From Kaistia granuli DSM 23481 (GTDB lineage: Bacteria > Pseudomonadota > Alphaproteobacteria > Rhizobiales > Kaistiaceae): 64,000 nucleotides of DNA. Positions 1 to 64,000 of this stretch are shown here, piece after piece. A program made the position numbers and the translations under genes. The stretch is from the NCBI RefSeq assembly GCF_000380505.1, contig NZ_AQYH01000003.1:62001-126000 (forward strand). Reading direction: 5' to 3'. How positions within the stretch are numbered: the stretch's first letter is position 1; each line of letters opens with the position of its first letter. The notes under the pieces were generated by a model. It made no database searches. It was not told the origin of the DNA and worked only from the letters and a program-made list of their open reading frames with translations.

Positions 1-317
1 AGCAGTCGGCCGCCGGCAAGTGGAACGATCTGGTGATCGGCGAGAAGAAGCCCTATGTCGCCAACACGATCGAAGAGATCGCGACGGTCTTCCATGACTA
101 TGAGCTGATCGAGCAGCTCGGCTGCGGCTCCTGCATCAACGTGCCCGTCGTGTTCGGCGGTGAGGTGATCGGCACCATCAACATCCTCGACAAGACCGGC
201 GCCTACACGCCCGAGAAGGTCGAGCGCGCCATGGCGCTGCGCCCCTTCGCGGCGATTGGCATCCTGGCCGCCACGGTGACCGAGCAGGCATCGCAGCTCA
301 GCGAGGGAAAGAACTGA
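1..317 (+). CDS. GAF domain protein, 3' part only (5' end outside window)
   Basis: The frame is open from base 3 to a TGA at 315-317, so this is the C-terminal ~105 residues of a gene that begins left of the window; a GTG at 33 is only an internal codon. The visible part reads as the end of a GAF domain: a Gly-Cys-Gly-Ser-Cys-Ile-Asn-Val-Pro-Val strand, then FGGEVIGTINILD and a helix with EKVERAMALRPFAAIG. GAF domains bind small ligands or act as sensory modules; the ligand here is unknown. The stop lies one base before the hyuA start, so the gene is very probably co-transcribed with the HyuA/HyuB pair and may be an accessory or sensor subunit. Domain type is fairly safe, role is inference. 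Confidence 0.8.
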   Translation, partial: QSAAGKWNDLVIGEKKPYVANTIEEIATVFHDYELIEQLGCGSCINVPVVFGGEVIGTINILDKTGAYTPEKVERAMALRPFAAIGILAATVTEQASQLSEGKN

Positions 318-318
318 G

Positions 319-2394
319 ATGAGCGACAAGACGATCCGCGTCGCCACCGACGTCGGCGGCACCTTCACCGATCTCGTCTATTTCGAGACGGACAATGCTA
401 CCGGCCGCCAGACCGTCCGCACCGCGAAATCCGACACGACGCCGCCGAACTTCGAGCAGGGCGTTCTGAACGTGCTCGCCAAGGCCGAGGTCGACCCGGC
501 TGACATCGCCTTCTTCGCGCATGGCACCACCGTCGTCATCAATGCGCTGACCGAGCGCAAGGGCGCCAAGACGGCGCTGATCACGACCGAGGGTTTTCGC
601 GACGTGCTGGAGATCGCGCGCGGCAACCGGCCCGACTTCTTCAACCTGCAATATGTGAAGCCCGAGCCCTTCGTGCCGCGCTATCTCTGCCGCGAAGTGC
701 CGGGCCGCATCGCCTATACGGGCGCCGAGCGCTCGCCGCTCGAGCTCGAAGGCCTGCCGGCGATCCTCGAGGATTTCCGTGCCGAGGGCGTCGAGGCAAT
801 CGCCATCTGCCTGCTGCACTCCTATGCCGATCCCCGGCACGAGCAGGCGGTCGCGGCCGAGGTGCGCAGGCTCTGGCCGGAAGTGTCCGTCGTCGCCTCG
901 CACCAGATCACCCGCGAATGGCGCGAGTATGAGCGCGCCTCCACGGCGGTGCTGTCGGCCTATGTGCAGCCGGTCGCCAGCCGCTATCTCGGCCGGCTCG
1001 AGGACGGGCTCGCCTCGAAGGACTTTGGCGGCCAGCTCTACGTCATGCAGTCGAACTGCGGCGTCGACTCGCTCGCGGCCACCCGCGAGATCCCGATCAC
1101 CATGGTCGAGAGCGGCCCGGCGTCGGGCTTCTGGGGGGCGGCCGAGCTCGGCCGTATCCTCGGCGAGAAGAACGTGCTGGCGCTCGACATCGGCGGCACC
1201 ACGGCGAAGTGCTCGCTGATCGAGAACGGCCATGTGAAGATCATGACCGACTACTGGATCGAGCGCGACCGCACCGCGTCCGGCTATCCGATCATGGTGC
1301 CGGTGGTCGACCTCGTCGAGATCGGCAATGGCGGCGGCTCGATCGCCTGGGTCGATGATTTCGGCAAGCTGCATGTCGGCCCGCAATCGGCCGGCGCGAT
1401 GCCCGGCCCGGCGGCCTATGCGCGCGGCGGCACGCAGGCGACGACGACCGACGCCAACCTCGCGCTCGGCCGTATCGACAAGGACTATTTCTGCGGCGGC
1501 ACCATCACCGCCGACATGAAGGCGGTCGACGGCGCGCTGAACGCACTGGCTGAAAAGCTCGGCCTTTCGCCGATCGAGGCGGCGCGTGGCATCCTGCGCA
1601 TCGCCAACAACAACATGATCAACGCGCTGAAGCTGGTCTCGCTCAACCGCGGCCATGACCCGCGCGACTTCACGCTGGTCGCCTTCGGCGGCGGCGGCGC
1701 CATGCACGCGGTGGCGCTCGCCACCGAGCTCGGCATGAAGAAGGTCGTGATCCCGCGCGGCGCGTCTGTCTTCTCGGCCTGGGGCATGATGATGTCGGAT
1801 CTGCGCCGCGACTTCTTCGTGTCGCGCCTGATCGAGCAAAGCGACGCTCGTTCGGCTGCGCTCGAAGCGCTGCTGCACGAGACGAAGCTGCGCGCCGTCG
1901 AGCAGTTCGCCAAGGAGGGCGTCGCGGCCGACAAGGTGAAGCTCGTTCCCTTCATCAAGTGCCGCTACCAGAACCAGGAGCACGCGGTCGAGGTCGAGTT
2001 CACCAGCGCGACCGTCGATGCGGCGTCGATCCAGGCGATGATCGATCGCTTCCATACGGCCTATGAGCGCGAATACACCTATCGCCTCGACGCGCCGGTG
2101 GAGATCGTCGGCCTGCATCTCGTCGCCTCCGCCGAAGTCGGCAAACTCGAGATGAACGCGCTGCCGACGACGGGCGCGACACTCGACCAGGCGGTGAAGA
2201 GCCGCCGTGACGTCGACTATGCGCTCGAGGGCGTGCACGAGGCGACGATCTACGACCTGGCGAAGCTGGAGCCCGGAATGCGCTTCAGCGGCCCGGCCAT
2301 CCTCGAGGATTCCGGCACGACCGTGGTGATCCACCCCGGCAACCGCGTTTCCATCGACGCCTATGGCAACACCCATATCGAACTGGGGGCCTGA
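319..2394 (+). CDS. hyuA: Hydantoinase/oxoprolinase family protein, HyuA-type subunit
   Basis: Protein of 691 residues, the normal size for the HyuA (N-methylhydantoinase A) family, whose members hydrolyse cyclic amides such as hydantoins, 5-oxoproline or caprolactam with ATP, together with HyuB. Visible features: N-terminal phosphate-binding stretch ATDVGGTFTDLV (residues ~9-20), AHGTTVVINALTERKGAKTA near residue 75, a second actin-like ATPase strand LALDIGGTTAKCSLI near 290, and the Gly-rich VAFGGGGAMHAVALA near 455. Start ATG at 319 follows a GAGGGAAAG ribosome site inside the end of the upstream GAF gene. The HyuB gene starts one base after the stop. The true substrate cannot be read from the sequence. 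Confidence 0.93.
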   Translation: MSDKTIRVATDVGGTFTDLVYFETDNATGRQTVRTAKSDTTPPNFEQGVLNVLAKAEVDPADIAFFAHGTTVVINALTERKGAKTALITTEGFRDVLEIARGNRPDFFNLQYVKPEPFVPRYLCREVPGRIAYTGAERSPLELEGLPAILEDFRAEGVEAIAICLLHSYADPRHEQAVAAEVRRLWPEVSVVASHQITREWREYERASTAVLSAYVQPVASRYLGRLEDGLASKDFGGQLYVMQSNCGVDSLAATREIPITMVESGPASGFWGAAELGRILGEKNVLALDIGGTTAKCSLIENGHVKIMTDYWIERDRTASGYPIMVPVVDLVEIGNGGGSIAWVDDFGKLHVGPQSAGAMPGPAAYARGGTQATTTDANLALGRIDKDYFCGGTITADMKAVDGALNALAEKLGLSPIEAARGILRIANNNMINALKLVSLNRGHDPRDFTLVAFGGGGAMHAVALATELGMKKVVIPRGASVFSAWGMMMSDLRRDFFVSRLIEQSDARSAALEALLHETKLRAVEQFAKEGVAADKVKLVPFIKCRYQNQEHAVEVEFTSATVDAASIQAMIDRFHTAYEREYTYRLDAPVEIVGLHLVASAEVGKLEMNALPTTGATLDQAVKSRRDVDYALEGVHEATIYDLAKLEPGMRFSGPAILEDSGTTVVIHPGNRVSIDAYGNTHIELGA

Positions 2395-2395
2395 C

Positions 2396-4072
2396 ATGAG
2401 CAGCCAGACAATGACCACCCCGTCGCACGATCCCGTCACCTTCGACATCATCCAGAACTCGCTGCAGGCGATTTCGGACGAGATGTTCGCGGCGATGCGC
2501 AAGACGGCGATGAGCGCCATCATCTACGAGGTGCTCGACATGGGCACCGGCATCTGCGCCGCCGACGGCGAGATCGCGTCCTCCGGCGCTGGCATCCCGT
2601 CCTTCATCGGTGTGCTCGACAAGGCGGCGAAGGCGATCCTGCGCAAGCACCCCGTCACCTCGATCTATCCGGGCGACGTGTTTGTCACCAACGATCCGTT
2701 CTATGGCGGCGTGACGCATCTGAACGACGTGGTGCTGGTGATGCCGGTGTTCGCCGAGGGCGAGATCGTCGCCTGGACCGCGAACATCGCGCATTGGAAC
2801 GATGTCGGCGGCATGGTTCCGGGCTCGATGTCGACCGACGCCAAGGAGATCTATCAGGAAGGCCTCCGCATTCCGGCGATCAAGATCATCGAGAAGGGCG
2901 TGTCGAACCAGTCCGTCATGGATCTGATGACGGTGAATTCGCGCCTGCCGGAATTCCTGAAGGGCGATATGTGGGCGGCGATCGCCGCGGTCCGCATCGG
3001 CGAGAAGCGCATCCTCGACCTCGTCGCCAAATACGGCAAGGGAACCTTCATCGCCGCCATGAAGCACTTCATGGACTATGGTGAGCAGGTCACGCTGAAG
3101 GCGTTGAAGGAACTGCCGAAGGGCAAGTTCTCCTTCGCCGAGGAGCAGGACAGCGGCCAGATCTACAAGGTGACGGTCGAGATCACCGACGATGAGTTCA
3201 TCGTTGATCTCACCGACAATCCCGACCAGACGCTGACCCCCAGCAACGCCAGCCGCGATGGCGTCGTCGTCTCGTGCCAGATGGCGATCAAGGCGATCAC
3301 CGACGTCAGCGCGCCGGCGAATGGCGGCTCGTTCCGGCCGCTCGTCGTCAAGACGCGGCCCGGCTCGATCTTCGATGCGCAGGAGCCCGCGGCGCACGGA
3401 TTCTACTACGAGGTCGAGATCCGCGTCTTCGACCTGATCCTGCGCTGCCTGGCGCAGCACCTGCCGGAAAAGCTCTCCGCCGGCAGCTTCGCCTCGATCT
3501 GCGGCACCGTGCTCGGCGGTCCGCACCCGGACACCGGCCGCCACTTCACCATCGTCGAGCCGGAGCTCGGCGGCTGGGGCGCGATGCCCGGACGCGACGG
3601 CAACAACGCGATCTTCTCCGGCTTCCACGGCGAGACCTTCAACTGCCCGGCCGAGATCGCCGAGGCCCGCTACGGCCTCTATGTCGACCAGCTGGCGTTG
3701 AACCCGGAAGAGGGCGGCGAGGGCCAGTGGCGCGGCGGCAAGGGTATCCGCATGGACTACCGCGTTCGCGCCGACGGCAACTTCCTCACCTGCGGCTACA
3801 CGCGTTCGCGCATCATGCCCTGGGGCATGGAAGGCGGCCATGAGGGCACCGGCAACCATGTCGACGTCATCAAGTCGGACGGCAGCCGCAAGCGCTATTC
3901 CTTCGCCACCGGCATCGAGCTCAACAAGGGCGATGTCGTCCGCGTCGTCACCGGCAATGGCGGCGGCTACGGCGATCCGAAGAAGCGCGACCGCGCGGCG
4001 GTGCTCGACGACATCAAGAACGGCTACCTGAGCGCCGAGCGCGCCAGGACGATTTACGGCGTCGAGATCTGA
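2396..4072 (+). CDS. hyuB: Hydantoinase/oxoprolinase family protein, HyuB-type subunit
   Basis: Protein of 558 residues with the HyuB (N-methylhydantoinase B) pattern: HDPVTFDIIQNSLQAISDEM at the N terminus, the metal-site region FVTNDPFYGGVTHLNDVVLV near residue 100, ANIAHWNDVGGMVPGSM near 130, and FHGETFNCPAEIAEARYG in the C-terminal third. It should form the catalytic heteromer with HyuA. The frame is open upstream to an ATG at 2363 inside hyuA, but the ATG at 2396, one base after the hyuA stop and preceded by a run of Gs (GGGGGC), is the better start. The end is followed by a ~300-base spacer, so GAF-hyuA-hyuB appears to be a complete unit on this side. Confidence 0.93.
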   Translation: MSSQTMTTPSHDPVTFDIIQNSLQAISDEMFAAMRKTAMSAIIYEVLDMGTGICAADGEIASSGAGIPSFIGVLDKAAKAILRKHPVTSIYPGDVFVTNDPFYGGVTHLNDVVLVMPVFAEGEIVAWTANIAHWNDVGGMVPGSMSTDAKEIYQEGLRIPAIKIIEKGVSNQSVMDLMTVNSRLPEFLKGDMWAAIAAVRIGEKRILDLVAKYGKGTFIAAMKHFMDYGEQVTLKALKELPKGKFSFAEEQDSGQIYKVTVEITDDEFIVDLTDNPDQTLTPSNASRDGVVVSCQMAIKAITDVSAPANGGSFRPLVVKTRPGSIFDAQEPAAHGFYYEVEIRVFDLILRCLAQHLPEKLSAGSFASICGTVLGGPHPDTGRHFTIVEPELGGWGAMPGRDGNNAIFSGFHGETFNCPAEIAEARYGLYVDQLALNPEEGGEGQWRGGKGIRMDYRVRADGNFLTCGYTRSRIMPWGMEGGHEGTGNHVDVIKSDGSRKRYSFATGIELNKGDVVRVVTGNGGGYGDPKKRDRAAVLDDIKNGYLSAERARTIYGVEI

Positions 4073-4121
4073 CGCCTCTTGCTGCCCTTCAGGGCTCGAT
4101 GACGGAAGCGCAGCAAACCTT

Positions 4122-4164
4122 CACCCCAACCCTTTCCCGCAACTGGGCGAGGGGTGGGGTGAGG
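4122..4164. repeat. REP-like GC-rich palindrome upstream of fds operon
   Basis: CACCCCAACCC and GGGGTGGGGTG form an imperfect inverted repeat around a short loop. The same kind of CCCTCCCC/GGGGAGGG arm pair occurs inside cobN at 20568-20700, so it looks like a dispersed palindromic element rather than a local terminator; no T-tract follows. Confidence 0.5.
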
Positions 4165-4239
4165 AGTGGCGATTTCCTAGGTGCTTGTGCCGTCTCCGTC
4201 GCGACAGCGGTGGGCAATCTTGATGGCAGCCAGCCGAAG

Positions 4240-4270
4240 CCACGTCGCGGGCCCGCGCCTTGCGACGTGG
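4240..4270. repeat. Perfect 9-bp inverted repeat upstream of fdsG
   Basis: CCACGTCGC at 4240-4248 is matched exactly by GCGACGTGG at 4262-4270 around a 13-base GC-rich spacer. It lies 100 bases before the fdsG start and could be an operator or an RNA hairpin in the leader. The rest of the 4073-4369 spacer holds the REP-like palindrome and no convincing gene. Confidence 0.4.
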
Positions 4271-4369
4271 AAACCAGGCGCAGCGAGGCAGGGCACAATG
4301 CCCTCCCTGCCATCGAGCGGTTGATTGCTCGCCGGATAAGCGGCACCTTGCGACGATTCTAATTTTTGA

Positions 4370-4855
4370 GTGATCGCAGCAGTGACGTCCTACGAGCCAT
4401 GGAGCGCGGCGCGCGCCTCTGAAATCATCGCCGCTCATGCCGATCGTGAAGGCCCGGCGCTGCCGATCCTGCATGCCATCCAGGCGGCGTTCGGCTTCGT
4501 GCCGGAGACGGTCGAGCCGATGATCGCCGAGGCGCTGAACCTCACGCGGGCTGAAATCCACGGCGTCGTCACCTTCTACCACGACTTCCGCCGCAAGCCG
4601 GCCGGCCGCCATGTTCTGAAGCTCTGCCGCGCCGAGGCCTGCCAGTCGATGGGCGGCGACGCGCTCGCTGCCCGCGCGGAGGCCGCGCTCGGCATCACGC
4701 TCGGCGAGACGACGGCGGACGGCCAGGTCACCTTGGAACCCACCTATTGCCTCGGTCTTTGCGCCACGGCGCCGTCGGCGATGCTCGACGGCAAGCTGGT
4801 CGGACGGCTCAGCGAGGCGCGGCTCGACCGGCTGGTCGCGGAGGCACAGCGATGA
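4370..4855 (+). CDS. fdsG: NAD-dependent formate dehydrogenase gamma subunit (NuoE-like)
   Basis: Protein of 161 residues of the thioredoxin-like [2Fe-2S] NuoE family. The cluster cysteines are visible as CRAEAC and, about 40 residues on, CLGLC. In soluble Fds formate dehydrogenases this subunit passes electrons from the alpha subunit to FdsB. It is the first gene of fdsGBA-fdhD-fdsD and its stop overlaps the fdsB start (ATGA). The start is uncertain: GTG at 4370 gives the longest version, and an in-frame GTG at 4382 is equally possible since neither has a strong ribosome site. Confidence 0.92.
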   Translation: MIAAVTSYEPWSAARASEIIAAHADREGPALPILHAIQAAFGFVPETVEPMIAEALNLTRAEIHGVVTFYHDFRRKPAGRHVLKLCRAEACQSMGGDALAARAEAALGITLGETTADGQVTLEPTYCLGLCATAPSAMLDGKLVGRLSEARLDRLVAEAQR

Positions 4856-6408
4856 GCGCTCGCCTCTATATTCCGGCCGACGCCGCCGCCATCGCGGTCG
4901 GCGCCGACGACGTCGCCGAGGCCTTCTCGGCGGCCGCCAGGGCAAAGGGTCTGTCCCTCGACATCGTGCGCAATGGCTCGCGCGGCCTGTTCTGGCTGGA
5001 GCCGATGGTCGAAGTGGAGACGGGGCAGGGGCGCGTGGCCTATGGCCCGGTCGCGCCGGATGACGTGCCGGCCCTGCTTGATGCCATGCTGGCGGGCGAA
5101 CCGCACGCGCTGCTGCTTGGTCCGACGGAAGACATTCCGTGGCTGAAGCGGCAGACGCGGCTGACTTTCGCGCGCTGCGGCATCGTCGATCCGCGCTCGC
5201 TCGCCGATTATCGCGCCCATGGCGGCTACAAGGGGCTGGAGCGGGCGCTGGCGCTCGGGGCCGAGGCGACGATCGAGGAGGTCGTCCAGTCCGGCCTGCG
5301 CGGACGCGGCGGCGCCGGCTTCCCGACCGGCATCAAGTGGCGCACGGTCGCCGCCACCGAAGCGACGCAGAAATACATCGTCTGCAACGCCGACGAAGGT
5401 GACAGCGGCACCTTCGCCGACCGTATGATCATGGAAGGTGACCCCTTCGTTCTGATCGAGGGCATGACGATCGCGGCGCTCGCGGTCGGCGCCAGCAAGG
5501 GCTTCGTCTATATCCGTTCCGAATATCCCCACGCTGTCGCCGCGATGGACGAGGCGGTTCGCGCCGCGCGGCGCGGCGGCTATCTCGGCCGTTCGGTCGC
5601 CGGCTCCGATCGCGACTTCGATATCGAGGTGCGGGTCGGCGCGGGCGCCTATGTCTGCGGTGAGGAGACGGCGCTGCTCGAGAGCCTCGAGGGCCGGCGC
5701 GGCGTCGTTCGCGCCAAGCCGCCGCTGCCGGCGCACAAGGGCCTGTTCGGCAAGCCGACCGTCGTCAACAACGTCATTTCGCTGGCGACGGTGCCCTATG
5801 TGCTGGCCGAGGGCGCGACCGCCTATCGCGATTTCGGCATGGGCCGCTCGCGCGGCACGATGCCGATCCAGATCGCCGGCAATGTGAAGCATGGCGGCCT
5901 TTACGAGACCGCCTTCGGCGTCACGCTCGGCGAACTGGTCGACGACATCGGCGGTGGCACGGCGAGCGGTCGTCCAGTGCGCGCCGTGCAGGTTGGCGGC
6001 CCGCTCGGCGCTTATTTCCCGCGCGCGCTGTTCGATACGCCGTTCGACTACGAGGCGTTCGCCGCGCGCGACGGCCTGATCGGCCATGGCGGTATCGTCG
6101 TCTTCGATGACACGGTCGACATGGCCAGGCAGGCGCGCTTCGCCATGGAGTTCTGCGCGCTCGAATCCTGCGGCAAGTGCACGCCCTGCCGCATTGGCTC
6201 GACGCGGGGCGTCGAGACCGTCGACCGGATCATCGAGGGCCAGGAGCGCGAGAAGAACCTCGTCGTGCTGGAAGACCTCTGCCACACGATGAAATTCGGA
6301 TCGCTCTGTGCACTTGGCGGCTTTACGCCCTATCCTGTCATGAGTGCGCTCCACCATTTCCCCGAGGATTTTGGCGCGGCCGCGCCGATCCTCGAAGACG
6401 CACGCTAG
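4852..6408 (+). CDS. fdsB: NAD-dependent formate dehydrogenase beta subunit (NuoF-like)
   Basis: Protein of 518 residues when started at the ATG overlapping the fdsG stop; the frame is open further upstream but inside fdsG. It carries the NuoF-type FMN/NADH site: GRGGAGFPTGIKW (about residue 150), CNADEGDSGTFADR (about 180) and a [4Fe-4S] motif ESCGKCTPCRIGSTRG near 440. The ~100-residue N-terminal extension has no cysteines, so it cannot hold an extra cluster. It accepts electrons from FdsA/FdsG and reduces NAD+. Nine bases and an AGGAGA site separate it from fdsA. Confidence 0.95.
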   Translation: MSARLYIPADAAAIAVGADDVAEAFSAAARAKGLSLDIVRNGSRGLFWLEPMVEVETGQGRVAYGPVAPDDVPALLDAMLAGEPHALLLGPTEDIPWLKRQTRLTFARCGIVDPRSLADYRAHGGYKGLERALALGAEATIEEVVQSGLRGRGGAGFPTGIKWRTVAATEATQKYIVCNADEGDSGTFADRMIMEGDPFVLIEGMTIAALAVGASKGFVYIRSEYPHAVAAMDEAVRAARRGGYLGRSVAGSDRDFDIEVRVGAGAYVCGEETALLESLEGRRGVVRAKPPLPAHKGLFGKPTVVNNVISLATVPYVLAEGATAYRDFGMGRSRGTMPIQIAGNVKHGGLYETAFGVTLGELVDDIGGGTASGRPVRAVQVGGPLGAYFPRALFDTPFDYEAFAARDGLIGHGGIVVFDDTVDMARQARFAMEFCALESCGKCTPCRIGSTRGVETVDRIIEGQEREKNLVVLEDLCHTMKFGSLCALGGFTPYPVMSALHHFPEDFGAAAPILEDAR

Positions 6409-6417
6409 GAGACCGCC

Positions 6418-9264
6418 ATGTCGCTCATCCACGAGATCGACTACGGCACGCCGCGTTCGAAGTCGGACACGATGGTGACGCTCACCATCGACGGCGAAAC
6501 GATGACCGTGCCGGAGGGCACCTCCATCATGCGCGCCGCGATGGAGATGGGCACCGAAATCCCGAAGCTCTGTGCCACCGACATGGTCGATGCCTTTGGC
6601 TCGTGCCGGCTCTGCCTGGTCGAGATCGAGGGCAGGGCGGGGACGCCCGCCTCCTGCACCACGCCGGTGATGCCGGGCATGGTGGTGAAGACGCAGACGG
6701 AGCGGCTGAAGCGCCTGCGCAAGGGCGTGATGGAACTCTACATCTCCGACCATCCGCTCGACTGCCTGACCTGCGCCGCGAATGGCGATTGCGAGCTGCA
6801 GGACATGGCCGGCGCGGTCGGCCTGCGCGACGTCCGCTATGGCCATGAGGGGCACAACCATCCGAACCCGGGTCTCGACGAGTCGAACCCCTATTTCACC
6901 TACGATCCGTCCAAGTGCATCGTCTGCTCGCGCTGCGTTAGGGCCTGCGAGGAGGTGCAGGGCACTTTCGCTCTGACGATCGCCGGTCGCGGTTTTGACT
7001 CCGTCGTCTCGCCCGGCATGGAGGAAAGCTTCCTCGGTTCGGAATGCGTCTCCTGCGGCGCCTGCGTGCAGGCCTGCCCGACGGCGACGCTGACGGAGAA
7101 GTCGGTGATCGAGATCGGCCAGCCCGAGCATTCCGTGATCACCACCTGCGCCTATTGCGGCGTCGGCTGCACCTTCAAGGCCGAGATGCGCGGCAATGAG
7201 GTCGTGCGCATGGTGCCGTGGAAGGACGGCAAGGCGAACCGGGGCCACTCCTGCGTCAAGGGCCGCTTCGCGTGGGGCTATGCCAGCCACAAAGAGCGCA
7301 TCCTCAATCCGATGATCCGCGTAAGCATCACCGACCCCTGGCGCGAAGTGTCCTGGGAAGAGGCGATTGCCCACACGGCGTCGGAGTTCAAGCGCATCCA
7401 GGCGAAATATGGCCGCCTCGCCATTGGCGGCATCACCTCGTCGCGCTGCACCAACGAGGAAACCTTCCTCGTCCAGAAGCTGATCCGCGGCGGCTTCGGC
7501 AACAACAATGTCGATACCTGCGCCCGCGTCTGCCATTCGCCGACCGGCTACGGCCTGAGCCAGACCTATGGCACCTCGGCCGGCACGCAGGACTTCGACT
7601 CGGTCGAGCACTCCGACGTCATCCTGCTGATCGGCGCCAATCCGACCGACGCCCATCCCGTCTTCGGCTCGCGCATGAAGAAGCGGCTTCGCGAGGGCGC
7701 CAAGCTGATCGTGCTCGATCCGCGCCGGATCGACCTGGTGCGCATGCCGCATGTCGAGGCGTCCTATCACCTGCCGCTCCGCCCCGGCACCAATGTCGCC
7801 GTGCTGACGGCGCTCGCCCATGTCGTCGTCACCGAAGGATTGGCCGACGAGCATTTCGTTCGTGAGCGCTGCGACTGGGATGAGTTCCAGGACTGGGCTG
7901 CCTTCGTCGCCGATCCGCGCAACAGTCCGGAGGCGATCTCCGAATTGTCCGGCGTGCCGGCCGAGGATATCCGTGCCGCCGCCCGGCTCTACGCCACCGG
8001 CGGCAATGGCGCGATCTATTACGGCCTCGGCGTCACCGAGCACAGCCAGGGATCGACGACGGTGATGGCGATTGCCAACCTCGCCATGGCGACAGGCAAT
8101 ATCGGCCGCCCGGGCGTCGGCGTGAATCCGTTGCGCGGCCAGAACAACGTGCAGGGCGCCTGCGACATGGGTTCGTTCCCGCACGAGCTCTCCGGCTATC
8201 GCCACGTTTCGGGCGACGAGACGCGCGCCCTGTTCGAAGCGCTCTGGGGCGTGCCGCTCGATCATGAACCGGGCCTGCGCATCCCCAACATGCTCGATGC
8301 CGCCGTCGACGGCGTCTTCAAAGGCCTCTACGTCCAGGGCGAGGACATCCTGCAGTCCGATCCCGACACCCGGCATGTCGCGGCTGGCCTCGCCGCCATG
8401 GAATGCGTCGTCGTGCAGGACCTGTTCCTGAACGAGACGGCCAACTACGCCCATGTCTTCCTGCCGGGCTCGACCTTCCTGGAGAAAGACGGCACCTTCA
8501 CCAATGCCGAGCGCCGCATCCAGCGCGTGCGCAAGGTGATGCCGTCGAAATCCGGCAAGGCCGATTGGGAGATCACGATCGACCTCGCCAATGCCATGGG
8601 CTTCTCGATGGCATATGCGCACCCGTCCGAGATCATGGACGAGATCGCCCGGCTGACGCCGAGCTTCGCCGGCGTCTCCTATGCCAAGCTGGAGGCCGAG
8701 GGCTCGGTGCAGTGGCCTTGCAACGAGCACGCGCCGCATGGCACGCCGGTCATGCATGTCGACGGCTTCGTGCGCGGCAAGGGCCGCTTCATGGTGACTG
8801 AATATGTCGCGACCGACGAGCGGACCGGCCCGCGCTTCCCGCTGCTTCTCACCACCGGCCGGATCCTGTCGCAGTACAATGTCGGCGCGCAGACGCGGCG
8901 CACCGCGAATGTCGTCTGGCATGGCGAGGACCGGCTGGAGATCCATCCGCATGACGCCGAGCAGCGCGGCGTCCATGACGGCCAGTGGGTGAAGCTCGCC
9001 AGCCGCTCGGGCGAAACGAGCCTGCGCGCGCTGATCACCGAGCGCGTCGCGCCGGGCGTCGTCTACACGACCTTCCACCATCCGGGCACCCAGGCGAATG
9101 TCGTCACCACCGACTTCTCCGACTGGGCCACGAATTGCCCGGAATACAAGGTGACAGCGGTGCAGGTCATGCCCTCCAACGGGCCGACCGCCTGGCAGGA
9201 GAGCTATGACGAGCAGGCGCGCACCAGCCGCCGGATCGAGCCTATCGTCGAGGCGGCGGAGTAG
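6418..9264 (+). CDS. fdsA: NAD-dependent formate dehydrogenase alpha subunit, molybdenum catalytic
   Basis: Protein of 948 residues. In order: N-terminal [2Fe-2S] ferredoxin domain (CATDMVDAFGSCRLC, residues ~55-70), the HxxxCxxCxxxxxC ligand set HPLDCLTCAANGDC, two [4Fe-4S] motifs CIVCSRCVRAC and CVSCGACVQAC, then a molybdopterin oxidoreductase domain opened by CAYCGVGC. The catalytic pair is visible as Cys372-His373 in TCARVCHSPTG; cysteine replaces the selenocysteine of enteric enzymes, as in other Fds enzymes. The C-terminal molydopterin-dinucleotide binding domain includes LLTTGRILSQYNVGAQTRRT. It oxidises formate to CO2 in the cytoplasm and may run in reverse. Confidence 0.96.
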   Translation: MSLIHEIDYGTPRSKSDTMVTLTIDGETMTVPEGTSIMRAAMEMGTEIPKLCATDMVDAFGSCRLCLVEIEGRAGTPASCTTPVMPGMVVKTQTERLKRLRKGVMELYISDHPLDCLTCAANGDCELQDMAGAVGLRDVRYGHEGHNHPNPGLDESNPYFTYDPSKCIVCSRCVRACEEVQGTFALTIAGRGFDSVVSPGMEESFLGSECVSCGACVQACPTATLTEKSVIEIGQPEHSVITTCAYCGVGCTFKAEMRGNEVVRMVPWKDGKANRGHSCVKGRFAWGYASHKERILNPMIRVSITDPWREVSWEEAIAHTASEFKRIQAKYGRLAIGGITSSRCTNEETFLVQKLIRGGFGNNNVDTCARVCHSPTGYGLSQTYGTSAGTQDFDSVEHSDVILLIGANPTDAHPVFGSRMKKRLREGAKLIVLDPRRIDLVRMPHVEASYHLPLRPGTNVAVLTALAHVVVTEGLADEHFVRERCDWDEFQDWAAFVADPRNSPEAISELSGVPAEDIRAAARLYATGGNGAIYYGLGVTEHSQGSTTVMAIANLAMATGNIGRPGVGVNPLRGQNNVQGACDMGSFPHELSGYRHVSGDETRALFEALWGVPLDHEPGLRIPNMLDAAVDGVFKGLYVQGEDILQSDPDTRHVAAGLAAMECVVVQDLFLNETANYAHVFLPGSTFLEKDGTFTNAERRIQRVRKVMPSKSGKADWEITIDLANAMGFSMAYAHPSEIMDEIARLTPSFAGVSYAKLEAEGSVQWPCNEHAPHGTPVMHVDGFVRGKGRFMVTEYVATDERTGPRFPLLLTTGRILSQYNVGAQTRRTANVVWHGEDRLEIHPHDAEQRGVHDGQWVKLASRSGETSLRALITERVAPGVVYTTFHHPGTQANVVTTDFSDWATNCPEYKVTAVQVMPSNGPTAWQESYDEQARTSRRIEPIVEAAE

Positions 9265-9267
9265 GGC

Positions 9268-10086
9268 ATGCAACCGCCCTTCCTCCGCGTTGCCCGCACG
9301 CTCTGGCGCGCCGATGGCGCGGCGGAGGGTGAGCGCGCTATTCCCGAAGAGATCGCGGTCGCCCTGAGCTATGACGGCAGCACGCAGGCCGTGATGATGG
9401 CGACGCCCTGCGATCTCGAGGATTTTGCCTTTGGCTTCAGCCTCACCGAAGGCATCGTTGCCGAGATTTCCGAGATCGAGCGCTTCGAGATCGTCGAGCA
9501 GGATATCGGCGTCGAGCTGCGCATGTGGCTCGCCGCCCGGCGCGCCGAGGCGCTGGCGAGTCGCAGGCGCTATCTTGCCGGGCCGACCGGCTGCGGCCTT
9601 TGTGGCATCGACAGCCTGACGGAGGCGATGCGCGTGCTGCCGCGGGTCGGCGAGACGCTGCGCGTCACCGCGAGCGAAATCCGCAGCGCGCTGGCGGCGC
9701 TCGCGCCGTTGCAGATCCTCAACGGCGAGACCCGCGCCATGCACGCTGCCGCCTTCGTCCAGCCGGGCGAGGGCGTCGTCGCGCTGCGCGAGGATGTCGG
9801 CCGTCACAACGCGCTCGACAAGCTCTGTGGTGCCCTGGCCCGCACCGGCGTCGACGCGTCCTCGGGCATGGTGGTTCTGACAAGCCGCGTCTCGGTCGAG
9901 ATGGTGCAGAAGACGGCCATGATCGGCGCGCCGCTGATCGTCGCCGTCTCCGCCCCGACGGCGCTCGCCGTCCGCACGGCGAAGGCGGCCGGCATCACCC
10001 TCGTCGCCATTGCACGCAGCGACGGCTTCGAGGTCTTCACCCATCCCCATCGCATCACGCAGGAAACGGTCGCCCATGTCGTCTGA
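9268..10086 (+). CDS. fdhD: Formate dehydrogenase accessory sulfurtransferase
   Basis: Protein of 272 residues of the FdhD family, which transfers sulfur to the molybdenum cofactor so that FdsA is active. The two conserved cysteines sit at residues 109 and 112 in GCGLCGID; downstream are the family landmarks MHAAAFV and REDVGRHNALDKL, and SRVSVEMVQKTAMIGAP. It begins three bases after the fdsA stop and its last 11 bases overlap fdsD, so it is translated as part of the same operon. Confidence 0.95.
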   Translation: MQPPFLRVARTLWRADGAAEGERAIPEEIAVALSYDGSTQAVMMATPCDLEDFAFGFSLTEGIVAEISEIERFEIVEQDIGVELRMWLAARRAEALASRRRYLAGPTGCGLCGIDSLTEAMRVLPRVGETLRVTASEIRSALAALAPLQILNGETRAMHAAAFVQPGEGVVALREDVGRHNALDKLCGALARTGVDASSGMVVLTSRVSVEMVQKTAMIGAPLIVAVSAPTALAVRTAKAAGITLVAIARSDGFEVFTHPHRITQETVAHVV

Positions 10087-10312
10087 CCGATCGTCCGACA
10101 AGCTCGTCTACATGGCGAACCAGATCGGCAAGTTCTTCGCCAGCCAGGGCGAGGCGAAAGCCCCGGCGGCGATCGCCGAGCATCTGAAGAAGTTCTGGGA
10201 CCCGCGCATGCGCGCGGGCATCGTCGCCCATCTCGAAGCCGGCGGCGCCGGCCTCGACCCGCTGGTACGCGAGGCGGTCCAGCGCCTGCGCGAGACGATG
10301 TCGGCAAAGTAG
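10076..10312 (+). CDS. fdsD: Formate dehydrogenase delta subunit
   Basis: Small protein of 78 residues. The segment KLVYMANQIGKFFASQGEAK followed by IAEHLKKFWDPRMR is typical of FdsD, a small protein needed for maturation or stability of soluble formate dehydrogenases. The ATG at 10076 overlaps the last 11 bases of fdhD in another frame; upstream in-frame codons lie inside fdhD and are not needed. It is the last gene of the fds operon. Confidence 0.92.
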   Translation: MSSDRSSDKLVYMANQIGKFFASQGEAKAPAAIAEHLKKFWDPRMRAGIVAHLEAGGAGLDPLVREAVQRLRETMSAK

Positions 10313-10350
10313 GACGAGCGGGCCTTCGGCCGCGCCCGTGCTGACGTTTG

Positions 10351-10380
10351 CATGGATTCCTGCTTGCGCAGGAATGACGG
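10351..10380. repeat. REP-like hairpin unit
   Basis: The unit holds GGATTCCTGC-TTGCGCAGGAATGAC, a short hairpin (TTCCTGC/GCAGGAA) of the proteobacterial REP type in which GGATTCC and GGAATGAC flank the stem. It shares the ATGGAT and ATGACGGC ends with the doublet at 10461-10614. Confidence 0.6.
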
Positions 10381-10460
10381 CAGACGGTGGAGAGGGCGGA
10401 GCCCGGACTGATTTGCCGATAGAGCGCATCCGAATTTCCCCCCGCCGGAATTCTAACACT

Positions 10461-10614
10461 CGCCGTCATCCCGGACGCAGCGCAGCGGAGATCCGGGATC
10501 CATTCAACCGTACTTGAAGGGAGGCGGGTCAAACGGCACGCCGCCGAACGCGTCGGGCCTATCTTCCAGCCAACCGCGCTGAATGGATCCCGGGCCAAGC
10601 CCGGGATGACGGCG
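10461..10614. repeat. Inverted REP doublet (composite palindromic element)
   Basis: Two related units lie head to head. The outer arms CGCCGTCATCCCGG (10461-10474) and CCGGGATGACGGCG (10601-10614) are perfect complements, and the inner ends GATCCATTC / GAATGGATC also match. The intervening ~75 bases are unrelated. This is the architecture of BIME-like REP pairs; no transposase is nearby. Confidence 0.65.
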
Positions 10615-10865
10615 AGGGTGGCGCGACGAGGTGAGGGCTATCGGCCGGTGCATGGGGAGGTCCCTATCTCGACGGGGAGGCCCAACGGATGTTCGTCCAT
10701 TCCTCGCCAAACCACTTCATCATCGAATCCAACTCACGTTCGCCCGAGCCCCTTGCCCCATGAATCCGCTGTTCCCGCGCGAGTTATCCCCACGCCAAAC
10801 CCGCAGGAACACAGCGTTTTGACGGTCCGGACCGGATCCGGCTCCAAAAGCGGCGTTTTAGGACT

Positions 10866-10894
10866 TTGCAAGCCGGCGCAGGCTTTGCTATAGC
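10866..10894 (+). promoter_or_regulatory. Candidate sigma70 promoter of the tRNA-Asn genes
   Basis: TTGCAA at 10866-10871 and TATAGC at 10889-10894 are separated by 17 bases, placing a start about 20 bases before the first tRNA-Asn. Base composition is otherwise GC-rich, which makes the pair stand out, but it is only a sequence match. Confidence 0.45.
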
Positions 10895-10920
10895 CTCGCT
10901 CACAGCAGCGGCGACGCTGT

Positions 10921-10996
10921 TCCGCGATAGCTCAGTTGGTAGAGCAGGTGACTGTTAATCACCGGGTCGTTGGTTCGAGTCCAACTCGCGGAGCCA
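10921..10996 (+). tRNA. tRNA-Asn (GTT), copy 1
   Basis: A 76-base cloverleaf with encoded CCA. Acceptor stem TCCGCGA pairs with TCGCGGA, the anticodon loop is CTGTTAA with GTT at 10954-10956, and the T arm contains GGTTCGAGTCC. It is identical to the copy at 11091-11166. Confidence 0.98.
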
Positions 10997-10998
10997 GT

Positions 10999-11045
10999 TT
11001 TGATCAAGGGGTTAGGTGGATTGCCATCTGGCCCCTTGATTGTTT
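10999..11045 (+). terminator. Rho-independent terminator after tRNA-Asn copy 1
   Basis: GATCAAGGGG and CCCCTTGATT form a strong stem around a ~20-base loop, followed by TTGTTT. The same stem with a diverged loop follows the second tRNA copy. Confidence 0.8.
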
Positions 11046-11090
11046 CCGAGCCTCGGCAGCGAGGCAAGGGAGAGGGGCCGCGCACGCTGT

Positions 11091-11166
11091 TCCGCGATAG
11101 CTCAGTTGGTAGAGCAGGTGACTGTTAATCACCGGGTCGTTGGTTCGAGTCCAACTCGCGGAGCCA
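11091..11166 (+). tRNA. tRNA-Asn (GTT), copy 2
   Basis: This copy is base-for-base identical to the tRNA-Asn at 10921-10996, including the encoded CCA and the preceding ACGCTGT. Because the first copy has its own terminator, this one may need a separate promoter or read-through. Confidence 0.98.
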
Positions 11167-11168
11167 GT

Positions 11169-11216
11169 TTTGATCAAGGGGTTCGATGGCAAGCCGTCGG
11201 ACCCCTTGATTGTTTC
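11169..11216 (+). terminator. Rho-independent terminator after tRNA-Asn copy 2
   Basis: The stem GATCAAGGGGTTCG / CGGACCCCTTGATT is followed by GTTT. The stem is conserved relative to the copy 1 terminator and the loop sequence has changed. Confidence 0.8.
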
Positions 11217-11640
11217 CGGCCTGCGGCTCGCGCTGATCTCGCAGCGCTCCCGGCGCGCAACCCGCCGCACGCCGCGCTCGTTTCCTGCTCGCTGGCGGCC
11301 TGTGCCGAGCGTCGGGTCGCACCTCCGGTTGAGCTTCCCGGTCCAGGGTCGTCGATTCATCATTTTTCATCGGTTTTCCCGATCATTGCGGCCGCCGACC
11401 TGCAGTCACACAGCATTCCGCATCGTCATATGATTCGTAGATTGTATGGCGAGAACCTGCCTGGAAATGCGGGAAAACGCCGGGTCTTTCCGTTTAGTCA
11501 TATGATGTTTGCGTTGACAGACTATCGGTCCGTCTAAATATTCTCAGGTTCGTCCCGCATAGGGAACGGATTTGCCAGCCTTCGCAGCAAAGTGGCTCGG
11601 ACGCGCTGGTAGATCATCATCAGCATTCTGGGAGGAAACC
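11217..11640. other. Spacer before tctC with promoter and two TCATATGA palindromes
   Basis: There is no supported gene in these 424 bases. The right half is AT-richer and holds two copies of the 8-base palindrome TCATATGA (11426-11433 and 11498-11505) and a sigma70-type promoter at 11514. A GGGAGG ribosome site at about 11630 precedes tctC. Confidence 0.65.
11498..11542 (+). promoter_or_regulatory. Candidate promoter and operator of tctCBA
   Basis: A consensus -35 box TTGACA lies at 11514-11519. With 16-17 bases of spacing the -10 is AAATAT or AATATT at 11536-11542. One TCATATGA palindrome ends eight bases upstream of the -35 box and another lies 72 bases further upstream, a layout that suits a dimeric regulator. 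Which regulator is not indicated locally. Confidence 0.6.
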
Positions 11641-12618
11641 ATGCTGAGACGTACGCTCCTTTGCTCCGCGCTGGCGCTGGCCTCGACCGCCCTGACCGTT
11701 CCGGCCATGGCGCAGTCCGCCTATCCCGAGCGACCGATCCAGATGATCGTTCCCTGGGGTGCGGGCGGCGGCACCGATGCGGTGGCGCGCATCATCGGCA
11801 CCATGCTGCAGCAGGAACTCGGCGTTCCGGTCAATGTCGTCAACCGCACCGGTGGTTCGGGCGTCGTCGGCCACAGCGCCATCGCGACGGCTAAGCCGGA
11901 TGGCTACACCATCGGCATCGCGACAATCGAGATCGACATGATGCACTGGCAGGGCCTGACGGACCTGACCTACAAGGACTTCGACTTCCTCGCCATGGTC
12001 AATGCCGATCCGGGCAGCGTCATGGTGTCTGTGGACTCGCCGTACAAGACGCTTCCGGACCTGCTTGCGGCTATCAAGGAAAAGCCGGCCGGCACCTTCA
12101 AGGCCTCCGGCACCGGCCAGGGCGGTATCTGGCATCTCGGCCTCGCCGGCTGGATGATGTCGCATGGCCTGAAGCCGGACCAGGTTACGTGGGTTCCGAG
12201 CCAGGGCGCGGCACCCGGCATCACCGACATGGTGGCCGGCGGCGTCGACCTCGTGCCGGCAGCGCTTGCCGAAGGCCGTTCGATGATCGACGCCAAGCGC
12301 GTCGTTGGACTCGGCTCGATGTCGTCCGAGCGGCAGGATCTGTTCCCGGATGTGCCGACGCTGAAGGAATCGGTCGATTCCGACTGGACGCTCGCGGTCT
12401 GGCGCACGGTGGCAGCGCCCAAGGGCCTGCCGGAGGACGTCGCGGCCAAGCTCGGTGCGGCGCTCGAGAAGGCCTACAACAGCCCCGAATACAAGAAGTT
12501 CATGAACGAGCGCGGCTTCGGCATGCGCTGGGCTGACGGCAAGGAAACCACGCGCATCGTCGCCGAAGACGATGCGACGCTCGGCACGATCATGAAGGAA
12601 GCCGGTCTCGCCAAATAA
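11641..12618 (+). CDS. tctC: Tripartite tricarboxylate transporter substrate-binding protein
   Basis: Protein of 325 residues. The N terminus MLRRTLLCSALALASTALTV followed by PAMAQSA is a clear Sec signal peptide with cleavage after AMA. The mature part has the Bug/TctC hallmarks YPERPIQMIVPWGAGGGTDA, followed by GTMLQQELG and VVNRTGGSGVVGHSAIA. It captures a carboxylate substrate in the periplasm for TctAB. ATG at 11641 is chosen because it directly follows GGGAGGAAACC and opens the signal peptide; an upstream in-frame start at 11572 would bury it. First gene of tctCBA. Confidence 0.93.
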   Translation: MLRRTLLCSALALASTALTVPAMAQSAYPERPIQMIVPWGAGGGTDAVARIIGTMLQQELGVPVNVVNRTGGSGVVGHSAIATAKPDGYTIGIATIEIDMMHWQGLTDLTYKDFDFLAMVNADPGSVMVSVDSPYKTLPDLLAAIKEKPAGTFKASGTGQGGIWHLGLAGWMMSHGLKPDQVTWVPSQGAAPGITDMVAGGVDLVPAALAEGRSMIDAKRVVGLGSMSSERQDLFPDVPTLKESVDSDWTLAVWRTVAAPKGLPEDVAAKLGAALEKAYNSPEYKKFMNERGFGMRWADGKETTRIVAEDDATLGTIMKEAGLAK

Positions 12619-12659
12619 GCGGCCGGCCAATCTTCCGATCTCATGCTAGCGGCGCGGTT

Positions 12660-12678
12660 CCGGGGGCCAGTTCCCCGG
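12660..12678 (+). other. Intercistronic hairpin between tctC and tctB
   Basis: CCGGGG and CCCCGG form a six-base GC stem with a seven-base loop in the 92-base gap between tctC and tctB. No T-tract follows, so it is more likely an mRNA-stabilising or partial attenuating hairpin, as is common after highly expressed binding-protein genes. Confidence 0.4.
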
Positions 12679-12710
12679 GACCGTGCTCCCCGGTCTTGCA
12701 CGGAACGGCC

Positions 12711-13187
12711 ATGATCAAGCTCAGTGAACTTCATCTCGGGGTACTGACCGCCCTCGGCGGGATCGCCCTTCTTCTCGCCTCGGCCCATTTCGGGCCCCTT
12801 CCCGGACAGGCCTATGGCGCAGGCACCATGCCTCGACTTATCGGCTGGTGTTCCATCCTGCTCGGTGGCTTCATGATCGCCACCAGCCTCAAGCACCTGC
12901 CGGACATGCTGAAGCCGCATCTCTCCGACTGGGTGCGCACGCCACGCCTGGCGCTGGCGGCACTGGCGACGCTGGCGGTCATCGTCTTCTACATCCTGTT
13001 CTCCGAGACGCTCGGCTTCATCCCGGTCAGTTTCGTCGGCCTGGTGGCCATGATGCTTGTCCTGCGTACTCGGCCGCTGACAGCGATCCTCGCCAGCGCG
13101 GTGACGACGCTGGTGGTTTATTACGGCTTTTCGCGCCTTCTCATGGTGCCGCTGCCGCGCAGTGAATTTCTCTCATTCCTGGGGTGA
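12711..13187 (+). CDS. tctB: Tripartite tricarboxylate transporter small membrane subunit
   Basis: Protein of 158 residues with about four membrane helices (VLTALGGIALLLASAHFG; LIGWCSILLGGFMIATSL; LALAALATLAVIVFYILF; the VGLVAMMLVL/VTTLVVYYGF pair). Size, topology and position between TctC and TctA identify the small membrane subunit. The ATG at 12711 (MIKLSELHLG) is preferred to an upstream TTG at 12696. The tctA start follows three bases after its stop. Confidence 0.88.
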   Translation: MIKLSELHLGVLTALGGIALLLASAHFGPLPGQAYGAGTMPRLIGWCSILLGGFMIATSLKHLPDMLKPHLSDWVRTPRLALAALATLAVIVFYILFSETLGFIPVSFVGLVAMMLVLRTRPLTAILASAVTTLVVYYGFSRLLMVPLPRSEFLSFLG

Positions 13188-13190
13188 CGC

Positions 13191-14690
13191 ATGCTGATCT
13201 TTGAACAGGCTGCGGGACTCGTCTTCCAGCCCTACGTCCTCATGGTCATCCTGGCATCCGCCGCCTTCGGCATGCTGGTGGGCGCCATTCCCGGCCTGAC
13301 GGCCACCATGGCAACGGCGCTGCTGGTGCCGATGACCTTCTTCATGGATCCAGTTCCGGCAATCGCGGCGATCGTCACGGCGACGGCCATGGCGATCTTC
13401 GCCGGCGACATTCCGGCGGCGCTGCTGCGCATGCCCGGCACCCCGGCCAATGCCGCCTATGTCGAGGACGCCTACCGGATGACGCAATCCGGCAGGGGCG
13501 ACGAGGCGCTCGGCGCGGCACTCGTCTTCTCGGCCATCGGCGGCCTGTTCGGTGCTGTCGTCCTGATGACGGTCTCGCCGACGCTCGCCGAGATCGCGCT
13601 GAAGTTCAGCTCGGAAGAGTATTTCTGGCTGGTGCTGCTCGGTCTTTCCTGCGCCGTCTTCGTCAATCCCGGTTCGCCGACGCGTGGCCTGATCTCGCTG
13701 CTGATCGGCCTGTTCGTGGCGACGATCGGCATGGAGAACCCCTCGGGCGAGCCGCGCTTCTCCTTCGGCAATCTTGAGCTCATGGCCGGCATACAGTTCA
13801 TCCCGGCGATGATCGGTCTGTTCGCTGTGTCCGAGGTTCTGCGCACCGTCACGGCGACGTCGCCGCGCCAGAAGATCCCGCGCTCCGACGGTGGCGGCAT
13901 CTTCCGGTCACAGTGGAAGAACCTGAAGCAGTATCCGGTCCAGACCGTTCGCGGCAGCGTCACCGGAACCGCGCTCGGCATCCTGCCGGGAGCCGGCGCC
14001 GATATTGCCGCCTGGATTTCCTATGCGATCTCCAAGCGCTTCTCGAAGCAGAAGGCGAAGTTCGGCACAGGCCATGTCGAAGGTCTGGTCGAGGCGGGCG
14101 CCTCGAACAACTCCGCCGTCAGCGGTGCCTGGATCCCGGCCCTGGTGTTTGGCATCCCCGGCGATTCGATCACGGCCATCGTCATTGGTGTGCTCTACAT
14201 CAAGGGGATCAATCCCGGTCCGACGATCTTCATCAACGACCCGCAGACCGTCTACGCGATCTTCATGGTCTTCATCCTGGCAAACCTGATCATGCTGCCG
14301 CTGGGATGGCTGGCGATCCGCGGGGCGCGGCCGCTCCTCTCGATCCCGCCCTCGACGCTGATGCCGATGATCCTGATGTTCTGCATCGTCGGCTCCTTCG
14401 CCATCGCCAACTCGATGGCCGGAATCGTCATGATGCTGGTGTTCGGCATCATTGGATTCTTCATGGAGGAGAACGACATCCCGATCGCGCCCGCCATTCT
14501 CGGCATGGTGCTCGGGCCGATGCTGGAGCAGAACTTCATCACCTCGATGATCAAGGGCGATGGCAGCGTCCTGCACTTCTTCGAGCGGCCGATCGCCGCC
14601 GGGCTGGGCGTCTTCACCATCCTGATCTGGCTTTTCCCGCTGCTGATGCTGATCCTGCGTCGGCGCTCCAAGGCGACTGTCGCAGCCTGA
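13191..14690 (+). CDS. tctA: Tripartite tricarboxylate transporter large membrane subunit
   Basis: Protein of 499 residues with about 11-12 hydrophobic segments, the standard TctA length. Conserved family regions are readable: GAIPGLTATMATALLVPMTF, GDIPAALLRMPGTPANAA near residue 70, GILPGAGADIAAWISYAISK near 265 and EAGASNNSAVSGAWIPALVF near 300. It forms the permease with TctB and is driven by an ion gradient. The operon ends in a terminator at 14730. Confidence 0.95.
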   Translation: MLIFEQAAGLVFQPYVLMVILASAAFGMLVGAIPGLTATMATALLVPMTFFMDPVPAIAAIVTATAMAIFAGDIPAALLRMPGTPANAAYVEDAYRMTQSGRGDEALGAALVFSAIGGLFGAVVLMTVSPTLAEIALKFSSEEYFWLVLLGLSCAVFVNPGSPTRGLISLLIGLFVATIGMENPSGEPRFSFGNLELMAGIQFIPAMIGLFAVSEVLRTVTATSPRQKIPRSDGGGIFRSQWKNLKQYPVQTVRGSVTGTALGILPGAGADIAAWISYAISKRFSKQKAKFGTGHVEGLVEAGASNNSAVSGAWIPALVFGIPGDSITAIVIGVLYIKGINPGPTIFINDPQTVYAIFMVFILANLIMLPLGWLAIRGARPLLSIPPSTLMPMILMFCIVGSFAIANSMAGIVMMLVFGIIGFFMEENDIPIAPAILGMVLGPMLEQNFITSMIKGDGSVLHFFERPIAAGLGVFTILIWLFPLLMLILRRRSKATVAA

Positions 14691-14729
14691 TCCAGCCCGG
14701 ACGGCACAAGCCGCCGCCCGCGACGATCC

Positions 14730-14772
14730 AATCCCCGACGAGCGCCAGCTCGCCGGGGATTTTCGTTTCGAA
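14730..14772 (+). terminator. Rho-independent terminator of tctCBA
   Basis: ATCCCCG(A)CGAGC pairs with GCTCG-CCGGGGAT around a four-base loop GCCA, followed by TTTTCGTTTCG. Confidence 0.8.
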
Positions 14773-14914
14773 GGGTCCGACGGCGCGCCCGTTGCCGTTG
14801 CAATCATTGGCCCTCCATCCACATAAGGACGGAGCGAAAGCGGCGGCGAGACGTTGCGCCGATACACCGTTTCAAGGCTTTCGAGCCGTTCAGGCCCCGG
14901 AGAAACCAGACCGC

Positions 14915-15172
14915 ATGGCATCGATCCGTTTCGGCAAGAAGGCGATTTCCCTGCCCAAGAGCCGCGCCGCGCGTGTCGCGATCGGCAGTGGATTCGTGCT
15001 GGGCGGCACGCTGGGCTTCCTACCGGTGCTCGGATTCTGGATGGTACCGATCGGTCTGGTCGTCTTGTCCCATGATTTTCCGCGGGTGCGGCGATTGCGC
15101 CGGCAGTCGGAAGTGGCGCTGATGCGGCGCTGGGCCAAGCTGCGCAAGAAGACCGCGCCGGTTGCGAAATGA
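14915..15172 (+). CDS. Small membrane protein, PGPGW-like arrangement
   Basis: Hypothetical protein of 85 residues. A basic N terminus (RFGKKAISLPKSRAARVAIG) is followed by hydrophobic segments interrupted by GFLPVLGFWMVPIGLVVLSH and a basic tail (DFPRVRRLRRQSE and RRWAKLRKK). The layout, one or two membrane spans ending in a charged D-F/I-P-x-x-R-R-L motif, resembles the PGPGW family of small inner-membrane proteins of unknown role; that assignment is tentative. ATG at 14915 is chosen because the upstream continuation of the frame lies antiphase within tctA and its terminator. It stands alone between two operons. Confidence 0.7.
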   Translation: MASIRFGKKAISLPKSRAARVAIGSGFVLGGTLGFLPVLGFWMVPIGLVVLSHDFPRVRRLRRQSEVALMRRWAKLRKKTAPVAK

Positions 15173-15216
15173 GCGGCGGCTTGCGCTTGTAGCCCAATCA
15201 ATCTAGCGTGATCCTG

Positions 15217-15412
15217 CGTCGGTTCCCCCGATGGACCCCAGGTCCAGGGGGATGAAATGGGAATTCGGTACGGAATGACCCTCTACGGGGTTCCAAGTCC
15301 GAAGCTGCCCCCGCAACTGTAAGCGGCGAGCGACCTCGCGATGGCCACTGGGAAACCGGGAAGGCGTCGAGGAAGCAGCGACCCGCGAGCCAGGAGACCA
15401 GCCAGCGCCTCA
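15217..15412 (+). promoter_or_regulatory. Cobalamin riboswitch
   Basis: The conserved core is plain: the GCTGCCCCCGCAACTGTAAG box (15304-15323), GCCACTGGGAAACCGGGAAG (from about 15344), and GCGAGCCAGGAGACCAGCC near the 3' end (about 15386-15404). It lies 40 bases before cbtB and would repress the cobalt uptake and cobalamin operon when adenosylcobalamin is abundant. The sequence following it, up to the GGAGACGCT ribosome site, is the likely expression platform. Confidence 0.95.
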
Positions 15413-15450
15413 TACCAGCAAGCCGTCGGTGGGACGGCTAAGGAGACGCT

Positions 15451-15642
15451 ATGATTCGCTCTGCCCCGACATCCATTTCCGCCGGAAGTACCCAGGCCAG
15501 CGCCCAGGCGCGCCTCGTCCCGGCGCTGTTCGCCATTGCCTTCGGTCTTTTCCTGTTCATCGGCACCGGCTTCGCCGCGCCGAGCCTGATTCACAACGCG
15601 ACGCACGACACGCGGCATTCCCTCGGTCTGCCCTGTCACTGA
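15451..15642 (+). CDS. cbtB: Cobalt transporter subunit CbtB
   Basis: Protein of 63 residues with one membrane helix (VPALFAIAFGLFLFIGTGFA) and a histidine-rich C terminus, HNATHDTRHSLGLPCH, the CbtB signature thought to bind cobalt. It sits between a cobalamin riboswitch and cbtA, the usual context for this B12-regulated cobalt transporter. GGAG at 15441 is the ribosome site for the ATG. Confidence 0.93.
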   Translation: MIRSAPTSISAGSTQASAQARLVPALFAIAFGLFLFIGTGFAAPSLIHNATHDTRHSLGLPCH

Positions 15643-15658
15643 CGCCATAGGATCAGAC

Positions 15659-16405
15659 ATGTTCAAGACCATCATCATCAGCGCCTTCGGCGCGGGCTTG
15701 GTCGTGGCCGCGGCGCTCTCCGCCGTCCAGGCCTTCACCACCGAGCCGCTGATCTTCCACGCCGAGACCTTCGAGAGCGCCGAACCGGCGACCGCCGAGG
15801 CCGTGCCGCACGAGCACGCGACCTCGGAGCCGCATGCGCATGACGCAACCCCGGCCGCCGCGACCGACGCCGCCGCGCATGAGCACGATTCGGATGAATG
15901 GGGCCCGGCCGACGGCTTCGAGCGCTCCGCCTACACTTTTCTCGCCAACCTGCTGATGGGCGTCGGCGTCTCGGCCGTGCTGCTCGGCCTGATGTCGGTC
16001 CGGGGTGGCGCCATCAACGCCCGCACCGGCGTGCTCTGGGGCGTCGCCGGCTTCTTCGCCGCCGCGCTGCTGCCCTCGCTCGGCCTGACGCCGGAACTGC
16101 CGGGAACCCCGGCCGGCGCCCTCGAGGCGCGCCAGGTCTGGTGGCTCGGCACGGCGGCGGCGTCCGCCATCGGCATCGCGCTGATCGTGTTCAGCCAGTC
16201 CTGGCTGTTGAAGGCGGCCGGCCTGGTCATCGGCGTGATGCCGCATGTCATCGGCGCCCCGGTGCCGCCCTCGCTGGAAGCCGCCTATCCCGCCGTGCTG
16301 GCGGCCGAGTTCGCCACCGCGTCGCTCGTCGTCAGCGCGCTGCTCTGGGCCGGATCGGGCGTTGCCGCTGGCTGGCTCTATCAGCGCCTGTCGCGGACCG
16401 CATGA
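15659..16405 (+). CDS. cbtA: Cobalt transporter subunit CbtA
   Basis: Protein of 248 residues. One helix at the N terminus (TIIISAFGAGLVVAAALSAV) leads into a periplasmic His/Glu-rich loop with HEHATSEPHAHDATP and HEHDSDEW (residues ~44-80), then about five more helices. The His-rich loop and partner CbtB identify the predicted B12-regulated cobalt permease. It is followed directly by cobU, linking cobalt uptake to corrin synthesis. Confidence 0.93.
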   Translation: MFKTIIISAFGAGLVVAAALSAVQAFTTEPLIFHAETFESAEPATAEAVPHEHATSEPHAHDATPAAATDAAAHEHDSDEWGPADGFERSAYTFLANLLMGVGVSAVLLGLMSVRGGAINARTGVLWGVAGFFAAALLPSLGLTPELPGTPAGALEARQVWWLGTAAASAIGIALIVFSQSWLLKAAGLVIGVMPHVIGAPVPPSLEAAYPAVLAAEFATASLVVSALLWAGSGVAAGWLYQRLSRTA

Positions 16406-16409
16406 GCTC

Positions 16410-16958
16410 GTGACCACAACCGCGCCCCGCATGGCGCTGATCCTCGGCGGCGCTCGCTCCGGCAAGAGCCGCTTCGCCGAGGCGATCGTCTCCCGCACCG
16501 GTCTTCCCGCCACCTATCTCGCCACCGCCGAGATCCGCGATGCTGAAATGCAGGCGCGGATTTCGATGCATCGCGCGCGGCGCGGCGGCGACTGGACGAC
16601 GATCGAGGAACCGCTGGAGCTGACTGACCGCGTGGTAGCGCTCGCCGACCCCGGCCGCGTGCTCCTCGTCGATTGCCTGACGCTCTGGCTCTCCAACATC
16701 ATGGAAGCGGAGCGCGATGTGGCGGCCGAGAGCGCACGTCTGGCTGACGTGCTTCGGACTGCACGCGGGCCGGTCGTCCTCGTCTCGAACGAGGTCGGCT
16801 CCGGCATCGTGCCGATGAACGCGCTCGCCCGCCGCTTCGCCGACGAGCAGGGGCGGCTGAACCAACAGATCGCCGCCGCCGTCGAAACCGTCTTCCTCGT
16901 CGCCGCCGGCCTGCCGCTGCGGCTGAAACCCAATCCGAACCTGGAGTTCGTCCTTTGA
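16410..16958 (+). CDS. cobU: Adenosylcobinamide kinase / guanylyltransferase
   Basis: Protein of 182 residues (CobU/CobP family). The P-loop GGARSGKS is at residues 13-20, and the family block VLLVDCLTLWLSN and the segment LVSNEVGSGIVPMNALARRF are intact. It phosphorylates adenosylcobinamide and transfers GMP in nucleotide-loop assembly. The start is either GTG 16410, four bases after cbtA, or ATG 16431; the GTG leaves seven residues before the conserved strand. The stop overlaps the cobW TTG start. Confidence 0.94.
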   Translation: MTTTAPRMALILGGARSGKSRFAEAIVSRTGLPATYLATAEIRDAEMQARISMHRARRGGDWTTIEEPLELTDRVVALADPGRVLLVDCLTLWLSNIMEAERDVAAESARLADVLRTARGPVVLVSNEVGSGIVPMNALARRFADEQGRLNQQIAAAVETVFLVAAGLPLRLKPNPNLEFVL

Positions 16959-17971
16959 GCGCCCGTATCCCCGCCACCATCGTCACCGGCTTCCTCGGCG
17001 CCGGCAAGACGACGCTGATCCGCAACCTGATCGCCGACGCGAAGGGGCGCCGTATCGCGCTCATCGTCAACGAGTTCGGCGACATGGGCTTTGATGGCTC
17101 GCTGCTCTCCGATTGCGGCGTCGACGACTGCAAGCCCGACAGCATCGTCGAACTCACCAATGGCTGCATCTGCTGCACGGTCGCCGACGACTTCCTGCCG
17201 ACCATCGAGGCGCTGCTGGCACGCGATAACCCGCCGGACCACATCGTCATCGAGACGTCGGGTCTCGCCTTGCCGCAGCCGCTGGTGCGCGCCTTCACCT
17301 GGCCGTCCGTGCGCCACCGCGTCACCATCGACGGCGTCATCACTGTGGTCGACGCCGAGGCCGTCGCCGCCGGCCGCTTCGCGCATGACGAGGAGGCGGT
17401 CGCCGCCCAGCGCGCCGCCGACGAGTCGCTCGACCACGAGGACCCGATCGAGGAATTGTTCGAGGACCAGCTCTCCTGCGCCGATCTCATCGTCTTCTCC
17501 AAGACCGACCTCGTCGACGCCAGGCAGCTCGAGGAAGTCGCCGAGATCGTCGCCCGCGATGCTCGCAAGGAAGCGCGCGTCGTGCACGCGACGGCTTCCG
17601 GCCTGCCGGCCGAGATCCTGCTCGGTGTCGGCGCGGCGGCCGAGGAAGACGCCTTCGAGCGCAAGAGCCATCACGACCTCGAGGGCGAGGAGCACGACCA
17701 CGACGATTTCGACACCTTCATCGTCGATGTCGCCGAGCAGGCCTCGATCGAGGCGCTGGCGTCGCGCGTCCGCGCCGCCATGGCGGAAGCGAACGTGCTG
17801 CGCATCAAGGGCAGGGCGGCTGTCGCCGGCAAGGCGGCGCCTGCCGTCGTGCAGGCGGTCGGCCCCCGCGTCGACACCTATTTCGCGCCCGGCGGCAATG
17901 CCGGCCGACTCGTCGTGATCGGCGAGCGCGGGCTCGACCGCGCCGCCATCGCCGCGCATTTCGCGGGCTAA
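16955..17971 (+). CDS. cobW: CobW-type metal chaperone GTPase
   Basis: Protein of 338 residues of the COG0523 G3E GTPase family. Walker A GFLGAGKT lies at residues 12-19, the metal motif CICC at 71-74 and a switch/base motif VFSKTDLVD near 180; a His/Asp/Glu-rich stretch HHDLEGEEHDHDDFD near 233-247 may bind metal. In this position CobW is thought to deliver cobalt to the CobN chelatase. The start is TTG overlapping the cobU stop (TTGA), implying translational coupling; there is no nearer ATG before the P-loop. Confidence 0.94.
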   Translation: MSARIPATIVTGFLGAGKTTLIRNLIADAKGRRIALIVNEFGDMGFDGSLLSDCGVDDCKPDSIVELTNGCICCTVADDFLPTIEALLARDNPPDHIVIETSGLALPQPLVRAFTWPSVRHRVTIDGVITVVDAEAVAAGRFAHDEEAVAAQRAADESLDHEDPIEELFEDQLSCADLIVFSKTDLVDARQLEEVAEIVARDARKEARVVHATASGLPAEILLGVGAAAEEDAFERKSHHDLEGEEHDHDDFDTFIVDVAEQASIEALASRVRAAMAEANVLRIKGRAAVAGKAAPAVVQAVGPRVDTYFAPGGNAGRLVVIGERGLDRAAIAAHFAG

Positions 17972-17975
17972 GACC

Positions 17976-20900
17976 ATGCATCTCGTTGCCGGCGAAATGG
18001 AGCGGATCGACGATGGCGGCAGCGCCATCGATCTCGACCAGTCGCCTGGCGACATCATCATCCTGTCGGCAGCCGATACGGAGCTCGCCGCCTTTGCGGC
18101 GGCCTTTGCCGGCGCACCAGAAGGGCCGTCGCTGCGACTCGCCAATCTGATGCAGCTGACGCATCCCTATTCGGTCGATCTCTATCTCGAAAAGACGGTC
18201 GCCAAGGCGAAGCTCGTCTTCATCCGCATGATGGGTGGCGTCGGCTACTGGCCCTACGGGCTGGAGGCGATCCGCGCGCTCTCCCGCGCCGGCAGGCCTG
18301 AGATCGCCGTCGTCCCTGGTGAGGATCGTTGGGATCCGGCCCTCGAGGCCTATTCGACCGTCGCGCCCGCGATCGCGCATCGGCTCTGGCGCTATTGCGC
18401 CGAGGGCGGCGCGGTAAATATCGGCCGCGCGCTCGCCTATACCAGACACGTCGTCGGTGAGGGCGAAGCGCCGCCGGAGCCGCAGGTGTTGCCCGAGGTC
18501 GGCTTCTATCGGCCGGGCGAAGGCGTCGTCGCGGACGCGCTGGGGCCGCAGGACACCGGCCGGCCGGTGGCCTTCCTCACCTTCTACCGCTCGGTCATCC
18601 CCGGCGGCTCGACCGAACCGGTCGACGCGCTCGTCGAGGCGCTCGATCGCGAAGGCATCGCGACGGTGGCGATCTTCGCGTCCAGCCTGAAGAACGAGGC
18701 CGCAGCGGCTTTCATCGAGCAGGCCTTCGATGCGCTGGATCCCGCCATCGTCCTCAACGCCACCGCCTTCGCCATCTCGCGCCCCGGGCGGGCGCATGAG
18801 CCGACCGTGCTCGACCGCGCCGGCAGGCCGGTGCTGCAAATCGTCTTCGCCGGCACGAGCCGCGAAGCGTGGCTTGAATCCACGCGCGGTCTCGGCCCGC
18901 GCGATCTGATCATGAATGTCGTGCTGCCGGAGGTGGATGGCCGCATTTTGACCCGCGCTGTCTCCTTCAAGGAGCAGGTCGAAAGCGACGGCCGGACGGA
19001 CAGCCGCATCGTCGTCTACCGCGCTGACCGTGAACGGATCGCCTTCGTCGCGGCGCAGGCGGCGAACTGGGTGCGGCTTGCCGCGAAGGGGCCGGCCGAC
19101 CGCAAGGTCGCGCTCGTCCTCTCCAACTATCCCGACCGTGACGGCCGCCTCGCCAACGGCGTCGGCCTCGACACGCCGGAAAGCGCCGCCCGCATCGCCA
19201 TCGCCATGAATGGCGCCGGCTACGCGCTCGACGGCTTTCCGGAGACGGGCAGGGCGCTGATGGACCTGCTGCTCTCCGGCCCGACCAACGCGCTGGCGAA
19301 GGGGATGGAGCCGTTGAGCGAGGGTTCCGTTCCTTCACCTCTCCCTGAGGGAGAGGTCGGCCCGCAGGGCCGGGTGAGGGTTTACGGACTATCCGAAGAG
19401 GACACGGATGCGATATCGGGTGTGGCGACCGCTGAGTGGATACAGCCCTCTCCGGCGCGTGCCCTAAACCCTCACCCGCCGGCTTCGCCGTCGACCTCTC
19501 CCTCAGGGAGAGGTGAAGGAACGCCTGACTCGCCAAGGGCGAGCGATAACGCCGAGGGCGCAGTTCTTTCGCTTGCCGACTACCGCGCCTTCCATGACGC
19601 GCTGCCGCAATCCGTCCGCGATGGACTCGCCGAACGCTGGGGCGAGCCCGACGCCGACCCATTCTTCGCCGAAGGCGCCTTCCGGCTCGCGATCCATCGT
19701 TTCGGCAATGTCGTCGTCGGCATCCAGCCGGCGCGGGGCTATGGCATCGATCCGAAGGCGACCTATCACGATCCAGACCTCGTGCCGCCGCACCACTATC
19801 TCGCCTTTCATGCGTGGCTGCGGACGCAGTTCGGCGTCGATGCCATCGTGCATGTCGGCAAGCACGGCAATCTCGAATGGCTGCCCGGCAAGGCGCTCGG
19901 CCTCTCGAATGCCTGCTGGCCGGAAGTCGTGCTCGGCCCGACGCCGCTGATCTATCCCTTCATCGTCAACGATCCCGGCGAGGGCGCGCAGGCGAAGCGC
20001 CGCGCTTCGGCCGTCGTCGTCGACCATCTGATGCCTGCCTTGACGCGGGCCGAGGCGCATGGCGCCTTCGCCGAGATCGAGACGCTGATCGACGAGTACC
20101 AGCTGGCGCTGGGCGCCGATCCGCGCCGCCGCGACCATCTGGAGCGCGAGATCTTCGATCTGGCGGTCAAGCACGGCATCGATCGCGACCTCGGCATCGG
20201 GGTCGACGCCGACAGCGGCAGCGCGCTCCGCGCCATCGACGCGCATCTCTGCGAGATCAAGGAACTGCAAATTCGCGACGGACTGCACATCTTCGGCAGT
20301 TCGCCGGAGAACGAGCACCGCCTCGACACGCTGATTGCCATCGCGCGTGTGCCGCGCTCCGGCGGTCGTCCCGAGGATCAATCGCTGCATCGGGCGATCG
20401 CCGCCGATCTCGGCCTCGACGGCTTTGATCCTCTGGCCTGCGATCTGTCGGCAGACTGGGAGGGATCTCGTCCCGCGGCGCTCACTCTCCTGACCGATGA
20501 ACCCTGGCGCACTCATGGCGACACGGTCGAGCGGATAGAGATCCTGGCCAAGCGGGCCGTCGCTGCCGAGCTTCTCCCTCCCCCTTGTGGGGAGGGTTGG
20601 GGAGGGGGAATGCCGGGCGAAGAGCTCAATCCTGAGGAAGCGTCAAATCCTGAGGGATCCCCCTCTCTCCAACTCTCCCCCACAAGGGGGGAGAGAGCTC
20701 TGCCGGCGCCCGGCCCCGCCATAGCTCCCGTCCTCGACTGGATCCTGCGGGAACTGGCCCCGGCGCTGGACCGCTGTGGCGTAGACGAGATAGCCGCCGT
20801 ACTGACGGCGCTCAATGGCCGCTTCGTGCCGCCCGGTCCCTCGGGCGCGCCGTCACGCGGCCGGCCGGACGTGCTGCCGACGGGCAAGAACTTCTATTCC

Positions 20901-22040
20901 GTCGATACCCGCGCGGTTCCCACGGCCGCCGCCTGGCGGATCGGCAAGCAGGCCGCCGAGGCGCTCGTGCTGCGCTACATGCAGGACGAGGGCGAGTGGC
21001 CGCGCTCCGTGGCGATCTCCGCCTGGGGCACCGCCAACATGCGCACCGGCGGCGACGACATCGCGCAGGTGCTCGCTCTGATCGGCGCCGAGCCGGTCTG
21101 GGAAGCAGGCACCGGCCGCGTCACCGGGTTTCGCGTCCTGACGCTCTCGGAGCTGAAGCGGCCGCGCGTCGATGTCACGCTGCGGATTTCCGGCATGTTC
21201 CGCGACGCCTTCCCGGAACAGATCGACCTGATCGATTCCGCCATCCGCGCCGTCGCCGCGCGTGACGAGCCGGCCGATGCCAATCCCATCGCCGCAGCCC
21301 ATGGCGCGGGGCAGGACCTCGCCCGCATCTTCGGCTCGAAGCCCGGTTCCTATGGCGCCGGCCTGCAGGCGATGATCGACGAGAGAATCTGGGACAGCCG
21401 CGCGGATTTGGCCGACGCCTTCCTCGCCTGGTCGAGCTTCGCCTATGGCGGCGGCGCCGAGGGCGAGGCGGCCGGCGACCGGCTGAAGGCGCGGCTCGCC
21501 GCCACCGACGCCGTCCTGCACAACCAGGACAATCGCGAGCACGACATCCTCGACAGCGACGACTACTACCAGTTCCAGGGCGGTCTCGCGGCGACGATCG
21601 AAACGCTGAAGGGCGCCGCGCCCCGGCTCTATCACGGTGATCATTCCCGTCCCGAGACCCCCGTCGTCCGGCCACTGGCGGAGGAGATCGGCCGCGTCGT
21701 GCGCGGGCGGGCGATCAATCCGAAATGGATCGCCGGCTGCATGCGGCACGGCTACAAGGGCGCCTTCGAGATGGCGGCGACGCTCGACTATCTCTTCGCC
21801 TTCGCCGCGACGACGCACGCGGTCGGCGACCACCATTTCGATGCGCTCTACGACGCCTATATTGCCGATGATGAGGTGCGCGCCTTCATCGCCGACGCCA
21901 ATGAACCCGCGCTCGTCGAAATGGCGGACCGCTTTCTCGAAGCCATGGAGCGCGGCCTCTGGTCGCCGCGCGCCAACAGCGCCTATCAACGGCTGGCAGC
22001 ACTCGCTTCCCGCCGCGACGCCCGAAAGGAATTCGCATGA
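17976..22040 (+). CDS. cobN: Cobaltochelatase subunit CobN, with two in-frame repeat insertions
   Basis: Protein of 1354 residues, the large subunit of the aerobic ATP-dependent cobaltochelatase that inserts Co2+ into hydrogenobyrinic acid a,c-diamide with CobS/CobT. Chelatase blocks are readable: VHVGKHGNLEWLPGKALGLS (about residue 625), NDPGEGAQAKRRASAVVVDH (about 665), ISAWGTANMRTGGDDIAQVL (about 1015) and HDILDSDDYYQFQGGLAATI (about 1190). It exceeds the usual ~1250-1280 residues because palindromic repeats at 19331-19520 and 20568-20700 add about 63 and 44 Pro/Gly/Glu-rich residues without breaking the frame. The stop overlaps cobO (ATGA). Confidence 0.96.
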   Translation: MHLVAGEMERIDDGGSAIDLDQSPGDIIILSAADTELAAFAAAFAGAPEGPSLRLANLMQLTHPYSVDLYLEKTVAKAKLVFIRMMGGVGYWPYGLEAIRALSRAGRPEIAVVPGEDRWDPALEAYSTVAPAIAHRLWRYCAEGGAVNIGRALAYTRHVVGEGEAPPEPQVLPEVGFYRPGEGVVADALGPQDTGRPVAFLTFYRSVIPGGSTEPVDALVEALDREGIATVAIFASSLKNEAAAAFIEQAFDALDPAIVLNATAFAISRPGRAHEPTVLDRAGRPVLQIVFAGTSREAWLESTRGLGPRDLIMNVVLPEVDGRILTRAVSFKEQVESDGRTDSRIVVYRADRERIAFVAAQAANWVRLAAKGPADRKVALVLSNYPDRDGRLANGVGLDTPESAARIAIAMNGAGYALDGFPETGRALMDLLLSGPTNALAKGMEPLSEGSVPSPLPEGEVGPQGRVRVYGLSEEDTDAISGVATAEWIQPSPARALNPHPPASPSTSPSGRGEGTPDSPRASDNAEGAVLSLADYRAFHDALPQSVRDGLAERWGEPDADPFFAEGAFRLAIHRFGNVVVGIQPARGYGIDPKATYHDPDLVPPHHYLAFHAWLRTQFGVDAIVHVGKHGNLEWLPGKALGLSNACWPEVVLGPTPLIYPFIVNDPGEGAQAKRRASAVVVDHLMPALTRAEAHGAFAEIETLIDEYQLALGADPRRRDHLEREIFDLAVKHGIDRDLGIGVDADSGSALRAIDAHLCEIKELQIRDGLHIFGSSPENEHRLDTLIAIARVPRSGGRPEDQSLHRAIAADLGLDGFDPLACDLSADWEGSRPAALTLLTDEPWRTHGDTVERIEILAKRAVAAELLPPPCGEGWGGGMPGEELNPEEASNPEGSPSLQLSPTRGERALPAPGPAIAPVLDWILRELAPALDRCGVDEIAAVLTALNGRFVPPGPSGAPSRGRPDVLPTGKNFYSVDTRAVPTAAAWRIGKQAAEALVLRYMQDEGEWPRSVAISAWGTANMRTGGDDIAQVLALIGAEPVWEAGTGRVTGFRVLTLSELKRPRVDVTLRISGMFRDAFPEQIDLIDSAIRAVAARDEPADANPIAAAHGAGQDLARIFGSKPGSYGAGLQAMIDERIWDSRADLADAFLAWSSFAYGGGAEGEAAGDRLKARLAATDAVLHNQDNREHDILDSDDYYQFQGGLAATIETLKGAAPRLYHGDHSRPETPVVRPLAEEIGRVVRGRAINPKWIAGCMRHGYKGAFEMAATLDYLFAFAATTHAVGDHHFDALYDAYIADDEVRAFIADANEPALVEMADRFLEAMERGLWSPRANSAYQRLAALASRRDARKEFA
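19331..19520. repeat. Palindromic repeat element inside cobN (element 1)
   Basis: The left arm CCTTCACCTCTCCCTGAGG (from 19332) and right arm CCTCAGGGAGAGGTGAAGG (to 19519) are exact inverse complements; the adjoining GGGTGAGGGTTTA and TAAACCCTCACCC also pair. Each arm is itself a hairpin (CTCTCCCTGAGGGAGAG). The element is translated as about residues 452-515 of CobN, rich in Pro, Ser and Glu. A related single unit lies after valS at 37714-37744. Confidence 0.85.
20568..20700. repeat. Palindromic repeat element inside cobN (element 2)
   Basis: The left arm GAGCTTCTCCCTCCCCCTTG and the right arm CAAGGGGGGAGAGAGCTC are imperfect inverse complements, each with an internal CCCTCC/GGAGGG-type hairpin. 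The element is translated as about residues 865-909 of CobN and keeps the frame open. A similar arm pair is at 4122-4164. Confidence 0.8.
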
Positions 22041-22660
22041 CGATCGAAATGACCGAAGAGGAACTGAACGCCCGTCACGCGGAGAAAATGCGCAAGAAGA
22101 AGGTCGTGCGCGACAAGATCCTCGCCTCGAAGAACGTCGAGAAGGGGCTCGTCATCGTCCATACCGGTAAGGGCAAGGGCAAGTCGACCGCCGCCTTCGG
22201 CATGGCGTTCCGCTCGCTCGGCCACGGCCTGCCGGTCGCCGTGGTGCAGTTCGTGAAGGGCGCGATCGATACGGGCGAGCGCATGGCGCTGGAGCGCTTC
22301 GGCGACCTCGTCTCGATCAACCGCCTCGGCGAGGGCTTCACCTGGGAGACGCAGGACCGCCAGCGCGACATCGCCGCCGCCCGCCATGCCTGGGAGACGG
22401 CGAAGGAGCTGATCAAGAGCGGCGCCTATCATCTGGTTCTTCTCGACGAGCTCAACATCGTGCTGCGTTACGATTACCTGCCGCTCGCCGAGGTGCTCGA
22501 ATTCCTCACCACCGAGAAGCCGGCCGACGTGCATGTCGTCATCACCGGCCGCAATGCGCCGGAGGGGCTGATCGAGATCGCCGACCTCGTCACCGAGATG
22601 GAGCTGATCAAGCACCCGTTCCGCTCCGGCGTGAAGGCGCAGCAGGGCATCGAGTTCTGA
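22037..22660 (+). CDS. cobO: Cob(I)yrinic acid a,c-diamide adenosyltransferase
   Basis: Protein of 207 residues of the CobO/BtuR family. The ATP-binding P-loop TGKGKGKS is at residues 43-50 after a basic N-terminal helix (EKMRKKKVVRDKI), and the family motif LLDELNIVLRYDYLP is near residue 135. It adenosylates the corrin cobalt after reduction. The ATG overlaps the cobN stop by four bases; cobQ follows 30 bases later. Confidence 0.96.
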   Translation: MTIEMTEEELNARHAEKMRKKKVVRDKILASKNVEKGLVIVHTGKGKGKSTAAFGMAFRSLGHGLPVAVVQFVKGAIDTGERMALERFGDLVSINRLGEGFTWETQDRQRDIAAARHAWETAKELIKSGAYHLVLLDELNIVLRYDYLPLAEVLEFLTTEKPADVHVVITGRNAPEGLIEIADLVTEMELIKHPFRSGVKAQQGIEF

Positions 22661-22690
22661 TGCTTATGATCTGCGTGGCGGGATAGCACC

Positions 22691-24151
22691 ATGACCGCCG
22701 CCATCATGTTCCAGGGCACCGGCTCGAATGTCGGCAAGTCGGTGCTCGTCGCCGGCCTGGCGCGGCTCTATGCGCGAAAAGGCATCCGCGTCGCGCCGTT
22801 CAAGCCGCAGAACATGTCGAACAACGCGGCCGTAACAGTGGATGGCGGCGAGATCGGCCGGGCGCAGGCGCTGCAGGCGCGCGCCGCCGGCCTGCTGCCT
22901 ACCGTCCACATGAACCCGGTGCTCCTGAAGCCCGAGAGCGACACCGGCTCGCAGATCATCCTGCAGGGGCGGCGCTTCGGCACCATGAAGGCGCGCGAAT
23001 TCGGCAAGCGCAAAGCCGAGCTTCTGCCGAGCATCCTCGAAAGTTTCGAGCAGCTGGGACGAAATGCCGATCTGATCCTGGTCGAAGGCGCCGGCAGCCC
23101 GGCCGAAATCAACCTCCGCTGCGGCGATATCGCCAATATGGGCTTTGCGGAAGCCGCCGACCTGCCGGTGATCCTGATTGGCGACATCGACCGCGGCGGC
23201 GTCATCGCCAGCCTCGTCGGCACGCGCGCCGTGCTGCCGCAGGCGGACCGCGATCGGATCAAGGCGTTTCTCGTCAACAAGATGCGCGGGGATGTCAGAT
23301 TGTTCGACGAGGGCGTCGCCGCCGTTTGCGCCGCCACCGGCTGGCCGTCGCTCGGCGTCGTACCGTGGTTCGCCGAGGCGCATCGCCTGCCGGCCGAGGA
23401 TATTCTGGACCTGTCGGGAGGCACCGCGCGCCCCGATACACTGACGATCGCCGTGCCCGTCCTCCCGCGCATCGCCAATTTCGACGATCTCGATCCGCTG
23501 GCACTGGAGCCCGGCGTCTCCGTGGTGCTCGTCCGGGCGGGCGAACCGATCCCGGTCTGTGACGTCGTGCTGATCCCCGGCTCGAAATCGACCATCGCCG
23601 ATCTTGCCTTCGTGCGCGCCCAGGGCTGGGACATCGATATCCTGGCGCACCACCGGCGCGGCGGCCGCGTCATCGGCCTCTGCGGCGGTTACCAGATGCT
23701 CGGACGGACGATTTCCGATCCGCATGGCTTCGAGGGCGCAGCGGGCAGCGTGCCGGGGCTCGGCCTGCTCGACGTAGAGACGGTCCTTGCTGCCGACAAG
23801 ACGACGGCGCCATTTTCCGGTCGCGATGCGGCCTCCGGCCTGGCCGTCTCGGGCTATGAAATCCATCTCGGCCGCACCGAAGGTGCGGATCGCGCCCGAC
23901 CATGGCTCTCGCGCGATGGGATCGGCGAGGGCGCCATTTCCGCGAATGGGCTGGTGCGCGGCAGCTATGTGCACGGCCTGTTCGGCAACGACGCGTTCCG
24001 GCGCAGCTTCCTTGTCAGCATTGGCGCCGAAGCCTCTGACCTCTCGTACGAAATCGAGGTCGATCGGACGCTCGACCGGCTCGCCGATCACCTGGAGGAA
24101 CACGTCGATACCGACGCGATCCTTAAGTATGCAGGTATAGCCAGACGATAA
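22691..24151 (+). CDS. cobQ: Cobyric acid synthase, glutamine-hydrolysing
   Basis: Protein of 486 residues, normal for CobQ/CbiP. The N-terminal ATP-binding domain begins with [20 protein letters not shown] and continues with [13 protein letters not shown]. The C-terminal class I glutaminase has nucleophile Cys331 in [10 protein letters not shown] and His428 in [10 protein letters not shown]. It amidates four side chains of adenosylcobyrinic acid diamide. It ends the riboswitch-led operon, and its last 29 bases overlap the 3' end of cobD on the other strand. Confidence 0.96.
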
Positions 24152-25106
24152 GGGTCAGAACGGCGCCAGCGGCGGTGGCGACGCGCAGGATCTTCAGCGC
24201 CCGGCCGATATCGCCGGGGCCTGCCTCGTGCCGTCCGGCATCGTTGAGAAACGGATCCTCGACCACACGCTCGCCGTAGCGGCGGGGACCCGCCAGCGCG
24301 ATGCCGAGCGCCCCGGCCATCGCCGCCTCCGGCCAGCCGGCATTCGGTGACCGGTGCTTTCGCGCGTCGTCGAGCATCACCATGAAGGACTGCTGGATGG
24401 TGCCGCCGACGAAGGGCGCCGCCATGGCAATGAGAAAACCGGCGAGGCGGCTTCCCGGCAGGTTGACGAGATCGTCGAGCCGCGCCGCCGCCCAGCCGAA
24501 GGCCTCGTGCCGAGCGGAGCGGTGGCCGATCATCGAATCGGCCGTGTTGATCATTTTGTAGGCGAAGAGCCCTGGCAGGCCGAAGACGGCGAACCAGAAG
24601 GCAGGCGCCACGACGCCATCGGAGAAATTCTCGGCCGTCGATTCAATCGCGGCGCGGGCGACGCCCGCCTTGTCGAGGCTGTCGGGATCGCGGCCGACAA
24701 TCATCGAGACGGCGCTGCGCGCCGCCTCAAGGCCGCCGGAATAGAACGCATGCAGGACCCGGGCGACATGGTCGTACAGGCTGCGACTGGCGAGGAAGAC
24801 CGAGGCGATGAGCGCGACCACCACGTAGCCATAGGGGATGAGGGTGGTCAGCCGCTCCACCAGCACGCCAGCGATCCAGGCGAACCCGACGAGGACCGCG
24901 ACGACGAGGATGCCGGCCAGTCGACGCAGCGCCGCGCTCGCGGTATCGCGGTTGAAAGCCCGGTCGCAGAGGCCAATCAGCGCGCCAAACCACGTCACCG
25001 GATGCGGCAGGCGGCGCCAGATCCAGTCGGGGTCGCCGATCAGCGCGTCGAGGCCGATGGCGGCGATCAGCAGGAGCAGGCGAAAGTCGAAGCTGTATTC
25101 GGTCAT
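24123..25106 (-). CDS. cobD: Adenosylcobinamide-phosphate synthase (CbiB/CobD)
   Basis: Protein of 327 residues, mostly hydrophobic with several membrane helices. Family motifs include [20 protein letters not shown] at residues ~16-36, [55 protein letters not shown] and [15 protein letters not shown]. It joins aminopropanol phosphate to adenosylcobyric acid. ATG at 25106 ([10 protein letters not shown]) is the sensible start; the upstream continuation runs into btuF. Only 19 bases separate it from btuF, so the two are probably co-transcribed on the minus strand. Confidence 0.95.
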
Positions 25107-25125
25107 GCGGGCCTGGAGTCCGTGC

Positions 25126-25992
25126 TCACGAGCCGCCGAGGCGGGCGCGCTCGGCGGCGAGCGTCTCGATCGCTTCCGGCAGCGACGGTCCGGCGCAGAT
25201 CGTGAGCCGGCCGGGCAGGGTGATGCGGCGATCGGCCGGGTAGAGTTCGCGCAAGGCCGGATGGGCGAGCAGCGCGCTGCCCTGGTCGGCCGCCACGACA
25301 TGCGGATCGGCGACGACAAGGAGGTCCGGCTTGCCGGTGACGATGCGCTCCAGCGGCACGAAACCGCCGGTCTTGCCGGCGAGCGCGCCGCCCATGTCAG
25401 CGAACCCCGCCAGGCGGAGCAGTTCGCCGGTCAGCGTGTTCTGGCCGGTGACGTAGCCCCGGCGCTGATAGACGGCGACGGTGGGCTCGGCCCCCGCCGG
25501 CGCCGCCGCGGCGGCCCTGGCCCGCGCCGCCTCGATTCGGGCGATGAGGTCGTCGCCGCGGTCGGGATGGCCGATCAGGGTGGCGACGTCGCGAATCTGC
25601 GCGATCGAATCGTCGATCGTCTTCGCGGTCTCGAGCTCGACGACGGTATAGCCGAGCCGCTTGAGCAGCGATCGCGTCTCCCGCTTGGTGAACCGGCCGG
25701 CAAGCACGAGGTCGGGCTTGCGCTCGATGACGGTCTCGGCGGATCCGGCATCATGCGGATAGGCCTTCGCCTGCTCGGCGAGATAGGAATAGGCTGGATC
25801 GGTCGCATAGAGCGAAAGCGCTGCGATCTGGCCGGGATCGGCGAGCGCCAGCAGCAACTGGTCGGCACAGGCGTTGATCGAGACGATCCGCTGCGGCGCG
25901 GCCGAAGAGGCAGGAGCGGGCGCAGCCAGCCCAAGGCTACTTAGTGCCCAAGCTGCCACAATCATACCGAACCTGTTGACCCACGCGCGCAT
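25126..25992 (-). CDS. btuF: Periplasmic vitamin B12-binding protein (BtuF-like)
   Basis: Protein of 288 residues. It has an N-terminal signal peptide (FGMIVAAWALSSLGLAAPAP, then ASSAAP) and a class III helical-backbone binding protein fold: RIVSINACADQLLLALADPG, DLVLAGRFTKRETRSLLKRL and a C-terminal lobe with GGFVPLERIVTGKPDLLVVA. Divergent from btuB and beside cobD, it most likely delivers cobalamin or cobinamide to BtuCD. The frame is open upstream past 25992, but only the start at 25992 places the signal sequence correctly. Confidence 0.88.
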   Translation of the reverse strand: MRAWVNRFGMIVAAWALSSLGLAAPAPASSAAPQRIVSINACADQLLLALADPGQIAALSLYATDPAYSYLAEQAKAYPHDAGSAETVIERKPDLVLAGRFTKRETRSLLKRLGYTVVELETAKTIDDSIAQIRDVATLIGHPDRGDDLIARIEAARARAAAAAPAGAEPTVAVYQRRGYVTGQNTLTGELLRLAGFADMGGALAGKTGGFVPLERIVTGKPDLLVVADPHVVAADQGSALLAHPALRELYPADRRITLPGRLTICAGPSLPEAIETLAAERARLGGS

Positions 25993-26018
25993 GGGGGGCG
26001 CTCCCGCTTGCAGTGACC

Positions 26019-26073
26019 TGGGTCCTCGTCTACCGCTTCTGAAGCGAACGGCAAAGCCGCCTCGCAGGACCCG
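26019..26073 (+). promoter_or_regulatory. Structured leader between btuF and btuB
   Basis: GGGTCCT (26020-26026) pairs with AGGACCC (26066-26072) and encloses two small hairpins, CGCTT/AAGCG (26034-26046) and CGGC/GCCG (26049-26059): a compact three-way junction. It lies 55 bases before the btuB start. It lacks the cobalamin-riboswitch core seen at 15304, so any ligand or regulator is unknown. Confidence 0.45.
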
Positions 26074-26127
26074 GTACACAAAGGTGACGGGTGCGATGAC
26101 CAGATCGATCCAAACGAGGTCTGCCTG

Positions 26128-28020
26128 ATGAAGTTCTTCGAACGGTGCCAGGGGCGCGCCGCTCTCTCCCTTTTCGTCACACTTCCAGTGGTTCTGGCGG
26201 CCGATTGTGCCCGGGCAGACCAGCTCGACGACATCGTCGTCACCGCCTATCGCGGTGCGACCGACATCGCCAAATCGGGCAGCGCGATCACCGTCATCCC
26301 CGGCGACAAGATCAACAATGCCTCGCCAGGCTCGCTCGTCGACGTGCTGCGCCAGGTGCCGGGCCTGACCGTCACCCAGTCCGGCGGCCCCGGCGGCACC
26401 ACCGAGGTCAGCATCCGCGGCGCCGAAGCCGGCCACACGCTGGTCATGATCGACGGCGTCCGCGTCAACGATCCGGCCAGCGCCCGCAATGCCTTCGACT
26501 TCGCCGTCTTCTCGCCGACCGATATCGAGCGCGTCGAGATCCTGCGCGGCCCGCAAAGCGCGCTCTACGGCTCGGATGCGATGGGCGGCGTCATCAACAT
26601 CATCACCCGCAAGCGCAAGGGGCCTGTGTCGATGACGGCCGGCGCCGAGGGTGGCAGCTACAGCACCTTCGCCGGCAATGCCGCCATCGGCGGCAGCGTC
26701 GGCCCGGTCAGCCTCTCGGTCAGCGGCACCATCTTCGACACCAACGGCTTTTCACGCGTCGGCGACCGCGACAATGGCGAGGCGGACGGCACCCAGAAAT
26801 TCGCCGGAACCGCGCGCGGCAGCTATGAGTCGGGCGAGGGGCAGGGCTTCAGCTTCGCCGTCACCGCCTACCGCCAGGAATCGGACGTCGAGAAGGGCTC
26901 CAAGCCGACCGACGACCTGCCCGGCTACGAGCGCGACCGAGATGTCGTCTCCGGCTTCGGCCGCTTCGATTTCGAGGCCTTCGAGGGCAAGCTCAACAAC
27001 CAGATCACCTTCTTCGGCGCCGAGACGACTAGCGCCTATATCGAGCCCGTGCCGCGTACGACGGATTCGCGCGGCACCAATTACGGCGTCGAGTACCAGA
27101 GCACCCTCGACATGGGGCAGGCGGGCACCCTGATCTGGGGCGCGCGAGCGGAAAAGGAAGGCGGCACGCAGAGCGTAACGCCTGTCCCGCTCAAGCCTTC
27201 AGGCTTTGACGACGAACGCACGCTGCTGGCCATCTTTGCGTTGCAGCAGTTCACCCTGTTCGACCGGCTCAACCTGTCGCTCGGCGGGCGCTATGACGAG
27301 GATGTCGACGGCCAGGGCTTTCTGACGGGACGCGCGACGGCGGCCTATCTGATCGACGAGAGCGGCACGAAGCTGCGCGGCAGCTTCGGTAACGCTGCCA
27401 AGCGGCCGACGATGTTCCAGCTGTTCGATGCGCAATTCGGCAATCCGGATCTCATCGACGAGGAAAGCTGGGGCGGCGACATCGGCATCGACCAGGAACT
27501 GTTCGACGGCCGGCTGACGTTCTCGGCGACCGGCTTCTACAACCGCTTCACCAATCTGATCAGCTACTCGCTCGCGACAAACGACTATATCAACATCACC
27601 AACGCCGAAACGTCCGGTCTGGAATTCTCGGCCGATGCGATCCTCTGGCCGTCCGTTCTGAGGGCGACAGCCTCCTACACCTATCTGAACGCCATCAATC
27701 TCGACACCGACCTGCCGCTGTCGCGCCGGCCGGAAAATAGCGGCTCGCTGACGCTGACCTATACCGGGATCGAGAATTTCGAGTTCGGCGCGACGGCGAT
27801 CTTTGTCGGCGACCGTTTCAACAACGATCCGGCGAAAGCGGCCCAATTGGTCCCGCTCGAGAGCTACACCAAGATCGACCTCAGCGCTTCCTACCGGCTC
27901 AATCCGCAGACGACGCTCTATGCCCGGCTCGAGAACCTGACCGATGTCGAATACCAGGACGCCTTCGGTTACAACAATGCCGGCCGCTCGGGCTATGTCG
28001 GATTGAGATGGACGCATTGA
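26128..28020 (+). CDS. btuB: TonB-dependent outer-membrane receptor, BtuB-like
   Basis: Protein of 630 residues. After a signal peptide (ALSLFVTLPVVLAADCARA) comes a TonB box DDIVVTA, closely like the enteric BtuB box. The plug domain shows VDVLRQVPGLTVTQSGGPGG, IRGAEAGHTLVMIDGVRVND and RVEILRGPQSALYGSDAMGG followed by VINIITRK; the rest is a beta-barrel ending in GRSGYVGLRWTH. The neighbours btuC, btuD and divergent btuF support corrinoid as substrate. GAGGT at 26116-26120 is the ribosome site. Substrate is inferred from context. Confidence 0.92.
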   Translation: MKFFERCQGRAALSLFVTLPVVLAADCARADQLDDIVVTAYRGATDIAKSGSAITVIPGDKINNASPGSLVDVLRQVPGLTVTQSGGPGGTTEVSIRGAEAGHTLVMIDGVRVNDPASARNAFDFAVFSPTDIERVEILRGPQSALYGSDAMGGVINIITRKRKGPVSMTAGAEGGSYSTFAGNAAIGGSVGPVSLSVSGTIFDTNGFSRVGDRDNGEADGTQKFAGTARGSYESGEGQGFSFAVTAYRQESDVEKGSKPTDDLPGYERDRDVVSGFGRFDFEAFEGKLNNQITFFGAETTSAYIEPVPRTTDSRGTNYGVEYQSTLDMGQAGTLIWGARAEKEGGTQSVTPVPLKPSGFDDERTLLAIFALQQFTLFDRLNLSLGGRYDEDVDGQGFLTGRATAAYLIDESGTKLRGSFGNAAKRPTMFQLFDAQFGNPDLIDEESWGGDIGIDQELFDGRLTFSATGFYNRFTNLISYSLATNDYINITNAETSGLEFSADAILWPSVLRATASYTYLNAINLDTDLPLSRRPENSGSLTLTYTGIENFEFGATAIFVGDRFNNDPAKAAQLVPLESYTKIDLSASYRLNPQTTLYARLENLTDVEYQDAFGYNNAGRSGYVGLRWTH

Positions 28021-29054
28021 CCGCATCGAGGCCGGATCTTCTCAAGCGGGGAGCGGCAAGCCGCTTCCTCGTGCCCGGCCTTGTTGCGCTGATGGTCGTG
28101 CTGTTCCTGTGGTCGCTCGGCGTCGGTCCGGTGCTGTTGCCGCTGCGCGCCGTCATCGACGGTTTGTTCGGCACCGGTGACGAGGCCGCGCGGCTGATCA
28201 TCCGCGAAATCCGGCTGCCGCGCGCCATCCTGGCGGTGGCGATCGGCTTCTCGCTCGGCCTGGCCGGGGCGTCGCTGCAGGGGCTGTTGCGTAATCCGCT
28301 GGCATCGCCCTCGCTGTTCGGCGCTCCCTCGGCGGCGGCCTTCGGGGCGGTGCTCGTCATCGCCTTCGGCTTCTTCGACGCGCTGTCCTATTTCCTGCCG
28401 CTGGCGGCCATGCTCGGCGCGTTGCTGTCGGTCGGCCTGCTGCTCCTGATCGCAGGCCCGCGCGCCAGCCTATTGGTTATCATCCTCGCCGGGCTCGCCA
28501 TATCGAGCCTCGCCGGCGCGGCGACCTCGCTGGCGCTCAACCTCGCGCCCAATCCGTTCGCGGCGCTCGAGATCGCGTTCTGGCTGCTGGGCTCGCTGGA
28601 AGACCGCAGCATGCAGCATGTCTGGATCGCGCTGCCCTTCATCACCGCCGGCACGATCCTGTTGTTCGTGGACGGCGCCGCCTTCCGGGCGCTGACTCTG
28701 GGCGAGGATGCCGCCGCGAGCCTCGGCATCCGGCTCGGCCGGGTGCGGCTCCGCGTCGTCCTTGGCGTGGCGCTGGCGGTCGGCGGCGGCGTCGCGGTCG
28801 CCGGCACGATCGGTTTCGTCGGTCTCGTCGCGCCGCATCTGGTGCGGCCATTCGTGCGGCATGATCCGGCGCGGCTGATGTTGCCGGCGGCGCTCGCCGG
28901 CGCGGCGCTGCTGACGGCCGCCGATATCCTGGTGCGGATCATTCCGGCGCAGAACGAGATCAAGGTCGGCGTCGTCACGGCGCTGATCGGTGCGCCGCTG
29001 TTCATCGTGCTCGTCTTCCGCCACCGCCGCGGCCTGACCGGGGAGGTATCGTGA
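28008..29054 (+). CDS. btuC: ABC transporter permease, BtuC-like (FecCD family)
   Basis: Protein of 348 residues with about ten membrane helices. Landmarks of the family are IREIRLPRAILAVAIGFSLG followed by LAGASLQGLLRNPLASPSLFG, ILAGLAISSLAGAATSL, FWLLGSLEDRS, and GTIGFVGLVAPHLVRPFVRHD near the C terminus. It forms the inner-membrane channel for the BtuF-bound ligand. The ATG at 28008 overlaps the end of btuB by 13 bases, and its stop overlaps btuD. Confidence 0.94.
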   Translation: MDALTASRPDLLKRGAASRFLVPGLVALMVVLFLWSLGVGPVLLPLRAVIDGLFGTGDEAARLIIREIRLPRAILAVAIGFSLGLAGASLQGLLRNPLASPSLFGAPSAAAFGAVLVIAFGFFDALSYFLPLAAMLGALLSVGLLLLIAGPRASLLVIILAGLAISSLAGAATSLALNLAPNPFAALEIAFWLLGSLEDRSMQHVWIALPFITAGTILLFVDGAAFRALTLGEDAAASLGIRLGRVRLRVVLGVALAVGGGVAVAGTIGFVGLVAPHLVRPFVRHDPARLMLPAALAGAALLTAADILVRIIPAQNEIKVGVVTALIGAPLFIVLVFRHRRGLTGEVS

Positions 29055-29827
29055 TGACCGCCCTGCTGCGCGCCGATCGGGTCGGCGCAACCCTTGGCAA
29101 ACGACGGATCCTCGATGCCGTCGATCTTGCCGTCGCCGCCGGGGAGTTGGTGGTGGTGATCGGCCCGAACGGCGCCGGCAAGACGACGCTGGTGCGCCGG
29201 CTGGCCGGATTGCTGGACGGAACCGGATCGGTCCATGTCGGGGGTGAGCACGCCGAGGCCATCTCGCCGCGCATCCGGGCTCGCAAGATCGGTTATTTGC
29301 CGCAGGGCCATGTCTTTCACTGGCCGCTCGCGGTTGCCGACGTCGTCGCGCTCGGCCGGATTCCGCATGGCGCCGGCGCCGCCGATCTCGGCATGGCCGA
29401 TCAGGCCGCGGTGCTGAAAGCGATGGACGCCACTGGCACGCTGGCCTTCGCCGAGCGCAATGTGACGACGCTATCGGGGGGCGAGCGAGCGCGCGTCGCG
29501 CTTGCCCGGGTGCTGGCGGGAGAGCCGCAGATCATCCTCGCCGACGAGCCGGTTGCCGCGCTCGACGTCCGCTATCAGTTCGTCGTGCTCGATCTGCTGC
29601 GGGAGCGGGCGAGGGCGGGCGCCGCGATCATCGCCGTGCTGCACGATCTGTCGCTCGCGGCGCGTTATGCCGACCGGCTGGTGCTGATCGACGGCGGGCG
29701 CATCGTGGCAGAGGGACGGCCGGAAGCCGTCATCACCCATGAAAACCTGGCGTCGACCTTCGGCATCCGGGCGACGATCGAGACCGTTGACGGGCAGATC
29801 ACGGTGACGCCGCAAGGCGCGATCTGA
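29051..29827 (+). CDS. btuD: ABC transporter ATPase, BtuD-like
   Basis: Protein of 258 residues. It has Walker A GPNGAGKTTL (about residue 38), signature LSGGERARVALARVLAG (about 140), Walker B QIILADEPVAALD and the switch histidine in AVLHDLSLAARYADR. It drives import through BtuC. The start is GTG 29051 or the adjacent ATG 29054 (GTGATG), both overlapping the btuC stop. It ends the btuBCD unit. Confidence 0.94.
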   Translation: MMTALLRADRVGATLGKRRILDAVDLAVAAGELVVVIGPNGAGKTTLVRRLAGLLDGTGSVHVGGEHAEAISPRIRARKIGYLPQGHVFHWPLAVADVVALGRIPHGAGAADLGMADQAAVLKAMDATGTLAFAERNVTTLSGGERARVALARVLAGEPQIILADEPVAALDVRYQFVVLDLLRERARAGAAIIAVLHDLSLAARYADRLVLIDGGRIVAEGRPEAVITHENLASTFGIRATIETVDGQITVTPQGAI

Positions 29828-29941
29828 GCGCTCGAAGCTCCGCTACCGATTTTCCGCCATGCGCAGGGGATCCAAACGCCACCGACACCGTTGGGTGGTC
29901 AGCGCTTGTTGCGCCCCCTCACAGTTGGTACCCAATCTAGC

Positions 29942-30088
29942 ATGAACAGAAATTCGCTTTACCTGGTCGTCGGCGCCTTGATCGTCGTCGTTATCGGCCT
30001 CGGCGCCTATGTCTACAACGAACAGACCAAGCCGAAGGGCGTCGAGATCAAGCTCGACGAATCCGGTGTCTCCATCCAGGAAAACTAG
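29942..30088 (+). CDS. Small single-span membrane protein, function unknown
   Basis: Protein of 48 residues: MNRNSLYLVVGALIVVVIGL followed by GAYVYNEQTKPKGVEIKLDE and a short tail SGVSIQEN. It has one N-terminal helix with a short hydrophilic domain outside, similar in plan to small proteins common in Hyphomicrobiales. The ATG at 29942 is preferred to the longer GTG-initiated version at 29891 because it begins right at the helix. It lies between btuD and cobC but has its own 114-base spacer, so a B12 role is not implied. Confidence 0.65.
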   Translation: MNRNSLYLVVGALIVVVIGLGAYVYNEQTKPKGVEIKLDESGVSIQEN

Positions 30089-30098
30089 TGCCGGTGCA

Positions 30099-30126
30099 CC
30101 CGACGATTCGGTGACGATTCGTCGGG
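30099..30126. terminator. Possible bidirectional hairpin between convergent genes
   Basis: CCCGACGA and TCGTCGGG form an eight-base perfect stem between the 48-residue ORF (+) and cobC (-). It includes a tandem ACGATTCG repeat. No T-tract is present, so termination is only inferred from its convergent position. Confidence 0.4.
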
Positions 30127-30148
30127 CCTCGCGCCCGGTTGCGAAGCG

Positions 30149-31153
30149 CTAGAGCCGCCGCAAAGCTTCAGACAACCGGTCGAACTGGTCGTCTGGCGGT
30201 AAGCCGAACCGGATATGGTGCGGCCGGTCGGCAAAGATCCGCGTCCAGATGCCCTGGCGCGCCAGGCCTTCGTGGATCGCCACCGCAGACGGGGCGCGGA
30301 CCAGCACGAACAGATCTGTGCCGCCCTCGATTTCGAGCCCGGCTTCCGCCAGCAGTACCGAAAGTCTGGCACGACCGGCCCGCAACCGCTCGCGCGCGTC
30401 GCTCTGCCAGCCCAGATCGGCCAAGGCCTGGAGCCCGAGCGCGATAGCCGGCCCTGAAACCGGCCAGTCTCCCAGCAGTCCCTGCAGGCGGCCGATCGGT
30501 TCGCTAAGCCCGACGGCGAAACCAAGACGAATGCCAGCGAGCCCGAAGAACTTGCCGAACGAGCGCAGCACGACGATCGGTCGGCCGCCGAGCTCAGGAA
30601 TCACGCTGAGATCGGGCGCGATCTCTCCAAAAGCCTCGTCGACCACCAGCATGCCGCCGCGCTGGCCGAGTTCATCGGCGAAGCGCAGCAGTTCGGCCGG
30701 CGCGATCGGCCTGCCGTCGGGATTGTTCGGATTGACGAGAACAACGATCCCGGCGCGGCTCGCCGCTTCGGCAAGAGAACTGGTCTCCGCGACGTTGCGA
30801 CCCACCGCGCGCCAGGCTTCGGCGTGGCCGGAATAGGTCGGCCCGACGATGGCGACATCGCCCGCCATTGCGACGAGAGGCAGCAGCCGGAGTGCCAGAT
30901 CGGACCCGGGAACGGCGGCCACCGCCGAATCCGGCGTCGCGCCGCAATGCGTTCGGGCCGCGGCGATCAGGGCTGCGAGATCCGCGGGATCGGGCAGGCG
31001 CTGCAGATCGGCCATGGCGAAGCCGGGAATCGGGTAGGGATGCGGATTAATGCCGGTCGAAAGATCGAGCCAGTCGGCCAGCGGCACGCCATAGCGCGTC
31101 GAGGCGTCCCTGAGGGCGCCGCCGTGACGGGGAAGTGCGGAGAGATCGAGCAT
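30149..31153 (-). CDS. cobC: Threonine-phosphate decarboxylase (CobC/CobD-type PLP enzyme)
   Basis: Protein of 334 residues of the fold-type I aminotransferase family. The N terminus HGGALRDASTRYGVPLADWL plus DLSTGINPHPYPIP is typical of CobC; further on are VLVNPNNPDGRPI, VVDEAFGEIAPD and the PLP lysine Lys201 in RSFGKFFGLAGIRLGF. It supplies the aminopropanol arm for the CobD reaction. ATG at 31153 (MLDLSALPRHGG) is chosen; the longer frame runs through the tRNA-Cys region. It is separate from the cob operon, on the opposite strand. Confidence 0.93.
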   Translation of the reverse strand: MLDLSALPRHGGALRDASTRYGVPLADWLDLSTGINPHPYPIPGFAMADLQRLPDPADLAALIAAARTHCGATPDSAVAAVPGSDLALRLLPLVAMAGDVAIVGPTYSGHAEAWRAVGRNVAETSSLAEAASRAGIVVLVNPNNPDGRPIAPAELLRFADELGQRGGMLVVDEAFGEIAPDLSVIPELGGRPIVVLRSFGKFFGLAGIRLGFAVGLSEPIGRLQGLLGDWPVSGPAIALGLQALADLGWQSDARERLRAGRARLSVLLAEAGLEIEGGTDLFVLVRAPSAVAIHEGLARQGIWTRIFADRPHHIRFGLPPDDQFDRLSEALRRL

Positions 31154-31364
31154 TCCGGCCTTATCGGCCGGGACGGCGCGGCATGCAATCGCAAGCGATC
31201 CCGCAGCCGGCTTTCGGGCCAGCGAAAAGGCTGGGGCTCGTCTCGGGACTGCGACGCGGGAAAAGCTGGAAGCACGGGAAACACCCCGGCCAAATCCTTG
31301 GTGATGTTCACCAATCCGGATCGTCGGGATCCGAAGGCGACAACTTGTCGCCGGAAAGAGTATT

Positions 31365-31438
31365 TGGAGGCCTCGCCCGGAATCGAACCGGGATGCAAGG
31401 ATTTGCAGTCCTCTGCGTAACCATTCCGCCACGAGGCC
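31365..31438 (-). tRNA. tRNA-Cys (GCA)
   Basis: On the minus strand, a 74-base cloverleaf with encoded CCA: acceptor GGCCTCG / CGAGGCC, anticodon loop CTGCAAA (GCA) and T arm CGGTTCGATTCCG. It lies ~210 bases upstream of cobC on the same strand. Confidence 0.97.
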
Positions 31439-31643
31439 CTCGAGTTGGGGATGTAGAGGTAAGGGTGGGGGTTAGGCAAGAGCTAAATCACCCGTCATCC
31501 ACGACTTAACCGCGCAGCCCCCAGATATGCCGTGTGACAGCGGCAGCCTGCGGCGCCGGGGCCGGCGGGAATGGCTTGTCACCTCGCTGAACCCCCGGTA
31601 TTGGAACGTCTATTGCCACAACGACGATAAAGGGTCCCGGATC

Positions 31644-32312
31644 ATGGTCGATTTCGCCAAGGCGCGAACCACGATGGTGGACTGTCAGATTCGCACCGTC
31701 GACGTCACCGAGTACGATGTGCTCGACGCCTTCGCCGCGGTGCCGCGCGAAATCTTCGTGCCCGATCATCTGAAGCCGCTTGCCTATATCGATGAAGACA
31801 TCCTCGTCTCAGCCCAGGGCGCTACGCCGCGCTATGTCATGGAGCCCGGCCCGCTGGCCAAGCTCGTGCAGCTCGCCGGCATCCTGCCGACCGATCGCGT
31901 GCTCGATATCGGTTCGGCCACCGGCTATTCCGCCGCCGTGCTCGCGCGCCTCGCCGCTTCGGTCGTCGCGCTCGAATCGGACGAGGCGCTGGCCGCGCAG
32001 GCGATCGCCAACCTGACCGGTCTCGGCATCGACAATGTCGAGGTTGTCGTCGGCCCGCTGACCGAAGGCCATGCCGAGAAAGCGCCTTACGACATCATCC
32101 TGATCGAAGGCGCCGTGGAAGCAATTCCGCAGGCCATTCTCGACCAGATCGGCGAGGGCGGACGAATCGTGGCCGTGGTCGGATTGCATGGTCTTGCTGC
32201 GAGGGCGACCATCTATACTCGCTCCGGCGGCTCCATCAGCGGCCGTCCTGTGTTCAATGCCCATGTCCGTCCGCTGCCTGGCTTTGCCAAGCCCAAGACG
32301 TTCGTTTTCTGA
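31644..32312 (+). CDS. pcm: Protein-L-isoaspartate O-methyltransferase family protein
   Basis: Protein of 222 residues. The SAM-binding motif I is VLDIGSATGYSAAVLARLA (about residue 80) and the acidic motif VVALESDEALAAQA follows; the N terminus has TTMVDCQIRTVDVTEYDVLD followed by AFAAVPREIFVPDHL, typical of the Pcm family. The family repairs isoaspartyl damage using SAM. In this lineage the version next to tolC is shorter and its repair activity is less certain. ATG at 31644 follows AAAGGGTCCCGG; earlier in-frame starts precede non-conserved sequence. It is upstream of tolC with a 211-base gap. Confidence 0.88.
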   Translation: MVDFAKARTTMVDCQIRTVDVTEYDVLDAFAAVPREIFVPDHLKPLAYIDEDILVSAQGATPRYVMEPGPLAKLVQLAGILPTDRVLDIGSATGYSAAVLARLAASVVALESDEALAAQAIANLTGLGIDNVEVVVGPLTEGHAEKAPYDIILIEGAVEAIPQAILDQIGEGGRIVAVVGLHGLAARATIYTRSGGSISGRPVFNAHVRPLPGFAKPKTFVF

Positions 32313-32523
32313 TTTTCGTTTGATTTCATAGGGTTATGGCCTTCGAGTGAACTTCCCCCTCGTGCGCAGGCTGTGGCTTTCCAGTCGCATGGCACGGTTT
32401 ATTGGGCCTTAAGGGCGCCAGTGCCATTTGACGGTCTCGCGGCCTGTCGTACATTGGAGATCAATTGTCCGACGGTGGACGTCCGGTAGGGGGGCGTCGC
32501 CTCGCAACGCCGAGGTCTTGAAC

Positions 32524-33903
32524 GTGGTTTTTTCCCGGGTCTATCTGGCAACCGTAGCCTTGGCTGCGGTTATCGTAGCTGCCCCCTCTGTCCAGGCTGA
32601 TACTCTGACAACTGCGCTGTCGGAGACGTACAACAACAACCCGACTCTGAACGCGATGCGGGCTCAGCTGCGTGCTACCGACGAAAACGTTCCGCAGGCA
32701 CTGTCCGGCTATCGCCCGGTGCTGACGGCGAATGCCTTCATCGGTCCGTCCTATACAAGGGGGCGGAGTGGCCCCAATATTCCGACCTCCTCGAGGACCA
32801 CTTGGCCGCGCGGCGTCGGTCTGACGATCGAACAGCCGATTTTTCGCGGGTTTCGCACGCAGAACTCGGTGAAGCAGGCCGAATCGTCGGTTCTCGCCGG
32901 TCGCGAGATCCTGCGCTCGACCGAGCAGGACGTCCTGCTCGACGCCGTCGCCGGCTACACCAACGTGCTGCAGCAGCAGGCCATCGTCGGCCTGCGCGAG
33001 CAAAACATCGAATTCCTGCGCGAACAGCAGCGCGCCGCCGCCGACCGCCTCAAGGTTGGTGAGGGCACGCGTACCGACCTCGCCCAGACGGACGCGGCGT
33101 TGAGCCAGGGCCAGACCGCCTATGACGTGGCCGTCGCCGACCTGAATTCCGCCCGGGCCACCTATCTGCAGATCATCGGCGTCGCGCCGAAGAACCTCAC
33201 GCTGCCGGTGGTGAATACGCGGCTGCTGCCGAAATCGGCTGAAGCGGCGGTTTCCGCTGGCCAGTCGCGCCATCCGGCGATCCGCGCCGCCAGCTACAAT
33301 GTCGATACCGCCGCGTTCAACGTGAAGGTTATCGAAGGCCAGCTGCTGCCGACCGTTTCGTTGCAGGGCGATCTCTCGCGTCAGGATGATCCGTCGGTGA
33401 CGGGATCGTGGGGCACCTCCGCGACCTTCACGGCCAATTTGAGCGTGCCGATCTACGAAGGCGGCGTCGTCTATTCGCAGACGCGTCAGGCCAAGGAGAC
33501 GCTGGGACAGTTCCGTATCCAGCTCGATTCGGCCCGTGATCAGGTCCGGGCCGCCGCCGTTTCCGCCTATGGCCAGCTTCAGGCCGCGATTGCCTCGATC
33601 ACCTCGGCCCAGTCCCAGGTCAAGGCTTCGCAGCTCGCGCTGGAAGGCGTCATCGAAGAGCAGAAGGTCGGTCAGCGCACCACCCTCGATGTGCTGAACC
33701 AGCAGCAGTCGCTGTTGCAGGCACGCGAGACGCTGGTCCTCGCCCAGCGCGCTCAGGTCGTTGCCGCCTACAGCCTGCTGGCAACGGCCGGCGCCCTCTC
33801 GGCCGAGAACCTCGGTCTCAAGGTCCAGCGCTACGAGCCGAAGCAGCATTACCAGGCAGTCCGTGACAAGTGGATCGGCCTGCGCACGCCGGACGGCCGG
33901 TAA
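32524..33903 (+). CDS. tolC: TolC family outer-membrane efflux protein
   Basis: Protein of about 459 residues. The signal peptide FSRVYLATVALAAVIVAAPS ends at VQA-DTL, and the mature chain starts with LTTALSETYNNNPTLNAMRA. Two OEP repeats with long coiled helices follow, such as EQQRAAADRLKVGEGTRTDL and EEQKVGQRTTLDVLNQQQSL. It forms the trimeric outer-membrane channel for type I secretion and RND efflux. The GTG at 32524 is preferred because GAGG at 32512-32515 is eight bases upstream; a TTG at 32518 and a much longer 5' frame exist but are less plausible. Confidence 0.92.
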   Translation: MVFSRVYLATVALAAVIVAAPSVQADTLTTALSETYNNNPTLNAMRAQLRATDENVPQALSGYRPVLTANAFIGPSYTRGRSGPNIPTSSRTTWPRGVGLTIEQPIFRGFRTQNSVKQAESSVLAGREILRSTEQDVLLDAVAGYTNVLQQQAIVGLREQNIEFLREQQRAAADRLKVGEGTRTDLAQTDAALSQGQTAYDVAVADLNSARATYLQIIGVAPKNLTLPVVNTRLLPKSAEAAVSAGQSRHPAIRAASYNVDTAAFNVKVIEGQLLPTVSLQGDLSRQDDPSVTGSWGTSATFTANLSVPIYEGGVVYSQTRQAKETLGQFRIQLDSARDQVRAAAVSAYGQLQAAIASITSAQSQVKASQLALEGVIEEQKVGQRTTLDVLNQQQSLLQARETLVLAQRAQVVAAYSLLATAGALSAENLGLKVQRYEPKQHYQAVRDKWIGLRTPDGR

Positions 33904-33921
33904 TACAAGCTCCTGTCGGGG

Positions 33922-33960
33922 AAAAGCGATCGGCCTTGTTCCGGCCGGTCGCCCTTTTCG
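33922..33960 (+). terminator. Rho-independent terminator after tolC
   Basis: GCGATCGGCC and GGCCGGTCGC form a stem with one G-T wobble around TTGTTCC, flanked by AAAA upstream and CCTTTTCG downstream. Confidence 0.75.
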
Positions 33961-34029
33961 TTACCCTGACACCCGGAATCGCATGTGTATCAAGGCGATT
34001 CGGCAGCGTATGTTGGGTGTGGGGTGACG

Positions 34030-34668
34030 ATGGCCAAAGTCAGTGCGGCGCAAGAGCCTTCGATGGAAGAGATCCTCGCCTCGATCCGCCGGATCATCTC
34101 TGAGGACGACGCCGGCCACGGCGTCATCAAGCCGGCCGAGCCCGCGAGCGCGCCGGCCAAGCTCCCGAGCGTCCCGGTTTCGGCGGCCGATATCGACGCC
34201 CTGTTCAGTGCCCGTGTGGCTGAATTCGCACCGATCGAGCCGCGTGCCGAGGTTCCCCGTGCTGAACCTGCGCGAGCAGAGCCGCCTCGCGCCGAGCCGA
34301 CGCCGGCTCCGGCTCCTGTGCCGCCGGCGATCGAGCCGCGTATGCTGCGCACGACGTTGCCGCCCTTGACGGAACCTGCGCCGGTCGTGTCTCGCAGCGA
34401 GCGCCCGTTGCCACCGGCAGCGCCGAAATCACATGCCGGCGACGTGCCTCGCAGCCCGGGCCTGTTGTCGGCGGCGACCGATGCCGCCGTCAGTTCGGCT
34501 TTCGGCGATCTCTCCAACACCGTGCTCTCGGGCAATCCCCAGACGCTGGATGATCTCGTCAAGGAGATGCTTCGGCCGATGCTGAAGAGCTGGCTGGACG
34601 ACAATCTGCCGCCGCTCGTCGAGCGCCTCGTCCGCGACGAGATCGAGCGCCTGTCGCGCCGCCGCTAA
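34030..34668 (+). CDS. popZ: PopZ-like polar organising protein (DUF2497)
   Basis: Protein of 212 residues. It has the PopZ plan: conserved N-terminal helix [20 protein letters not shown], a long Pro/Ala/Glu-rich disordered middle (residues ~40-145, with repeats such as [17 protein letters not shown]), and a conserved C-terminal oligomerisation region [20 protein letters not shown] plus [19 protein letters not shown]. PopZ condenses at cell poles and anchors the chromosome origin. Gene order tolC-popZ-valS is typical for the lineage. ATG at 34030 is chosen over upstream in-frame codons lacking conserved sequence. Confidence 0.92.
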
Positions 34669-34849
34669 CACCCGGCGCCTGACTTCAGCGAGACATTTCG
34701 GCGCTCCGCGAGCACGCGAGTCGGGCGCTAGCCGCGCTTGTCGGGAGCCTGCCGAACACCCATCTCCGGAGATCGCCCGCGGCGGCGCGGTTGACTCGCC
34801 ACCGGCCATCCGATCTACACCAGTTCAAACTCCTCATCCGGAAACGGTC

Positions 34850-37600
34850 ATGCTCGACAAGAACTACGACGCGGCCGCGGTCGAGCCGCGCATCTATGAA
34901 ACATGGGAAGGCCAAGGCGCCTTCAAGGCAGGCGCGGGCGCGAAGCCCGGTGCCGAGCCGTTCTCCATCGTGATCCCGCCGCCGAACGTCACCGGCTCGC
35001 TGCATATGGGCCACGCGCTCAACAACACGCTGCAGGACGTCCTCGTCCGCTTCGAGCGCATGCGCGGCAAGGACGTGCTGTGGCAGGTCGGCCTCGACCA
35101 TGCCGGCATCGCGACGCAGATGGTGGTCGAGCGGCAGATGGCGGAACGCCAGGAGCCGAACCGCCGCGCCATCGGCCGTGACGCCTTTGTCGAGAAGATC
35201 TGGAAGTGGAAGGCCGAATCCGGCGGCACGATCATCGGCCAGCTGAAGCGCCTCGGCGCGTCGGCCGACTGGTCGCGTGAGCGCTTCACCATGGATGAGG
35301 GTCTGTCCAAGGCCGTTCTCAAGGTGTTCGTCGAGCTCTATCGCGGCGGCCTGATCTACAAGGACAAGCGCCTCGTCAACTGGGACCCGAAGCTGGAGAC
35401 GGCGATCTCCGATCTCGAGGTCGTCCAGGTCGAGACGAAGGGCAAGCTGTATCATTTCCGCTATCCGATCGAGGGCAAGGCCTTCGATCCCGACGATGCG
35501 TCCACCTTCATCACCGTCGCGACGACGCGGCCGGAGACGATGCTGGGCGACACGGCTGTCGCCGTGCATCCGGACGACGAGCGCTACCACGCCTTCGTCG
35601 CCGCCGGCGCACATGCGATCCTGCCGCTCGTCGGCCGGCGCATCCCGATCGTCGCGGATGAATATTCCGATCCGGAAAAGGGTTCGGGCGCGGTCAAGAT
35701 CACGCCGGCGCACGACTTCAACGATTTCGAGGTCGGTCGCCGCCACAATCTGCCGATGATCTCGGTGCTCGACCGCCAGGCGAATATCGCGATCGCCGGC
35801 AATGCCGAGTTCCTGGAGGGCCTGGACAAGACCGAGGCGCTCGCCGAGACGATCGCCGCCTTCGAGGGCCTCGACCGTTTCACGGTCCGCAACTCCGTCA
35901 TCGCGATGATGGAAGAGCAGGGCTATCTCGCCGAGATCGAGGATCACGCCCACACGGTCCCGCATGGCGATCGCGGCGGCGTGCCGATCGAGCCGTTCCT
36001 GACCGAGCAGTGGTACGTCGACGCGCATACCATGGCGCAGCCGGCGATCGCCTCGGTGCGCGAAGGGCGGACCGACTTCGTGCCGAAGAACTGGGAAAAG
36101 ACCTATTTCGAGTGGATGGACAACATCCAGCCGTGGTGCATCTCGCGCCAGCTCTGGTGGGGCCATCAGATTCCGGCCTGGTACGGCCCGGACGGCAAGG
36201 CCTTCGTCGCCTATGATGAGGACGAGGCCAGCGCCCAGGCAGCCGACCACTACGGCGCCCCGACCGCTCTGACGCGGGACGAGGACGTCCTCGACACCTG
36301 GTTCTCGTCAGCGCTGTGGCCGTTCTCGACGCTCGGCTGGCCGGACGAGACCGGCGAACTTGCGCGCTACTATCCGACCAGCGTGCTGATCACCGGCTTC
36401 GACATCATCTTCTTCTGGGTCGCCCGGATGATGATGATGGGCCTGCACTTCATGAAGGACGAGAACGGCACGCCGGTCGAGCCCTTCAAGGACGTCTACA
36501 TCCACGCCCTCGTCCGTGACGAGAAGGGCGCCAAGATGTCGAAGTCGAAGGGCAACGTCATCGATCCGCTCAGCCTGATCGACGAATACGGCGCCGACGC
36601 GCTGCGCTTCACGCTGACCGCCATGGCGGCGCAGGGCCGCGACATCAAGCTGGCGACGAGCCGCGTCGAGGGCTATCGCAACTTCGCGACCAAGCTCTGG
36701 AACGCCTCGCGCTTCGCCGAGATGAACGGTGCCGTGCGCGTCGACGGCTTCGATCCGTCGACGGCCAAGGAGCGGCTGAACCGCTGGATCGCCACCGAGA
36801 CGACGCGGACCGCGCGCGCCGTCACGGAGGCGCTGGAAGCCTATCGCTTCAACGACGCCGCCAATGCGCTCTACCGCTTCGTCTGGAACTCGTTCTGCGA
36901 TTGGTATCTGGAGCTGGTCAAGCCGGTCCTGAACGGCGAGGACGAGGCCGCAAAGGCCGAGACCCGCGCCACCATCGGCTGGACGCTCGACCGCATCGTC
37001 ACGCTGCTGCATCCCTTCATGCCCTTCATCACCGAAGAGCTATGGGAGCGCACCGCGAACGAAGGCAGCCGCCGCGACAAGCTGCTGGTCCTGACCGAGT
37101 GGCCGACGCTCGACTTCGAAGACGAGGCGGCCGCGGCCGAGATCAACTGGCTCGTCGACCTGATCTCCGCGGTCCGTTCGGTCCGCTCCGAGATCAACGT
37201 GCCGGCTGGCGCCATGGTGCCGCTGATCATCGTCGGCGCCTCGGCGGAGACGACGGCGCGCCTCGCCACGCATGACGCGCTGATCAAGCGTCTGGCCCGT
37301 GCCTCGGAGATCTCCGCCGCCGACGCGCCGCCGAAGGGCGCGGTCCAGACCGTGCTCGGCGAGGCGACGATCGCCCTGCCACTCGCCGGCGTCATCGACC
37401 TCGTCGCCGAGCGTGCCCGTCTCGGCAAGGAGCTCGACAAGGCGGCCAAGGAGATCAGCAAGATCGAGGCGAAGCTCGGCAACGAGAACTTCGTGTCGCG
37501 CGCGCCGGAAGAAGTCATCGACGAGCAGCGCGAGCGTCTGGTCGAAGCGCAGGAACTGACCATCAAGATCAACGCCGCGCTCGAGCGCCTCAAGGACTGA
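34850..37600 (+). CDS. valS: Valyl-tRNA synthetase
   Basis: Protein of 916 residues, class I synthetase charging tRNA-Val. The HIGH-type motif is [15 protein letters not shown] (HMGH at residues 52-55) and the KMSKS loop starts at Lys562. Between them is the editing (CP1) domain, including [17 protein letters not shown], and the C-terminal part ends in a tRNA-binding coiled coil with [20 protein letters not shown]. It is followed by a strong terminator at 37628. Confidence 0.98.
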
Positions 37601-37627
37601 TCGGTCCCGGTTATTGGATGTTCGATT

Positions 37628-37668
37628 GCAGAAGGGCCCGCGGCATTGTCGCGGGCCCTTTTTTGTAT
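37628..37668 (+). terminator. Rho-independent terminator of valS
   Basis: AGGGCCCGCG and CGCGGGCCCT form a strong stem around GCATTGT and are followed by TTTTTTGT. A near-copy lies at 37779-37814. Confidence 0.9.
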
Positions 37669-37713
37669 CGATGGGGGGGCCGGTCTTCGGACGAGCCAGC
37701 CAGAGAGGGCGGG

Positions 37714-37744
37714 TTCCTTCACCCTCTCCCTTAAGGAGAGGTCG
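37714..37744. repeat. Single unit of the cobN-type palindromic repeat
   Basis: TTCCTTCACCCTCTCCCTTA with AGGAGAGGTCG is the same hairpin unit that forms the outer arms of the element inside cobN at 19331-19520. It is cut off on the right by an uninterrupted run of 13 G (37746-37758). Confidence 0.65.
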
Positions 37745-37775
37745 CGGGGGGGGGGGGGCGATTGCAGACAAGCAA

Positions 37776-37814
37776 AAAAGAAGGCCCGCGACATTGTCGC
37801 GGGCCTTTTGAATC
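37776..37814 (-). terminator. Terminator of the DEAD-box helicase gene, possibly bidirectional
   Basis: AAGGCCCGCGAC and GTCGCGGGCCTT form a stem around ATT. On the minus strand it is followed by CTTTTTTGC, a good T-tract for the helicase gene that ends at 37830; on the plus strand it is followed by TTTGAATC. It is nearly identical to the valS terminator. Confidence 0.85.
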
Positions 37815-37829
37815 TCCGTTGCCGAAGGC

Positions 37830-39713
37830 TTAGCCGTCGTTGCGGTCGCGCTTCTTGAAGCCGGGCTTGCCACCGGGCTTGCCGCCCGGCTTGAAACCGG
37901 CGCGGCGGGTCGGCTTCTTGCCGGGACCGCGGGCACCGGCGCCGCCGATCGGCGCGCCATCGGCCGGTTCGATGCGGATCTCTTCCTCGCCGCCGCGACG
38001 CAGCGCGACGGTGAAGCGCTCGGCCGCCTCGGCCGTGATTTCAAAGCGCGTGTCGCGTTCGAAGATCTTGATCGCGCCGATCTCGTTCTTGGTGACATGA
38101 CCGCGACGGCAGATCAGCGGCAGCAGCCACTTCGGGTCGGCGTTCTTCTGGTGGCCGATGCTCATGCGGAACCAGACCATGTCCTGCTGCGGACGCTCGA
38201 TGCGGCCGTTCTCGCTGCCGGGACCGCTGTTCGGCCACTGGCCGCTGTCGCCGCCTTCGCGCGGAGCGCGGGCAGGGCGCTCGCCGCGCGGGGCATCGCG
38301 CTCGCCGCGCTCGTGGCGCGGGCCGTCCTGGCGTCGCGGCTTCGAATCGCGCGCGCCGCGATCCTGCTGCTGGCCGGGATCGAACAGGTCTTCCGGGGAG
38401 GGCAGGCGCGAGCGGTGCAGGCGGATCAGCGCGGCGGCAATCTCTTCCGGCGTGCGCTTGGTGAGCAGCTCGGTTGCGAGCGCCAGATCTTCCTCGGAGG
38501 CGGGCTCCGAGATCATGGCCTTCTCGAGCAGGCGCTCCTGATCCTTGGCGCGCACCTCGTCGGCCGACGGCGCGGCCGTCCAGTAGGCGTCGACGCCGGC
38601 GGCGCTGATCAGGCGCAGCGCCTTCGAGCGGTTGGTGTAGGGAACGAGCAGGGCGGAGATGCCCTTGCGGCCGGCGCGGCCGGTACGGCCCGAACGGTGC
38701 AGCAGGATCGCCGGACCGGTCGGTAGGTCGGCATGGACGACGAGGCCAAGATCCGGCAGGTCGAGGCCGCGGGCGGCGACGTCGGTGGCGACGCAGACGC
38801 GGGCACGGCCGTCACGCAGCGCCTGCAGCGCGTGCATGCGCTCTCCCTGGCTCAGTTCGCCCGACAGGGCCACGACCTCGAAGCCGCGCTCCTGCAGGCT
38901 GGCATGCAGGCGGCGGACCGATTCGCGCGTCGAGCAGAAGACGAGCGTGGCTGGCTGGTCGAAGAAGCGCAGCACGTTGACGACGGCGAGATCGATCTCG
39001 TTCGGCGCAACGCGCAGCGCGCGATATTCGATGTCGCCATGCGGCTGGCTCTGGTCGATCGTGTCGATGCGGATCGCGTCGCGCTGATACTGCTTGGCCA
39101 GGCGCACGATTTCGCGCGGCAGCGTGGCCGAGAACAGCATGGTGCGACGCTCTTTCGGCGACGCGTCGAGGATCAGCTCCAGGTCTTCCTTGAAGCCGAG
39201 GTCGAGCATCTCGTCGGCCTCGTCGAGAACGACGACCTTCAGCTTCGAGATGTCGAGGCGGCCGCGCTCCAGGTGGTCGCGCAGGCGGCCGGGCGTGCCG
39301 ACGACGATATGCGCGCCCATCTCGAGCGCGCGCGCCTCGCGGCGAACGTCCATGCCGCCGACGCAGGACGCGATTCGCGCGCCGGCCGGGCCATAGAGCC
39401 AGATCAGCTCGCGCTGGACCTGCAGCGCCAGTTCGCGCGTCGGTGCGATGATCAGCGCCAGCGGCTCGGAAGCGGGGCCGAAGCGCTCTTCGCCGCCGAT
39501 CAGCGTCGAGGCGAAGGCGAGGCCGTAGGCGACGGTCTTGCCGGAACCGGTCTGGGCGGAGACGAGCAGATCGTTTTCACCGACATTGTCCTGGAGGACC
39601 GCGGTTTGAACCGGCGTTAGTGTTTCATAGCCCTTTTCCGCGAGGGCGCGGGCGAGAGCCGGATTCTGGACGAGCGAGACCATAGGGGACAGTGCCTGAA
39701 ATTGGAGAGGCAT
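37830..39713 (-). CDS. DEAD-box RNA helicase with DbpA-type RNA-binding domain
   Basis: Protein of about 627 residues. Helicase core: Q motif GYETLTPVQ, motif I AQTGSGKT (about residue 54), PTRELA, DEAD in VVVLDEADEMLDLG, SAT in MLFSATLPRE, and HRSGRTGRAGRKG. A charged Arg/Gly/Pro-rich linker leads to a DbpA-type RNA-binding domain (WFRMSIGHQKNADPKWLLPL, then GAIKIFERDTRFEI) and a basic tail with GGKPGGKPGFKKRDRN. This resembles DeaD/CsdA-type helicases acting on rRNA or structured mRNA. The start at 39713 (MPLQFQALSP) is uncertain; MVSLVQNP at 39683 is the alternative. Confidence 0.93.
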   Translation of the reverse strand: MPLQFQALSPMVSLVQNPALARALAEKGYETLTPVQTAVLQDNVGENDLLVSAQTGSGKTVAYGLAFASTLIGGEERFGPASEPLALIIAPTRELALQVQRELIWLYGPAGARIASCVGGMDVRREARALEMGAHIVVGTPGRLRDHLERGRLDISKLKVVVLDEADEMLDLGFKEDLELILDASPKERRTMLFSATLPREIVRLAKQYQRDAIRIDTIDQSQPHGDIEYRALRVAPNEIDLAVVNVLRFFDQPATLVFCSTRESVRRLHASLQERGFEVVALSGELSQGERMHALQALRDGRARVCVATDVAARGLDLPDLGLVVHADLPTGPAILLHRSGRTGRAGRKGISALLVPYTNRSKALRLISAAGVDAYWTAAPSADEVRAKDQERLLEKAMISEPASEEDLALATELLTKRTPEEIAAALIRLHRSRLPSPEDLFDPGQQQDRGARDSKPRRQDGPRHERGERDAPRGERPARAPREGGDSGQWPNSGPGSENGRIERPQQDMVWFRMSIGHQKNADPKWLLPLICRRGHVTKNEIGAIKIFERDTRFEITAEAAERFTVALRRGGEEEIRIEPADGAPIGGAGARGPGKKPTRRAGFKPGGKPGGKPGFKKRDRNDG

Positions 39714-40024
39714 TCCGGGTCGCGAACAAGCTGTTCGCGAGCGGTGAATGTTCATGCGGAATGCGAGTTGCGCCTCCCATACCTCGGACAGCGTCATTAG
39801 CCAAGGATTCTCTATCATCCATGCCGTCGCATGGGCGCGCGCGGCTCGGCTGCCGGTGCGCCGGCCAGCTCCGAATACGCAGAAGTTGCCGGCCGCTTTC
39901 GCTGCCTCGTTCAGAAAGCTGTGATCAAGGGGCAAACGCGCTGTGGCGCCGGCGGTGGAAACTCCGCGTTAATCGTCTTGCCCCATGATTTGTTCATCAT
40001 GTTGCATCGCGTTCACAGTCCCTC
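39714..40024. other. Divergent spacer between helicase and ftsB-like gene
   Basis: These 311 bases hold the 5' regions of both divergent genes. The only distinct structure is a perfect inverted repeat at 39984-40001, CATGAT-TTGTTC-ATCATG, just 24 bases before the ftsB-like start, a candidate operator. No small gene is supported. Confidence 0.6.
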
Positions 40025-40360
40025 ATGACCACACGTCAGCGTAAGCATTCCAAACTTCGGTGGCTCATCCTTCCGCTCGGCTCCGTGGCCGTGATGGGGT
40101 ATTTTGCCTACCACTCCTTCAACGGCGACTACGGCATCTGGTCGCGCGAGCGAATGGAGCGCGAAGCGGTCGTGCTCGAGAAGGAACTGGCCAAACTCAA
40201 GGTCGAACGGCAGTCTCTTGCAGCGCGCACGCAACTGCTCCGCCCGGAGAGTCTCGACCCGGACATGATCGACGAGCGTGCCCGCGCCAAGCTCAACGTC
40301 GCACAGGCCGATGAGCTTGTGATCAGCGTTGCTGCAGCGCAGCAATCCCTGCAGCATTGA
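40025..40360 (+). CDS. ftsB: FtsB/DivIC-like septum formation initiator protein
   Basis: Protein of 111 residues. A short basic N terminus (MTTRQRKHSKLRW) is followed by one membrane helix (LILPLGSVAVMGYFAYHSF), the G-x-Y-G-I box (NGDYGIWSRE), then a coiled coil EREAVVLEKELAKLKVERQS and the downstream PDMIDERARAKLNVAQADEL typical of FtsB. It links FtsQ and FtsL in the divisome. The position before pdhA is common in Hyphomicrobiales. It ends in its own terminator. Confidence 0.9.
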   Translation: MTTRQRKHSKLRWLILPLGSVAVMGYFAYHSFNGDYGIWSRERMEREAVVLEKELAKLKVERQSLAARTQLLRPESLDPDMIDERARAKLNVAQADELVISVAAAQQSLQH

Positions 40361-40376
40361 ATGTCGAAAAAAATAC

Positions 40377-40410
40377 CGATGAACCATTATTCAGTTCATC
40401 GCTGTTTTTG
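40377..40410 (+). terminator. Rho-independent terminator after ftsB-like gene
   Basis: CGATGAAC and GTTCATCG form an eight-base stem around CATTATTCA, followed by CTGTTTTTG. Confidence 0.8.
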
Positions 40411-40527
40411 ATAATCAAGTCATGTAGTTGGCGCATGGCTCCGATGCTTCTCATGCATCTTGGAATGCCCATCGGCTTCGGATAACGTCCCGCCCATCAG
40501 TTTGGGAAACGCCCCGGAGAACAAGGC

Positions 40528-41586
40528 ATGGCTGTAGCCAAAGCGAAAGTCGGCAGCAAATCTGCGCCGGCCGCCGGACGAAAGACTGCAGCGGTAAAGT
40601 CGGCGACGTCGACCCCCGCAGAGAACTTCTCCAAGGAGCAGGAACTCTTCGCCTACCGCGAGATGCTCCTGATCCGCCGCTTCGAGGAAAAGGCCGGCCA
40701 AATGTATGGCATGGGCCTGATCGGCGGCTTCTGCCACCTCTACATCGGTCAGGAAGCGGTCGTCGTCGGCATGCAGATGGCGATCCGCACCGGTGAGGAC
40801 CAGACCATCACCAGCTATCGCGACCATGGTCACATGCTCGTCGCGGGCATGGATCCGAACGGCGTGATGGCAGAGCTGACCGGCCGGCGTAGCGGTTATT
40901 CGCACGGCAAGGGCGGCTCGATGCACATGTTCTCCATCGAGAAGCAGTTCTTCGGCGGCAACGGCATCGTCGGTGCGCAGGTTCCGCTCGGCACCGGCCT
41001 CGCCTTCGCCAACCGCTATCGCAAGACCGACAATGTCTGCCTGACCTATTTCGGCGACGGCGCCGCCAACCAGGGCCAGGTCTACGAGAGCTTCAACATG
41101 GCGCAGCTCTGGAAGCTGCCCGTGGTCTACGTCATCGAGAACAATCGCTACGCCATGGGCACGTCCGTGTCGCGCTCCTCGGCGCAGGCCGACTTCTCCC
41201 GTCGCGGCGTGTCGTTCGGCATTCCGGGCGAGAAGGTCGACGGCATGGATGTGCGCGCCGTCAAGGCGGCCGGCGACAAGGCCGTCGCCTGGTGCCGCGC
41301 CGGCAAGGGCCCCTACATCCTCGAGATCGAAACCTACCGCTATCGCGGCCACTCGATGTCCGACCCGGCCAAGTACCGGTCGAAGGACGAAGTCCAGAAG
41401 ATGCGCAACGAGCACGATCCGATCGAGCAGGTTCGCAGCCGCCTGCTGGAGAAGAGCTGGGCTTCCGAGGACGATCTGAAGAAGATCGATGCCGAAGTGC
41501 GTGAAATCGTGAACAATGCGGCGGAATTCGCCCAGAACGATCCGGAGCCGGATGTTTCCGAGCTCTGGACGGACATTGTGAAGTAA
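40528..41586 (+). CDS. pdhA: Pyruvate dehydrogenase E1 component, alpha subunit
   Basis: Protein of 352 residues. Thiamine diphosphate binding is marked by GDGAANQGQVYESFNMAQLW followed by KLPVVYVIENN (about residues 170-200); the conserved GRRSGYSHGKGGSMHMF lies at about 115-130 and RYRGHSMSDPAKYRSK at about 270. It decarboxylates pyruvate with PdhB. Ala/Lys-rich residues 1-30 precede the conserved EQELFAYREMLLIRRFEE. First gene of pdhA-pdhB-DUF5076-pdhC-lpd, with GGAG 14 bases upstream. Confidence 0.97.
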   Translation: MAVAKAKVGSKSAPAAGRKTAAVKSATSTPAENFSKEQELFAYREMLLIRRFEEKAGQMYGMGLIGGFCHLYIGQEAVVVGMQMAIRTGEDQTITSYRDHGHMLVAGMDPNGVMAELTGRRSGYSHGKGGSMHMFSIEKQFFGGNGIVGAQVPLGTGLAFANRYRKTDNVCLTYFGDGAANQGQVYESFNMAQLWKLPVVYVIENNRYAMGTSVSRSSAQADFSRRGVSFGIPGEKVDGMDVRAVKAAGDKAVAWCRAGKGPYILEIETYRYRGHSMSDPAKYRSKDEVQKMRNEHDPIEQVRSRLLEKSWASEDDLKKIDAEVREIVNNAAEFAQNDPEPDVSELWTDIVK

Positions 41587-41601
41587 GGCCGGGAGAAGAC
41601 G

Positions 41602-42990
<1,389 letters not shown>

Positions 42991-42994
42991 CGCC

Positions 42995-43291
42995 ATGGCC
43001 GGACACAAACGCGAGCTCGAAATTCCGCCCGGCGCCCTGGCCTCGGATGATGCCGCGGAAGTGTTCCGCGCCTGGATCGTCGACAAGGGTCTGGACGTCA
43101 GCTTCCGGACGGCGTTCGATGATCCTGCGACTTGGGGTATCCTCCTGGTCGACATCGCACGTCAGGTAGCGCGTGGATTTGAAACGGACGGCGTCTGCTC
43201 GGAAGAGCAGGCGCTGGACGCGATCAAGGCCATGTTCGATTCCGAATGGGACCGTCCGAACGACCTGGGCACGCCAGAATCACGCCAATAG
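42995..43291 (+). CDS. DUF5076 family protein in the pdh operon
   Basis: Protein of 98 residues: ELEIPPGALASDDAAEVFRA, then WIVDKGLDVSFRTAFDDP, WGILLVDIARQVARGFETDG and the acidic tail AMFDSEWDRPNDLG. There is no signal peptide or membrane span, so it is cytoplasmic. The sequence matches the plan of the DUF5076 proteins found between pdhB and pdhC in Hyphomicrobiales. Its function is unknown; the position, five bases after pdhB and seven before pdhC, suggests a role with the PDH complex. Confidence 0.8.
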   Translation: MAGHKRELEIPPGALASDDAAEVFRAWIVDKGLDVSFRTAFDDPATWGILLVDIARQVARGFETDGVCSEEQALDAIKAMFDSEWDRPNDLGTPESRQ

Positions 43292-43298
43292 GTGCTTT

Positions 43299-44642
43299 AT
43301 GCCGATCAATATCCTGATGCCCGCGCTTTCGCCGACCATGGAAGAGGGAAACCTCGCCAAGTGGAACGTGAAGGAGGGCGACAAGGTCAAGGCTGGCGAC
43401 GTCATCGCCGAGATCGAGACCGACAAGGCGACGATGGAAGTCGAATCCATCGATGAAGGCACGGTCGGCCAGATCGTGGTTCCGGAAGGCGCGCAGGGCG
43501 TGAAGGTCAATGCGTTGATCGCCGTTCTGCTCGCCGAGGGCGAGGACAAGAGCGCGATCGGCTCGGCCGCGCCGGCCGCAGCCGCTCCGGCGCCCGCGGC
43601 GGCTCCTGCCGCTGCCCCGGCTCCCGCAGCCTCCGCTCCCGCAGCGGCGCCGGCGGCCGCGCCCGCTCCGGCTGCCGTCCCGGCCGCCTCGTCGGGCGAG
43701 CGCGTCTTCGCATCGCCGCTGGCACGCCGTCTCGCCAGGGAAGCTGGCATCGACGTTTCCAAGGTGACCGGCACCGGTCCGCATGGCCGCGTCGTCCAGG
43801 CCGACATCGAGGCCGCCAAGAAGGGCGGCGTCGCCAAGGCCGCGCCGGCCGCTGCCGCGCCGGCTCCCGCCGCTGCAACGGCGGCTCCCGCCCATGCCGG
43901 CCCGACCGACGCGCAGACGCTCAAGCTGTTCGCCGAAGGCTCGTACGATCTCGTGCCGCATGACAACATGCGCAAGACGATCGCCCGCCGCCTGACGGAA
44001 TCGAAGCAGAACGTCCCGCACTTCTACGTCACGGTCGACACCGAGCTCGACGCGCTGCTGGCGCTGCGCGAACAGATCAACGGTGCCGCGCCGAAGGACG
44101 CCGACGGCAAGCCCGCCTACAAGATCTCGGTCAACGACATGGTCATCAAGGCCATGGCGCTGGCGCTGAAGAAGGTGCCGGGCGCCAACGCCTCCTGGAC
44201 CGATGGCGGCATGCTCGTCCACAAGGTGGTCGATGTCGGCGTCGCCGTGTCTATCCCGGGCGGCCTGATCACCCCGGTGGTCCGCAATGCCGAAATCAAG
44301 TCGCTCTCCGCCATCTCGAACGAGATGAAGGACCTGGCCAAGCGGGCGCGCGAGCGCAAGCTGAAGCCGGAGGAGTACCAGGGCGGCACGACCTCGGTCT
44401 CCAATCTCGGCATGTTCGGCGTCAAGGACTTCGCGGCGATCATCAACCCGCCGCATGCGACGATCCTCGCCGTTGGCGCGGGTATCCAGCAGCCGGTCGT
44501 CCGCAATGGCGAGATCAAGATCGCGACCGTCATGTCGGTCACGCTCTCCACCGATCACCGCGTCGTCGACGGCGCGCTCGGGGCCGAGCTTCTGCAGGCC
44601 TTCAAGGGCTTCATCGAGAAGCCGATGGCGATGCTGGTCTAG
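43299..44642 (+). CDS. pdhC: Dihydrolipoamide acetyltransferase (PDH E2)
   Basis: Protein of 447 residues. One lipoyl domain with Lys43 in [13 protein letters not shown], a long Ala/Pro linker (residues ~88-135), a peripheral-subunit-binding domain (ASPLARRLAREAGIDVSKVT, then GTGPHGRVVQADIEAA), a second Ala/Pro linker, and the catalytic core from DLVPHDNMRKTIARRLTESK ending with STDHRVVDGALGAELLQAF, which carries the active-site His and Asp. The frame is open upstream to 43173, but ATG 43299 starts the lipoyl domain and follows AGGTG. Confidence 0.97.
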   Translation: MPINILMPALSPTMEEGNLAKWNVKEGDKVKAGDVIAEIETDKATMEVESIDEGTVGQIVVPEGAQGVKVNALIAVLLAEGEDKSAIGSAAPAAAAPAPAAAPAAAPAPAASAPAAAPAAAPAPAAVPAASSGERVFASPLARRLAREAGIDVSKVTGTGPHGRVVQADIEAAKKGGVAKAAPAAAAPAPAAATAAPAHAGPTDAQTLKLFAEGSYDLVPHDNMRKTIARRLTESKQNVPHFYVTVDTELDALLALREQINGAAPKDADGKPAYKISVNDMVIKAMALALKKVPGANASWTDGGMLVHKVVDVGVAVSIPGGLITPVVRNAEIKSLSAISNEMKDLAKRARERKLKPEEYQGGTTSVSNLGMFGVKDFAAIINPPHATILAVGAGIQQPVVRNGEIKIATVMSVTLSTDHRVVDGALGAELLQAFKGFIEKPMAMLV

Positions 44643-44658
44643 TCCAGCGCCGTCCTTT

Positions 44659-44689
44659 CGGCTCCCTTCTCCAGGCGGGGAGGGAGCCG
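44659..44689 (+). other. Intercistronic hairpin between pdhC and lpd
   Basis: CGGCTCCCT and AGGGAGCCG form a nine-base stem around 13 bases in the 75-base pdhC-lpd gap, followed by CAAAACCC and no T-tract. It may mark a processing or stabilising site that adjusts E3 level. Confidence 0.45.
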
Positions 44690-44717
44690 CAAAACCCTTC
44701 ACGTCAGCGAGACGAAC

Positions 44718-46133
<1,416 letters not shown>

Positions 46134-46245
46134 TTGCACGGATGCCGGGCCGCGATGCTCGCGGTACCCGGCGCCCGACGTCGATCGATGACGTGGCGAC
46201 GGCTGTCATGGATCGACCGCCCGCGGTGAATCGAGAGAAAAGCGG

Positions 46246-46500
46246 ATGGATCCGCAAGTAAAAAGCGTCCTGATCTGGGTGGCGATCGGCCTGATAGCCG
46301 GCTGGCTCGCCAGCATCGTGGTCGGCGGCGGCGGCATAATCCGCAACATCATCACCGGCCTGATCGGCGCGGTGGTCGGCGGATTTCTCGTCAGCTACTT
46401 CAATGTGCCCGTCAATCTCGGCTATGAATTCGCCAATCAGGTCGTCATCGCGGCGGTCGGCGCGGTGATCGTTGTCTGCCTGGCGAAGGTGATTGCATGA
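46246..46500 (+). CDS. GlsB/YeaQ/YmgE-type membrane protein, copy 1
   Basis: Protein of 84 residues with three hydrophobic segments and the family glycines: LIWVAIGLIAGWLASIVVGG, then IIRNIITGLIGAVVGGFLVS, and a C-terminal helix VVIAAVGAVIVVCLAKVIA. These transglycosylase-associated-like proteins are stress-induced small inner-membrane proteins of unclear role. The start is ATG 46246 after GAGAGAAAAG. A second, divergent member follows at 46581. Confidence 0.85.
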   Translation: MDPQVKSVLIWVAIGLIAGWLASIVVGGGGIIRNIITGLIGAVVGGFLVSYFNVPVNLGYEFANQVVIAAVGAVIVVCLAKVIA

Positions 46501-46580
46501 CGGCCATGCGCGACACAAAGCTGGCGTTGCGCGCGGTCTTCCCCCATATGGTTCTTCACAATGGCTGATCGGGGCTCATC

Positions 46581-46829
46581 ATGAACGGTGTCGGTATCTT
46601 CGCGACGATCATCATCGGCATCCTGGCCGGCTGGATCGCGTCGCGCGCCATGGAGCGCCGGCACGGGTTGATCATCAACCTGATCGTCGGCCTCGTCGGC
46701 GCCTGGATCGGCGCCGCGCTGGCCGCCGCCTTCAATATTCATTTCGCAGGTTTCGTCGGCAGCCTGGTCGTCTCGACCATTGGCGCGATCGTTCTCCTGT
46801 TCCTGCTCAGCCTCCTGCGCCGCGCGTAA
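46581..46829 (+). CDS. GlsB/YeaQ/YmgE-type membrane protein, copy 2
   Basis: Protein of 82 residues with three helices: IFATIIIGILAGWIASRAME, GLIINLIVGLVGAWIGAALA and LVVSTIGAIVLLFLLSLLRR. It has the same family pattern as the gene just upstream but is clearly diverged. It starts 80 bases after copy 1 and ends 18 bases before lipA, so it could be co-transcribed with lipA. Confidence 0.85.
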   Translation: MNGVGIFATIIIGILAGWIASRAMERRHGLIINLIVGLVGAWIGAALAAAFNIHFAGFVGSLVVSTIGAIVLLFLLSLLRRA

Positions 46830-46847
46830 GGGGAGTTCGGAGTTACC

Positions 46848-47813
46848 ATGGTCGTCGTTCTCGATACGCGTACCGCCGGCAAGGACCTTCGGCCGCGCCA
46901 CCCCGAAAAGGCGAACCGCCCGGAAACGCCGCTGCTGCGCAAGCCGGACTGGATCCGCGTCCGCGCGCCGGGCTCGCCCGTCTATCGCGAGACGCAGGAG
47001 ATCGTGAAGAAGAACGGTCTCGTCACGGTGTGCGAGGAGGCCGGCTGCCCGAATATCGGCGAGTGCTGGTCGAAGAAGCACGCGACCTTCATGATCATGG
47101 GCGACACCTGCACGCGCGCCTGTGCCTTCTGCAACGTCCGCACCGGCATGCCAGAGGCGCTCGATCGCGCCGAGCCGGAGAAGGTGGCGGAAGCCGTCGC
47201 CAAGCTCGGGCTCGAGCATGTCGTCATCACCTCGGTCGACCGCGACGATCTCGCCGATGGCGGCGCACAGCATTTCGCCGACGTGATCTACGCGATCCGT
47301 CGCGCGGCACCGGGCACCACCATCGAGATCCTGACGCCGGACTTCCTGCGCAAACCGGGCGCGCTCGAAGTGGTCGTCGAGGCGCGCCCCGACGTGTTCA
47401 ACCACAATCTCGAGACGGTGCCGTCCAAGTACCTCAAGGTGCGGCCCGGCGCCCGTTACTTCCATTCGCTGCGCCTGCTGCAGCGGGTGAAGGAGCTCGA
47501 TCCCAACATGTTCACCAAGTCCGGCATTATGGTCGGCCTCGGCGAGGAGCGGAACGAGATCCTGCAGCTGATGGACGATCTGCGCGTTGCCGAAGTCGAC
47601 TTCATGACCATCGGCCAGTACCTGCAGCCGAGCCGCAAGCACCATCCGGTCATCCGCTTCGTTACGCCGGACGAGTTCAAGTCGTTCGAAACGATCGCCT
47701 ATGCCAAGGGCTTCCTGATGGTCTCGTCCAGCCCGCTGACGCGCTCGTCGCACCACGCCGGCGAGGATTTCGCCCGCCTGCGTTCGGCGCGCCAGGCCCA
47801 GCACCAGGGCTGA
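46848..47813 (+). CDS. lipA: Lipoyl synthase
   Basis: Protein of 321 residues, radical-SAM enzyme inserting two sulfurs into octanoylated lipoyl domains. Auxiliary cluster cysteines are Cys62, Cys67 and Cys73 ([14 protein letters not shown]); radical-SAM cysteines are Cys88, Cys92 and Cys95 (CTRACAFC). The conserved C-terminal serine is in [15 protein letters not shown]. Position after pdh-lpd fits its job of lipoylating PdhB and PdhC. Confidence 0.97.
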
Positions 47814-47821
47814 GGTCGCCA

Positions 47822-48289
47822 ATGCCAAGCTTTTCGACCGAGCGGCATGTCGGCCATTCGGCAGACGAGATGTTCGCCCTCGTGGCGGATGTCGAGAAAT
47901 ACCCGCTCTTCGTGCCGCTCTGCGAGCGGCTGGTAATCCGGGGCCGCAAGCCGGACGGCACGCGCGAGCTGCTGATCGCCGACATGACGGTCGCCTACAA
48001 GATCATCCGCGAGACCTTCACCACCAAGGTCGTGCTGGATCGCGAGGCCGGTACGATCCGGGCGGAATATCTCGACGGACCGTTCAAGCATCTCGACAAT
48101 ATCTGGACGTTCACGCCCGTCGATGACGCGCACTCCACCGTCAGCTTTTCGATCGACTACGAGTTCCGCTCGCGCACGCTCTCGGCCCTGATGGGCGCGG
48201 TGTTCGACAAGGCGTTCCGGAAGTTCGCCGACGCCTTCGAGAAGCGTGCCGACGCCATCTACGGCGTCGTGCCCGAAGTGAGCGGGTAG
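47822..48289 (+). CDS. RatA/COQ10-type START-domain protein
   Basis: Protein of 155 residues: ERHVGHSADEMFALVADVEK followed by YPLFVPLCERLVIRGR, a central ADMTVAYKIIRETFTTKVVL, and a C-terminal helix SALMGAVFDKAFRKFADAFE. This is the polyketide cyclase/START pattern of RatA and of mitochondrial COQ10, which binds ubiquinone-like lipids. In alphaproteobacteria the COQ10-like role is the more likely one. The frame is open far upstream, but that part is antiphase to lipA; ATG 47822 lies nine bases after the lipA stop. Confidence 0.87.
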   Translation: MPSFSTERHVGHSADEMFALVADVEKYPLFVPLCERLVIRGRKPDGTRELLIADMTVAYKIIRETFTTKVVLDREAGTIRAEYLDGPFKHLDNIWTFTPVDDAHSTVSFSIDYEFRSRTLSALMGAVFDKAFRKFADAFEKRADAIYGVVPEVSG

Positions 48290-48322
48290 CTCTGCGGCTC
48301 CGGCTCGGACCAGTCAGCCCTG

Positions 48323-48826
48323 TCAGCTCTCCTGCGTCGCCACCTCGCGCAGCAAGGCCAGCGCCTCGGAGACCGTGGCGAAGCGGACGCCGGAGCGGTC
48401 GCGATCCGCGAAGACATGGACGGCATGGCGGGCCGGCGAGCCCCGACGCATGACGCCGAAATGCACCAGACCGACCGGCTTCTCTGGCGAGCCACCGCCG
48501 GGTCCGGCGATGCCGGTGACCGCGATGGCGAGATCCGCACCGGACTTGGCCAACGCGCCTGCCGCCATGGCGAGCGCAACTTCCTGGCTGACGGCGCCAA
48601 CGCGCTTGATCAGTTCCGCCGGCACGCCGATCATCTCGCTCTTGGCTTCATTCGAATAGGTGACGAAACCGCGGTCGACCACGGCCGACGAGCCCGCGAT
48701 CTCCGTCAGCACGCCGGCGATCAGGCCGCCGGTGCAGGATTCGGCCGTTACGATCGTCAATCCGCGCGCGATGCAGAGCTCGATCAGGGCGCGGGCCGGG
48801 GCCTCGAGCGGGCTGAGATTGGTCAT
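48323..48826 (-). CDS. CinA-like nicotinamide-nucleotide amidase
   Basis: Protein of 167 residues that corresponds to the C-terminal CinA (PncC) domain only. Visible motifs: [20 protein letters not shown], then [20 protein letters not shown] with [23 protein letters not shown] and [20 protein letters not shown]. It deamidates nicotinamide mononucleotide for NAD salvage. Its start overlaps the stop of ispDF by four bases, so it is translated from the same minus-strand mRNA. Confidence 0.92.
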
Positions 48827-50031
48827 GCTTCCTCCGTGAAGGGCAGGCGGACCGTCGCGGTGGCGATCGCGGCAATGCCTTCGCCCCGGCCGACAAACCC
48901 CATCTTCTCATTCGTCGTCGCCTTCACCCCGACGCGGCCGGCGCTGATGCCGGCGATCGCGGCGATCCGAGCTCGCATGGCGTCGCGATGCGGGCCGATC
49001 TTCGGCTCCTCGGCGATGATGGCGAGATCGAGATTGACGATCGCGCCGCCGCGTTCCGCCACACGCTTCGCCGCGAAGGCCAGGAACCGGTCCGAGGATG
49101 CGCCACGCCATTGCGGATCGGAGGGCGGGAAGTGATCGCCGATATCGCCATCGGCGATGGCGCCGAGCACGGCGTCGGTCAGCGCGTGCAGGGCGACATC
49201 AGCATCGGAATGACCCGACAACTTGCGGTCGTGCGGGATCTCGATGCCGCCGAGCCAGACGCCGCTGCCCTCGGTGAAGGAATGCACGTCATAGCCGGTG
49301 CCGACGCGGGTCTCGCCGGCCTGAAGAAGCGCTTCCATGCGCAGCCGCTGATCCGCCATCTCGATGTCCTCCGGCATGGTCAGTTTGATGTTCGAACGCT
49401 CGCCGAGCACGATCTGGACGGGAATTTGGGCCCATTCGGCGATGCCAGCGTCGTCCGTGAAGCCCTCGGCGGATTCAGCGGCGAGCCGATGCGCGTCCAG
49501 TATGGCGGCGAGACGAAACGCCTGCGGGGTTTCGGCGGCATAGAGGTCGTCGCGCGAAACCGTGTCGGTGACGATGCGGGCGGCATCGCCGCGCTTCAGC
49601 GTGTCGGTCACCGGCGAGGCAGCCAGCACGGCGTCGGAGCCTTGCAGTCCGTCTATGACGCGATCGATCAGGGCCGGCGATGCGAAGGGGCGAACGGCGT
49701 CATGGATCAGTACATGGGTGACCCCGCGCTCCGCCAGCGCCTCCAGCCCGCGCCGGACCGAATCCTGCCGCGTTGCGCCGCCGGTGACGAAGGGCAGCAG
49801 TCCGGCCTGGCCGGCGACCGCCTCGCCATAGAGATCGGCATCATCGCCGTGGATGACGACGAGCACGTCGTCGATGCGCGGATGGGTGAGGAAAAGCGAG
49901 GTCGTGCGCCGCAGGATCGACTGGCCGCCGAGCGGGCGATATTGCTTCGGCAGATCACCGCCGGCCCGCACGCCGCGTCCGGCCGCCACGATCAGCGCCG
50001 CGATGCGCGAGGGGCTCACACTTTGGTTCAT
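48823..50031 (-). CDS. ispDF: Bifunctional IspD/IspF isoprenoid enzyme
   Basis: Protein of 402 residues that fuses two steps of the MEP pathway. The N-terminal cytidylyltransferase (IspD) shows [34 protein letters not shown] and LIHDAVRPF; the C-terminal MECDP synthase (IspF, from about residue 245) shows [10 protein letters not shown] and [20 protein letters not shown]. The fusion is typical of alphaproteobacteria. The start ATG at 50031 ([10 protein letters not shown]) is favoured over an upstream in-frame ATG at 50088. Confidence 0.96.
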
Positions 50032-50141
50032 GGGCGAGAGATCCCCGCTGGAAATCGGCCTTGCGGCTGTTTTGACAGATGGTCGCATGGATCGGAGATT
50101 TCACACTGCAACGCAACAAGTCTCTTGCCGCGGTCCTCTCC

Positions 50142-50187
50142 ATGACTAATATGTAGGCACCTTAACCCGTGCCTATTCGGTAGTCAT
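50142..50187 (+). promoter_or_regulatory. Two-tier inverted repeat directly before the dusB start
   Basis: ATGACTA (50142-50148) pairs with TAGTCAT (50181-50187) and TAGGCAC (50154-50160) with GTGCCTA (50169-50175), separated by a symmetrical 5x5 internal loop and capped by CTTAACCC. It ends one base before the TTG start codon of dusB, leaving no room for a ribosome site, so it may be an operator/promoter palindrome or an RNA switch on translation. Confidence 0.55.
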
Positions 50188-50188
50188 A

Positions 50189-51217
50189 TTGTCTGAAGTC
50201 CCAAATCCTGTCGCGCGCCTGGCCGCCCCTCTCGACATTGGCGGCGTGACGATCGCGAACCGGGTCCTGCTTGCCCCGATGTCCGGCGTGTCCGATCGCC
50301 CTTTTCGCAGGGTCGCGGCGTCATTCGGAGCGGGACTGGTGATTTCGGAGATGGTCGCGAGCGAGGAGCTCGCCTCCGGCAATGCCGAGACGGCGATGCG
50401 GGCCGAGGCGACCGGGAACGGCCTGCATGTCGTTCAACTCGCCGGGCGCGAGCCGCACTGGATGTCCGAGGGCGCCAAGGCCGCCGCCGATTCGGGCGCC
50501 GATATCATCGACATCAACATGGGCTGCCCCGCCAAGCGGGTGACGACCGGCTATTCCGGTTCGGCGCTGATGCGCGATCTCGACCACGCCCTGACGCTGG
50601 TCGAGGCGACGGTGGCGGCGAGCCCGGTCCCCGTCACGCTGAAGATGCGGCTCGGCTGGGACGACAAGACCATCAACGCGCCCGAGCTGGCGCAGCGCGC
50701 CGAGAATGCCGGCGTCGCGATGATCACCGTGCACGGCCGGACGCGCTGCCAGTTCTACAAGGGCACGGCCGACTGGGCCGCCATCGCCGCCGTCAAGCAG
50801 GCGATCTCGATCCCGCTGATCGCCAATGGCGATTGCGTCAGCGTCGACAGCCTGGCGCCGATGCTGGCCGCCTCGGGCGCCGATGGCGTCATGGTCGGGC
50901 GCGGCGCCTATGGTCGCCCTTGGATGCCGGGGCACCTGGCGCGCTTCGCCGCCACCGGGACCATGCCGGAAGCGCCACGCGGCGACGCGCTGATCGATCT
51001 GGTGGTCGGACATTTCGAGGAAATGATTGAGCTCTATGGGCCGGTCCTGGGCGTCCGCAACGCCCGCAAGCATCTGAGCTGGACCATCGAGGCGCTCGGG
51101 CCCGAGGCTATGGCGGCGGAGGCGCGCCTCGCCATCATGACCGAAACCCATCCCGACCGCGTGGCCGCCCTGCTGCGCCAGCACCTTGGCGATGCCGAAA
51201 CGAGGAGAGCCGCGTGA
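50189..51217 (+). CDS. dusB: tRNA-dihydrouridine synthase (DusB/NifR3)
   Basis: Protein of 342 residues. The FMN-binding TIM barrel opens with [15 protein letters not shown]; the catalytic cysteine is in [20 protein letters not shown], and [18 protein letters not shown] and [14 protein letters not shown] follow. It reduces uridines in the tRNA D-loop. It is the nifR3 gene that precedes ntrB in alphaproteobacteria, and its stop overlaps the ntrB GTG. The start is TTG 50189; no ATG or GTG lies between it and the conserved domain at the right distance. Confidence 0.95.
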
Positions 51218-52347
51218 ACAGGAACATGGCTCCGAGCGACATCGCGACCGCCGCTGGCGGCTCAGCGTCGATCCTGCTCGACGCCTTGCCACATCCGATC
51301 GTGATGATCGACGGGGCAGGGCATGTCACCGACGCCAACAGCGCCGCGCAGGATTTCTTCCAGGCCTCGATCGCCGTGCTGCGGCGCCAACCGATCGCCC
51401 ATTTCGTGCCGTTCGGCAGCCCGCTGCTCTCGCTGATCGAGCAGGTGCGGACCCGCGGCGCCGCCGTCAACGAATATCGCGTCGATGTCGGCACGCCGCG
51501 CAATGGCAGCGACCGGATCGTCGACATCTATGCCTCGCCCGTGCCGGAGCGGCCGGACTCGGTCGTCATCCTGCTGCAGGAAAAGACGATGGCCGAGAAG
51601 ATCGACCGCCAGCTCACCCATCGCGGCGCGGCGCGCTCGGTGACGGGGCTTGCCGCCATGCTGGCGCATGAGATCAAGAACCCGCTTTCCGGCATTCGCG
51701 GCGCCGCCCAGCTGCTGGAATCGTCCGTCGACGACGAGGACCGCGCCCTGACGCGCCTGATTTGCGACGAGACGGACCGGATCGTGAAGCTGGTCGACCG
51801 CATGGAGGTGTTCTCCGACGAGCGTCCGGTCGAGCGCGCGCCGGTCAACATCCATGTCGTGCTGGAACATGTGAAGCGGCTGGCGCAATCCGGCTTCGCC
51901 CGCAATATCCGCATCATCGAGGAATATGATCCGTCGCTGCCGGCGGTCTATGCCAATCGCGACCAGCTGGTGCAGGTCTTCCTCAATCTGGTGAAGAACG
52001 CCGCCGAGGCGATCGGCCATGACGACAATGGCGAGATCCTGCTGTCGACGGCCTTCAAGCCCGGCATCCGGCTCTCCGTTCCGGGTTCGACCAACCGGGT
52101 CACGCTGCCGCTCGAATTCACGGTGCGCGACAATGGTCCCGGCGTGCCGGCGGACATGCTGCCGCATCTGTTCGACCCCTTCGTCACCACCAAGACCAAC
52201 GGCTCCGGCCTCGGCCTGGCACTCGTCGCCAAGATCATCGGCGACCATGGCGGCGTCATCGAATGCGATTCCCAGCAGAGCCGCACAACCTTCCGTGTGT
52301 TGATGCCGGCATTCCCGGGCGAAGCACCTGCAGACAAGGACAACTGA
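51214..52347 (+). CDS. ntrB: Nitrogen regulation sensor kinase NtrB
   Basis: Protein of 377 residues without membrane spans. A PAS domain (residues ~18-125, beginning [20 protein letters not shown]) is followed by the dimerisation domain with phospho-acceptor His152 in [20 protein letters not shown], and a GHKL ATPase domain with [24 protein letters not shown] and [14 protein letters not shown]. It phosphorylates NtrC under nitrogen limitation, under GlnB-type PII control. The GTG start overlaps the dusB stop by four bases; ntrC follows after one base. Confidence 0.96.
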
Positions 52348-52348
52348 C

Positions 52349-53791
<1,443 letters not shown>

Positions 53792-53925
53792 CAAGCCGGG
53801 GCGGACCGGCGCCTGTTGCCGGTTCGCCACATTGATGTTGCAATTCGGTCCCAGTGTCCCCGCATGAAGGGCTCTGAGAACCGTATGCGATTCTGGCATT
53901 TTGACCTCTCCGGCGGAGCCGCGGC

Positions 53926-56205
53926 ATGATCGCGGCGAATGAACCGGCTTTGGCGGACGGCACAGTCGCGCCTGAATCCGAGCGTCGCCGCCTGCGCTTC
54001 ACCGTGCGCGCGGCAGGTTACGTCACCGTCATTCTGGCGCTGACCTGCGCCTGCCTCAGCTTCTTCCTGCTGATGGGACTGACGCCGGTCGAGCCGACCG
54101 CTCCCGTCGTGTTCTGGGCGCTCGCCGTCAACGGCGTGCTCACCGGCCTGCTGATGCTCGAGCTCGGGCTCGAGGTCGCCATGCTGATCCGGGCCCGGCG
54201 TCGGGGACGCGCCGCGGCGCGACTGCACATCCGGATCGTCGGGCTGTTCAGCATCGTCGCCGTCGTGCCGGCCATCCTGATCGCCGTGGTGGCCAGCATC
54301 ACGCTGAACCGGGGCCTCGACCATTGGTTCTCCGAGCGCACCCGCGCCATCGTCGATACCTCGCTGTCGATCGCCCAGGCCTACGCCGAAGAACACGCGC
54401 GCACGCTGAAGGTCGATATTCTGGGGCTGAAGTCCGACTTTGAGCGCGCGCAGGTGCTCTTGGAGCAGAACCCGGACCGGTTCCAGTCGTTCATGAATTC
54501 GATGGCGGCGCTGCGCGGCATTCCCGGCGTGTTTCTCGTCAAGCCGGACGGCACGCTGATCGCCCAGGCCAATTTCCAGTTCTCGACCGGCTATCTGCCG
54601 CCGCCGCCCGACGCCCTGACGCGCGTCGCCAAGCCCGGCTCGGAACCGATCCTGATCGCGCCCGGCGCCACCAATGTCGTCGGCGCGCTTGTCCGGCTCG
54701 ACAACTACACCGACGTCTTCCTCTACATCACGCGCGAGATCGACCCGAAGGTCATCCGCTACATCGCCGAGACGACGGCGAGCGTGAACGAATATAAGAG
54801 CCTGGAGGCGACCCGCCTCGGCGTGCAGATCGCCTTCGGCCTGCTGTATCTGGGCCTGGCCCTGGTCGTGCTGCTCTCCGCCGTCTGGCTCGGCATCGGC
54901 TTCGCCAACCGGCTCGTCTCGCCGATCCGCCGGCTGATCGACGCCGCCGACGAAATCGGTCGCGGCAATCTCGAAGTGCATGTGCCGTTCAAGAGCTCGG
55001 ACGGCGACCTCGGCGCGCTCGGCGCGACCTTCAACACAATGACGGCCGAACTCCGCAGCCAGCGCCACGAACTGGTGGCCGCCAGCGAGCAGATCGACAG
55101 CCGCCGCCGCTTCACCGAGGCGGTGCTCGCCGGCGTCAGCGCCGGCGTGGTCGGAACCGACGCGAACGGCGTCGTCACCATTGCCAACCGGGGCGCGCTG
55201 CGCCTGCTCGGTCTCGACCAGGAGGACACGCTCGGCCGGCCGGTGATCGAGATCGTGCCGGAGCTGTCCCAAGTGGTGTCGGCGGCTCTTGCCGAGACCA
55301 ACCGGACCGAGCATCGCGACCAGGTATCGGTCGTCCGCGACGGCCGCGAGCGCACCATCAACGTTCGCGTCACGACCGAGGAATCCGACACGTCCGACCA
55401 CGGCTATGTCATTACGCTGGACGACATCACCGATCTGGTGACGGCGCAGCGCAGCGCCGCCTGGGCCGACATCGCCCGCCGCATCGCACACGAGATCAAG
55501 AACCCGCTGACGCCGATCCAGCTTTCCGCCGAGAGGCTGAAGCGCCGCTTCGGCAAGGGGATCGTCGAGGGTCGCGAGGTCTTCGACCAGTGCACCGACA
55601 CGATCATCCGTCAGGTCGGCGATATCGGCCGCATGGTGGACGAGTTCTCGTCCTTCGCGCGGATGCCGAAGCCGACCTTCGAGGAGCGCGATCTGGGCGA
55701 GGCCGCGCGCGAGGCCGTCTTCCTGATGGAAGTCGCCAATCCGGAAATCACGTTCGAAGTCAACCTGCCGGAGCAGCCGCTGATCGGGCGGTTCGACCCG
55801 CGCCTGATCTCGCAGGCCTTCACCAATCTGGTCAAGAACGCCACCGAGGCCATCGCGGCTGTGCCGGCCGACGATCCGATCCCGCCGAAGATCACGGTGC
55901 AGGCTCGCGTCGAAGGCGACTTCAACATCGTCGAGATCATCGACACAGGCATCGGCCTGCCACATGAAAACCGGCACCGCCTGCTGGAGCCCTACATGAC
56001 GACGCGCGAGAAGGGGACCGGCCTCGGCCTCGCCATCGTCAGCAAGATCATCGAAGAACATGGCGGGCATCTCGACCTGCTCGATTCGCCTGCCGTTGCC
56101 GCTGGGGGGCGGGGCGCCATGGTCCGGATCACCTTGCCGCGTCCGTCGCACGACGGCGGGGCAAGCCCCGGCGCCAACCACAAGACCAATCCCGTAGACG
56201 CCTGA
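53926..56205 (+). CDS. ntrY: Membrane sensor kinase NtrY
   Basis: Protein of 759 residues. N-terminal membrane helices (YVTVILALTCACLSFFLLMG, VVFWALAVNGVLTGLLMLEL, IVGLFSIVAVVPAILIAVVA) enclose short loops, then a periplasmic domain, a further helix (LGLALVVLLSAVWLGIGFAN), HAMP (RLIDAADEIGRGNLEVHVPF), PAS, His522 in [20 protein letters not shown] and an ATPase domain with KGTGLGLAIVSKIIEEHGGH. It pairs with NtrX, 14 bases downstream, sensing nitrogen or redox conditions. It is separated from ntrC by 134 bases. Confidence 0.96.
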   Translation: MIAANEPALADGTVAPESERRRLRFTVRAAGYVTVILALTCACLSFFLLMGLTPVEPTAPVVFWALAVNGVLTGLLMLELGLEVAMLIRARRRGRAAARLHIRIVGLFSIVAVVPAILIAVVASITLNRGLDHWFSERTRAIVDTSLSIAQAYAEEHARTLKVDILGLKSDFERAQVLLEQNPDRFQSFMNSMAALRGIPGVFLVKPDGTLIAQANFQFSTGYLPPPPDALTRVAKPGSEPILIAPGATNVVGALVRLDNYTDVFLYITREIDPKVIRYIAETTASVNEYKSLEATRLGVQIAFGLLYLGLALVVLLSAVWLGIGFANRLVSPIRRLIDAADEIGRGNLEVHVPFKSSDGDLGALGATFNTMTAELRSQRHELVAASEQIDSRRRFTEAVLAGVSAGVVGTDANGVVTIANRGALRLLGLDQEDTLGRPVIEIVPELSQVVSAALAETNRTEHRDQVSVVRDGRERTINVRVTTEESDTSDHGYVITLDDITDLVTAQRSAAWADIARRIAHEIKNPLTPIQLSAERLKRRFGKGIVEGREVFDQCTDTIIRQVGDIGRMVDEFSSFARMPKPTFEERDLGEAAREAVFLMEVANPEITFEVNLPEQPLIGRFDPRLISQAFTNLVKNATEAIAAVPADDPIPPKITVQARVEGDFNIVEIIDTGIGLPHENRHRLLEPYMTTREKGTGLGLAIVSKIIEEHGGHLDLLDSPAVAAGGRGAMVRITLPRPSHDGGASPGANHKTNPVDA

Positions 56206-56219
56206 CGAAGATAGAGATC

Positions 56220-57584
56220 ATGCCATCCGATATTTTGATCATCGATGATGAAGCTGACATCCGCGGGCTCGTTGCCGGAATCCTCGAGGACGAGGGTCAC
56301 GGAACGCGGACCGCTGGCGATACCGATACCGCCCTCGCCGAAATCGAGAAGCGCCGGCCGACGCTGATATTCCTCGACATCTGGCTGACCGGCAGTCGCA
56401 TCGACGGCCTGGCTCTGCTCGACATCATCAAGGCGCAGCATCCCGACCTGCCGGTCGTGATGATCTCCGGCCACGGCAATATCGAGACGGCCGTGTCGGC
56501 GATCCGGCGCGGCGCCTACGACTATATCGAGAAGCCGTTTAAGTCCGACCGCCTGCTGCTCATCGCCGAGCGGGCGCTGGAAGCGTCCAAGCTTCGCCGC
56601 GAGGTGCGCGACCTGCGCGAGCGGGCAGGGGATTCCAACCGCCTGGTCGGTTCCTCGATCGCGATGAGCCATCTGAAGCAGACGATCGAACGCGTCGCGC
56701 CGACCAACAGCCGCATCATGATTTCCGGCCCGTCCGGATCGGGCAAGGAACTGGTGGCGCGCGCCATCCATGAATCCTCGCTGCGCATGGATGGCCCGTT
56801 CGTCGTCGTCAATGCGGCGGCGATCACGCCCGATCGCATGGAGCACGAGCTGTTCGGGACCGAGAACGGCACCGGCTCGACGCGCGTCGTCGGCGCTCTG
56901 GAAGAGGCGCATGGCGGCACCCTCTACCTCGACGAAGTCGCCGACATGCCGAGGGAGACGCAGGGCAAGATCCTGCGCGTGCTGATCGACCAGAGCTTCC
57001 AGCGCGTCAACGGTACCGCCAAGGTCAAGGTCGACGTCCGCATCATCTCGTCGACGGCGCGCGATCTCGAGCACGAGATCCAGGACGGCGCCTTCCGCGA
57101 GGATCTGTTCCATCGGCTCTCGGTTGTGCCGCTGCGCGTGCCGGCGCTGGCGGAACGCCGCGACGACGTGCCCGAGCTCGTCACCCACTTCATCGACCAG
57201 ATCTCGCGCACGACGGGGCTGCCGATCCGCACTGTCGGCTCGGACGCGATGGCGGTGCTGCAGACGCATGACTGGCCGGGAAACATCCGCCAGCTGCGCA
57301 ACAACATCGAGCGGCTGCTGATCCTGGCGCGCGGCGACGAGAGCCAGGCGATCTCGGCGGACATGCTGCCGCCGGAGGTGGGCGAGATGCTGCCGACGAC
57401 GCCCAATCGTGGCGGCGAGCATCTGATGTCGTTGCCGCTGCGCGACGCGCGCGAGATCTTTGAGCGCGAATATCTGACGGCGCAGGTCAACCGTTTCGGT
57501 GGCAACATTTCCCGCACGGCCGAGTTTGTCGGGATGGAACGCTCGGCCCTGCACCGGAAGTTGAAATCGCTCGGCGTCGGTTGA
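56220..57584 (+). CDS. ntrX: Response regulator NtrX
   Basis: Protein of 454 residues with a receiver (phospho-acceptor Asp53 in IFLDIWLTGSRIDG), an AAA+ domain with Walker [15 protein letters not shown] and Walker B GGTLYLDEVADMP, and a Fis-type C terminus (NISRTAEFVGMERSALHRKL). The sigma54 contact loop GAFTGA is missing: the sequence reads HELFGTENGTGSTRVVGALE in its place. NtrX therefore probably regulates without classical sigma54 activation. It is partnered with NtrY. Confidence 0.96.
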   Translation: MPSDILIIDDEADIRGLVAGILEDEGHGTRTAGDTDTALAEIEKRRPTLIFLDIWLTGSRIDGLALLDIIKAQHPDLPVVMISGHGNIETAVSAIRRGAYDYIEKPFKSDRLLLIAERALEASKLRREVRDLRERAGDSNRLVGSSIAMSHLKQTIERVAPTNSRIMISGPSGSGKELVARAIHESSLRMDGPFVVVNAAAITPDRMEHELFGTENGTGSTRVVGALEEAHGGTLYLDEVADMPRETQGKILRVLIDQSFQRVNGTAKVKVDVRIISSTARDLEHEIQDGAFREDLFHRLSVVPLRVPALAERRDDVPELVTHFIDQISRTTGLPIRTVGSDAMAVLQTHDWPGNIRQLRNNIERLLILARGDESQAISADMLPPEVGEMLPTTPNRGGEHLMSLPLRDAREIFEREYLTAQVNRFGGNISRTAEFVGMERSALHRKLKSLGVG

Positions 57585-57667
57585 CGGCCGCCGGCGTCGC
57601 ATTGTCCGATGCGGCGCGCCCGGCGGCGGTCGCCGATGCCTGATTCTCTTCGCCCAGCAGGAATGCC

Positions 57668-58543
57668 ATGTCGCGCTTTGCCTATGTGAACGGTCTCTAC
57701 CTTCGTCACGCCGAGGCCGTCGTTCACGTCGAGGACCGTGGCTACCAGTTCGCTGACGGCGTCTACGAAGTCTGCGAGATCCGCAACGGCCGGCTGATCG
57801 ACGAAGCGCTGCACATGGCCCGGCTCGAGCGCTCGCTGAAGGAACTGCGCATCGCGCAGCCAATGAGTCTCGCCGCGCTCGGCGTTGTCCTGCGCGAAGT
57901 CGTTCGCCGCAACAAGGTGACCGAGGGCCTCGTCTATCTGCAGATCACCCGCGGCGTCGCGCCCCGCAATCATCTGTTCCCCGCCGAAGGCACGCCGCCA
58001 TCGATCGTCGTCACCTCCAAATCTGCGCCCAGCAGCGCCGGCGATAAGAAGGCGGAGAAGGGCGTTTCGGTGATCAGCGTCCCGGACAATCGCTGGGAAC
58101 GGGTCGACATCAAGACGGTCTCGCTGTTGCCGAACGTGCTCGCCAAGCAGGCGGCCAAGGAGGCCGGAGCCTACGAGGCCTGGTTCGTCGACGCTGACGG
58201 CATGGTGACGGAGGGCTCCTCCACCAATGCCTGGATCGTCACGCCGGACGGCGTCCTCGTCACACGACCGGCCGAAAGCGGCATCCTGCGCGGCATCACC
58301 CGCACGGTGCTGTTCGAAGTCGCCAAGGCGGCGGGCCTCAAGATCGAGGAACGCCCGTTCAGCCTGGCGGAAGCGCATGCTGCGCGCGAGGCCTTCTTCA
58401 CCGCGGCGACGGCGATCGTGATGCCGGTAGTCGAGCTCGACGGACGCCCGATCGCGAATGGCGCTCCGGGAACGGTGGCGACGGAACTGCGCCGGCGTTT
58501 CCACGACTTTGCCACCGCGGCGCCGGCCCGCATGCGCGGTTGA
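57668..58543 (+). CDS. dat: D-amino acid aminotransferase
   Basis: Protein of 291 residues of the PLP fold-type IV family. The N terminus RFAYVNGLYLRHAEAVVHVE and DRGYQFADGVYEV are typical; the PLP lysine is Lys149 in VDIKTVSLLPNVLAKQAAKE, and the cofactor-phosphate and substrate region is VTEGSSTNAWIVTPDG. It interconverts D-amino acids and 2-oxo acids, supplying D-Glu or D-Ala for the cell wall. It sits between ntrX and hfq, the usual alphaproteobacterial order. Confidence 0.94.
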   Translation: MSRFAYVNGLYLRHAEAVVHVEDRGYQFADGVYEVCEIRNGRLIDEALHMARLERSLKELRIAQPMSLAALGVVLREVVRRNKVTEGLVYLQITRGVAPRNHLFPAEGTPPSIVVTSKSAPSSAGDKKAEKGVSVISVPDNRWERVDIKTVSLLPNVLAKQAAKEAGAYEAWFVDADGMVTEGSSTNAWIVTPDGVLVTRPAESGILRGITRTVLFEVAKAAGLKIEERPFSLAEAHAAREAFFTAATAIVMPVVELDGRPIANGAPGTVATELRRRFHDFATAAPARMRG

Positions 58544-58689
58544 GCCGCCGGCCGAGATTCGCACAGCTTTGCACTGCGTCGCATTTCTTGGTGACGCGCG
58601 GCGATTCTGCGGGCAAAGTGACACGAGGCCGGAACGTGAACCGGCCGCCGGGACTTGGTCCCCAACAAGGTTAAGCGTGAGAGACAAGA

Positions 58690-58944
58690 ATGGCAGAACG
58701 CGCCCAAAATCTACAAGACACGTTCCTCAACCATGTCCGCAAGAGCAAGATCCCGCTGACGATTTTCCTCGTCAACGGTGTGAAGCTGCAGGGCATCGTC
58801 ACCTGGTTCGACAATTTCTGCGTGCTGCTGCGGCGGGACGGCCATTCCCAGCTCGTCTACAAGCACGCCATCTCCACCATCATGCCGGGCGCTCCCGTTC
58901 AGCTCTTCGAGCCGGGCGAAGAGGGCGAGCGGCCAGGAGCCTGA
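58690..58944 (+). CDS. hfq: RNA chaperone Hfq
   Basis: Protein of 84 residues with the two Sm motifs: [40 protein letters not shown] (Sm1) and the [10 protein letters not shown] of Sm2. It forms a hexamer that pairs small RNAs with mRNAs, including nitrogen-control transcripts. The C-terminal tail is short ([16 protein letters not shown]). The hflX TTG start is adjacent to its stop. Confidence 0.98.
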
Positions 58945-60396
58945 TTGTCCGAGAATAACGATCTGCCGGAAGGCGCCGAAGGGCCCGAGGCATCCGATAG
59001 TCATATCGAAACCAAGCATGTGCCGGAGCGGGCATTGGTGCTCGTTCCCGTTCGTCCAGCGCGCACGCGGCGGGCAGAAGCCGAAAAGAGCGGCGTCGAC
59101 CGTAGCCCGACCGCCCGCGTCGAGGAAGCGATCGGGCTGGCACGGGCCATCGAACTCGACGTGGTCGACGGCATCGCCGTGCCTTTGCCGATGTTCAAGC
59201 CGGGCACGCTGTTCGGAACCGGCAAGGTCGCCGAGATCGCCGAGCGCGTCGAAGCCGATCATATTGGCCTGGTCATCGTCGACCACGCGCTGACGCCGGT
59301 TCAGCAGCAGAATCTCGAAAAGGAATGGAAAGCCAAGGTCATCGACCGGACGGCTCTCATCCTCGAGATCTTCGGCGAACGCGCGCAGACTCGTGAAGGC
59401 ACGCTGCAGGTCGAACTCGCCCACCTCAACTACCAGAAGAGCCGTCTCGTCCGCAGCTGGACCCACCTAGAGCGCCAGCGCGGCGGCTTCGGCTTCCTCG
59501 GCGGCCCCGGTGAAACCCAGATCGAGGCCGACCGGCGCGCGCTCCAGGAGCGCATCTCCCGGATCGAGCATGAGCTTGAGACCGTCGTGCGCACCCGCCG
59601 GCTGCAGCGCGAGAGCCGCCGCAAGGTGCCGCAGCCCATCGTGGCGCTCGTCGGCTACACCAATGCCGGCAAGTCGACGCTGTTCAACACGCTCACCAAA
59701 TCGGACATCTTCGCCAAGGACCTGCTGTTTGCGACGCTCGATCCGACGCTGCGTCGGCTGAAGCTGCCGCACGGCACCGAGGCGATCCTGTCGGATACGG
59801 TGGGTTTCATCTCCGACCTGCCGACACACCTCGTGGCCGCCTTCCGGGCGACGCTCGAAGAGGTGATCGAAGCGACGCTGATCCTGCATGTTCGCGACAT
59901 CGCGCATGAAGACAGCGAAGCCCAGGCCCGCGACGTCATGAACGTGCTGGAACAACTGGGCGTCGAAGTGGGCAAGACGGACCGGCTGATCGAGGTCTGG
60001 AACAAGATTGACCTGTTGCCGGAAGAAGCCCGGCCGGCGGCGCGCGCCAATGCCGACAAGGGCAAGCCGGCCATCGTGCCGATCTCGGCCCTGACCGGCG
60101 AGGGCGTCGCTGGCCTGCTCGACATGGTCGAGCAGCGACTGAACGAGGGGCGGCCGGTCTATACCGTGTCGCTCTCGGGCGAGGCGTTGGCGAAGCTGCA
60201 TCGGCTCTATGAGCTTGGCGAGGTGCTGACGCGCCTCGACGAGGAAGACGGCAGGACCATCGCCACCATCCGGGTGCCGGAGAAGCACGAACAGAGCTTC
60301 CACCGCGAATTCCCGGGCGCGAAGCTGCTGCCCTCATCTGAGAAGGCGGCGGCCAAGGCGGCCCCGCAGGTCTGGGATCCGATCGACAAAAGCTGA
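58945..60396 (+). CDS. hflX: Ribosome-associated GTPase HflX
   Basis: Protein of 483 residues. The N-terminal HflX domain shows [20 protein letters not shown] and a [20 protein letters not shown] block; a central linker [18 protein letters not shown] leads to the G domain with G1 [15 protein letters not shown]3 [13 protein letters not shown] and G4 NKIDLL. It splits stalled or hibernating ribosomes. A TTG start immediately after the hfq TGA is used; the next ATG would remove conserved sequence. Confidence 0.96.
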
Positions 60397-60413
60397 CCGC
60401 CATGGCGGTCAGC
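60392..60413. terminator. Perfect 22-bp palindrome between convergent hflX and mazG
   Basis: A fully self-complementary 22-base sequence centred on CCATGG (each arm GCTGACCGCCA) overlaps the hflX stop codon and occupies most of the 30-base gap between the convergent ends. It can fold on both transcripts; there is no T-tract, so its termination role is likely but unproven. Confidence 0.5.
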
Positions 60414-60426
60414 ACTTCCAGGTAAT

Positions 60427-61284
60427 TTATTCGGATCCGTCGCTTGGCGTCGGCTGTTGCAGCCGCGTCTTCGCTTCGTTCCACAGAGCTTCCATCTCGT
60501 CGAGACTTGTCTCGGCGGGGCTCCGCCCCTTGGCCGCAAGGCTTGTCTCGATATGGCGGAAGCGGCGGCTGAACTTGTCATTGGTGCCGCGTAGAGCGGC
60601 ATCGGGATCGACATCGGTATGACGCGCGAGATTGGCGACGGCGAACAGCAGGTCGCCGATCTCGTCCTGCACCCGTGTCTTGGAAACGGCCGGCTGGTCG
60701 AGTTCGTGCTCGATCTCGGCGATCTCTTCCTTGATCTTGTCGAGCACGGCACGCGGGTCATTCCAGTCGAATCCGACGGTGCTGGCCTTCTGCTGCAGCT
60801 TCACCGCGCGGGCGAGCGACGTCATGCCGGCGGGGACATCGTCGAGCAGGCCGCGCGCGACGCCATCGGTCTCTCCCGCCGCGCGCCGCTTCTCGGCGCG
60901 GATCCGCTTCTCTTCCGCCTTGACCTGCTCCCAGAGCCCTTTGGCTGCGCCGGCGCTCCGCGCTTCCTCGCTGCCGAAGACATGCGGATGGCGCCGGATC
61001 ATCTTGGCGGTGATCGCCATCACGACGTCGCCGAAGCCGAAGGCGCCGACTTCTTCCGCCATGCGGGCGTGATAGACCACCTGCAGCAGCAGATCGCCCA
61101 GTTCCTCTTCCAGATCGACGAGATCGCCGCGCTCGATGGCGTCGGCCACCTCATAGGCTTCCTCGATCGTGTAAGGAGCAATTGACCGGAAATCCTGCAC
61201 CTTGTCCCAGGAACAGCCGGTATCCGGATCGCGCAGCGCCACCATGATCTCGATCAGGCGCTCAATGTCTTGCGACGGCTGCAT
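60427..61284 (-). CDS. mazG: Nucleoside triphosphate pyrophosphohydrolase MazG
   Basis: Protein of 285 residues with two MazG domains. The first has the metal-binding EExxE pattern in YTIEEAYEVADAIERGDLVD and LEEELGDLLLQVVYHARMAE; the second has KIKEEIAEIEHELDQPA and QDEIGDLLFAVANLARHTDV. It hydrolyses non-canonical or excess NTPs. It is convergent with hflX. Confidence 0.96.
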   Translation of the reverse strand: MQPSQDIERLIEIMVALRDPDTGCSWDKVQDFRSIAPYTIEEAYEVADAIERGDLVDLEEELGDLLLQVVYHARMAEEVGAFGFGDVVMAITAKMIRRHPHVFGSEEARSAGAAKGLWEQVKAEEKRIRAEKRRAAGETDGVARGLLDDVPAGMTSLARAVKLQQKASTVGFDWNDPRAVLDKIKEEIAEIEHELDQPAVSKTRVQDEIGDLLFAVANLARHTDVDPDAALRGTNDKFSRRFRHIETSLAAKGRSPAETSLDEMEALWNEAKTRLQQPTPSDGSE

Positions 61285-61572
61285 AGTGATTCCTCGTCAT
61301 TGGAACGGGCTTGTCGCGCCGCTGGTCTGCTGTTGAGCCGTTGGAAAGCCTGGCGCCGCGACCGACCCGCGCAAGTCGGCGGCCGCGATCCGATGGCTCT
61401 TGAAATGATAGATTTGTTGTTTTGACCGTTTGGACTTATATAGACCGAATTCGATATTTAGCTCTGCCTTGATATTTGCCCGTGTGGCGCGTCCCAAGAC
61501 ATCGCTGGAACTCGGATTGGCCGACGCGGGAGTCGCGCGGCCATAGCCACGGCATGACAAAGGACACGAGAA
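61285..61572. other. Divergent promoter region of mazG and cspA
   Basis: The mazG-proximal half is GC-rich and without distinct features; the middle (61405-61460) is AT-rich and holds the cspA promoter. A ~125-base leader remains before the cspA start, as is usual for cold-shock genes. Confidence 0.55.
61414..61442 (+). promoter_or_regulatory. Candidate promoter of the cold-shock gene
   Basis: TTGTTG at 61414-61419 and TATATA at 61437-61442 with a 17-base spacer lie in the only AT-rich patch of the region. Transcription would start near 61450 and leave a long leader. Confidence 0.5.
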
Positions 61573-61782
61573 ATGGCTACCGGTACCGTAAAGTTTTTCA
61601 ACGGCCAGAAGGGCTTTGGTTTCATTCAGCAGGACGGCGGCGGACCGGACGTTTTCGTTCACATCAGCGCCGTTGAGCGCGCCGGCATGCGCGGCCTGGT
61701 CGAAGGCCAGAAGCTGAGCTTCGACATCGAAGCCGACCGCCGCAGCGGCAAGTCGGCTGCAGCGAACCTGCAGAACGCTTGA
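61573..61782 (+). CDS. cspA: Cold-shock domain protein (CspA family)
   Basis: Protein of 69 residues, one cold-shock domain. RNP1 is KGFGFI in GTVKFFNGQKGFGFIQQDGG and RNP2 is VFVHI; the C-terminal part LSFDIEADRRSGKSAAANLQ is typical of alphaproteobacterial CspA. It binds single-stranded RNA and DNA. AGGACACGAGAA precedes the ATG and a strong terminator follows. Confidence 0.97.
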   Translation: MATGTVKFFNGQKGFGFIQQDGGGPDVFVHISAVERAGMRGLVEGQKLSFDIEADRRSGKSAAANLQNA

Positions 61783-61802
61783 ACCAACCGGTTCGCGTTA
61801 CG

Positions 61803-61840
61803 GGGTCCGGCGTTTCGACGCCGGACCCTTTTTATTTTCA
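61803..61840 (+). terminator. Rho-independent terminator after cspA
   Basis: GGGTCCGGCGT and ACGCCGGACCC form an 11-base stem around TTCG, followed by TTTTTATTTT. Confidence 0.95.
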
Positions 61841-61898
61841 AGTCGGGCATGCGGATCTCGATCCCCGGCTCCGGCGACAAACTGTTTGGAGTCGTCCC

Positions 61899-62120
61899 AT
61901 GGCCAAGAAACCAGCCGCCCGCAGCGAAATCGTCCTGTTCGACGTCTTCTATGAAGACGGCACGCAGCGCTCCAATCGGCGTGTTCCCGGCGATATTCTC
62001 GGCGGCCTAGACGGCGACGAACCCGCTCGCGCCGAAATCGAAGCGCAGGATCGGCTGATTGCCGATAAGTCCGGCATTCCCGCCGTCCCGATCGAGTCGA
62101 TCCGCCGTTCAAAGAAGTAA
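61899..62120 (+). CDS. Small hypothetical protein
   Basis: Protein of 73 residues, charged and soluble: MAKKPAARSEIVLFDVFYED followed by GTQRSNRRVPGDILGGLDGD, a helix ARAEIEAQDRLIADKSG and a basic end IESIRRSKK. I do not recognise a named family; the form resembles small conserved proteins of Hyphomicrobiales. ATG at 61899 is preferred over the longer in-frame version from 61779, which would run across the cspA terminator. Confidence 0.65.
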   Translation: MAKKPAARSEIVLFDVFYEDGTQRSNRRVPGDILGGLDGDEPARAEIEAQDRLIADKSGIPAVPIESIRRSKK

Positions 62121-62270
62121 GGCGATCGCTGCGTCAGCCCCACCTTCCGGACAAAGCTGATAGAGTGCAGGCGGCGGCGACTCCGTTGGTGCCGCCGATC
62201 AGCCTGTTCGTCTCGTTCCCGGATTGACGACCCAGTTGCCGAAAGCCGCCTGCGGCGCGAAAGGAAGGCA

Positions 62271-62510
62271 ATGTCTCCCAGCGATACGAAGGATGCAGCA
62301 AAGGCTCGCGCGGAAGAGCGCTTCAAGAAGGCCGAAAAGCTTCGCAGCGGCGAGGCAGCGGTGATGGCGGGCGAGCGCGATCGGGTCGCTGCGCAGGTCG
62401 CCAAGACGAGCCGCCTGCGCCAGTTGCGACTCGCCAAGGAAGCCGCCGAGGAAGCCGAGCCCAAGCCGGCGCCGAAGAAGACCGTCGCCAGGCCGAAGGC
62501 CCGAGCCTGA
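62271..62510 (+). CDS. Small basic helical hypothetical protein
   Basis: Protein of 79 residues composed mainly of charged helix: DTKDAAKARAEERFKKAEKL, then ERDRVAAQVAKTSRLRQLRL and AKEAAEEAEPK, with a Lys/Pro/Ala tail (KPAPKKTVARPKARA). GGAAGG six bases before the ATG is a good ribosome site. I do not recognise a family; a coiled coil or nucleic-acid-binding role is possible from composition alone. Confidence 0.7.
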   Translation: MSPSDTKDAAKARAEERFKKAEKLRSGEAAVMAGERDRVAAQVAKTSRLRQLRLAKEAAEEAEPKPAPKKTVARPKARA

Positions 62511-62572
62511 GTCCTGGCTGTTGCTGCTAACACGCTCCCGCTCATGGCTCGCATGTCGCTAGATTGCCGGTC

Positions 62573-63121
62573 ATGATTCGTCCACGCTCCCGGCGCCGTA
62601 AGGCGCCGCCGCTGATCTTCCTCGTGCTCCTGGTCGCGGGCCTGCTGTTCATCGGTTACCTGGATCAGCAGCTTCGCGAGATCCGGGCTTCCGATGGCTC
62701 CAGGATCATCGTGCGCGACGGCGACTCGCTGGCGATCGATGGGAAGGACTTCCGGCTGTCGGGCATCGATGCTCCGGAACTTCATCAGTCCTGCCAGGAT
62801 GCCGGCGGTGTGCCGTGGCGCTGCGGCGAGCAGGCCCGCAAGGCGCTGCGCGCCCTGGTCGCGCGCGGCGAACTGGCTTGTTCACCCTCCGCCCGGGATC
62901 GCTTCGGACGTGTCGTCGCCACTTGCCGCGCCAAGGGCGTGGACGATATCGGCGAGGTGATGGTTCGCGATGGCCTCGCCGTCAATTTCGGCGGCCGGGG
63001 TGAGGGCGACTACGTCGCGGCGGAGCATGCGGCGCGGCGTGACAGACGCGGAATCTGGCAGGGTGAATTCATCCCGCCCGCCGACTGGCGCCGCGAGCAT
63101 CCCCGGTCCGACGCCTTCTAA
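62573..63121 (+). CDS. Membrane-anchored SNase-like (thermonuclease) protein
   Basis: Protein of 182 residues. After a basic start (IRPRSRRRKAPP) comes one membrane helix (LIFLVLLVAGLLFIGYL), then an SNase-like OB fold: VRDGDSLAIDGKDFRLSGID with APELHQSC, WRCGEQARKALRALVARGEL and SARDRFGRVVATCRAKGVDD. The catalytic triad of micrococcal nuclease (Arg, Glu, Arg) has counterparts in FRLSGID, CGEQARK and DRFGR. It may act in the periplasm. A TTG start nine bases upstream is possible; ATG 62573 is preferred. Confidence 0.85.
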   Translation: MIRPRSRRRKAPPLIFLVLLVAGLLFIGYLDQQLREIRASDGSRIIVRDGDSLAIDGKDFRLSGIDAPELHQSCQDAGGVPWRCGEQARKALRALVARGELACSPSARDRFGRVVATCRAKGVDDIGEVMVRDGLAVNFGGRGEGDYVAAEHAARRDRRGIWQGEFIPPADWRREHPRSDAF

Positions 63122-63396
63122 TCTCGGACGCGCGTCCCGATTGGACGGCGCAGGCGAAAGACGCCCCAGGCGAGACGGCTGAAGCTAGCCACCCGGATGG
63201 CACCAGCAACGCTTTGGCCTACTCCGTTCGAAGGAGGTTGCAGCCAAGACTGCAGATAGCGCCGGCCAATGTTGAATTCGTAGCGAGAAGAAAAGCAAAA
63301 ATACAACCTAGAGTTGTGGAAACTCATCAATCTGGTTGTATACTTGGATTATTGCACGCATAGACAAGCCAATCAATTCTTCATCTGGTGACCTGA
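63122..63396. other. Spacer with AT-rich promoter region and inverted repeat
   Basis: The left part is featureless. The right part is markedly AT-rich for this genome and contains ATACAACC (63301-63308) and its inverse GGTTGTAT (63334-63341). TTGTAT at 63336 and CATAGA at 63359 with 17 bases between them may be a promoter for the LuxR-type gene, overlapping the repeat. Confidence 0.5.
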
Positions 63397-64000
63397 ATGG
63401 AGCCGGACATGTGGAATGTTGACAGCGTCCATCTGGACGCGGAGCGCGGACCGGCAGCCCTGGCCGCGGAAATCCGGATCGCCCTGATCGATCGCCGTGT
63501 GCTGGACAGGGAATGTCTGGCCCGTGGCCTTATGGCCAGCCGTGGCGATCTCGAAATCCTGACTTTCGGCTCCGTCGACGAGTGGGGCAGGGCCGCGGAC
63601 CATCATAGTCAGGTTTCGGCCATTCTCCTCAGCATCGGCAGCCAACGCGCCGATGACGTCGATGTCGAAGTCGCGCTCGACAGGCTGGCGCGCGATTTCC
63701 CCGGCATCCCCGCCATCCTGCTCGCCGACAGCGAGAGCGCCGCGCATGTGCTATTGGCGCTGGAGCGGGGCGCGCGGGGCTACATCCCGACGAGCGTCGG
63801 GCTCCATATCGCCATCGAGATCGTCAATCTGGCGCGGGCGGGAGGGCTGTTTGTGCCCGCCAGCTGTCTGACGTCGTCGCGCGACGAGATCCTTGCGTCG
63901 GAGTATCCGGAGCCAGCCTACGATCCGCTGGCGGACCTCTTGACGCCGCGCCAAGCCGCCGTCGCGGAAGCCATCCGCAAGGGCAAGGCAAACAAGATCA
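63397..64000 (+). CDS. LuxR/NarL-type regulator with degenerate receiver (3' end outside window)
   Basis: The frame is open from ATG 63397 to the window edge, 201 residues visible. Residues ~26-155 fold like a CheY receiver: EIRIALIDRRVLDRECLARG, the strand SAILLSIGSQ, IPAILLADSESAAHVLLALE and RGARGYIPTSVGLHIAIEIV. The phospho-acceptor Asp is replaced by Ser79 and the conserved Lys of the GY-x-x-K motif by Thr132, so it is probably not phosphorylated. DLLTPRQAAVAEAIRKGKAN at the edge is the start of a LuxR helix-turn-helix. A downstream ATG at 63409 is an alternative start. Confidence 0.85.
   Translation, partial: MEPDMWNVDSVHLDAERGPAALAAEIRIALIDRRVLDRECLARGLMASRGDLEILTFGSVDEWGRAADHHSQVSAILLSIGSQRADDVDVEVALDRLARDFPGIPAILLADSESAAHVLLALERGARGYIPTSVGLHIAIEIVNLARAGGLFVPASCLTSSRDEILASEYPEPAYDPLADLLTPRQAAVAEAIRKGKANKI

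Follow-up and report, generated by a model that had tools for sequence, protein, structure and literature searches.

The btuF/btuB locus of Kaistia granuli

The window, a stretch of 64,000 nucleotides that forms a portion of contig C3 in the 4.77 Mb assembly, carries a cobalamin cluster with btuC, btuD and the divergent genes btuF and btuB (Table 1). The NCBIfam matches behind these four names all lie under the curated cut-offs. The closest named relatives of the BtuB protein are those of Kaistia adipata (83%) and K. defluvii (78%), and the cob gene names used for the cluster are those we presume from the translations. The genes read as cbtAB and cob lie behind a canonical cobalamin riboswitch, which the Rfam scan of the window recovered with 121.8 bits, confirming the riboswitch that a preliminary description had placed near 15217 for cbtB-cob. 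As the same description had stated, the btuF/btuB spacer has no canonical B12 riboswitch, and no Rfam family was found there even at E<=10.

Table 1. Features of the cobalamin cluster and of the btuF/btuB spacer, in positions of the window
Feature	Position	Strand	Remarks
Canonical cobalamin riboswitch, RF00174	15203-15420		121.8 bits
btuF, periplasmic binding protein	25126-25992	-	PF01497; weak match to BtuF NF002894
btuF/btuB spacer	25993-26127		135 bases
Promoter-like -35 part, TTGCAG	26008-26013	+	TTGC-N18-YTA in 15/17 homologous leaders
Promoter-like -10 part, TACCGC	26031-26036	+	same spacing in 15/17 rows
Hairpin H1	26044-26065	+	putative 5' end of the RNA
Hairpin H2	26067-26094	+	outer helix 26069-26073/26088-26092; inner CAC/GUG 26077-26079/26084-26086
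Hairpin H3, CAGAUC with GGUCUG	26101-26123	+	over the btuB ribosome-binding site
Shine-Dalgarno-like GAGG of btuB	26116-26119	+	last two bases paired in H3; 8 bases before ATG
ATG of btuB	26128	+
btuB, TonB-dependent B12 receptor	26128-28020	+	best NCBIfam model TIGR01779, 278.9 bits, under curated cut-off; Pfam plug and barrel

An open frame that crosses the spacer in the btuF frame (25126-26556) was rejected as coding, since homologues differ there by one-base indels. Elsewhere in the cluster, cobN (17976-22040, plus strand) encodes a CobN with two in-frame repeat-like inserts, at 19328-19523 and at about 20577-20700; the first has 32-base perfect inverted repeats at its edges (19328-19359 and 19492-19523) and looks like a palindromic element translated inside the gene. 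The window also holds two tRNA genes (10921-10993 and 11091-11163), 170 bases apart and with equal Rfam scores, perhaps the result of a tandem duplication.

When folded on its own, the spacer is unremarkable on both strands (z -0.86 on the plus strand, where 40 of 200 shuffles did as well, and z -0.96 on the minus strand, where 33 of 200 did). Its minimum free energy fold contains the three-way junction that the preliminary description had drawn at 26019-26073 (here 26020-26072, plus strand). We rejected this junction because the spacer folds no better than shuffled sequences and the closing stem breaks in homologues. The nine closing pairs are complete in three of eight homologous spacers; L010 has lost one of them, L013 two, L015 four, L016 seven and L017 five. 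In addition, the two inner hairpins are not conserved pair for pair in the three of these eight rows that come from other genera. Part of the junction is shared with the promoter-like sequence and with the 5' arm of the conserved hairpin H2. Note that the conserved RNA described below starts inside this junction, takes one of its arms for H2 and reaches the btuB start codon on the 3' side. The general idea of a different regulatory RNA has survived, but the structure and coordinates proposed for it have not. Two pairings of an upstream CUCGU stretch, one with bases near the btuB start (in the A1 consensus fold) and one with ACGAGG of H3 (by eye), were also discarded, since both are lost in more distant spacers and the stretch lies upstream of the putative transcript start.

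A conserved structured element upstream of btuB

Comparison of homologous spacers identified a real conserved element on the btuB strand, made of a putative promoter (26008-26036) and a predicted leader (26044-26128). Five other genomes of the genus have a spacer that, edges included, shares 83-86% identity with that of the window, and three further genomes of the family contain parts of it. A covariance model built from homologous spacers (R1) was searched against 397 genomes of the order, a subset of a larger group, and added three members of the own family and four genomes of a second one. This search gave matches in 34 of the 397 genomes at E<=0.01, and among its weaker rows G157 and G047 were real. 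The matches L054, L055 and L057-L060 were rejected, as they have no btuF/btuB context; L061 and L062 were seen as alignment rows only, and L063-L068, like the rows lacking a locus, were left out of the inspection. The core model (R3), searched against 337 genomes, added two genomes of a third family. The R2 search of the class (385 genomes) produced two matches besides the window, both within long coding-like frames, which we judged to be chance. Altogether, 18 genomes from three families have the element: 12 of the 28 own-family genomes, 4 of the 5 from the second family and 2 from the third. Absences are not strict, since each search scores no more than a few candidates in a genome. In each of the 18, a BtuF match or frame adjoins the element and a BtuB-like frame lies next.

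In the genomes searched, the element is linked exclusively to btuB. The H2 pattern CCGGKACAC-N(3-6)-GTGACGG occurs in 15 of the 397 genomes of the order, once in each, with 14 sites at the btuB locus and 1 inside an open frame; the reversed pattern, used as a control, gave 6 matches in the same 397 genomes, so one chance match is expected. H2-like hairpins without H3 were seen at L052:1557-1615 (G303), which precedes a phosphatidylserine-decarboxylase-like frame, and at L143 (G097), and both are probably chance. In G005, which has no BtuB match, a remnant of the element (L102, minus strand, 1332-1388) lies upstream of a partial btuF match, with H1 kept, H2 altered and H3 gone.

Every row of the first two families has the TTGC-N18-YTA motif, and neither third-family row does. 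The motif looks like a weak promoter; a generic sigma-70 scan reported no promoter at this site. Its position would place the start of the btuB transcript at about 26042-26044, the foot of H1. This hairpin forms in all 12 folded sequences of the own family, the remnant L102 among them, and shows one both-sided change within the genus (C-G to U-A, in L014). Of three folded sequences from the second family, two have no H1 and one has a weak hairpin of 4 pairs.

H2 consists of five outer pairs, an internal loop of GUA against A (3 versus 1), an inner helix of three pairs and a small loop; the inner helix favoured by RNAalifold is shifted and has two pairs. Some relatives have a longer H3, with UCC/GGA added in 3 rows and UCG/CGA in 2, and the third pair of the extension is unformed in 6 of 11 rows. 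From H2 to the start codon there are 26-42 bases in 16 of 17 rows; G251 has no usable start codon after H3. In the second-family loci L050, L051 and L056, the linker between H2 and H3 can form a small hairpin of the GUUG/CAAC type, which the own family does not have.

Pairing was analysed in two alignments: A7, with 15 distinct sequences (L052 and G018, the latter identical to G017 there, were excluded), and A8, with 18 rows (A7 plus L141, L142 and the btuB-less remnant L102). In these alignments, which were fitted to the structure model, standard pairs occupy 223 of 223 cells of A7 and pairing is kept in 243 of 245 cells of A8. Changes on both sides of a pair affect 8 cells in A7 (shuffled mean 1.6; none of 500 shuffles reaches 8; slid partners give 0-1), 7 cells in a second test with 26075/26083 (mean 1.7; 0/500) and 6 cells in A8 (mean 1.2; 0/500). 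When the 26075/26083 pair is included, two slid versions reach 3 such cells, compared to 7. Note that most pairs of H2 and H3 are invariant and that only 2 pairs changed on both sides; as many did in 169 of 500 shuffles for A7, 194 for the second test and 87 for A8. The compensatory changes in homologous spacers on which the preliminary description had made its idea depend are present, with pairs kept through them. Thus, the outer pair of H2 (26069/26092) is G-C in 12 of the 18 rows, A-U in 3, G-U in 2 and C-G in 1, and one pair of H3 is U-G in 12, U-A in 3 and C-G in 2. Outside the ordinary helices, 26075 is correlated with 26083 (G-C in 15, U-G in 3) and 26074 with 26087 (G.A in 15, A.G in 2, G.G in 1). 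The A7 column pair 2-34 was dropped from R3 because the alignment of the second family is ambiguous there.

The non-Watson-Crick cells of A8, read on the btuB strand, are 19 G-U, 1 A-C and 1 other among the 245. Since G-U outnumbers A-C 19 to 1, the RNA is the btuB strand. The consensus fold has an energy of -18.7, compared to -4.7 (sd 2.2) for column shuffles within conservation classes, none of which was as good (0/300); this control is rough because neighbouring columns get separated. In partition functions of the core, nearly every outer pair of H2 has a probability of at least 0.7 in every row. For H3, the probability approaches 1 in the second family and in several relatives, and is about 0.25-0.55 in the five Kaistia rows (about 0.54 for the window core folded as a single sequence); a shifted GACC/GGUC register competes with it in the Kaistia sequences, in some of the five rows. 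This half-formed H3 may be the switch, or may reflect a weakness of the folding model.

The leader and the canonical cobalamin riboswitch at btuB

Few riboswitches are as widespread as those for cobalamin. BtuB was sought in 30 chosen genomes. None of the 15 family genomes without the element has a BtuB match at E<=1e-25 (G021, also without it, was left out); in two of these 15 (loci L099 and L101), btuF diverges from a BtuC-like frame. The remaining genomes gave 15 btuB-like places, all of them scanned with Rfam. One, in G189, has the new element at btuB and no RF00174. Of the 14 btuB-like loci without the element, which belong to other families, 13 carry RF00174 directly upstream in the same orientation; in the 11 loci measured, it precedes the first matched BtuB residue by 161-328 bases. 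The exception, G037 (L149/L110), has divergent btuF and btuB, no element, and RF00174 1.15 kb upstream with btuF antisense in between. Since this copy is on the btuB strand, past the 3' end of btuF, read-through from it to btuB would be antisense to btuF.

The genome of the window has four RF00174 copies away from btuB, one of them in the window. The others lie at G000:C20:51903-52129, C20:95274-95499 and C7:279888-280098; the frames after the first and the last of these we take to be metE and ribonucleotide reductase. The new leader and the canonical riboswitch occur in a complementary way across the genomes searched, so that btuB seems to have either the one or the other. The best reading of this pattern would be that the leader replaced the B12 riboswitch there.

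The models of RF00174 and its clan CL00101 gave no match in the spacer, or over the element in 14 homologous loci, at E<=10, and none in L141, L142 and L102 at the Rfam gathering cut-off. A significant match to a known cobalamin riboswitch class was what the preliminary description had named as speaking against its idea. Nor did any other known class appear: no Rfam family matched the element in the window or in the 14 homologous loci. A canonical core like that of the riboswitch in the window was not detected in the element by the clan covariance models and is absent by eye. The leader resembles RF00174, the cobalamin (AdoCbl) riboswitch, in being a leader of btuB, with the same gene position as the 13 canonical copies of related families. 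However, RF00174 has 189 model positions, compared to about 85 nt proposed for the leader, which also has another set of helices and carries the Shine-Dalgarno sequence in its last hairpin.

SAM-II and preQ1 riboswitches are compact translational riboswitches. As occurs with them, the leader is short, lies near the start codon and has the Shine-Dalgarno sequence in its last helix; unlike them, it has no Rfam match to such families and no established pseudoknot. A cis-acting leader that covers the Shine-Dalgarno sequence is a kind already known. This structured RNA leader, however, appears to be undescribed within Rfam and the open-licence literature; no description of it was found in searches of that literature, including PMC2864571, PMC10043782 and PMC11109978.

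A candidate translational switch and its alternatives

We infer the transcript start, translational control, the ligand and the direction of switching from the sequences. Our preferred reading, in which we have moderate confidence, takes 26044-26128 as a cis-acting leader within the btuB mRNA which works as a translational switch, probably a B12-responsive riboswitch. Given the transcript start proposed above, it is a conserved structured leader of a regulated mRNA, as riboswitches are. Transcription would begin just before H1, H2 would be a small, sequence-conserved receiving element, and H3 would hide the btuB Shine-Dalgarno sequence. Whatever binds H2 would make H3 more or less favoured relative to an open or alternative fold, and would in this way set ribosome entry at btuB. 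Most likely, H2 and its flanks would be a small ligand-sensing RNA, that is, a riboswitch. Since the leader occupies the position that the canonical cobalamin riboswitch has in related families, the gene and the replacement suggest B12 status as the most likely signal.

More tentatively, H2 and its flanks could represent a compact corrinoid-sensing class that shares no origin with the known cobalamin riboswitches. Within one alphaproteobacterial order, this class would have displaced RF00174 in the control of btuB in a few families, and its aptamer would be under about 65 nt. If this is true, nature would have found a second, independent RNA solution to B12 sensing, and direct binding of a corrinoid or a precursor by the leader would define a new small aptamer class. 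If the leader answers another signal, B12 uptake in these bacteria would be tuned to it. Either reading is testable with an RNA of about 85 nt. The smaller leader at btuB and the canonical copies elsewhere in the same genome also offer a natural experiment in RNA-regulator replacement.

A cis-acting leader of another type, in which H2 serves as the binding site of a protein or of a trans-acting small RNA and senses no ligand of its own, with H3 as the translation gate, seems to us unlikely but deserving of serious attention. The pair-keeping changes are the same evidence for it as for the riboswitch, H2 has a small size of 28 bases, few of its unpaired positions are invariant, and small RNAs commonly control outer-membrane receptor mRNAs. 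What speaks against it, although not decisively, is that the searched genomes have one site each, at one gene, which is unusual for a shared RNA-binding protein, and that the locus appears to replace a riboswitch.

The preliminary description had also considered an operator in a divergent promoter. According to this improbable reading, the element would contain one or more DNA operators of a transcription factor governing btuF and btuB jointly, with the hairpins as operator arms. The divergent spacer is indeed there, H2 is an imperfect inverted repeat and the promoter-like TTGC-N18-YTA adjoins it, but the observations fit an operator worse than an RNA. The symmetric half-sites and lack of strand preference of a dimeric regulator's operator are not seen: the arms are asymmetric, with 3 versus 1 bases between the helices in the aligned A8 rows, and the excess of G-U over A-C assigns the element to one strand. 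Moreover, H3 falls on the Shine-Dalgarno sequence, the distance from H2 to the start codon is kept in all rows but one, and the H2 pattern has no second copy at another promoter in the 397 genomes.

We regard as very improbable that the leader is a heavily reduced descendant of the canonical cobalamin riboswitch that has lost most of the aptamer: it has the same gene and place, and its 3' end GAGGUCUGCC is similar by eye to the canonical GGAGACCUGCC, but the missing core and the absence of any CL00101 member at E<=10, in the window element and the 14 homologous loci alike, argue against this origin. Hardly credible is an ordinary spacer kept by recent descent only, as its unremarkable fold and an identity within the genus like that of the coding flanks might suggest, since this is contradicted by conservation across families, H2 and H3 being recognisable in three of them (with second-family BtuF about 46-51% identical), as well as by a consensus fold that outscores all its rough column shuffles and by the decay of the element where btuB is absent.
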